This document shows, one piece after another, positions 1 through 36,885 of a DNA stretch of 36,885 bases (within the stretch, counting starts at the first letter, position 1; each line of letters opens with the position of its first letter). Location of the stretch: NCBI GenBank assembly GCA_031276785.1, contig JAISMK010000100.1, positions 1 to 36,885 of the forward strand, given 5' to 3'. The notes under the pieces are model-generated. The model made no database searches and was not told the DNA's origin. It saw only the letters and a program-made list of their open reading frames with translations. The stretch is from Desulfovibrio sp. Lineage in GTDB: Bacteria > Desulfobacterota > Desulfovibrionia > Desulfovibrionales > Desulfovibrionaceae. Position numbers and translations under genes: made by a program.

Positions 1-47
<47 letters not shown>

Positions 48-170
48 CCACAGTTCAGCCTTTTATGGGAAGATGCGGCAAGAGGCAAGTCCCGCCCACG
101 CCCCGGAGCGAGCCGGGAAGCGCGCTTTGCGAATTTCTTGGGCTGCGGGATAAGCCGCTCATAATGAATT

Positions 171-3868
<3,698 letters not shown>

Positions 3869-3911
3869 ACAGCCGCTTAACCTTGCAGCGTAATGCTACA
3901 GGCGCAGTATA

Positions 3912-4244
3912 CTATGTTCCGCTCGGGTTTGCATCATAAAAGAATGGGGAAGGGGGAATTTTTCCGGATCCGGAGCAGGGGACGGGGAGGAGGGCCAGGG
4001 GCAGGACTTCCCGCAGGCTGTCCAGAAAGGCGAGCATTTCCTTTTCCTGGTGGGGGGAAAAGCGGATCTGCGCCACTGCCGCCCGGCGGTCCACTACGGT
4101 CAGGAGGCCGAGATGGTCCTCAGCCTCAAGAGCGTAGCGCAAAAGGTGCATTCGGGAAGGGTGCAGGCGGCAGTACAGGCGGGTGGACTCTCCCGGCGGA
4201 GGCAAAAGGCGGCCGGGGCGGCGGGCGTCGCGCGCCGCGCTCAT
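3912..4244 (-). CDS. DUF4911-type small protein
   Basis: This is a 110-residue protein of unknown function. The centre (about residues 20-80) resembles the DUF4911 family of Desulfovibrio-group bacteria: a short strand-rich start (RLYCRLHPSRMHLL), then LEAEDHLGLLTVVD and FSPHQEKEMLAFLDSL. The N-terminus is Arg- and Pro-rich and the C-terminus is a low-complexity Pro/Ser tail. Its ATG overlaps the stop of the upstream methylthiotransferase gene by four bases (ATGA), so the two are probably translationally coupled. That makes a role linked to the tRNA modification gene possible, but this is only inferred from position. No signal peptide or membrane segment is visible. Confidence 0.75.
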   Translation of the reverse strand: MSAARDARRPGRLLPPPGESTRLYCRLHPSRMHLLRYALEAEDHLGLLTVVDRRAAVAQIRFSPHQEKEMLAFLDSLREVLPLALLPVPCSGSGKIPPSPFFYDANPSGT

Positions 4245-5677
4245 CCCCCCGCTCCTGTCCGCGCGACCATCAGGGCATTATGTTCAAGGCGCACGGGCCG
4301 CACCGGGACAATCTCCAGCAAGGGCGCCGGGCCTTCTTCCAGACGGCATTCAATGTAGTATTCGTTCATTCCCCGGACAGCTTCCTCTCCTTTCTCCGCG
4401 GGCCGGTGCCTGTGCTCAAAGACAACCCGCACCACAGGCAGGTTAAGCTGGGCCGCGAGAAAGGCCTCTTTTTTTCTTCGCGCCGTCTGCCGCAGCAGGG
4501 AGGCGCGGCGTTTCTTCTCCTCCGGCGGCACCTGTCCGCTCAGGACGGCGGCCGCCGTGCCGGGCCTTGGCGAATAGGAAAAAACATGGGCGTAGCTTAG
4601 GGGCAGGATGCGGCACAGGGCCAGGGTTTCCTGAAATTCAGCCTCTGACTCCTCCGGAAAACCGGTGAGGATGTCCGCACCCAGGCCGAAGACAGGCCGC
4701 AACCGCCGCAGTTTGTCCAGAAAAGAGGCCGCAGCGGCCGGCTCATAATGATCCCGGCCCATGCGCCGCAGGACGGAAAGACTGCCGCTTTGCAGGGAAA
4801 GATGCAGGTGCGGCGCCGGCAGGCGGCACCGGGCCAGAACATCCAGGGCCTGCTCCGTCAGTTGCGCCGGGTCCAGGGAGCTGACGCGCAGGCGCGCCCG
4901 GCCCGCCCAGCGCGGGGCCAGGGCCTCTTCCAGCAGTACCAGCAGATCCCAGAAGTTACCTTTCCTTCTCCGGAAGGAAGCGCAACTATACTGGCCCAGG
5001 TTGACCCCGCTCAGGATGATTTCCCTGAAGCCGGCCTTCAGCAGGCGCCCGGCCTCGGCCAGGATTTCCTCCGGCGGCCGGGAGCGGGCCGCTCCCCGGG
5101 CGCGGGGCACGATGCAGTAGGCGCAGCCTCTGGAGCAGCCGTCCTGAATTTTCAGCACGGCCCGCGAGCGGTTATAGCCGGCAATGCGCAGATCAGGGAA
5201 GGGGGCGAATGGCCCCGCATCCTCCCGGAGGAAGGAGCCAGGCTGGAGAGATGCCAGGGGCTGGCGGGCGAGGAGAGGCTTGCGGCGCTGCCCGATGATC
5301 CGGACGGGTCCGGGCAGAGCGGAGAATTCGGCCGGCAGGGCCTCGGCTGCGCAGCCGGCGAGGAACAGCAAGGCCTTCGGGGCTGTCCGGCGCAGCCGGC
5401 GGGCGGCGCTCCGAGCTTCGGCAACGGCCCGTTCCGTTACAGCGCAGGTGTTGATCAGCAGAACCTCCGCCTCCTCCGGCCTCTCTGTCCGCGTCCAGCC
5501 CCGGGCCAGCCAGGCTTCGGCCAGGGCCTGGGATTCATATTGGTTGACCTTGCACCCCAGAGTGGCCAGAAAAAAACTCCGCCCCTGCTCCGGAAATAGG
5601 GGTCCGGCTGTCGCTGTTTTTTCATCCCTGCCCTGTTCGCTCACGGTGTTCCCTTTTTCCCGCCGGGCCGATTTCAT
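4241..5677 (-). CDS. mtaB: MtaB-like tRNA methylthiotransferase (radical SAM)
   Basis: The protein belongs to the UPF0004/radical SAM methylthiotransferase family; MtaB members add a methylthio group to t6A37 of tRNA. In its 478 residues, the N-terminal domain has LGCKVNQYESQ near residue 40 and NTCAVTERA near 75, supplying cluster cysteines. A further Cys occurs in LAGCAAEAL. The radical SAM motif is DGCSRGCAYC near residue 180. LQSGS and ADILTGFPEE follow, typical of the TIM-barrel part, and the C-terminal region sits where a TRAM domain is expected. The start ATG overlaps the stop of the NlpC/P60 gene by four bases; a GTG at 5644 is the alternative. MtaB is preferred over MiaB or RimO from the LGCKVNQYES form of the first motif. 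The gene is the middle member of a three-gene operon. Confidence 0.85.
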   Translation of the reverse strand: MKSARREKGNTVSEQGRDEKTATAGPLFPEQGRSFFLATLGCKVNQYESQALAEAWLARGWTRTERPEEAEVLLINTCAVTERAVAEARSAARRLRRTAPKALLFLAGCAAEALPAEFSALPGPVRIIGQRRKPLLARQPLASLQPGSFLREDAGPFAPFPDLRIAGYNRSRAVLKIQDGCSRGCAYCIVPRARGAARSRPPEEILAEAGRLLKAGFREIILSGVNLGQYSCASFRRRKGNFWDLLVLLEEALAPRWAGRARLRVSSLDPAQLTEQALDVLARCRLPAPHLHLSLQSGSLSVLRRMGRDHYEPAAAASFLDKLRRLRPVFGLGADILTGFPEESEAEFQETLALCRILPLSYAHVFSYSPRPGTAAAVLSGQVPPEEKKRRASLLRQTARRKKEAFLAAQLNLPVVRVVFEHRHRPAEKGEEAVRGMNEYYIECRLEEGPAPLLEIVPVRPVRLEHNALMVARTGAGG

Positions 5678-7068
5678 TTTGAAACTGCTCCAGACAGAAA
5701 AACAAGGCGTTCCATGCGATCCAGCAGGCTGTTGGGGCTGGCTATGTCCGGAAGATCCGCGCCGGGGCTGAGGCCGGTGACGCAGGCTTTGCCGATGACG
5801 GCCCGGCTTTCGCCGTAGCGGTCTTGGGGATCCGGCCCGCGCAGTCGCAGTCCCCAGAAAGTGTGGAAGATGACAGGTTCGCCCTGATGCCGGCCCAGGT
5901 ACAGGGCAATGTGTCCGCGTAGCCAGATAAGGGAAAAAAAGGGCACGGCCCTGGCCGCGATGTATTCCTTTCTGGCCGGAGCATCCAGGCCGCCCAGATC
6001 CTCCGTCCGGCCCGCCTTGCCCTGCCCGGCGGAGTTGCGCGGCAGCCAGAGGCCGAAGGGAAGAAAAAGATCCCGGATCAGGGAGGAACAGTCCCGGTTT
6101 TCCAGCAGGCCTCCCCAGCCGTAAGGCTGGCCCAGCATGCCGTTACCCACCCGGGCTATCTTTTCCGGAGTCAGCGGCAGGGGAAAGGGCTCGGCCGCGC
6201 CGGGAGGCGGAACCGCCTCGGCCGGCCGGGCCTGGCCTCCGTCCGCGCGCCGGGGATACAGGATGGCCGGCGCCGCTACTCCCGCGCCGCAAGCGGCAGC
6301 CATAGGGAAGAGGGCGCCGGTATGCCCGATAACAGGTTCCTCGCCCTCTCTGCCGCGCAGTGCTACCTTGTCCCGCACCAGGACGGCCAGGGGCCGGGAC
6401 TGCCAGAGCCGCTCAAAGTCCGCGTCCACCAAGGCCGTATCGCGCAACGGCAGCCAGCCGGATGAGGTGGAGGTTTCCGCCAGAACCCACAGGCCGTCCC
6501 GGGAGAGGTGGGAAAGGAAGAGAGGGGTGCCGGCCCACAGGGCACTATGCTGAAAATAATCAAATGGGTAGCCCTCTCCGGGGAGATCCGGGTCCAGGAA
6601 ATAGGGCCTGCGGCTGGGCATGGCCCGCAGGCTGGTTGCGCACACGGTAATGGCGTGGGCGGCCAGACTGGGAAAGTCGGTAGGCCGGGCGTTGTCCTTC
6701 AGGGCGGCCCAGTCTTCGGGGGGAAAGGGGCGGAGATTTTCCCCAAAACCAGCCTCCCGGCGCAGGGCGAAGGTATCGGCCAGGGATCGCTTAAGCCCGG
6801 TGGAAGGCGCCTTTTGCCGCCAGGGGGCGAAAAAGGCCTTCCTGGCCCGCTCCGCCAGCAGATCTTGTTCCTTCGGGGCCAGCAGGCTCTTGTCCCATCC
6901 GGCCTGCCGCGCATAGACGGTCAGATCCTGGGGCAGGCGGACAAGATCGGAGCAGATCCGGCTCTCCGGCATGGCGGCCGGGTAGCGGCCTTTTTCCGCC
7001 AAAGGGCCGCCGCAGGCCGCCAGGCCCAGACAGAGGCCAAAGATCAGGAGGTGGGGGGCTAAGATCAC
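5674..7068 (-). CDS. NlpC/P60 cell-wall peptidase lipoprotein with SH3b domains
   Basis: This is a probable periplasmic murein peptidase (C40 family) that cleaves peptide stems of peptidoglycan. The 464-residue protein starts at GTG and has a short hydrophobic signal ending in the lipobox LAAC, with Cys19 as the lipid anchor. An N-terminal NlpC-associated region and SH3b-type repeats fill about residues 30-270. The catalytic domain follows, with the nucleophile in NRDCSSLIRD near residue 325 and the catalytic His in RGHIALYLG near 385; HTFWGLRL lies just after. The layout matches the structurally known D. vulgaris NlpC/P60 lipoprotein type. It is the first gene of the operon with mtaB and the DUF4911 gene. 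The Shine-Dalgarno is weak, but the signal peptide supports this start. Confidence 0.9.
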   Translation of the reverse strand: MILAPHLLIFGLCLGLAACGGPLAEKGRYPAAMPESRICSDLVRLPQDLTVYARQAGWDKSLLAPKEQDLLAERARKAFFAPWRQKAPSTGLKRSLADTFALRREAGFGENLRPFPPEDWAALKDNARPTDFPSLAAHAITVCATSLRAMPSRRPYFLDPDLPGEGYPFDYFQHSALWAGTPLFLSHLSRDGLWVLAETSTSSGWLPLRDTALVDADFERLWQSRPLAVLVRDKVALRGREGEEPVIGHTGALFPMAAACGAGVAAPAILYPRRADGGQARPAEAVPPPGAAEPFPLPLTPEKIARVGNGMLGQPYGWGGLLENRDCSSLIRDLFLPFGLWLPRNSAGQGKAGRTEDLGGLDAPARKEYIAARAVPFFSLIWLRGHIALYLGRHQGEPVIFHTFWGLRLRGPDPQDRYGESRAVIGKACVTGLSPGADLPDIASPNSLLDRMERLVFLSGAVSK

Positions 7069-7114
7069 GGTCTTTATCCAAGGGAGCGTTGCACCGCCAG
7101 AACAATTTCACTTT

Positions 7115-7207
7115 GAGATTGTTTAAAAAATAACGCATATCCGCCAACATTTCAAGGCGGAGGTTTTCATCCGGCGTATGGACGCGCTTCAGGTTCGCCC
7201 CGCTTGC
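7115..7207 (-). pseudogene. Possible C-terminal fragment of an M20-type peptidase
   Basis: Read on the minus strand, this stretch encodes GANLKRVHTPDENLRLEM followed by LADMRYFLNNL. The VHTPDENL part resembles the conserved H(S/T)PDER segment near the C-terminus of M20 dipeptidases of the PepD type. The fragment begins exactly where the 127-bp repeat (7208-7334) ends, and it runs into a smaller repeat half (AACAATTTCACTTTGAGATT, 7101-7120). It may be the leftover of a gene truncated by repeat insertion or deletion. The similarity is short and was judged by eye. Confidence 0.35.
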
Positions 7208-7334
7208 TAGAGTAGTTTAACTTTGAAAAAGTTGAACTACTCCGCAAAGATTTGCTTGCAAATCCTTGCCGTGAAATGCTTGCAGGCGAGCTTTGCTCGC
7301 CATCAAGCAAGCATTTCAAACGTAAAATGCTCTA
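7208..7334. repeat. Family A repeat, 127-bp three-hairpin form (copy 1)
   Basis: On the plus strand this reads TAGAGTAG ... ATGCTCTA. Hairpin 1 has arms GAGTAGTTTAACTTT and AAAGTTGAACTACTC. Hairpin 2 pairs GATTTGC with GCAAATC. Hairpin 3 is a long stem with GAAATGCTTGC / GCAAGCATTTC outside and GGCGAGC TTT GCTCGCC at the tip. The right end supplies the TAG stop of nodT. Two other copies of exactly the same length occur at 18921 and 23962. Confidence 0.9.
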
Positions 7335-8705
7335 AGGCCGGCTCTCCTTTTCCCATCCTCCCCCCAGAGCCTTGATGAGGCCGACGGCAGAGGCCAGGCG
7401 CCGGCCTTCCAGCAGGATTACGTTGCGCTCATTGAGCAGGAGAGTGGCTTGGGCGGAAACCACCTGAAGATAGGTGGTCATGCCCCCTTCATATTGGGAC
7501 AGGGCCAGATTCAGAGCGCGCCGGGCGGCCTCGGCCGCCCGGCGCTCGGCTTTGGCCTGTCCGGCCAGAAGATCCAAGGCGGAGAGGAGGTCCTCCACTT
7601 CCGCGAAGGCCGTCAGGACGGTCTGGCGGTAGGCGGCCACGCTGGCCTCGTAATCGGCCCGGGCGGCCTCGTTGTCGGCCAGGCGTCTGCCGCCCTGGAA
7701 GAGGGACAGGGCCGCGCCGGGACCCAGAGACCAGACGGTGAGGGGAGAAAGCGCCCAGCCCGCCGCTTCGGCGGAGCGGCTGCCGCTTAGGCTGAGGGTG
7801 GGAAACCAGGCGGCGCGGGCGATGCCAATCCGCTGGTTGGCGGCGGCCACCCGGCGTTCGGCTGCGGCTATATCCGGGCGGCGTTCCAGCAGGGCGGCCG
7901 GCAGCACGGCGGGAATGGCGGGAAGAGCGGCGGATAGGCGGCCGTGCGCCAGGGAAAAGGCGGCTGGAACCTGGCCGCAGAGCAGGGCTATACCGTGTTC
8001 CAGAGTCGCGCGGTCCCGCCGGACGGCCAGAAGTTCGGACTCGGCGCCGGCCAGGCGTGCCTCGGCCTGAGCCACGTCCGCCGGAGTGATTATGCCTCCC
8101 CGGTACTGGTTCCGGGTGAGGCGCAGAGCCCTTGCGTAGGCCCGCAGGGTGGATTCATAGAGGGCCTCCTGCTCGTCCAGGGCGCGCAGTTGGAAATAGG
8201 ACTGGGCCAGTTCCGCCTGGGCGGACAGGCGCAAGGTGGCGAAGTCGGCGGCGGCGGCCTGGGCGTCGGCCCTGGCCGCTTCCAGAGCGGGCAGGGAATT
8301 CCAGAAGCTGATTTCCCACTGGGCGCTGATCCCGGCGGATGCTGAGGAGGTGATGGGACCGCCCTCCCGGCCGCTGCGGGTATAGGAGGCCGGAAGGGAA
8401 ACCCCGGGAAAAAAGGCGGCCCTGGCGGCCATAATCCGGGTGCGGGCGCTGCGCAGGTTGGCTGCGGCCTGGGCTATATCCTGGTTGCCGGCCTCCAGGT
8501 AGTCCATCAGGCGGTTGAGGTCCGGGTCGGCAAAGGCTCTCCACCAGGGGCCGCGTTCCCTTTCGTCCGCCGGATCGGCGGTTTTCCAGCCCTCTTTGAA
8601 GGCCGGGGGCAAGGGTTGCCCCAGATCCGGAACGGCATAGTCAGGGCTAAGGTTAACGCAGCCTGCCAGGAACAGACAGAGCCAGAAGAAGAGGGCGCGT
8701 TTCAT
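7332..8705 (-). CDS. NodT-family outer membrane efflux lipoprotein
   Basis: This is the outer membrane channel of a tripartite RND efflux system. The 457 residues start with a signal and lipobox (LFLAGC, Cys16), followed by the family start VNLSPDYAVPDLGQPLPP. Two outer-membrane-efflux repeats follow, with long alpha-helical stretches; LERRPDIAAAERRVAAANQRIG near residue 270 is typical of NodT/OprM proteins. The start ATG overlaps the mdtC stop by four bases (ATGA), so it is the last gene of the mdtB-mdtC operon. Its TAG stop lies in the first three bases of a 127-bp repeat. The NodT assignment is secure; the exact substrate is unknown. Confidence 0.93.
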   Translation of the reverse strand: MKRALFFWLCLFLAGCVNLSPDYAVPDLGQPLPPAFKEGWKTADPADERERGPWWRAFADPDLNRLMDYLEAGNQDIAQAAANLRSARTRIMAARAAFFPGVSLPASYTRSGREGGPITSSASAGISAQWEISFWNSLPALEAARADAQAAAADFATLRLSAQAELAQSYFQLRALDEQEALYESTLRAYARALRLTRNQYRGGIITPADVAQAEARLAGAESELLAVRRDRATLEHGIALLCGQVPAAFSLAHGRLSAALPAIPAVLPAALLERRPDIAAAERRVAAANQRIGIARAAWFPTLSLSGSRSAEAAGWALSPLTVWSLGPGAALSLFQGGRRLADNEAARADYEASVAAYRQTVLTAFAEVEDLLSALDLLAGQAKAERRAAEAARRALNLALSQYEGGMTTYLQVVSAQATLLLNERNVILLEGRRLASAVGLIKALGGGWEKESRP

Positions 8706-11700
8706 GAGGGACTCTCGGGAGCGGGCCTGTGGAGGCGCCGGGATGAGGGACCTTCCGGGCCGGACCGGCCTGCCGGGGCGCCGGCGGCGGCCAGGCGGGC
8801 GGGCAGGGAATCGCGGGAGAAGCGGTCCAGAAAGAGGTAGATCACAGGAGTGGTATACAGGGTCAGGAGCTGGCTGACCAGGAGGCCGCCCACAATGGTG
8901 ATGCCCAGGGGGATTCTCAGTTCCGCGCTGTCCCCTCTGCCCAGGATCAGAGGCATGGCGCCGAGCATGGCGGCCAGGGTGGTCATCATGATGGGTCGGA
9001 AACGGAGCAGGCAGGCCCGGTGGATGGCTTCGGCGGCGGAAAGGCCGTGGGCGCGGCGGGCGGCTATGGCGAAATCAATCATCATGATGGCGTTTTTTTT
9101 GACAATGCCGAACAAAAGAAGAATGCCGATAAAGGCGATTACCGTCAGTTCCGAGCCGAAGGCCATCAGAGCGAGCAGGGCGCCTACTCCGGCCGGAGGC
9201 AGGGTGGAGAGAATGGTCAGGGGATGGATCAGGCTTTCGTAGAGAACGCCCAGGACCACATACAGGGTCAGGACGGCCGCGAGGATCAGCAGGGGCTGGC
9301 CGCTGCCGGCTGAGGCATAGAGACTGCTTGCGCCCTGAAAGCCGCCTTGGATGGAATCGGGCAGGCCGATGGCGAAAAGGGCCTGGCGGATGCCCTGTTC
9401 GGCGTCGGAAAGGGAATGCCCCGGCAGGAGATTGAAGGAAATGGTGGCGGCGGCGAACTGTCCCTGATGGGAAACGGAGAGGGCCGTCAGGGTCGGTTCC
9501 TGATGGGAAAAGGCTGTCAGCGGTATCAGGGAGCCAGCGGCTGCGAGCTGGCTTGAGGAAGAGGCCGCGTTGCCGCTGATGCCCCGGCCTGACCCGGAAG
9601 CCAGCAGATTGGCGCGGGTGTCGGAGCGCAAAGAGGAACCGCCAGAGGGCACATAGAGGGCGTGCAGGTCTTCCGGACCTTGGAGGAAGGATTCTTCAAA
9701 ACTCAGAACAACCCGGTACTGGTCGGCGCCGGTGTGGATGGTGGAGATGAGGGTTTGGCCGAAGGCCAGGCCCAGAGCGTTGTCCACCTGCTTCTGGCTT
9801 ATGCCCAGGCGGGCCAGAAATTCCCTGTTGACCTGTATGGTGGTTTGCAGGCCGCGCGTCTCCTGATCGGAATTGACATCCGCAAGGCCGGCGACGCCGC
9901 GCAGGGCCTCGGCGGCCAGAGGCGCCCAATGCCGGAGCAGCGCCAGATCCTCCGACAACAGAGTGTATTGGTGGGCCGCCCGGGTACGCCTTCCGGTCAT
10001 GCGCAGATCCTGCATGCCTTGGAGAATGAGGGAGGCTCCGGGCACGGCCGTGAGGTCGCGGCGCAGATCGTTGATTACTGATTCCGTGGTTCCGGAGCGT
10101 TCCTTAAGGGGCTTAAGGGTAATGAAGGCCATGCCGAAATTGCGCTGGCCTCCGCCAGTAAAGCCGCCCACGGAGGCGACATCGGGGTGGGCGCCGACAA
10201 TGCGCATGAATGTTTCCAGCTTGGGGCGTAGAGCCTGGAAGGAAATGCTCTGATCCGCATGGATGAGGCCGAGGATCTGCCCAGTGTCCTGAGTGGGGAA
10301 AGATCCTTTGGGCACAACCAGGTAGAGGACGATGTTCAGTCCCGTGGTCAGCAGAAAGGCGGCCAGGGTCAGGCGCCGGTGCCGGAGAACCACGGCCAGG
10401 CTGCGGGCGTAGGCCTCCTGCAGGGAGGAAGGGAACCTTTTCCAGAAGAGGATCAGCAGCTGTCCGATCCGGACCGCCCGGTTTCTTTGCGAAAGGGGCG
10501 AAGGGGCCGGGGGGGCCGCGTCTCTGCGGCGCAGCAGCCGGGCGCACATCATGGGCGTGGTTGTGAGTGAAACCAGCAGGGAGGCCAGGACAGCGGCCGT
10601 CAGGGTGACGGCGAATTCCCGGAACAATCTGCCGGGAGCTCCCCCCATGCCCAGAATGGGTATGAATACCGCCACCAGGGAAAGACTGATGGACAGCACG
10701 GTGAAGGCCACCTCCCGGCTGCCCCGTAAGGCGGCCCGGCGGGGAGGCAGGCCCGCTTCCACATGGCGGACTATGTTTTCCGTAACCACTATGGCGTCGT
10801 CAACCACAAAGCCCGCCGCTATGGTCAGGGCCATGAGGGACAGGTGGTTCAGGCTGAAGCCGGCCAGATACATGACTCCGAAGGCTCCCATCAGAGAAAC
10901 CGGCACGGCCACGGCCGGGATGACCGTAGCCCTCCCGTTGCCCAGAAAGAGGAAAACCACCAAGATAACCAGGCACATGGCCAGGAACAGGGTTCTTTGC
11001 GCCTCGCGCAGGGAGGCGGCGATGGAGGGCGCCCTGTCCATAATGATTTCGAAATCGGCGCTTTCCGGCATCCAGGCCCGCAGGGCTGGCAGGGACTCTT
11101 TGACCCGCCGGATGGTTTCAATGATATTCGCGCCCGGCTGCTTGTACAGGATCAGCAGCACGGCGGGACGGCCGTTGGCATAGCCCATGTTGCGCGTATC
11201 CTGCACCCCGTCCGTGACTTCGGCCATATCCGAGAGCCGCAGGGCCGCCCCGTTCCGGTAGCGCAGAATCAGAGGAGCGAATTCCGCCGCGGTGCGGAGC
11301 TGGTCATCCGCCTCCACGAACCACTGGGTCCGCCCGTTGTCCAGAATGCCTTTGGGACCGTTGACATTGGCCCCGGCCACCACGGCGCGCACCTCCTCCA
11401 GAGAGACGCCCTGACCGTTCAGGCGTCCGGGGTGCGCGTTCACCCGCACGGCCCGCTGGGAGCCGCCTCCGGCAGACACCTGGCCCACTCCGTAGATCCG
11501 GGAGAGCTTCTGAATGAGGACCGAAGAGGCGATGTCGTACAAGGCGCCCGGCTCCAGGACATCGGAGGCCAGTCCCAGGACCATGATTGGGGCGTCCGCG
11601 GGATTCATTTTCCAATAGGTGGGGTTTGAAGGCAGAACTGGCAGCCTGGCCCGGGCCGCGTTTATGGCCGCCTGCACGTCTCTGGCGGCGCCGTCGATGT

Positions 11701-11998
11701 TTCGATCCAGATCAAAAAGCAGGATAATCCGTGTGCTGCCCTGGCTGCTCTGGGAGGTGATTTCTGTGACTCCCGAGATGCTGCCCAGACTCTGCTCCAG
11801 GGGCGCGGCCACGGTGGCGGCCATGGTTTCCGGGCTGGCGCCGGGGAGAGATGCCTGGACCATGATGGTGGGAAAATCCACCTGGGGCAGCGGGGCCACC
11901 GGCAGGTGGACAAAGGCCGCCAGCCCGGCCAGGGCCAGGGCCAGAGTCAGTAAGGTCGTGCCCGCCGGGCGGCGGATGAAGGGCGTGGACAGAGTCAT
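8702..11998 (-). CDS. mdtC: RND multidrug efflux transporter, MdtC-like
   Basis: This is an inner membrane proton-driven exporter. The 1098 residues are laid out as in MdtC: first membrane helix, then LPVAPLPQVDFPTI, SLPGASPETMAATVA and ANVNGPKGILDNGRTQW. The TM4 proton-relay motif [14 protein letters not shown] is near residue 400, and a second transmembrane half starts near 880. MdtC works as a heteromultimer with MdtB, which is encoded 31 bases upstream. It is longer than the usual 1025 or so residues; part of the excess is a Ser/Gly/Ala-rich insert around residues 780-822 in the periplasmic domain, before GSLIPLTAF. The C-terminus also carries an extra Pro-rich tail. The start is ATG 11998, with AAGG upstream. 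Confidence 0.93.
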   Translation of the reverse strand: MTLSTPFIRRPAGTTLLTLALALAGLAAFVHLPVAPLPQVDFPTIMVQASLPGASPETMAATVAAPLEQSLGSISGVTEITSQSSQGSTRIILLFDLDRNIDGAARDVQAAINAARARLPVLPSNPTYWKMNPADAPIMVLGLASDVLEPGALYDIASSVLIQKLSRIYGVGQVSAGGGSQRAVRVNAHPGRLNGQGVSLEEVRAVVAGANVNGPKGILDNGRTQWFVEADDQLRTAAEFAPLILRYRNGAALRLSDMAEVTDGVQDTRNMGYANGRPAVLLILYKQPGANIIETIRRVKESLPALRAWMPESADFEIIMDRAPSIAASLREAQRTLFLAMCLVILVVFLFLGNGRATVIPAVAVPVSLMGAFGVMYLAGFSLNHLSLMALTIAAGFVVDDAIVVTENIVRHVEAGLPPRRAALRGSREVAFTVLSISLSLVAVFIPILGMGGAPGRLFREFAVTLTAAVLASLLVSLTTTPMMCARLLRRRDAAPPAPSPLSQRNRAVRIGQLLILFWKRFPSSLQEAYARSLAVVLRHRRLTLAAFLLTTGLNIVLYLVVPKGSFPTQDTGQILGLIHADQSISFQALRPKLETFMRIVGAHPDVASVGGFTGGGQRNFGMAFITLKPLKERSGTTESVINDLRRDLTAVPGASLILQGMQDLRMTGRRTRAAHQYTLLSEDLALLRHWAPLAAEALRGVAGLADVNSDQETRGLQTTIQVNREFLARLGISQKQVDNALGLAFGQTLISTIHTGADQYRVVLSFEESFLQGPEDLHALYVPSGGSSLRSDTRANLLASGSGRGISGNAASSSSQLAAAGSLIPLTAFSHQEPTLTALSVSHQGQFAAATISFNLLPGHSLSDAEQGIRQALFAIGLPDSIQGGFQGASSLYASAGSGQPLLILAAVLTLYVVLGVLYESLIHPLTILSTLPPAGVGALLALMAFGSELTVIAFIGILLLFGIVKKNAIMMIDFAIAARRAHGLSAAEAIHRACLLRFRPIMMTTLAAMLGAMPLILGRGDSAELRIPLGITIVGGLLVSQLLTLYTTPVIYLFLDRFSRDSLPARLAAAGAPAGRSGPEGPSSRRLHRPAPESPS

Positions 11999-12029
11999 GC
12001 CCGGAGCGCCTTGGGAGCAAAGGCCATGC

Positions 12030-15000
12030 TTATCTTCTCCTCCGGCGGATCAGGCGGTCAAAGGCCAGGTAGATGACAGGGGTGGTGAACAGGGTCAGGG
12101 CCTGGCTTACCAGGAGCCCGCCCACCATGGTCATGCCCAGAGGACGGCGCAGTTCCGCCCCCATGCCCCAGCCCAGCATCATGGGCAGGGCGCCCAGAAT
12201 GGCGGTTACGGTAGTCATGAGGATGGGCCGCAGGCGCAGGAGGCAGGCCTGGCGGATGGCCTCGCGCGCGCTTTTGCCTTCCCGGCGTTGCGCCTCCAAG
12301 GCGAAGTCGATCATCATAATGGCGTTTTTTTTGACAATGCCTATGAGCAGAATTATGCCGATGACGCCGACAATATCGAGATCCATGCCGCAGGCCATGA
12401 GAGCCAGGAGGGCGCCGGCTCCGGCCGAGGGCAGGGTGGAGAGGATGGTGATGGGGTGGATGTAGTGTTCATAGAGGACCCCCAGAACTACATACATGGT
12501 GAGGACGGCGGCCAGAATAAGCCAGAGGGTGCCGGCCAGGGAGGTCTGGAAGGCGCGGGCCGCGCCCTGGGGGGTCAGTTGCAGGGAAATGGGCATGCCG
12601 AGGGCGCGGATGGTTTGCTCCACTTCTTCCACGCCCCGGATGGCCTGCCCCAGGCTGTGGCCGGGGGCCGGGTTGAAGGAAAGGGTGGCGCAGGGGAACT
12701 GCCCCTGGCGATTGATGACCAGGGGAACCGCGCGTTCTTCCAGGCTGGCCACGGCGGAGAAAGGCACCAGCGATCCGTTGCTTCCGGCCACATGGATATG
12801 CTGGATGTCTTCCGGGCTTTCCCGGAATTCCGGCTTAACCTCCAGAATAACCCTGTACTGGCTGGTTTGGGTGAAGATGGTGGAGATCATGCGCTGGCCG
12901 AAGGCGCTGTACAGGGCGCTGTCCAGGGCGGCGACGGATACTCCGAGGCTGGCGGCCCGGTCGCGGTCCAGAATCAGGCGGGCGGAACGGCCACCGGCCC
13001 GCAGATCGCAGGACACGTCGGCCAGAGCGGGATGTTGCTCCAGGCGCTCCAGCAGCCGGGGAACCCAGATTTCCAGGGATTGCTGGTCCGGGGCCTCCAG
13101 GGCGAACTGGTAGCGGGATGGGGAGAGGCGATCCTCAAGGGTCAAATCCTGCGCGGGCTGAAGGTGGAGGGTGATGCCCTGCAGGGAGGCCTGGTTCGCC
13201 TTAAGGCGCCGGATAATCTCAGGGGCGCGGTCCGGGCGTTCATCCAGAGGTTTGAGGTTGACGGCAAGGCGTCCACTGTTCAGGGCGGGGTTGATCCCGT
13301 CCACGCCGATGCAGGAGGAAAGGCTCTCCACCGCGGGATCTTCCAGAATCCGCCGGGCCGCCTCCCGCTGGCGCCTGGCCATTTCGGCGAAGCCGATGGA
13401 GGGCTCGGCCTCGGTTATGCCCGTCAGCAGGCCGGTATCCTGGGCGGGGAACAGTCCCTTGGGGATTAAAAGGTAGAGGAGTACCGTCAGGATCAGGACC
13501 AGGGCGGCCACAGCTAGGGTGGCTCCCTGGCGGTTCAGAACCGCGCCCAGCAGGCGGTCGTAGCCGGCAAGGACGCGCCGCCAGACCGGGGAGCCGCCAG
13601 CGGCCCCGGCCGCGGGGCGGAGGAGAAAGGCGCACATCATAGGCGTAAGGGTCAGGGAAACGACGGCTGAAAGGAGAATGGCGGCGGCCAGAGTAAGGGC
13701 GAATTCCCGGAACAGCCGGCCGGTCACATCGCCCATGAAGAGCAGAGGGATGAGAACGGCCACCAGGGAAACGGTCAGGGACAGGATGGTGAAGGCGATC
13801 TGCGCGGACCCGTCCAGAGCCGCGGCCAGTGGGCTTTTGCCCATCTCCATGTGGCGGTTGATGTTTTCCGTGACCACAATGGCATCGTCCACCACAAAAC
13901 CAGAAGCGATGGTCAGGGCCATAAGGGTGAGGTTGTTCACGGAATGGCCCAGAAAATACATGGCGGCAAAGGCGCCCACCAGAGACAGGGGCACGGCCAC
14001 GCCGGGAATAAGCGTGGCCGGTATGGAACGGAGGAAGAGGAACATCACAGCCACCACCAGGGCCACGGCCAGGCAGAGTTCCAGGCGCACGTCCGCCACC
14101 GTGGCCCTGGTGGTCAGGGTGCGGTCGGTGAGAATGCGGACTTCCACATTGTCCGGCAGGGTCTGGTTCATCCGGGGGAGCAGGGCCTTTATCTCGTCGG
14201 CCACGCGGATGACGTTGGCCCCAGGCTGGCGCTGTATGTTAAGGATAACGGCCGGCTCGTCGCCGCTCCAGGCGGCCAGGCGCTCGTCTTCCGGCCCTTC
14301 CGTCACATCCGCCACGGAGCCGAGGAATACGGGGGCATCGTTGGCATAGCCTATGATCAGGCGGCGGTATTCCTCGGGGCTGCGGAGCTGATCGTTGACG
14401 TCAATGCTGGAGGATCGCTCCGGACCGTCAAAGCTGCCTTTGGCGATGTTGACATTGGCGTTGGACACCGCCGCCCGGATGTCATCCAGAGACAAGCCGC
14501 GGGAGGCCAGGAGGCGGGGGTTGGCCTGGATGCGCATGGCCGGGCGCTGCCCTCCGGACAGGCTGACCAGTCCCACGCCGCTGATCTGGGAGATTTTCCT
14601 GGCCAGGCGGGTATCCACAAGGTCTTGCAGTCGGGGCAGGGGCATGCCCCCGGCTGTGACCGCCAGGGTCATGATGGGCGGATCGGCCGGGTTGACTTTG
14701 CGGTACAGGGGAGGATCGGGAAGATCGGAAGGCAGATAGCCGGATGCGGAATTGATGGCCGCCTGGACCTGCTGTTCCGCCACATCCAGATCCAGCTCCA
14801 GAGTGAATTGCAGCGTGATGACCGATGAGCCGCCGGAACTCTGCGAGATCATGGTGTTTAAGCCGGGCATCTGGCCGAACTGGCGCTCCAGGGGGGCGGT
14901 GATGCCCGTGGCGATAACCTCCGGCCCGGCGCCGGGATACAGCGTGAGTACCTGTATGGTGGGGTAGTCTATTTCCGGCAGGGCGGAAACGGGCATGCGC

Positions 15001-15092
15001 CCGTAAGCCAGCGCCCCGGCTAGAAAGAGGGCCGCCAGGAGCAGGGAGGTTGCCACCGGGCGCAGGATGAACAGCCGGGAAGGATTTGCCAT
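12030..15092 (-). CDS. mdtB: RND multidrug efflux transporter, MdtB-like
   Basis: This is the partner of the MdtC-like pump. The 1020-residue protein follows E. coli MdtB closely by eye: [16 protein letters not shown] at the start, [52 protein letters not shown], and the DD motif [17 protein letters not shown] in TM4. Both periplasmic porter halves and twelve membrane segments are expected from the length and pattern. The start ATG at 15092 has no Shine-Dalgarno, which would fit translational coupling to an upstream adaptor gene. However, no mdtA adaptor is present; only about 110 bases and half a repeat separate it from tolC. Confidence 0.94.
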
Positions 15093-15200
15093 GCTGGACC
15101 GGGCAGGGGCGAAGGGTTGCCGGAACGCTCAGGGGCTTTCCCGTTCTGTATCAGGGATTGCCTCCTCCGGCAACGCCCGTGGGCAAGGCTCCTCCTTAGG
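15093..15200 (-). other. Short gap before mdtB; possible leftover of an adaptor gene tail
   Basis: No complete gene is present. One minus-strand frame stays open from the tolC stop through the repeat and reads LPPKEEPCPRALPEEAI then PDTERESP to a TGA at 15131-15129. This Pro/Glu-rich text resembles the disordered tail often found at the end of RND adaptor proteins, but it is too short to assign. The tail would end 36 bases before the mdtB start codon. Confidence 0.25.
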
Positions 15201-15263
15201 CGGCAAGGATTTGCGAGCAAATCCTTGCAGAGCGGTCCAACTTTTCAAAGTTAAACCGCTCTA
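15201..15263. repeat. Family A repeat, 63-bp half copy (hairpins 1 and 2 only)
   Basis: On the minus strand this reads TAGAGCGGTTTAACTTTG onward. It contains hairpin 1 (GAGCGGTTTAACTTT / AAAGTTGGACCGCTC) and the perfect 12-bp hairpin 2 (GCAAGGATTTGC / GCAAATCCTTGC), then stops where hairpin 3 would begin. The TAG is the stop codon of tolC. Its orientation relative to the gene is opposite to that of the full copies. Confidence 0.85.
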
Positions 15264-16625
15264 GAAAAATCCGCTCTCCGCTCCGGTCTCAATGGACAAG
15301 CCCTCGCGCGCAATGCCGAAGCTGGGCAGGAAATCCCCTCCCAGGGCCAGGAGCCGGTATTGGGCGGCAAGGACGTTCTGCTGGGCCGTGACGTACTGGA
15401 TGGATGAACTGAACACCTCGTTTTCCGCGTCCAGAACATCCAGCAGGGAGCGCTGGCCCACGTTGAACTGCTCCAAGTACATGTCGCGCGTCTGGGTGGC
15501 GTACTGCACGGAGTTGCCGTAGAACTTGGCCTGTTCCCTGGCGGAGATCAGCTCGCTCCAGGTGGCGGCGGTTTCCTGGGCGACCGTGTCGTACAGGGCC
15601 GCCAGTTCCTGGCGGGTCTGGCGGTAACGGGCCTTGTCGCCCTTGACGTTGAAGTAGTCATAACCGCCGTTGAACAGATTCCACTGGGCGCGCAGCATGA
15701 AGGCCATGCTGCCGGTGTCCGTAAGGGAGCTGCCGCTGCGGTAGCTGTAGGAAGGCCCTAACTCGAAGGTCAGTTGCGGGTAAAAGGGGGATTTGTCCAG
15801 CTCCGACTGGAAGCGGGCGGTTTCAGCGTCGGAGGTCAGGGCTTTGAGTTTGAAGTTGCCGGACTGGCTCTCGGCCAGGGCGACTTCCAGGCTGGGATAG
15901 GCATCCTTGGGGGCGAAGGGAGGCTCCAGATTGCCCGCGTCCTTGCCGGTCAGGCGCTTGTAGTTCGTCAGGGCCACTTCCAGAGCGGAGCGGCTCTCCG
16001 CCAGGGAGGCTTCCGTGCGGGCCAGACGGCTCCGCGTCTGGGTGACGTCGGCCATTGTGGCTGCGCCGCTACGCTGGCGCTCCACCTGAGAGGAGAGGAT
16101 GGTGCGGTGGTTTTTGACGTTGAGTTCCGCCAGAGCGCAGATGCGGCGCTGGCGGTAGACCTCAATGTGGGCCAGGAGCGCGTCCAGGCCCAGAGCCTCG
16201 GCATTGTCGAACAGGCGATTGACGGCGGAATCCAACTGCGATTCCCCAATGCTGACCCTGTTCCAGGTGGCGAAGCCGTCCCAGATTGTCTGGGAAACGA
16301 CCAGGCTGGCCTCGCTGGTGCTGCGGAATTCGCGGCGGCCCTGTCTGGCGCCTGGAGCTCGGGTAATGGTGTCGCTTACCTGGTCGAAACCGAACCCGGC
16401 GCGCACATCCATCCGGGGGAACCAGCCGCTGCGGGCCCGGCTGAGATCATGGGCGGCTGCCTGTCTATTTTCCTGAAAGACCTTTACATTGGGGTTATAG
16501 GCGATAGCCTCTTCCACCGTCTCTTTAAGCGTGGTGCCGTCCGCCGCCGCCGCCCCGGCGCAGGTCAGGGCCAAAAGCGGCAGAGCCAGACAGACCGCGC
16601 ATTTTTTCCACATGCTGAGGATCAC
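15261..16625 (-). CDS. TolC-family outer membrane channel, type I secretion style
   Basis: This is an outer membrane trimeric channel protein for export. I chose the GTG at 16625 because AAGGAAGG lies six bases upstream; ATG 16613 is the alternative. A cleavable signal peptide (CAVCLALPLLALTCAGAAAA) precedes the mature sequence TLKETVEEAIAYNPNVKV, which is typical of TolC proteins of type I secretion systems. Two efflux repeats and long coiled helices fill the rest, with FNVGQRSLLDVLDAENEVF near residue 385 as the family hallmark. No ABC transporter or HlyD-type partner is in the window. It lies directly upstream of mdtB on the same strand, so it could also serve that pump, but the sequence style favours type I secretion. 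Confidence 0.9.
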   Translation of the reverse strand: MILSMWKKCAVCLALPLLALTCAGAAAADGTTLKETVEEAIAYNPNVKVFQENRQAAAHDLSRARSGWFPRMDVRAGFGFDQVSDTITRAPGARQGRREFRSTSEASLVVSQTIWDGFATWNRVSIGESQLDSAVNRLFDNAEALGLDALLAHIEVYRQRRICALAELNVKNHRTILSSQVERQRSGAATMADVTQTRSRLARTEASLAESRSALEVALTNYKRLTGKDAGNLEPPFAPKDAYPSLEVALAESQSGNFKLKALTSDAETARFQSELDKSPFYPQLTFELGPSYSYRSGSSLTDTGSMAFMLRAQWNLFNGGYDYFNVKGDKARYRQTRQELAALYDTVAQETAATWSELISAREQAKFYGNSVQYATQTRDMYLEQFNVGQRSLLDVLDAENEVFSSSIQYVTAQQNVLAAQYRLLALGGDFLPSFGIAREGLSIETGAESGFF

Positions 16626-17277
16626 TGACAACCTTCCTTGGCTGGAGTTACGCCGCGCCGGCAACGAATTTACTTCTTCCGTTCCCGGAGCGGGCCTGTC
16701 GGTGGAGAAACCCGGACCTTCGCCGCCATCCGCAACGCCGTGGCTTGCCCCGCCTTTTCCCGCGGGGGGACTCCTCCGGAGGGAAAAGACATAAAACAGC
16801 GCAAGAATCCTGTGCGCCGGGCATCATAACAACACGCAGTAAGGGCGGCTTATCCATTTACTCATTTGCCGCCGTCTTCGTGCGATTATGGAATGAACTA
16901 ATATCTGTTTTTTTAGGAATGTCCAGATATATTTTGCAATTTTTTCTTTTTTCCACAACCAACCCCCAAAGCTGGAAAAAACAAGGACGGTGCGGGGACA
17001 TTCCAGGCCGGTACGCTGAATTTTTTATATTAAAAAACAAATAGTTATGATATATGTACGCATCTTCTGCTCCGGGAGGGGGAAAAAATCTCTCCCTTCT
17101 GTACCAAAGACGATGTTTTTTTTCTTAACAGGCTTTATCCTCTCAGGCAAAGGCGTATATCCGCACAATACAGAGAGGTCGTCTTTTGTTGTTATGCGCC
17201 GTGCGCTTGCGGCAGACAGGGAGGGCAGGGCGCGAAGCGCCTAAGGGAGCGTTTCAAAATCAAAATACTCTGGAAAG
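16626..17277. other. Long AT-richer intergenic region upstream of tolC
   Basis: About 650 bases without a convincing gene. The 16860-17170 part is clearly richer in A and T than its surroundings, with several T and A runs. It probably holds the tolC promoter, though no clean -35/-10 pair could be picked. GGCGC TTC GCGCC near 17230 is a small hairpin. At 17246-17276 there is a partial family A/C repeat end (GGAGCGTTTCAAAATCAAAA), close to one at 22477-22498. Confidence 0.5.
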
Positions 17278-17925
17278 TCAGAGATTCTTTTCGGCGAGTT
17301 TTTCCAGATATAGGTTCAGGCGCGTCAGGTCGTGGTGCCAGGGGTGGCCGGAGGAGCGGAAGCATTGTCCCCGGCCGTAGAAAAGGGCGCCGGCGGCTTC
17401 GGCGGCGAGTTGATCGGTGCGGCTGTCCCCCACCATGACGGCCTGCTCCGGGGGCGCTCCGGACAGGCGCAGGATGTTCCGCAAGAGGCTGGCCTTGTCC
17501 GGGGGGGAACCGAAGATGCCCGTAAAATATCCGGCCAGACCCTTGTGGCGTAGAACTTCGGCCAGTTCTTCCTGCGGGGTGCCGGAGGCCACAAAGAGTG
17601 GAACGCGCCCGCTCCAGGCCGTCAGCGTTTCCAGCGCGCCGGGGACAAGGCTGCTTGACAGCACTTCCTCCAGGCAGAAGGAGGCGAAGCGGCGGCAGAG
17701 AGCCTCATTTTCCCCGGCCGACAGAGGGCGGTAAAGAACTTCCTTGAAAAACCAGGCGAATTTCTCCGCCCGGCTGACCCCGCCGTTTTCCTTGTGGTGG
17801 CGCGTCAGGCGCCCGGCGGCCCGGGGGCCGAAGTCAGCCTCAATACGCTCAAAGGCGCGGGTTTTGGCTTCGACGCTCTCCAGCAGTACTCCGTCGCAGT
17901 CAAAGACGACAAGGGCTAGGGGCAT
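17278..17925 (-). CDS. HAD-superfamily phosphatase (phosphoglycolate phosphatase-like)
   Basis: This is a probable cytosolic phosphatase acting on a small phosphorylated metabolite. The 215-residue protein has HAD motif I as VVFDCDGVLLES at the N-terminus (nucleophile Asp9), motif II as LFVASGTPQEEL near residue 112, a Lys in the SPPDKASLL segment and motif IV as AVMVGDSRTDQLAA near 165. The cap domain is the helical C1 type between residues 15 and 85. The start ATG overlaps the end of the dehydrogenase gene by ten bases, so both are probably one operon. The exact substrate cannot be told from sequence. Confidence 0.9.
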   Translation of the reverse strand: MPLALVVFDCDGVLLESVEAKTRAFERIEADFGPRAAGRLTRHHKENGGVSRAEKFAWFFKEVLYRPLSAGENEALCRRFASFCLEEVLSSSLVPGALETLTAWSGRVPLFVASGTPQEELAEVLRHKGLAGYFTGIFGSPPDKASLLRNILRLSGAPPEQAVMVGDSRTDQLAAEAAGALFYGRGQCFRSSGHPWHHDLTRLNLYLEKLAEKNL

Positions 17926-18839
17926 AGGGCCTCCAGCAGGTTGCGGATGGCTGTGGTTTCCATGAGGATGCGGGATTCGCGGGCGTAGGAGCCGGCGTGG
18001 GGGGTGAGTATGGTGTTGGGCGTCAACAGCAGGGGGCCTTGATAGGGTTCCCTGGAAAAAACGTCCAGGGCGGCCCCGGCCAGCCTGCCTGACCGCAGGG
18101 CGTCCGCCAGTGCGTCCTCATCAACAAGACCTCCCCGCGCGGCGTTGATCAGGAAGGCGCCGGGCTTTATGCGGGCGATGGCGGCGGCATCCAGCAGTGG
18201 GGAATTGTCCGGGGGCCTGGGGGCGTGCAGGCTGATCAGGTCCGCCCAGGACAGCAGATCCGGCAGATCCAAGGGGGCGTGGGGCGCGGCGGAGGCCGGG
18301 GGAACGGGATCGAAAAAAGAGGTTCTGGCGCCGAGAGCCAGAAAGAGATCGGCCGTTGCCCGGCCGATGCGGCCAAGGCCGACAATACCCACCTTGGAAT
18401 CCGCCAGCAGGCCTCCCATGCGCTTTTTCCAGAGGCCGTTCCGCATGTCCCTGTCCATGCCGGGGATATGGCGCAGGAGGCCCAGGGCCAGGCCCAGGGC
18501 GAGTTCGGCCACGGCGCGGGTGGGGGCGTCCGGGGTGTGGCGCACGGCGATGCCCCTGGCCGCCGCCGCGGCAAGATCCACATTGTCCAGCCCGGTCCCG
18601 CAGCGGGAAATGACCTTAAGATCCGGCAGGGCGTCCATCAGGCGCGCGGTCAGGGGTTCGGTGCCGGCGGCCACGGCAACGCAGCCCGCAAGCAGGGCGA
18701 TGGCCTCATCCTCCGTCAGGGTGCGGCCGTGGGGATTGAGGCGCGGGATCAGGCCGGCCTGCCGCAGGAGGAGGAGAGGTTCGGAGCTGAACTCGGCAAA
18801 GGACGAGGTGCTTACGGCTACGGTTCTGGAGAGGGACAT
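17916..18839 (-). CDS. D-2-hydroxyacid dehydrogenase (SerA-like, NAD-dependent)
   Basis: The protein belongs to the D-isomer 2-hydroxyacid dehydrogenase family, which interconverts 2-hydroxy and 2-oxo acids with NAD(H). It has 307 residues and no ACT domain, so it is shorter than full SerA. The nucleotide-binding motif is VGIVGLGRIGRATADLF near residue 150. Catalytic residues appear as Arg in NAARGGLVDE near 235 and His in LTPHAGSYA near 283. I chose ATG 18839, preceded by AAGGAA; the frame is open 16 more codons, but those lie in a dispersed repeat (the apparent start MDFGNA recurs before ispDF). It is coupled to a HAD phosphatase, suggesting a short pathway on a phosphorylated hydroxyacid. 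Confidence 0.9.
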   Translation of the reverse strand: MSLSRTVAVSTSSFAEFSSEPLLLLRQAGLIPRLNPHGRTLTEDEAIALLAGCVAVAAGTEPLTARLMDALPDLKVISRCGTGLDNVDLAAAAARGIAVRHTPDAPTRAVAELALGLALGLLRHIPGMDRDMRNGLWKKRMGGLLADSKVGIVGLGRIGRATADLFLALGARTSFFDPVPPASAAPHAPLDLPDLLSWADLISLHAPRPPDNSPLLDAAAIARIKPGAFLINAARGGLVDEDALADALRSGRLAGAALDVFSREPYQGPLLLTPNTILTPHAGSYARESRILMETTAIRNLLEALCP

Positions 18840-18862
18840 GCCGGTTCCTTGGCAGCAATACG

Positions 18863-18920
18863 CTTTATCAGCATTTCCGAAATCCATTTAATCAGTGCTT
18901 CCTTAACCTGGAATCCGAAT
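18863..18920. repeat. Family E repeat end followed by a family D repeat end
   Basis: TTTCCGAAATCCATTTAATC and the following CAG(T/C)GCTTCC recur almost exactly at 21105-21137. Bases 18899-18920 are, on the minus strand, ATTCGGATTCCAGGTTAA, a family D end that recurs at 36740. The two ends abut, and a 127-bp family A element begins at the next base. All three lie in the leader of the dehydrogenase gene. Confidence 0.75.
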
Positions 18921-19047
18921 TAGAGCAGTTCAACTTTGAAAAAGTTGGACTGCTCCGCAAGGATTTGCTTGCAAATCCTTGCCGCGAAATGCTTGCATGC
19001 GGGCTTTGCCCGCCGTTAAGCAAGCATTTCAAGCGTAAAATACTCTA
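18921..19047. repeat. Family A repeat, 127-bp three-hairpin form (copy 2)
   Basis: This has the same length and layout as the copy at 7208. Hairpin 1 is GAGCAGTTCAACTTT / AAAGTTGGACTGCTC, hairpin 2 is a perfect 12-bp stem, and hairpin 3 has the tip GCGGGC TTT GCCCGC. Compared with copy 1, the T-A pair in stem 1 is C-G and the A-T pair in the tip is G-C, so paired bases change together. The right end supplies the TAG stop of the acetyltransferase gene. Confidence 0.9.
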
Positions 19048-19635
19048 GGCCGCGCCCCTGAAGCGCAGAACGCGGGCCGGAACTCCGGCCACCACGGCAT
19101 CGGCCGGAACGTCCGCAGTGACCACGGAACCCGCGGCCACCACCGCCCCTGAACAGATGCGCACTCCGGGCAGGATGGTGACGTGAGCGGCGATCCAGAC
19201 ATTATCTTCAATGATGACCAGGGAAGGGTCGTGCCCCTGGTCCGTTATGGGGATGTCCATACGGTCAAAGGTGTGGTTTGCTCCCTGAATGAGAACCATG
19301 GGGCCGATGGCCACGTTGTTACCGATGCTGATTTCGGCATCGTTGGCGTTGAGTGAGGAAAAATCGCCGACAAAGACGCGGCTGCCCAGCCGCAGGCGTC
19401 CCCTGGCGGCGTAGAGGGAGGCATGACGGTTCAGGCCCACGCCGCGTCCTAAGCTGATGTTGCGGAAGCCCTGAATGACGACGCCGACGCCCGTGCGCAG
19501 GCCGGGTCCGGCCGCGTGGAAAAGGGGCCTGTAGAGCAGGCGGCGCAGAATAGTGCCGGGACCGCCGGGGATCCAGCCCAGAAGGCAGCGCCAGAGTTCT
19601 TCCCCCTGAAGATAGAGGCGTTCGCGCAAGATCAT
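19045..19635 (-). CDS. Hexapeptide-repeat acyltransferase (maltose O-acetyltransferase/WbbJ type)
   Basis: This is a left-handed beta-helix acyltransferase, probably moving an acetyl group from acetyl-CoA to a sugar or surface polysaccharide. The 196 residues contain hexapeptide repeats from about residue 55 (ISLGRGVGLNRHASLYAA) to the end. The active-site His is probably in IQGANHTFDRMDIPI near residue 118, and the closing repeats IIEDNVWIAAHVTILPGV and GAVVAAGSVVTADVPA are typical. The ATG overlaps the ispDF stop by four bases (ATGA), so it is cotranscribed with it. Its TAG stop is the first three bases of a 127-bp repeat. Acceptor unknown. Confidence 0.9.
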   Translation of the reverse strand: MILRERLYLQGEELWRCLLGWIPGGPGTILRRLLYRPLFHAAGPGLRTGVGVVIQGFRNISLGRGVGLNRHASLYAARGRLRLGSRVFVGDFSSLNANDAEISIGNNVAIGPMVLIQGANHTFDRMDIPITDQGHDPSLVIIEDNVWIAAHVTILPGVRICSGAVVAAGSVVTADVPADAVVAGVPARVLRFRGAA

Positions 19636-20909
19636 GGGGTATCAGGCCTTCGGCCGCAGTGCCCGTTTTCTCCGGCTCCCGGCTCGGCCGGACGGGTGCC
19701 GGTGACCAGGGCCAGTACCTTGATGCCCTTTTTTTCGCCGGTGAAGCCGAGGTGTTCTTCCGTGGTGGCCTTGATGCTGACGCTGGAGACAGGCAGGTGG
19801 AGCAGGCGGGCCACGTTGGCGGCAATGGCCTCACGTTGCGGGGCGATGCGCGGAACCTGGGCGATGACGGTAATGTCCACATGGCAGATGGTCAGCCCCC
19901 GGCGCAGGCAGAGGGCCAGGGTCTCAGCCAGGAGTATGCCGCTGGAGATGCCCTCGTAGGCGGAGTCGCTGTCGGGAAAGAGGCCGCCGATGTCTCCGGC
20001 GCCGATGCAGCCGAGCAGGGCGTCTATCAGGGCATGGAGCAGGGCGTCACCGTCGGAGTGGGCGCTGACGGTCAGTGGGCAGGCCAGGGTCACGCCGCCC
20101 AGAATAAAGGGGCGGTCGCCGCCGTAGCGGTGTACATCATAGCCGAGGCCGGTGCAGGGGATGCGGGGGGGAGCTGCGTCGCGCAGGAGGTCCAGATCGG
20201 CCGGGTCAGTTATCTTGCGGTTGGCAGCTTCGCCCTCCACCACCAGGACGGGAGCGCCGCCGGCTTCCACCAGGGAGGCGTCGTCGGTGGCGGCAAGGCC
20301 CAGAGCGCGGGCGCGGCCATGGGCTCGGACCAGGACTTCGCGGGCGAAGCCCTGGGGTGTCTGGGCGGCGCGCAGGCGGCGGCGGGGCAGGGTGCGGGCG
20401 ACTACAAGGCCTTCTTCGCCCGCTTCCGTCCCGCGCACGGCCTTAATGGTGTCTGTGACCGGGATGGCCGGAATGACGGCCGGGCGGCCTTCCAGCAGGG
20501 GAGCCAGGACGCGCGTCATCAGGGCCGGGGAGGCAAAGGGCCGGGCGGCATCGTGTACGAGGACGGCATCGCAGTCTGGGGGTAGGGCCTCAAGGCCGTT
20601 CCAGACGGAATCCTGCCGCCTCGGCCCGCCGGAGACAAGCCGCCAGGGCAGACCAAGCCCTCCGCCGGGCAGGCCGGCCTCCAGGCGGCGTATTTCCTCC
20701 TCCCGGCGGAGGAGGGCATTCCCCTCCCCATCGGGGGGAGGCATAACGAAAATGATGCCCCGTAGGGGGGCAAGGCGGTACAGAACCAGAACAGAACGCC
20801 AATACAGGGGCGCCCCGTCCAGAGGTAAAAACTGTTTGGGCAGCCCTCCCCCTTGCCCGGCAAGGCGTCTGCCGCTTCCGGCGGCAAGCAGAATAGCCCA
20901 GATATTCAT
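19632..20909 (-). CDS. ispDF: Bifunctional IspD/IspF enzyme of the MEP isoprenoid pathway
   Basis: The N-terminal IspD half couples CTP with 2-C-methyl-D-erythritol 4-phosphate; the C-terminal IspF half forms the 2,4-cyclodiphosphate. The 425-residue fusion starts MNIWAILLAAGSGRRL, the nucleotidyltransferase signature, with LPKQFLPL next and VHDAARPF near residue 120. The IspF half begins near residue 255 with GLGYDVHRY, whose Asp and His bind metal. It continues with GGVTL, AHSDGDALLHALIDALLG, DIGGLFPDSD and KATTEEHLGFTG. I chose ATG 20909, matching the usual IspD start, rather than a start 70 codons upstream, which lies in repeat DNA. It overlaps the downstream acyltransferase gene by four bases. 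Confidence 0.96.
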   Translation of the reverse strand: MNIWAILLAAGSGRRLAGQGGGLPKQFLPLDGAPLYWRSVLVLYRLAPLRGIIFVMPPPDGEGNALLRREEEIRRLEAGLPGGGLGLPWRLVSGGPRRQDSVWNGLEALPPDCDAVLVHDAARPFASPALMTRVLAPLLEGRPAVIPAIPVTDTIKAVRGTEAGEEGLVVARTLPRRRLRAAQTPQGFAREVLVRAHGRARALGLAATDDASLVEAGGAPVLVVEGEAANRKITDPADLDLLRDAAPPRIPCTGLGYDVHRYGGDRPFILGGVTLACPLTVSAHSDGDALLHALIDALLGCIGAGDIGGLFPDSDSAYEGISSGILLAETLALCLRRGLTICHVDITVIAQVPRIAPQREAIAANVARLLHLPVSSVSIKATTEEHLGFTGEKKGIKVLALVTGTRPAEPGAGENGHCGRRPDTP

Positions 20910-20984
20910 GCTCTTTTCCAAAGCAAGCACTGCGTTATTGAAGTACTCCGCCCCCCATCTGTCCGGTTCAGAATGAAAATACAT

Positions 20985-21142
20985 AAGGGAACGCTGATTT
21001 ATTCCGTTTGGACCGCGTTGCTCGTTCTTTTTGCAGAGTGGCAGGACGGAAGAGTCCAGCCCCCTGCAAAAAGAACTCGCGCCTTGCCAAACGAAAAACT
21101 CAGCGTTTCCGAAATCCATTTAATCAGCGCTTCCATAAGGAT
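20985..21142. repeat. Family E foldback element between rnpB and ispDF
   Basis: The left half GGGAACGCTGATTTATTCC continues to a TTCTTTTTGCAG end. The right half begins CTGCAAAAAGAA and ends with CAGCGTTTCC. The two halves pair as an imperfect long inverted repeat of roughly 45 bases per arm. The right end carries TTTCCGAAATCCATTTAATC and CAGCGCTTCC, shared with 18863-18908. No open reading frame of interest is inside, so it looks like a non-autonomous mobile element. Confidence 0.7.
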
Positions 21143-21148
21143 CTGAAA

Positions 21149-21556
21149 CGCCCGCGGCGGCAAAGGCAGGCCTGTAAGCCGGGTTCTGTTTCCCGCGCCG
21201 GGAGAATTTCCCGGAAGGGCGGGATGGCCATCATTCCTCTAGGACCGCGATTGCCCGCGGCCTCCAGCGACCTACCCGGAAGCTCAGCCGGGCCGGCTTC
21301 ACACGCTTCCCTAATTGGTCTTGCTCCGGACGGGGCTTGCCTAGCTTGCCGCGTCGCCGCGGCAACTGGCGGGCTCTTGCCCCGCCGTTTCACCCTTACC
21401 CCGCCGCGCGGGCGGGGCGGTTTGCTTTCTGTTGCGCTTTCCGGGGATTGCTCCCCCTGGGCGTTACCCAGCGTCCTGCCCTGTGGAGCCCGGACTTTCC
21501 TCCCCGCGGGAATCCCCGCGCGGCGATGACCCGGCCTGCCTTTGCCGCCGCGGGCG
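21149..21556 (-). ncRNA. rnpB: RNase P RNA, bacterial type A
   Basis: This is the catalytic RNA that matures the 5' ends of tRNAs. Reading the minus strand, the 5' conserved region GAGGAAAGTCCGGGCTCC lies near 21500-21483. The core AAGGGTGAAACGG with GCAAGAGC follows near 21400-21370, and the 3' end has ACAGAACCCGGCTTA near 21190-21175. The ends form P1: 21533-21556 and 21149-21172 are perfect reverse complements over 24 bases. The boundaries given are the outer edges of that helix, giving 408 nucleotides, within the normal range. No U-rich terminator follows directly. It lies just downstream of the zinc-ribbon gene on the same strand. Confidence 0.95.
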
Positions 21557-21598
21557 GCGTCCCGGCCTTTTGCTGACTTTCTCGGAAACCAGCATACC

Positions 21599-22333
21599 CT
21601 ATTCCACCGCCGGGGTGAAGTGCCTGTCCCAGAACATCAGCCGCTGGCAGTTAGGACAGGAGAGGATCTGGGAAGCCTTTTGCAGCTCAATGTAATTCTG
21701 GGGAGGAATGGCGATGTTGCAGCCGGAGCAGACGCCTTCGGAAACAGGAACAATGACCGGATGTTCCAGGCGTTCCCGGATAAATTCATAGCGATCGAAG
21801 ACCGGGGCCGGGATTTCGCGGCCGGTCTGCTCCCGTTTGATCTGCAGCTTATCCAGAGAGTCTCTGGCGGACTCCAGGCGGGTCTGCATCCCGGCCTCAA
21901 AGGCTTCCAGCTCGGTCTTGGCGGCGGCGCAGCGTTCTTCCACCTCTTCCAGCAGGACGGCCTGCCGGGCCAGTTCTTCGGCCAGGGCGGTGCGATCCTC
22001 TCCTCTGGAGCGCTGAACCCGTTCCAGAGAGTCCATTTCCCGGACCATGGCATGGTACTCTCTGGTGTTTTCCACCTGCATGAGTTTGCCCTTGCTCTTT
22101 TTCAGGCGTGCGCTGTCGTCCTCCAGTTCCAGGCCAAGGCGTTTTTCCTGGTCGCGCAGGTGGGCTATTTTGTCCTGAAGGCGGCTGCCATCTTCCTCCA
22201 ACTGGGCGCTACGGGCGCGCAGGGCTTCCAGCTCCCGCGGGGTGTTGTCCAGTTCCTGCCGGACGGTATGAATCTCGTCATCCACCCTCTGGAGGGAAAT
22301 AAGTTGCTCAATTTGTTTCAGATACAGGCTCAA
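21599..22333 (-). CDS. C4-type zinc-ribbon coiled-coil protein (CdsZ/DUF164 type)
   Basis: This is a 244-residue protein of a widespread family whose role is poorly defined; nucleic-acid binding has been proposed. Residues 1 to about 175 are almost entirely charged coiled coil (ISLQRVDDEIHTVRQELDN onward). A C-terminal zinc ribbon has the cysteine pairs CSGC and CPNC about 25 residues apart, with IPPQNYIELQK between them. It starts at TTG with AGGAGG seven bases upstream. The gene order nif3-like, zinc-ribbon, rnpB matches that seen in related bacteria. It is separated from nif3 here by 470 bases of repeats. Confidence 0.88.
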   Translation of the reverse strand: MSLYLKQIEQLISLQRVDDEIHTVRQELDNTPRELEALRARSAQLEEDGSRLQDKIAHLRDQEKRLGLELEDDSARLKKSKGKLMQVENTREYHAMVREMDSLERVQRSRGEDRTALAEELARQAVLLEEVEERCAAAKTELEAFEAGMQTRLESARDSLDKLQIKREQTGREIPAPVFDRYEFIRERLEHPVIVPVSEGVCSGCNIAIPPQNYIELQKASQILSCPNCQRLMFWDRHFTPAVE

Positions 22334-22358
22334 GGTGTTCCTCCTGTGATATATGCGT

Positions 22359-22377
22359 TAGAGCGTAAAATGCTCTA
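22359..22377. repeat. Minimal family A palindrome
   Basis: TAGAGC GTAAAAT GCTCTA consists of just the two outer ends of the family A element with the interior missing. It shares its terminal TA with the family C element that begins at 22376, so the two elements abut on a common TA. It sits 26 bases upstream of the zinc-ribbon TTG start, in the leader. Confidence 0.7.
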
Positions 22378-22504
22378 GAGAAATTTTACTTTGAAATTGC
22401 TCTGGCGGCGGGGCGGATGCACCGCCGCCCGCCCATGAGGCGCAGGCGAAACCTCGTTTCGCCGTAAAGCGCTGAGGGGAGCGTTTCAAAAACAAAGCGA
22501 TCTA
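22376..22504. repeat. Family C repeat, three-hairpin element (copy 1)
   Basis: It begins TAGAGAAATTTTACTTTG and ends CAAAGCGATCTA. Inside are GGCGGCGG / CCGCCGCC around a GC-rich loop and GGCGAAAC CTC GTTTCGCC. The middle section recurs at 31202-31276 with few changes, and the first part recurs at 31995-32060. The outer TAGA and TCTA ends resemble those of family A. Confidence 0.8.
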
Positions 22505-22512
22505 GTACCACG

Positions 22513-22617
22513 TACCACTTAAAACTGCGTTTTAAGTGGTAAGATCGCTGCGCCGAAAAGCGTGGTTTTCGGCTTGCTCCGCCGCCTGCAGCGGCGCGCC
22601 GGGCTTAAAGCCCGGCG
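22513..22617. repeat. Array of four consecutive hairpins
   Basis: Hairpin 1 is TACCACTTAAAAC TGC GTTTTAAGTGGTA (22513-22541), a perfect 13-bp stem. Hairpin 2 is GCCGAAAA / TTTTCGGC (22552-22573). Hairpin 3 is CGCCGC / GCGGCG (22580-22596). Hairpin 4 is CGCCGGGCTT A AAGCCCGGCG (22597-22617). No coding frame is evident. The array lies between the family C element and the MITE-like element. Confidence 0.8.
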
Positions 22618-22663
22618 TTAGTACGCTGTCAATTTATCCGCAATTTCAAATGTTACAGAGTAC

Positions 22664-22802
22664 TAGGATCCTGTCGGACAAAGCGATGTCTATCAAGATA
22701 ACATATTGAAATTATTTACTATAGCTGCGAGAATACGAAAAAAATAATAAATTATTTCAGCATGTTATATATTTATGCGGCCTATTGTCCGACAGGATCC
22801 TA
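22664..22802. mobile_element. MITE-like element at the nif3 stop codon
   Basis: CTAGGATCCTGTCGGACAA at 22663-22681 is repeated inverted, without mismatch, at 22785-22803. Between the arms lie about 100 bases that are very AT-rich and unlike the surrounding DNA. A TA dinucleotide borders each side (22664-22665 and 22801-22802), as expected for a target duplication of the IS630/Tc1 or some IS5-type kind. There is no transposase frame. The right TA followed by G forms the TAG stop of the nif3-like gene. Confidence 0.8.
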
Positions 22803-23573
22803 GGAGAAGGTAAAGGGGTCTTGTCCGGGATAAAAGGCCACAGTCAGGGAAAGATCCTCTTGCAGGCGGGCCGCAAGGCGGCTCATCATCTCCTCTTCCA
22901 GGCGGAAATGGCCGACATCCAAGACATGAGGCGGGCGGCCCGAGGCTTCCAGCGCGGCGTGGTATTTCACGTCGCCGGTTATGAACACCTCCGCCCCGGC
23001 CGCGCGGGCCGCGCTGATGAGCTGCTCCCCCGCTCCCGGACAGCAGGCTACGGAGCGCACTGTTTCCGGCCGGGCGCCGCAGCTCCGCCAGCGGGGTTGC
23101 CGCAGAAGTCGGCGCAGAAGATCGCGGAAATCCACCCAGGCCAGGGGGGAGGGGAGCAGGCCCGCGAAGCCGAAGCCGTGGCGGCCGTCCGGGAAAGGTT
23201 CCAGCAGGCGGAGATCCGTCAGGGCAAGATCCTGGGCCAGCCACTGGGCCGGACCTTCCGGGTTCGCGTCCAGGGAGGTATGGGCGCTGTACAGCCAGAT
23301 CCCCCCGCCCAGAAGCAAAGCCAGAATATCGGTGAATTCTCCGGGGGCGTCCGGAAAGCGGGGATGCAGGGCAAGGGGGTGGTGGGCCAGAATAAAGTCG
23401 GCTCCGTCCGATACGGCGGCGCTGAGGGCGGGCAGGGTGGGGTCGAGCAGGACGGCCAGACGGCTGACGCGCTCCCGGCGGGAGGCCACCTGTACCCCGG
23501 AAACATCCCAGACCGCCGCCGCGGCCGGCGGAGCCAGGCGTTCAATGGCGGCAATCAGCTCAACCGCTTTCAT
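22800..23573 (-). CDS. Nif3-like dinuclear metal-centre protein (YbgI family)
   Basis: This is a conserved protein with a two-metal site; often annotated as GTP cyclohydrolase I type 2, though the true role is uncertain. The 257 residues start MKAVELIAAIERLAPP, followed by WDVSGVQV. Metal ligands are visible in ILAHHPLALHP near residue 70, in YSAHTSLDANPEGP near 110 (His and Asp), and in ITGDVKYHAAL and DVGHFRLEE near 205-230. I chose ATG 23573, with AGGA upstream; the frame is open much further, but the extra part has no family resemblance. The TAG stop belongs to the edge of a MITE-like element, so the C-terminus (QDPFTFS) may or may not be native. Confidence 0.9.
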   Translation of the reverse strand: MKAVELIAAIERLAPPAAAAVWDVSGVQVASRRERVSRLAVLLDPTLPALSAAVSDGADFILAHHPLALHPRFPDAPGEFTDILALLLGGGIWLYSAHTSLDANPEGPAQWLAQDLALTDLRLLEPFPDGRHGFGFAGLLPSPLAWVDFRDLLRRLLRQPRWRSCGARPETVRSVACCPGAGEQLISAARAAGAEVFITGDVKYHAALEASGRPPHVLDVGHFRLEEEMMSRLAARLQEDLSLTVAFYPGQDPFTFS

Positions 23574-23900
23574 GGGGAATCCTGGCAAAAGATACAGGCG
23601 CCAGCCGGAGAGAGATTTCCCCTGGAAAGCTCTGCTCCAGCCTGCGCTCCCGGCCTGGGCGCGCGGCGCGGCGCGGTTCCGGGCGGGCCAAATGATGCTC
23701 TGAAAATTGCAATGCTCAAGGAAATAAATGCGCCTTTGCAGGGAGCAAGCTACCGGCAATGCCGGCCGGGCATCGCCTGCGCCTGCCTCCGCGGACTGTT
23801 GCATGGGCACGGGCCGCTCCCGGCAGCCTGTTCTTCAACAGGCCGCTATACCGGGGGAGCTTGTCCGGCCTTACATATTCCTGATGCCTCCGGGAGTCAA
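23574..23900. other. Intergenic region upstream of the nif3-like gene
   Basis: No gene is supported in these 330 bases. A perfect small hairpin GCCTGTT CTTC AACAGGC lies at 23826-23843. The promoter of the nif3-like gene is expected here, but no clear -35/-10 pair was found. Confidence 0.4.
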
Positions 23901-23904
23901 CAGA

Positions 23905-23936
23905 AAAAATAGCGGCGGCTTTCGCCTGCGCCGCCG
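23905..23936 (-). terminator. Rho-independent terminator after the glycosyltransferase gene
   Basis: On the minus strand a GC stem CGGCGGC / GCCGCCG encloses the loop GCAGGCGAAA and is followed by CTATTTTTT. This is the only hairpin in the window with a proper T-tract. It lies downstream of the glycosyltransferase and its 127-bp repeat. It resembles a family C hairpin that has been truncated. Confidence 0.65.
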
Positions 23937-23961
23937 GAGTAAGTTCATTTTGAAATTGCTT

Positions 23962-24088
23962 TAGAACAGTTTAACTTTGAAAAAGTTGGGCTGCTCTGCA
24001 AGGATTTGCTTGCAAATCCTTGCCGCGAGATGGTTGCAGGCGAGCTTTGCTAGCCGTTAAGCAACCATCTCAAAGCGAAATTGCTCTA
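23962..24088. repeat. Family A repeat, 127-bp three-hairpin form (copy 3)
   Basis: Same length as copies 1 and 2. Hairpin 2 is the perfect 12-bp stem. Hairpin 3 has arms GAGATGGTTGC / GCAACCATCTC where copies 1 and 2 have GAAATGCTTGC / GCAAGCATTTC; two positions changed on both sides and pairing is kept. Hairpin 1 here starts GAACAG and contains one mismatch. The right end supplies the TAG stop of the glycosyltransferase. Confidence 0.9.
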
Positions 24089-25165
24089 GGCGAGCAGTCC
24101 TTTCTTTCGCAACAGTTCCGTATACAGGGCATCCATTCGGTCCAGACGTTTTTCCTGGCGGTAGTTTTCGCCCTGCAGGCGCGCCGCCGCGCCATACCGG
24201 GCCACAAGGGCGGGGTCTTCCGCCAGATTGCGCATGGCCAGGGCCAGAGCCTCGACATTGCCGGGGGGTACCAGCCGACCGCAGGCAGCCAGGATTTCCG
24301 GCACGGCCCCCACAGCGGAGCCTATGGCGGGCAGCCCCATGCGCACGGCTTCCAGCAGAGTGTTGGGCATGGATTCAGACAGGGAGGGCAGGACAAAGAT
24401 GTCCAAGGCCGAGAGAAAGTCGGCCACATCGTTCCCCCAGGGCAGAAAAACCGTCCGGGCCGCCAGGCTGGAGTGCTGTTCTCCGGCGTCAGCCTGCTTC
24501 AGACCCTTGATCAGGAGGCGGACGGATCGGCCTGTGGATTCCTGGGAGGGAAAGGCTCTGGCGAAGGCGTTCAGGAGGATGTTCACTCCCTTTATCGGGG
24601 AGGAGTTGGCGATGGATCCGAAGGCCAGATCCTCCGGGGCAAGGCCCAAGGCTGCGCGGGCCTGTTCCCGGGGCCGGGAGGTGGAGAGGCGTTCGTCGGG
24701 AATGGCGTTGGGCACCAGGCGGATGCGGCGGGCTGGCAGCCCGACGCGGCGCAGGACCTGGCCGCAGGCGGCGGAATTGACCGCAAAGCAGTCAATGCCC
24801 GGTGACCAGTAGGGCAGGGGGTTGGCCGGGCGGAAAAGAACTCCCCGGTGGGCCACGCAGGCGGCCCGTCGTTTCCAGAAGATTCCCCACCAGGCCAGGC
24901 GTTTTACCGCTGTATTGTGGAAGGCATGGACCACAGTAGGGCCGCCGGGGCAGTATATTTCATCCTCCAGAGCGCTCCTCCAGGCGGCGGGGGGGCCAAG
25001 GCGCCGCCAGCCGGCCCAGTCCTGGTCCAGATGGGACAGTCTGGAGCGCTCCGGCAGAAAAAAAGAGACGCTGTGTCCGCGGCCTTCCATGCCCCGGGCC
25101 AGATAGAGGGCTTGCCTGCCGCCGCCGCTTCTGTTGGTGGATGAAGTGAAATAGAGAATTCGCAT
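24086..25165 (-). CDS. Glycosyltransferase, GT4-like (GT-B fold)
   Basis: This probably transfers a sugar from a nucleotide donor in cell-surface polysaccharide or LPS synthesis. The 359 residues start MRILYFTSSTNRSGGGRQ, with a Gly-rich N-terminal loop, then VVHAFHNTAVKRLAWWG near residue 90. The C-terminal Rossmann domain has SIANSSPIKGVNILLNAFA near 205 and the donor-binding E(x7)E region in LPSLSESMPNTLLEAVRMGLP near 275. VGAVPEIL and RLVPPGNVEALA follow. I chose ATG 25165 because the family start fits there; the frame remains open a further 62 codons without resemblance. It faces away from mtaD across a divergent region. Its TAG stop comes from a 127-bp repeat. Confidence 0.88.
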   Translation of the reverse strand: MRILYFTSSTNRSGGGRQALYLARGMEGRGHSVSFFLPERSRLSHLDQDWAGWRRLGPPAAWRSALEDEIYCPGGPTVVHAFHNTAVKRLAWWGIFWKRRAACVAHRGVLFRPANPLPYWSPGIDCFAVNSAACGQVLRRVGLPARRIRLVPNAIPDERLSTSRPREQARAALGLAPEDLAFGSIANSSPIKGVNILLNAFARAFPSQESTGRSVRLLIKGLKQADAGEQHSSLAARTVFLPWGNDVADFLSALDIFVLPSLSESMPNTLLEAVRMGLPAIGSAVGAVPEILAACGRLVPPGNVEALALAMRNLAEDPALVARYGAAARLQGENYRQEKRLDRMDALYTELLRKKGLLA

Positions 25166-25370
25166 TACCTGTGGATACAGATCTTTTTTCCCCTTGGCAA
25201 GGTCCGGCCGCCAGGGATCCGCCGGCGCGCTTTCTTGACTTCCTGCCGTGGGATAGTAAAAAGACTCTGCGAATGGGGCGGCAATCTCCCGGACGACCTG
25301 GAGCGTTTCCATGCTCCGGATGAAAACCAGCCCGGCCGTGAGCCGGATCATGGGCGCGGCGCCCTGCTTA

Positions 25371-25394
25371 ATTCCAATTCCAGGTTAAAAATGC
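25371..25394 (+). repeat. Family D repeat end overlapping the mtaD start codon
   Basis: ATTCCAATTCCAGGTTAAAA followed by ATGC is identical over 24 bases to 31081-31104. The repeat supplies AGG as a weak ribosome-binding site and the ATG start of mtaD. The rest of the divergent region (25166-25370) shows only a weak promoter candidate: TTGACT at 25235 with TAAAAA 16 bases on. Confidence 0.8.
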
Positions 25395-26755
25395 GTTACG
25401 CTTCATGCGACACCTTGCTCACCGCTTACCTCCTGCTGACTCAGGATCAGGATCGCGCGGTCCTTGAGAACGGCGCCCTGTCCATCAGCCAAGGCCGAAT
25501 CCAGGCCATAGGCCCCAGAGAAGATTTTGCCGGCGTCCGGGCGCAACACACTCTGCACCTGGGGAACGCCCTGATTCTGCCGGGGCTGATCAACGCCCAC
25601 ACCCATATCCCCATGACCATTTTCCGCGGCCTTGCCGACGATCTGCCCCTGATGACCTGGCTGAACCGCCATATTTTCCCGGTGGAGAGAAGCCTCACCG
25701 AGGAAATGGTGACTCTGGGCTGCCTGCTGGGCTGCGCGGAGATGCTGCGTTGCGGAACCACCGCCTTTGCCGACATGTACCTGCTGGAAGAAGCGATCAT
25801 GAAAACGGTGGAGGGCTGCGGCATGCGGGTGCTGGCCGGAGAGGGAATCTTTTCCTTCCCTTCCCCCGCATACGCGGATACGGCGGCCGCCCTGGATCTG
25901 GTCCGCGCCCAGGCCGCCCGCTGGCGAGGACATGCGCGGGTGCGCGTGGCCGTCGCTCCTCACGCCGTCTACACCACCACCCCGGAACTGCTCATCGCCT
26001 GCCGGGATCTGGCCGGAGAATTGGAGCTTCCTCTGCATATCCATCTGGCCGAAACCAGAGAGGAAACCGCCGGCTGCCTGTCCGCCGCCGGCCGGAGGCC
26101 TGTGGCCTACTGCCATTCCCTGGGGCTTCTCGGCAGGCGCACTACCATCGCCCACGGCGTGGATCTGGAGGATGAGGACCTGGACATTCTGGCCGAAAAC
26201 GGCGTCAGGGTGGTACACAACCCCAGAAGCAACATGAAGCTGGGCTCGGGCGTGGCCCCTGTTCCGGATCTGCTGAACCGTGGCGTGACAGTGGGCCTGG
26301 GCACGGACGGGGCGGCCAGCAACAACAGCCTGAATCTCTTCGCGGAAATGTCCGCCTGCGCCCTGCTGCACAAAGCCGTTCACAGGGATTCCACCCTCCT
26401 GCCGGCCCAGACCGTGCTGGACATGGCCACCCTGGGGTCGGCGCAGGCCCTGCATTGGGAAGACCTCGGCGTCCTGGCTCCCGGTCGCCCGGCGGATCTC
26501 ATCGCGCTGGACCTTTCCTCCCCCGGCCTACAGCCTCTGTACAGCCCCTTCTCCCACCTGGTTTACGCGGCCAGCGGCCTTGAAGTGCGCCTGGCCGTTG
26601 TGGAGGGGCGCATCCTGTATCAGGACGGACACTTTTTCAGCCTTGACTACCCCGCTCTGCTGAAAGAAACGGACAAGATCCGCTCTTGGGTACTGCGCGC
26701 GCGGAGAAGAAAGCAGCCGCCTCGTGTTTCCGGACGGGAAGACGCTGATTTTTAA
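25391..26755 (+). CDS. mtaD: 5-methylthioadenosine / S-adenosylhomocysteine deaminase
   Basis: This is an amidohydrolase-superfamily enzyme that deaminates MTA or SAH, by-products of S-adenosylmethionine use. In its 454 residues the metal motif is INAHTHIPM near residue 65. A second His appears in LHIHLAETREE near 220 and a third in TIAHGVDLEDED near 257. The catalytic Asp is in VGLGTDGAASNNSLN near 305, the hallmark of the MtaD/ATZ-TRZ-like group. The start ATG 25391 gives the usual distance to VLENGALSI, but it lies inside a dispersed repeat. An in-frame ATG at 25235 would add an unconvincing extension. It is followed after 24 bases by pepA and probably cotranscribed with it. Confidence 0.92.
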   Translation: MRYASCDTLLTAYLLLTQDQDRAVLENGALSISQGRIQAIGPREDFAGVRAQHTLHLGNALILPGLINAHTHIPMTIFRGLADDLPLMTWLNRHIFPVERSLTEEMVTLGCLLGCAEMLRCGTTAFADMYLLEEAIMKTVEGCGMRVLAGEGIFSFPSPAYADTAAALDLVRAQAARWRGHARVRVAVAPHAVYTTTPELLIACRDLAGELELPLHIHLAETREETAGCLSAAGRRPVAYCHSLGLLGRRTTIAHGVDLEDEDLDILAENGVRVVHNPRSNMKLGSGVAPVPDLLNRGVTVGLGTDGAASNNSLNLFAEMSACALLHKAVHRDSTLLPAQTVLDMATLGSAQALHWEDLGVLAPGRPADLIALDLSSPGLQPLYSPFSHLVYAASGLEVRLAVVEGRILYQDGHFFSLDYPALLKETDKIRSWVLRARRRKQPPRVSGREDADF

Positions 26756-26779
26756 CCCTAATCCTAATAAGGGTACGCC

Positions 26780-28306
26780 ATGGACATTATATTGCAGCAA
26801 GGTGGCGAGTGGCGGGCGGATTGCGCCCTTGTGCTTCTTCCCCAGGGGGGGGCTGTCCGGGACGCGGCCCCGGCCCTGTGGGCCTACTCGCCCTGGATCG
26901 CTCTTTCCCCTGCCCTCCGGGACTGCTCCGGCAGGAAGGAGGAATTGTCACTGCTATACGGCCACCCGGATCTTTTCCTGCCTCGCGTTCTGGTGGCCGG
27001 GCTGGGCCGGCCCGAAGATCTGACGGCCCGAACGGTTCGCTTCGCCCTGGCCGGGGCCGCGGCCGCCTGCCGTGCCAGGGGATTCTCCTCCCTGGCCTTG
27101 CCGGTGGAAACCCTGCCTTGGGCAGCCTTGGGGATTCCGCTTGAGGAGGGAATCCGCGAGAGCGTCTGCGCTGTCCTGCGCGGACTATACCGCCTGGAGG
27201 CTTATCGTTCCGCCCCGGAGGAGGATCGCGCTCCGGACATGGCCTCCCTGGCCCTGTGTTTCCCCGGTCCTGTGCCGGACGCCGCCCGCGCGGCGGCGGA
27301 GGAGGGTCTTGCGGAGGCCCGTGGAGTCTTTCTGGCGCAGGATCTGGTGAATGGCCCGGCCAACCTCGTAACCCCTTCCGTCCTAGCCGGGGAAGCCCGG
27401 CGTCTGGCCGAACGGCACGGTTTTTCCTGCGAGATTCTCGGGCCTGAGGAGATCCGCGTCCAGGGCATGGGCGCTTTCTGGGCCGTGGCCCGGGGCGCGA
27501 AGGAAGAACCCCGCTTCATAGTCCTGGAGCACTGCCCGCCCGGGCGCGAGGCGGAACAGCCCCTGGTGTTCGTGGGCAAGGGCATCACCTTTGACAGCGG
27601 CGGCATCTCTCTGAAGCCCGCCGCAGGCATGGAGCGCATGAAAACCGACATGGCCGGCGCCGCCGCCGTACTCGGCCTGTTCGCCATCCTGGGCCTTCTG
27701 CCCTATGCCGGACGCCTGCCGCGGGTGGCGGGCCTCATCCCTGCCACAGAGAACATGCCCGACGGCGGAGCAACCCGCCCGGGCGACATTGTTACCGCCC
27801 TTTCCGGCAAGACCGTGGAGATCCTCAACACCGACGCCGAGGGGCGGCTGATCCTCTGCGATGCCCTGGCCTACGCCCAGAAGCGCTGGAAACCCCGCCT
27901 GCTCGCGGACATCGCCACCCTGACTGGGGCCTGCCTTATCGCCTTGGGCCGGGAAGTGGGCGGTCTGTTCACCGACCACCCCGGCCTGCGCGACCTTTTC
28001 CTCAAATCCGCCGCCGCCGTCGGAGACCTGCTCTGGCCCCTTCCCCTGGTAAAGGAATATGAAGACAGCCTCAAAAGCGCCACTGCCGACATGACCAACA
28101 CCGGCCCCCGTGAGGGCGGGGCGATAACCGCCGCCTTGTTCCTGCGCAGACACCTGGATCCCGGAACTCCCTGGGTACACCTGGATGTGGCCGGGCCGGC
28201 GCGCGCGGACAAGGCCTCTCCCCTGCACCCTGTAGCCGGAGCCTCGGGCTTGGGAGCGCGCCTTTTTTACGCCGTGGTCAGAAGTTTTGCCACCGGGGAC
28301 TATTGA
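26780..28306 (+). CDS. pepA: Leucyl aminopeptidase (M17, PepA)
   Basis: This is a cytosolic two-metal aminopeptidase that removes N-terminal residues in peptide turnover. The 508-residue protein has the non-catalytic N-terminal domain to about residue 170. The M17 catalytic domain follows, with VGKGITFDSGGISLKPA near 270 (Lys and Asp ligands), the MERMKTDMAGAAAVLG segment, and the signature NTDAEGRL near 350 (Asp and Glu ligands, catalytic Arg). TGACLIALG and TADMTNTG follow, as usual. The ATG is preceded by AAGGGT. A promoter for the downstream tRNA overlaps its stop codon. Confidence 0.95.
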   Translation: MDIILQQGGEWRADCALVLLPQGGAVRDAAPALWAYSPWIALSPALRDCSGRKEELSLLYGHPDLFLPRVLVAGLGRPEDLTARTVRFALAGAAAACRARGFSSLALPVETLPWAALGIPLEEGIRESVCAVLRGLYRLEAYRSAPEEDRAPDMASLALCFPGPVPDAARAAAEEGLAEARGVFLAQDLVNGPANLVTPSVLAGEARRLAERHGFSCEILGPEEIRVQGMGAFWAVARGAKEEPRFIVLEHCPPGREAEQPLVFVGKGITFDSGGISLKPAAGMERMKTDMAGAAAVLGLFAILGLLPYAGRLPRVAGLIPATENMPDGGATRPGDIVTALSGKTVEILNTDAEGRLILCDALAYAQKRWKPRLLADIATLTGACLIALGREVGGLFTDHPGLRDLFLKSAAAVGDLLWPLPLVKEYEDSLKSATADMTNTGPREGGAITAALFLRRHLDPGTPWVHLDVAGPARADKASPLHPVAGASGLGARLFYAVVRSFATGDY

Positions 28307-28331
28307 CCATTGACACGGCAGGGGATATATT
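28303..28331 (+). promoter_or_regulatory. Sigma-70-type promoter for tRNA-Val
   Basis: TTGACC at 28303-28308 and TATATT at 28326-28331 are separated by 17 bases, each one base from consensus. The predicted start is near 28338, about 15 bases before the tRNA. The -35 box overlaps the pepA stop codon. Confidence 0.75.
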
Positions 28332-28352
28332 GGGAACCCGCCTCATTGACGT

Positions 28353-28427
28353 AGGCGCGTAGCTCAGGGGTAGAGCACTTCCTTGACACGGAAGGGGTCA
28401 GCAGTTCAAAGCTGCTCGTGCCTACCA
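28353..28427 (+). tRNA. tRNA-Val(GAC)
   Basis: The acceptor strands AGGCGCG and CGTGCCT pair with one G-T. The D arm GCTC/GAGC, anticodon arm CTTCC TTGACAC GGAAG and T arm AGCAG TTCAAAG CTGCT are all intact. The anticodon GAC reads valine codons GTC and GTT. An encoded CCA ends the gene at 28427. It stands between pepA and thrS. Confidence 0.96.
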
Positions 28428-28437
28428 GAAATTGAAG

Positions 28438-28464
28438 CAAGAGGGAGGTTTCGCCTCCCTCTTG
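28438..28464 (+). terminator. Perfect hairpin downstream of tRNA-Val
   Basis: CAAGAGGGAGG TTTCG CCTCCCTCTTG is an 11-bp perfect stem with a five-base loop, eleven bases after the tRNA. No T-tract follows, so it may be a processing or partial-termination hairpin rather than a classic terminator. Confidence 0.55.
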
Positions 28465-28592
28465 CCGTATGACGCTCAAGGGGAGGCTGGCGGCGGACCT
28501 TTTTTGCCGGCAGCCGGGTGTGCCGCCCGCCGGGGCGCCGCGGCCGGGATCGTTGCGGGCGGGCGGATCGCCAGTCTGGAAGGAGAGTTCGC

Positions 28593-30527
28593 ATGAATGT
28601 GGATATTGAGGGCAACCGCCTGGATCTGCTCCTCCCGGCCACCTGCGGCGAGGCCCTGAAGGCCGGCCTGTCCGGCGGGCGTTTCCGGGCCGCCCTGGCC
28701 GCTCGCGCGGACGGCGTTCTTCTGGACCTTTCCGCCTCACTGCCAGAAAGTTGTCTCCGCCTGGACGCCGTCACAGCCGACGATCCCGATGGGCTCCTGA
28801 TTATGCGCCACAGCGCCGCCCACATTATGGCCTGCGCCGTGCGTCGTCTCTTTCCGGGTGTCCGCGTTGCCATAGGCCCGGCCATTGCCGACGGTTTTTA
28901 TTACGACTTCGACCCTGTCCGGCCCTTTTCCCTAGAGGATTTGGCGGCTATCGAAGAGGAAATGCGCGCCCTCTGCCGGCGGGCCGCGCCCTTTGTCAGG
29001 CGCGAAACGGGCAGGGAGGAAGCCCTTGGCCTGTTCCGCGCACAGGGGGAGACATACAAGGCGGAGATTCTGGAGACGATCCCGGATGACCGCGTTTCTC
29101 TGTACGATCTGGATGATTTTACCGATCTATGCCGCGGGCCGCATCTGCCCCATGCCGGCTTTGTACGGGCCTTCAAGCTTCTGTCCGTGGCCGGGGCCTA
29201 CTGGCGGGGCGATGAAAAAAAGGCAATGCTATCGCGCATATACGGCACGGCCTTCGCGGACGAGGGGACGTTGCAGGCCCACCTTGCCCGCCTGGAAGAG
29301 GCCAGACGCCGGGATCACCGCAAGCTGGGCAGGGAATTGAGCCTCTTCGATTTCCACGAGGATGTTGCCCCGGGCATGGTTTTTTGGCGTCCCAAGGGAA
29401 TGCTGATCCGCACCATTCTGGAGGATTTTCTGCGCCGGGAACACCTGCGCCGGGGCTATGAGCTGGTTCAGGGCCCCCAGCTTCTGCGCCGGGATCTCTG
29501 GGAGAAATCCGGGCACTATGACAATTACCGGGAAAACATGTACTTTACGGAAATTGAGGGCGACGCTTACGGCATCAAGCCCATGAACTGTCTGGGGCAC
29601 ATGCTTCTCTACGGGGCGGCCCAGCGCAGCTACCGGGATCTGCCAGTGCGCTATGCCGAACTGGGGGTGGTCCACCGCCACGAGAAGAGCGGGGTTCTGC
29701 ACGGCTTGATGCGGGTGCGCCAGTTCACTCAGGATGATGCCCACATCATCTGCCGGCCGGATCAACTGGAGGCGGAGATCCTTGAGGTTATCGATCTGGT
29801 GCGGGCGCTGTTCCGGATTTTCGGCTTTTCCTACCGGCTGGCCGTGGGCACCAGACCGGCCAAATCCATCGGCACGGACGAGGACTGGGAACTGTCAACA
29901 CGCGCCCTGCTTGGCGCCTTGGAAAAACAGGGCGTAGCCTATACCTTGCAGGAAGGGGACGGGGCCTTTTACGGCCCCAAAATTGATGGCCGAGTGACCG
30001 ACGGCCTGGACAGGGAGTGGCAGCTTTCCACCATCCAGTGCGACTTCACCCTGCCCGAGCGTTTTGCCCTGACCTATGTGGGGCAGGATGGGGAGCGGCA
30101 CCGTCCGGTTATGGTACACCGGGCCATTCTGGGATCCTTGGAGAGGTTCATCGGCATTCTCACGGAACATTGCGCCGGGGCCTTTCCCGTCTGGCTCGCC
30201 CCGGTGCAGGCCCGCATCCTGACGATCTCGGAGGCGCAGGACCGCTTTGCCGAAAAAATCCACGCCTTTCTGCAGGAAAAAGGCTTGCGGGTCGAGATGG
30301 ACCTGCGTAATGAAAAACTTGGCTACAAGGTGCGCGCCGCGCAAATGGAAAAGATTCCCTACACCCTTGTGGTGGGGGAAAAGGAACTGGAAGCCGGGGG
30401 CGTCAACGTCCGTTTGCGCGGGGGGGAGACCCTCGGGCTGAAAACACCGGAAGAGGTGGAGGATTTGATGCGGACGGATTGTGATGAACCTTTTAAACAG
30501 GCAGGTATGCGCTATCGTTTCTCCTAA
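28593..30527 (+). CDS. thrS: Threonine-tRNA ligase
   Basis: This enzyme charges tRNA-Thr and edits mischarged serine. The 644-residue protein has an N-terminal TGS-like domain (to about 60) and an editing domain with [18 protein letters not shown] near 72 and [12 protein letters not shown] near 180. The class II core follows, with zinc ligands in [21 protein letters not shown] and [10 protein letters not shown]. The anticodon-binding domain runs from about 540 ([14 protein letters not shown]) to the end. The start ATG has AGGAGAG nine bases upstream; the open frame extends further into GC-rich leader without homology. Its end overlaps the region where infC begins, giving the common order thrS-infC-rpmI-rplT-pheST. 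Confidence 0.97.
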
Positions 30528-31065
30528 TGTACGACCGAGGCGGGTGGAAGCGCAGGATACGGTACGCCGGAACGACCAGATCCGCGTTCGCGAGGTGCGC
30601 CTCATCGGCGCCGAAGGCGAACAACTGGGGATTGTTGACCGCAATGACGCCCTGAATTTGGCCCGCGAGGCGGGCCTGGATCTGGTGGAGGTGGCCGCCA
30701 CGGCTGTGCCGCCGGTCTGCCGGATCATGGACTATGGCCGCTTCCGCTATGAGGCCCAGAAAAAGAAACAGGAGGCTAAAAAACGGCAGACGGTCATCCA
30801 GATTAAGGAAATAAAGCTCCGGCCCAAGACCGATGAGCATGACTACCTTACAAAGCTCGGCCATATCCGCCGTTTCATAGAGGACGGAGATCGCTGTAAG
30901 GTGACTGTTTTTTTTCGGGGCCGCGAGATTGTACATAAGGATCGGGGCCAGATCATGCTTGACCGGGTGGTGGAAGATACCAGGGACATAGCCCGGGTGG
31001 AGCAGGAACCGCGGGCGGAAGGCCGGACCCTGCACATGCTGTTGACCGGCCTGCCGCGGAAATAG
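30514..31065 (+). CDS. infC: Translation initiation factor IF-3
   Basis: IF-3 keeps ribosomal subunits apart and checks start codons. The mature text [52 protein letters not shown] and [15 protein letters not shown] is unmistakable. The start is uncertain. I propose ATC at 30514, because AGG lies eight bases upstream and infC genes often begin at AUU or AUC so that IF-3 can regulate itself; this gives 183 residues. Alternatives are ATG 30484 or GTG 30481 (deeper in thrS, no Shine-Dalgarno) and GTG 30544. The TAG stop falls at the left end of a truncated repeat (TAGAACAATTTTGC). Confidence 0.93.
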
Positions 31066-31362
31066 AACAATTTTGCTTTTATTCCAATTCCAGGTTAAAA
31101 ATGCTTTAATTTTTGATCTGGAATTGGAATGCGAGGGCAGGATGTCGCGCCGAAATGCGAAGCATTTCAAGCGTAAAATGCGCCAGAGCAATTTCACTTT
31201 TAAATTGCTCTGGCGGCGGGGCGGATGCACCGCCGCCAGCCCGTGAGGCGCAGGCTAAACCGCGTTTCGCCGGAAAAGGGTTCCCACCGCCCCTGGGATT
31301 TTTTGCCTTGCCTGGAGATGCCGATTGGTGCAATATCACTTCCTTTCACGAAGGAGGCCCTT
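31066..31362 (+). repeat. Nested repeats filling the infC-rpmI gap (families A, D, C)
   Basis: The gap starts with a family A left end at the infC stop (31063-31076). Family D follows: ATTCCAATTCCAG / CTGGAATTGGAAT closing an AT-rich hairpin at 31081-31130, then AGGATGTCGCGCCGAAA, shared with the window end. A family A right end (AAGCATTTCAAGCGTAAAAT) is at 31160-31179. Family C comes next, with a perfect 14-bp stem CGCCAGAGCAATTT / AAATTGCTCTGGCG (31181-31215) and the GGCGGCGG hairpin (31212-31237). The rpmI ribosome-binding site AAGGAGG is at 31351. No gene is seen. Confidence 0.8.
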
Positions 31363-31560
31363 ATGCCCAAGATGAAGACCAAGCGCGCCGCGGCCAAGCG
31401 CTTCTCCCGCACCGGGGGGGGCAAGTTCCGCCGCTGCCGCCAGAACCTGCGCCATATTCTGACCAAGAAAAACGCCAAGCGCAGGATGCGTCTCGGCCAG
31501 AGCGCTCTGGTGGACAGCGCCAACCTGACGGCTGTGCGCAAGATGCTGCCCTATGCCTGA
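31363..31560 (+). CDS. rpmI: 50S ribosomal protein L35
   Basis: A small basic protein of the large ribosomal subunit. The 65 residues start [20 protein letters not shown] and end with [12 protein letters not shown], typical L35 text with the central [11 protein letters not shown] strong AAGGAGG lies upstream of the ATG. It is followed by rplT after 53 bases. In other bacteria L20 represses this pair through a leader; here the space where such a leader would lie is largely repeat DNA. Confidence 0.97.
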
Positions 31561-31613
31561 TTTCGCTTTTCTGTTCCTTGCCCGGGCCTTTCCGGCTCCC
31601 ACGGAGGTTGTCC

Positions 31614-31997
31614 ATGCGTGTGAAAAGAGGGTTGGCCGCCCATAGGCGCCATAAAAAATACCTGGAACTGGCCAAGGGGTTCAGGGGCGGCCGGAGCGTG
31701 CTGTACCGCACCGCCCGCGAGGCCGTGGAGCGTTCCCTTGTCTATGCCTACCGTGACCGCAGAACCCGCAAGCGCGAATTCCGCAAGCTGTGGATCCTGC
31801 GCATCAACGCCGGGGCCAGGGAAAACGGGCTTTCGTACAGCCGTCTGCTGAGCGGTCTGAAAAAGGCCGGAGTGGCTCTGGACCGCAAGATTCTGGCGGA
31901 TCTGGCCGTGCGCGACAAGGCCGTTTTCACTGGCATCGCGGATCTGGCCAAGTCCCATCTGGCTTCTGACGGCAAAAATAACGATACAAATTTTTAG
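31614..31997 (+). CDS. rplT: 50S ribosomal protein L20
   Basis: This is an assembly protein of the large subunit that binds 23S rRNA. The 127 residues start [20 protein letters not shown] and contain [16 protein letters not shown], then [19 protein letters not shown] and [14 protein letters not shown]. The upstream GGAGG supports the ATG at 31614. The C-terminal tail [10 protein letters not shown] is more polar than usual, and the TAG stop is the start of a family C repeat, so the last residues may have been altered by the repeat. Confidence 0.97.
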
Positions 31998-32060
31998 AGC
32001 AATTTCGAAGTGAAACTGCTCTGGCGGCTAAAGCGCGTAGCGCCGCCGCCCGCCGCATAC
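31995..32060 (+). repeat. Family C repeat, short copy between rplT and pheS
   Basis: TAGAGCAATTTC GAA GTGAAACTGCTCT forms a stem with one mismatch, followed by GGCGGC / GCCGCC around a 13-base loop. The first hairpin begins at the rplT stop codon. Being inside an operon, it could act as an attenuator or processing site, but no T-tract follows. Confidence 0.7.
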
Positions 32061-32071
32061 AGGATGAAGCC

Positions 32072-33112
32072 ATGGATCTGACCGCCGCCTTGGAAAATTT
32101 GGTCCCTGCCTTGGAAACCGGCCTGGCGGAAGTGTCTTCCCTGGCGCGCCTGGAGGATATCCAGGTGGCCTTTCTCGGCCGCAAGGGGGCTCTGGCCCGG
32201 CTTATGAGCCGCCTGCCCGAATTGCCCGCCGCGGAGCGGCCGGCTTTCGGCCGGGCCGCCAACGCCGTTAAGGAACGCCTGGCCGCCCTGCTGGAGGATG
32301 CCCGCCTCCGCCTGGGGCGTGAACAGGAGGCGGCCGATCTGGCCCGCTTTGACCCCTCTCTGCCCGGCCGTCTGCCCTGGCAGGGTTCCCTGCACCCCAT
32401 AACCCTGGTCATGGAGGAAATCAGCGATGTCTTTCAGGCTATGGGCTTTGAAATCGCCTCCGGCCCGGAAGTGGAGACGGATTTCCACAATTTCGAGGCG
32501 CTGAATTTTCCCCCGGATCACCCGGCCCGCGATATGCAGGATACCCTGTTCGTGGCCGAAGGCGTTGTCCTGCGCACCCATACCTCGCCCATCCAGGTGC
32601 GGGCCATGCTGGAGCGCAAGGGGCCGCCCGTGGCCATCATCGCCCCGGGCAAGGTCTACCGCCGCGATTCCGACCTCACGCACACCCCCATGTTCCACCA
32701 GATCGAGGGTCTCCTGGTGGACAGCCGCGTCACCCTGGCCGAGCTGCGCGGCGTTCTGACCATGTTCGTGCGCCAGCTTTTCGGCCGGGATATAGCTGTC
32801 CGCTTTCGGCCCAGTTTTTTCCCCTTCACCGAGCCCAGCGTGGAGGCGGACATCTCCTGCATCCTCTGCGCCGGTACCGGCCGCGCCCAGAATTCTCCCT
32901 GCCGGGTGTGCAAGGGCACCGGTTGGCTGGAAATCCTGGGGGCGGGCATGGTGCATCCCAATGTTTTTTCCGCCGTGGGCTTCAACCCGGAAACCTGTTC
33001 CGGCTTCGCCTTCGGGCTGGGGGTGGAGCGGGTGGCCATGCTGAAGTACGGCATCGGCGACCTGCGTATGTTTTTTGAAAATGACCTGCGCTTTTTAGCC
33101 CAGTTCTCCTGA
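32072..33112 (+). CDS. pheS: Phenylalanine-tRNA ligase alpha subunit
   Basis: This is the catalytic subunit of the alpha2-beta2 enzyme that charges tRNA-Phe. The 346 residues have an N-terminal coiled-coil arm (to about 85), then the class II core with [20 protein letters not shown] near 110. Class II motif 2 lies around [23 protein letters not shown], and motif 3 in [18 protein letters not shown]. Two CxxC pairs (CILC and CRVC) near residues 268-285 form the zinc-type site seen in many PheS proteins. The ATG has AGGA upstream. It is followed by pheT after 60 bases. Confidence 0.97.
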
Positions 33113-33172
33113 GCGCCTTCTCCCGGCGGTTGCTTCGGCGGCTCAAGGTCGGGAGCTGTAAAGGATTCGGAC

Positions 33173-35650
33173 ATGCTGCTGTCTTTGAAATGGTTGCGGG
33201 AATTTGTGCCTTTTGAGGGAACGGCGGAAGAGTTGGGCGCCAAGCTTACCATGTCCGGCCTGGAGATGGAGGGCCTGGAGCGCCCCTTCGCCGGCCTGAA
33301 GTCTCTGGTGGTGGGTCTGGTGGCGACATGCGCCCGGCATCCGGAATCGGACCATCTTTCCGTCTGCCGGGTGGATGTGGGCGGCGAAATTCTGAACATC
33401 GTCTGCGGAGCGCCCAATGTGGCCGCCGGCCAGAAGGTGGCCGTGGTGCGGGCCGGCGGCGTCCTGCCGGACGGCACGCCCATCCGCGCCGCCCGGCTGC
33501 GCGGCGCCCCTTCCCAGGGAATGATCTGTTCCGAGGCGGAGTTGGGCCTGTCAGCGGAACACGAGGGCATTCTGGTGCTGGATCCTTCGTCCCGGGTGGG
33601 CGCCTCATTGCCGGACGCTCTGGATCTGGACGACGAGGTGCTGAACATAGCCGTGACCCCCAACCGGGGGGACTGTCTTTCCGTGCTGGGGCTGGCCCGC
33701 GAGGTGTCCGCCCTGTATGGCCTGCCCCTGACGCCGCCCGAGACGCGCCTGACGGAGGAAGGGGATCCCGCTGCCATGGCCCTGGCTTTGGAGGTGGCGG
33801 ATGGGAATCTTTGTCCTCTCTATCAGGGCAGGATTATAGAGAACGCCGTCAACGGAGGCAGTCCTGCCCGCCTGCGCTACCGCCTGAGGGCCGTGGGTCT
33901 GCGGGCGGTCTCCTGCCTGGTGGATGTGACCAACTACATCCTGATGGAACTGGGTCAGCCCCTGCATGCCTTTGATCTGGACCGCCTGGAGGGCGGCCGG
34001 GTCAGTGTGCGGGGCGCGGACCCCGGCGAGATCCTGGTGACTCTGGATGGCCAGGAGCGCTCGCTGCTGCCTTCGGACATCACCATCCGGGACTCCTTCA
34101 GGGCCTTGGGGCTGGGCGGCGTCATGGGCGGGCGGAACTCGGAAATCACCGGGGAAAGCCGCCGGGTCTTTTTGGAATGCGCCATTTTCCAGCCCTCCGC
34201 CATCCGCAGGACCGCCCGCCGTCTGGCCATGAACAGCGACGCCGCCTACCGCTTTGAGCGCGGAGTGGATCAGACCGGAGCGGGTTATGCTCTGGACAGG
34301 GCCGCGGCCATGATAGCCGAACTCTCCGGGGGCAGAGTGCGCCCTGGGGTACTCCGGGTGGAACACCGGCCGTGGAAGGCCCCCTGCATCACTCTGCGCA
34401 AGCGCAAGGCCGAGGTTCTTTTGGGCATTCCTCTGGAGGACGCCTTTTGCGCCGAAACCCTGGCCCGCCTGGGCTGCGGGGTGGAAACCCCGGCCCCGGC
34501 GAACAGTGGGGGAGAGCCGGTGGGCATCTGGAAGGACGTCTTTCCTTTTGACGGGCCTGAGGTGGTGGAGGAAGGCTCCGTCTGGAAGGTCTTCCCTCCC
34601 GGCTATCGTCCGGATCTCGTCCGCGAGGCGGATCTTACGGAGGAACTTGCCCGCGTTTACGGCGTGGATCGCATTGAGCCTGCGGTTCCGGCCATTGTCC
34701 GTTCCCTGCCCCGGGCCGGGTTGCCTGAATCCGGATACCGCTTTCGCAGCCGGGTCAAACACTGGGCCAAGGGCCTTGGCTTGAACGAGACCATCAACTA
34801 CAGCTTCACCAGCCACAAGGAGCTGGATGTCTTTGATCCGGCAGGAGGCGGACGTATCGGCATCCTCAACCCCCTGAGCGACGAACATAATGTCCTGCGC
34901 ACTCTGCTGGCCCCGGGCCTGCTTGCCGCCCTGCGCGCCAACCTGGCCCAGGGGGCCGCGGGCCTGCGTCTCTTTGAGGTCGCCGCTGTTTTCAGCGCCG
35001 ACCCCTCTTCTCCCACAACCGCCCGCGAGGAACAGCGGCTGGGCCTGCTCCTGCACGGCTCCCGCTTTGACTCCGGCTGGCCCCAGGTCCAGCAGGACGC
35101 TGATTTTCAGGATCTGGCCGGCATTCTGGAACATCTCCTGCGCGCTTTCTCGCTGCCTCCGGCGGATCTGCGCCCGGCCGATCCCTCCGTCTACCCCTGG
35201 TTGTCTCCGGCAGTGGACATCTTTGTGCAGAACAGTCCCCTGGGCTTTCTGGGCCGGGTCCGGCCGGGGACGGCCGCCGCTTACCACGCCAGAAAGCCAG
35301 TTTGGCTCGCGGAATGCAACCTGGACTCCTTGCAGGCCCTGCACCGCGCCGTCCGGCCAGCCTTCCGCCCCCTGCCCGTTTTCCCGCCAATCCGGCGGGA
35401 TGTCACCCTGATCTGTCCGCCAGGCTTTTCCGGTTCCCGCATTCTGGAGGCTATCCGGGACCTGGGAGGCTTCCTCCTGGCCGAAGTCCGGCTCATTGAC
35501 TGCTTTGAGCCGCAGGATCGTGGAGACCGCCACCTGACCTATCGCTTGACCTTCCGCCACCCCAGCCGCACCCTCAAGGACGCCGAGGCCGATCAACAGC
35601 GCGACGCCATTGTTGCCGCCCTGACCGGCGCCCTGCCCGTGCGCCTGTAA
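33173..35650 (+). CDS. pheT: Phenylalanine-tRNA ligase beta subunit
   Basis: This large subunit provides tRNA binding and editing for phenylalanyl-tRNA synthetase. The 825-residue protein starts MLLSLKWLREFVPFEGT. A tRNA-binding OB domain lies at about 40-150 (VCGAPNVAAGQKVAVVRAGG, SQGMICSE), and a B3/B4 editing domain at about 210-380 (VDVTNYILMELGQPLHAFD). The B5 domain is near 410-500, a class II-like core has LGLNETINYSFTSH, and a ferredoxin-like anticodon-binding domain closes the C-terminus (FPPIRRDVTLICPPG). AAGGA precedes the ATG. The length is normal. Confidence 0.97.
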   Translation: MLLSLKWLREFVPFEGTAEELGAKLTMSGLEMEGLERPFAGLKSLVVGLVATCARHPESDHLSVCRVDVGGEILNIVCGAPNVAAGQKVAVVRAGGVLPDGTPIRAARLRGAPSQGMICSEAELGLSAEHEGILVLDPSSRVGASLPDALDLDDEVLNIAVTPNRGDCLSVLGLAREVSALYGLPLTPPETRLTEEGDPAAMALALEVADGNLCPLYQGRIIENAVNGGSPARLRYRLRAVGLRAVSCLVDVTNYILMELGQPLHAFDLDRLEGGRVSVRGADPGEILVTLDGQERSLLPSDITIRDSFRALGLGGVMGGRNSEITGESRRVFLECAIFQPSAIRRTARRLAMNSDAAYRFERGVDQTGAGYALDRAAAMIAELSGGRVRPGVLRVEHRPWKAPCITLRKRKAEVLLGIPLEDAFCAETLARLGCGVETPAPANSGGEPVGIWKDVFPFDGPEVVEEGSVWKVFPPGYRPDLVREADLTEELARVYGVDRIEPAVPAIVRSLPRAGLPESGYRFRSRVKHWAKGLGLNETINYSFTSHKELDVFDPAGGGRIGILNPLSDEHNVLRTLLAPGLLAALRANLAQGAAGLRLFEVAAVFSADPSSPTTAREEQRLGLLLHGSRFDSGWPQVQQDADFQDLAGILEHLLRAFSLPPADLRPADPSVYPWLSPAVDIFVQNSPLGFLGRVRPGTAAAYHARKPVWLAECNLDSLQALHRAVRPAFRPLPVFPPIRRDVTLICPPGFSGSRILEAIRDLGGFLLAEVRLIDCFEPQDRGDRHLTYRLTFRHPSRTLKDAEADQQRDAIVAALTGALPVRL

Positions 35651-35682
35651 AACCTCAACGCTCCGACCCAGCTGGGCGTCCT

Positions 35683-36543
35683 GTGCCGCGACTGAAGCTG
35701 ACTCTTGCCTATGAAGGCACCCGCTATGCGGGCTGGCAGATCCAGGCTCCTCCCCACCCACCCACGGTGCAGGGCGCTCTGGAATACGCCCTGGCCCGTA
35801 TGGCGGGCCATCGCATCCCCGTCCTTGCGGCGGGCCGCACCGATGCCGGAGTCCATGCCGAAGCCCAGGTCTGCCATCTGGATCTGCCGGAGGACAGGGC
35901 GCTCCCGGACCTGCTCTTTTCTCTGAACGCGCTCCTGCCTCCAGATATCCGCGTTCTGGATGCCATCCCTGTTGCTTCCTCCTTTCATGCCCGGCGCGAT
36001 GCCCTGGGGAAATGCTACGCTTACAGCCTGTGGTCGGGACGCAGGCCCCCGCCTCCCCGGGTGCGGGCCTTTGTCTGGCACACGGAGAACCTGGATTGCG
36101 CCCGCATGGCGGAAGCCGCCTGGTTTCTGGAAGGCCGGCGGGACTTCGCCTCCTTCCGCAACAAAGGAGGCGAAGAGGGCCGGACCGTGCGCACCCTGCG
36201 CTCCCTTAGCCTGCAACCCGGCGGCATTGGCCCGCTGCTCTGTCCTGAGGACTGGCCGGCCCTCACTCTCGTGTTCGAGGGCGATGGCTTTCTTAAGCAG
36301 ATGGTCCGCAATCTTGTGGGCTTCCTGGTTTTTGTGGGCAGAAACAAACTGTCTCCGGCCGAGGCCCCGGGCATCCTGGCCGCCCGTGACCGGCGAGCCC
36401 TGCCCAGCCCCACAGCTCCGGCCTGCGGGCTGACTCTTATGCGGATCCTGTATGCCTGTTCGGCAGGGACGCAACCGTCAGCCGATTCTGAACAACCCTC
36501 CTGCCTTTTGCCCGGCAATCATGTAAAAGCGTGTGTCATGTGA
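35683..36543 (+). CDS. truA: tRNA pseudouridine(38-40) synthase
   Basis: TruA makes pseudouridine at positions 38-40 of the anticodon stem-loop of many tRNAs. In its 286 residues the catalytic Asp is in AGRTDAGVHAEAQVCHL near residue 54. The family start LKLTLAYEGTRYAGWQIQ is clear, and FLKQMVRNLVGFLVFVG near 210 is the second hallmark. It starts at GTG 35683 with only a weak ribosome-binding site, 32 bases after pheT. The last 30 or so residues (TQPSADSEQPSCLLPGNH onward) extend beyond the usual family end. Confidence 0.95.
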   Translation: MPRLKLTLAYEGTRYAGWQIQAPPHPPTVQGALEYALARMAGHRIPVLAAGRTDAGVHAEAQVCHLDLPEDRALPDLLFSLNALLPPDIRVLDAIPVASSFHARRDALGKCYAYSLWSGRRPPPPRVRAFVWHTENLDCARMAEAAWFLEGRRDFASFRNKGGEEGRTVRTLRSLSLQPGGIGPLLCPEDWPALTLVFEGDGFLKQMVRNLVGFLVFVGRNKLSPAEAPGILAARDRRALPSPTAPACGLTLMRILYACSAGTQPSADSEQPSCLLPGNHVKACVM

Positions 36544-36885
36544 GTTGTCGTGCTATTTTCCGGCCATACCCGAGCTGAACTTTGTTTCAGGCTGGCGGCC
36601 TGAAAAGACAGGCAGGGAAAGTTTACCGGTAGTGTTTACCTAAAGATATATATACTTTTATGTGACATTCCGGCGGCAAAATATCGGCACAGGCATCCCA
36701 GTTGTCAGTATAAAAAAGGCAGTATTCCAAACGCCTTATTCGGATTCCAGATAAAAATCGCCTCCTGCAATTTTTATCTGTGGGCTGCGGCGAAAATGTG
36801 ATTTAGCCTTGCCTTTCGAAGTGTTTCGCTTTCAGCGCGACATCCTGTGCGTATTCCAATGCCAGATTAAAAATTCACGTATTTT
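36544..36885. other. Intergenic tail with a hairpin and two family D repeats
   Basis: No gene is seen. TTTCAGGC TGGCG GCCTGAAA at 36585-36605 is a perfect 8-bp hairpin after truA, without a T-tract. ATTCGGATTCCAG at 36740 begins a family D repeat with the hairpin CAGATAAAAAT / ATTTTTATCTG. From 36885 back to about 36808, the minus strand repeats the 31110-31160 segment, including AGGATGTCGCGC(T/C)GAAA. The copy may continue past the window edge. Confidence 0.65.

Follow-up and report, generated by a model that had tools for sequence, protein, structure and literature searches.

The adaptor gene of an MdtABC/MuxABC-type pump lies apart from its pump operon in a Desulfovibrio species and in relatives of its genus

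The window analysed here, which is contig C57 in full (36,885 bp) and comes from a draft metagenome-assembled Desulfovibrio genome (G000; 2.02 Mb in 183 contigs, 86.9% complete), very probably holds the pump part, together with nodT, of an MdtABC/MuxABC-type system whose intact adaptor gene, mdtA, is encoded elsewhere in the same genome, parted from the pump block, its product assembling with the pump in trans (probability about 0.87). The pump is an MdtABC/MuxABC-type system whose gene order has been broken, one case of the repeated break-up of this operon within a single genus. The arrangement is a genus-wide exception to the rule that adaptor and pump genes adjoin, and not a new kind of system.

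Results

Open reading frames and Pfam and NCBIfam profiles confirm the minus-strand order tolC-mdtB-mdtC-nodT (Table 1). The genes mdtB and mdtC stand in tandem about 30 bp apart, and the start of nodT overlaps the stop of mdtC. By their best NCBIfam models the two RND subunits are different, one MdtB-like and one MdtC-like; both score under the curated equivalog cut-offs, the former only slightly, and are therefore related proteins outside the curated equivalogs. The MdtC-like protein exceeds the MdtC model by about 70 residues and is matched by NCBIfam models in two stretches, the first of which ends near residue 785, so that an insertion in its C-terminal half is likely.

The initial annotation had described an mdtB-mdtC-nodT operon with no adjoining mdtA, and every line of search agrees with it. 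No adaptor gene was found between or near tolC, mdtB, mdtC and nodT in reading frames or profiles, and the 168-bp gap at 15093-15260 is too short for one; relaxed tblastn with the genome's own MdtA against positions 14901-15500 gave chance matches only (best E 0.06), and none of the genome's four TIGR01730 matches above the cut-off lies on the window's contig. A truncated or frameshifted mdtA in the gap is ruled out by six-frame translation and the relaxed tblastn. The Pro/Glu-rich open frame that had been noted there does exist, but it consists of repeat and mdtB leader and is not a piece of mdtA. It is also true that mdtB has no Shine-Dalgarno of its own directly before its start; since, judged by eye, the majority of mdtB genes in the genus lack a clear one, including those linked to mdtA, we reject the idea that this absence is damage or a scar.

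Table 1. Coordinates of the features discussed, in the window unless a contig or locus is given.
Feature	Position	Strand	Remark
Second repeat copy	7207-7271	+	opposite orientation, just past the nodT stop
nodT-type outer-membrane channel gene	7332-8705	-	TIGR01845, 368 bits (cut-off 210)
mdtC-like RND pump subunit gene	8702-11998	-	best NCBIfam model MdtC, 1326 bits (cut-off 1774)
mdtB-like RND pump subunit gene	12030-15092	-	best NCBIfam model MdtB/MuxB, 1488.6 bits (equivalog cut-off 1584)
mdtB leader	15093-15195	-	partly kept in sister species G007
Dispersed repeat copy, two hairpins (15-bp and 11-bp stems)	15200-15264	-	tolC-mdtB junction, overlaps the tolC stop codon
tolC-type outer-membrane channel gene (OEP)	15261-16664	-	TIGR01844, above cut-off
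mdtA	G000:C29:13313-14428		no adjoining pump; NF008589, 420 bits (cut-off 391)
P2/A2 loci	G000:C165 (L017); relatives L251-L264		
G013 sites for missing MdtA and nearby A2	L094:16722-18005; L247:5542-5724		
Glycosyltransferase gene	L083:11187-11948		
Glycosyltransferase gene	L084:6174-6914		
Glycosyltransferase gene	L082:11229-12380		
Glycosyltransferase gene	L090:7444-8358		
Glycosyltransferase gene	L094:6869-7780		

The suggestion that the adaptor might be encoded elsewhere proved right when the rest of the genome was searched. Four adaptors score above the TIGR01730 cut-off in G000, three of which (on C20, C165 and C30) stand directly before an RND pump of their own. The fourth is an intact MdtA gene on contig C29, between the genes for ribonuclease J (rnj) and isocitrate dehydrogenase (icd), and it is the only adaptor of the genome over the MdtA/MuxA equivalog cut-off (NF008589, NCBIfam); the next best on that model is the adaptor on C165, called A2 here, which scores 239 bits and sits beside its own pump. 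In the adaptor tree, for which every sixth of 74 MdtB-partner adaptors was taken, the C29 protein groups with the MdtB-adjacent adaptors of other bacteria and apart from the A2 paralogues. Both places are internal to their contigs, with 21 kb of contig upstream of mdtB and 20 kb downstream of mdtA, and neither contains a run of N.

That mdtA normally lies just upstream of mdtB, as the initial annotation had stated, is correct. Among the best 80 of at least 594 MdtB loci, 5 have less than 1.3 kb of sequence upstream and were left out, and 74 of the 75 assessable loci have an adaptor upstream within 4 kb on the same strand; the lone exception among these 75 (L137) is a contig of this very genus. 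Within the genus, an adaptor directly precedes mdtB in 4 of 15 species, and in G000 it is on another contig. At the other RND places of the genus an adjacent adaptor is present in 35 cases out of 41, while the remaining 6 match part of the profile only and look cut by the contig, their contig ends not having been checked. This count takes in 85 of 109 rows, leaves out small fragments, the second mdtB piece of G011 and SecD-like rows, and uses adaptor rows above the cut-off.

The comparison set comprises 15 species of the genus, all of them drafts (65-96% complete), so that every join is a statement about an assembly. The genes mdtA and mdtB are linked in G009, G010, G011 and G014, and also in the outgroup genera G019 and G023. 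In the other 11 species (G000-G008, G012 and G013) the adaptor is not adjacent to mdtB; an mdtA orthologue is on another contig in 10 of these 11, and in the nine split species besides G000 it is 51-75% identical to the C29 gene. The comparison with relatives that the initial annotation had proposed therefore finds the split shared and a separate adaptor conserved in other species.

The neighbours of the parted genes fall into a few arrangements. G010 has rnj-mdtA-mdtB-mdtC-nodT, and G011 has rnj-mdtA-mdtB, in which rnj and mdtA are joined across 42 N of scaffold gap and other genes, which we take to be dnaA and dnaN, follow mdtB. The order rnj-mdtA-icd is common to G000 and its sister species G007, which is split like G000 and has neither the repeat nor tolC before mdtB; in G006, rnj-mdtA is followed by a sugar-epimerase-like gene. 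In G001-G005, G008 and G012, mdtA comes after secF, mdtB comes after uvrC, from which a TPR gene sometimes separates it, and the row secD-secF-mdtA continues into hisC in three species. Furthermore, the operon is broken between mdtB and mdtC in G003, G011 and G014, where mdtC is on a contig other than that of mdtB; in G003 and G014 it is internal to that contig and has different neighbours, and in G011 it is at the contig end. Separately from these breaks, a family 2 glycosyltransferase gene (named from its L083 copy) lies between mdtB and mdtC in G001, G002, G009 and G013, and directly after mdtB in G003; G009 has an additional glycosyltransferase/methyltransferase gene.

Trees of MdtA, MdtB, MdtC and PheT are concordant on the relevant well-supported groups. 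The linked and split states take three changes on the MdtB and MdtC trees and two on the PheT and P2 trees, and a single clade of all ten split rows, a group that was named only after the tree had been seen, is rejected by the MdtB data (AU p 1.4e-5). Taken together, the tree changes and the rejection of one clade argue that mdtA and mdtB have parted at least two times, the gene trees putting the number at two to three. In every split species where it was found, mdtA is uninterrupted. For six pairs of split species, the only pairs computed, dN/dS was 0.10-0.23 for mdtA, 0.06-0.23 for mdtB, 0.11-0.23 for mdtC and 0.10-0.25 for pheT; where measured, mdtA is thus under purifying selection like the pump genes. 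The uninterrupted frame and the low dN/dS argue for a working protein, and that this protein works with MdtB and MdtC we infer from its orthology.

A second MdtB-class pump, P2, with its MdtA-like adaptor A2, is linked in four species of the genus and separated in seven, with A2 not found in three and both absent from one; G000 and G007 have A2 immediately next to its pump. In G013, a genome that is 95% complete, no MdtA orthologue was found. Its secF is complete, and the 183 bp between secF and the contig end are other, repeat-like DNA in which no mdtA begins, while in G001-G003 mdtA starts about 20-30 bp after secF; on this ground we reject the possibility that the G013 gene was lost to the contig end only. 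In this species A2 and mdtB share a contig and are about 6 kb apart. The missing MdtA and the other DNA after secF suggest that one species at least may have an MdtBC that does without MdtA, and, judging by sequence, A2 could serve as an adaptor for MdtBC in G000 also.

The junction of tolC and mdtB is private to G000. The mdtB leader is 88% identical to that of G007 over 43 nt at and before the start and less alike further up; the alikeness reaches to about 15195, beyond which lie the repeat and tolC in G000 and neither in G007, where metal-type ABC transporter genes are found further up. Promoter and terminator scans of the gap gave no sigma-70 promoter match and no intrinsic terminator match, so that tolC-mdtB-mdtC-nodT may be read as a single transcription unit. 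We reject tolC as an old partner of mdtBC, since every tolC found in the relatives is on a contig other than that of mdtB; in G007, G005, G006 and G004 the gene is divergent from an adjoining type I secretion ATPase gene. Genes for a LapG-type protease, an HlyD-type adaptor and a type I secretion ATPase are present at L020 (G000:C119) and L269 (G007:C79); in G007 tolC stands beside them, divergent, and in G000 tolC has other neighbours, contig C119 ending there.

The half repeat described in the initial annotation is real and sits exactly at the tolC-mdtB joint. Its 65 bases are a short copy of a dispersed family, 86-91% identical to copies at 7207-7271, 18921-18985 and 23962-24026; these three extend into a further stretch, GAAATGCTTGC or near it, which the copy at the joint lacks. 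The copies at the joint and just past nodT bracket the mdtBC-nodT block. From 287 first-look candidates in the G000 genome, 40 full-length copies were scored, and the exact palindromic core occurs at 51 sites in 2.02 Mb against none for the reversed control; the fold z of the whole tolC-mdtB gap is -4.8. We liken the family to the REP/BIME-type dispersed palindromic repeats: like them it is short, present in many copies, made of paired hairpins and placed at gene ends, its position being intergenic in the window copies, which are those that were looked at. Unlike them, its modules and lengths vary among copies, and the likeness is one of description, no known family having been matched. Across the genus, the exact core is present in 9 of 15 species at 1 to 51 sites each, namely in G013 and in 8 of the 10 species whose mdtA is on a different contig, and in none of the four linked species; this association of the core with the separation may merely follow the tree.

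Discussion

On the basis of these gene orders we propose the following history. Ancestrally, the genus probably had the order rnj-mdtA-mdtB-mdtC-nodT. In the common ancestor of G000 and G007 the pump block would have left rnj-mdtA, and icd now follows mdtA. On the simplest reading, mdtA stayed with rnj in the G000 line, whereas in the other clade both mdtA and the pump block moved, although the parting may have gone by steps other than these. Later, and in the G000 species alone, tolC would have been placed before mdtB, the joint being marked by a copy of the dispersed repeat. A repeat-linked rearrangement at that junction, after the split, is possible; the repeat may have caused the joint or may merely occupy the site. 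MdtA is most likely made from its housekeeping neighbourhood and would assemble with MdtB and MdtC in trans.

The initial annotation had offered another origin, in which recombination between repeat copies deleted mdtA from 15093-15263, joined tolC to the operon and left a pump that is crippled or borrows an adaptor. A repeat copy does lie exactly at the joint, another brackets the far side of the block, and the gap between is without an adaptor. However, given that an intact orthologue under purifying selection stands on C29 beside rnj, as it does in G010 and G011, that G007 has the same split with no repeat or tolC at mdtB, and that the gap holds no remnant of mdtA, we consider such a deletion highly improbable. 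Indeed, with mdtA kept beside rnj, no repeat deletion is needed to explain the adaptor-less operon. What survives of that proposal is a repeat at a tolC-mdtB junction private to this species; the deletion of mdtA does not.

The assembly itself might be at fault, either through a misjoin of tolC and mdtB at the repeat or through a foreign C29 contig, as the genome is a draft in 183 contigs, the joint sits on a many-copy repeat and the neighbours of tolC differ in relatives. Yet the order rnj-mdtA-icd is found in two species and in G000 contains no repeat copy, members of the repeat family occur on C29 as well, part of the mdtB leader is preserved in G007, and non-adjacency is seen in nine species beyond G000 and G007. 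In addition, a relative's contig name contains k119, a hint that its assembly words were 119 bases in length and so exceeded the 65-base repeat, the window's own assembly not being named. An artefact therefore seems to us quite improbable. We give a small chance to a further explanation, that MdtBC now uses A2 or another adaptor and that mdtA has become a general adaptor or has some other job. A2 is MdtA-like by its NF008589 score, lies near mdtB in the one species that lacks MdtA, and is parted from its own pump in 7 of 15 species; against this, it is directly beside that pump in both G000 and G007, and it is MdtA that tracks the pump genes in tree and in strength of selection. We therefore prefer the reading that the pump block in the window is served in trans by the MdtA encoded on C29.

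The G000 system resembles MdtABC of Escherichia coli and MuxABC of Pseudomonas aeruginosa in that it combines a single MdtA/MuxA-equivalog adaptor with two unlike RND subunits, MdtB-like and MdtC-like, and with a NodT-type channel gene after mdtC, and differs from them in that its mdtA is not beside mdtB. The defining form of such systems is an MdtB2C1 heterotrimer that exports drugs with MdtA and a channel, a form that the G000 proteins may take. Adaptors can be shared: AcrA works both with AcrB, whose gene shares its operon, and with AcrD, to which it is lent. In AcrAD-TolC of Escherichia coli and Salmonella, the RND pump is encoded away from the genes of its adaptor and channel (PMC8277102). 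In contrast to that case, the G000 mdtA has no pump beside it; even so, this precedent for an unlinked adaptor makes the G000 pump a variant and not a new kind. The arrangement departs from a published regularity, since MdtB is described as "always directly adjacent" to its adaptor in a survey of other Proteobacteria, though one that dealt mainly with the alpha-, beta- and gammaproteobacteria and had already noted genomes with pieces missing. In the partly accessible sources that our literature search returned, no report of an unlinked mdtA in Desulfovibrionaceae was found.

It is tempting, if still doubtful, to read the pattern as one in which the MdtA-class adaptors of this genus have been freed from their pumps at least two times independently, into housekeeping rows (rnj-mdtA-icd and secD-secF-mdtA), in a manner specific to the MdtB class; such specificity would rest on the remaining RND pumps of these genomes, which have retained their adaptors where this can be judged. 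If this is true, the freed adaptor would be steadily expressed and usable by several pumps, with A2 substituting where it is missing, as in G013. Annotation and resistance surveys that seek pairs of adaptor and pump genes would score the G000 pump as incomplete. Finally, an operon in which adaptor and pump have come apart two to three times, and in some species mdtB and mdtC as well, with its genes still under selection, offers a natural test of whether adaptor and pump must be co-transcribed.
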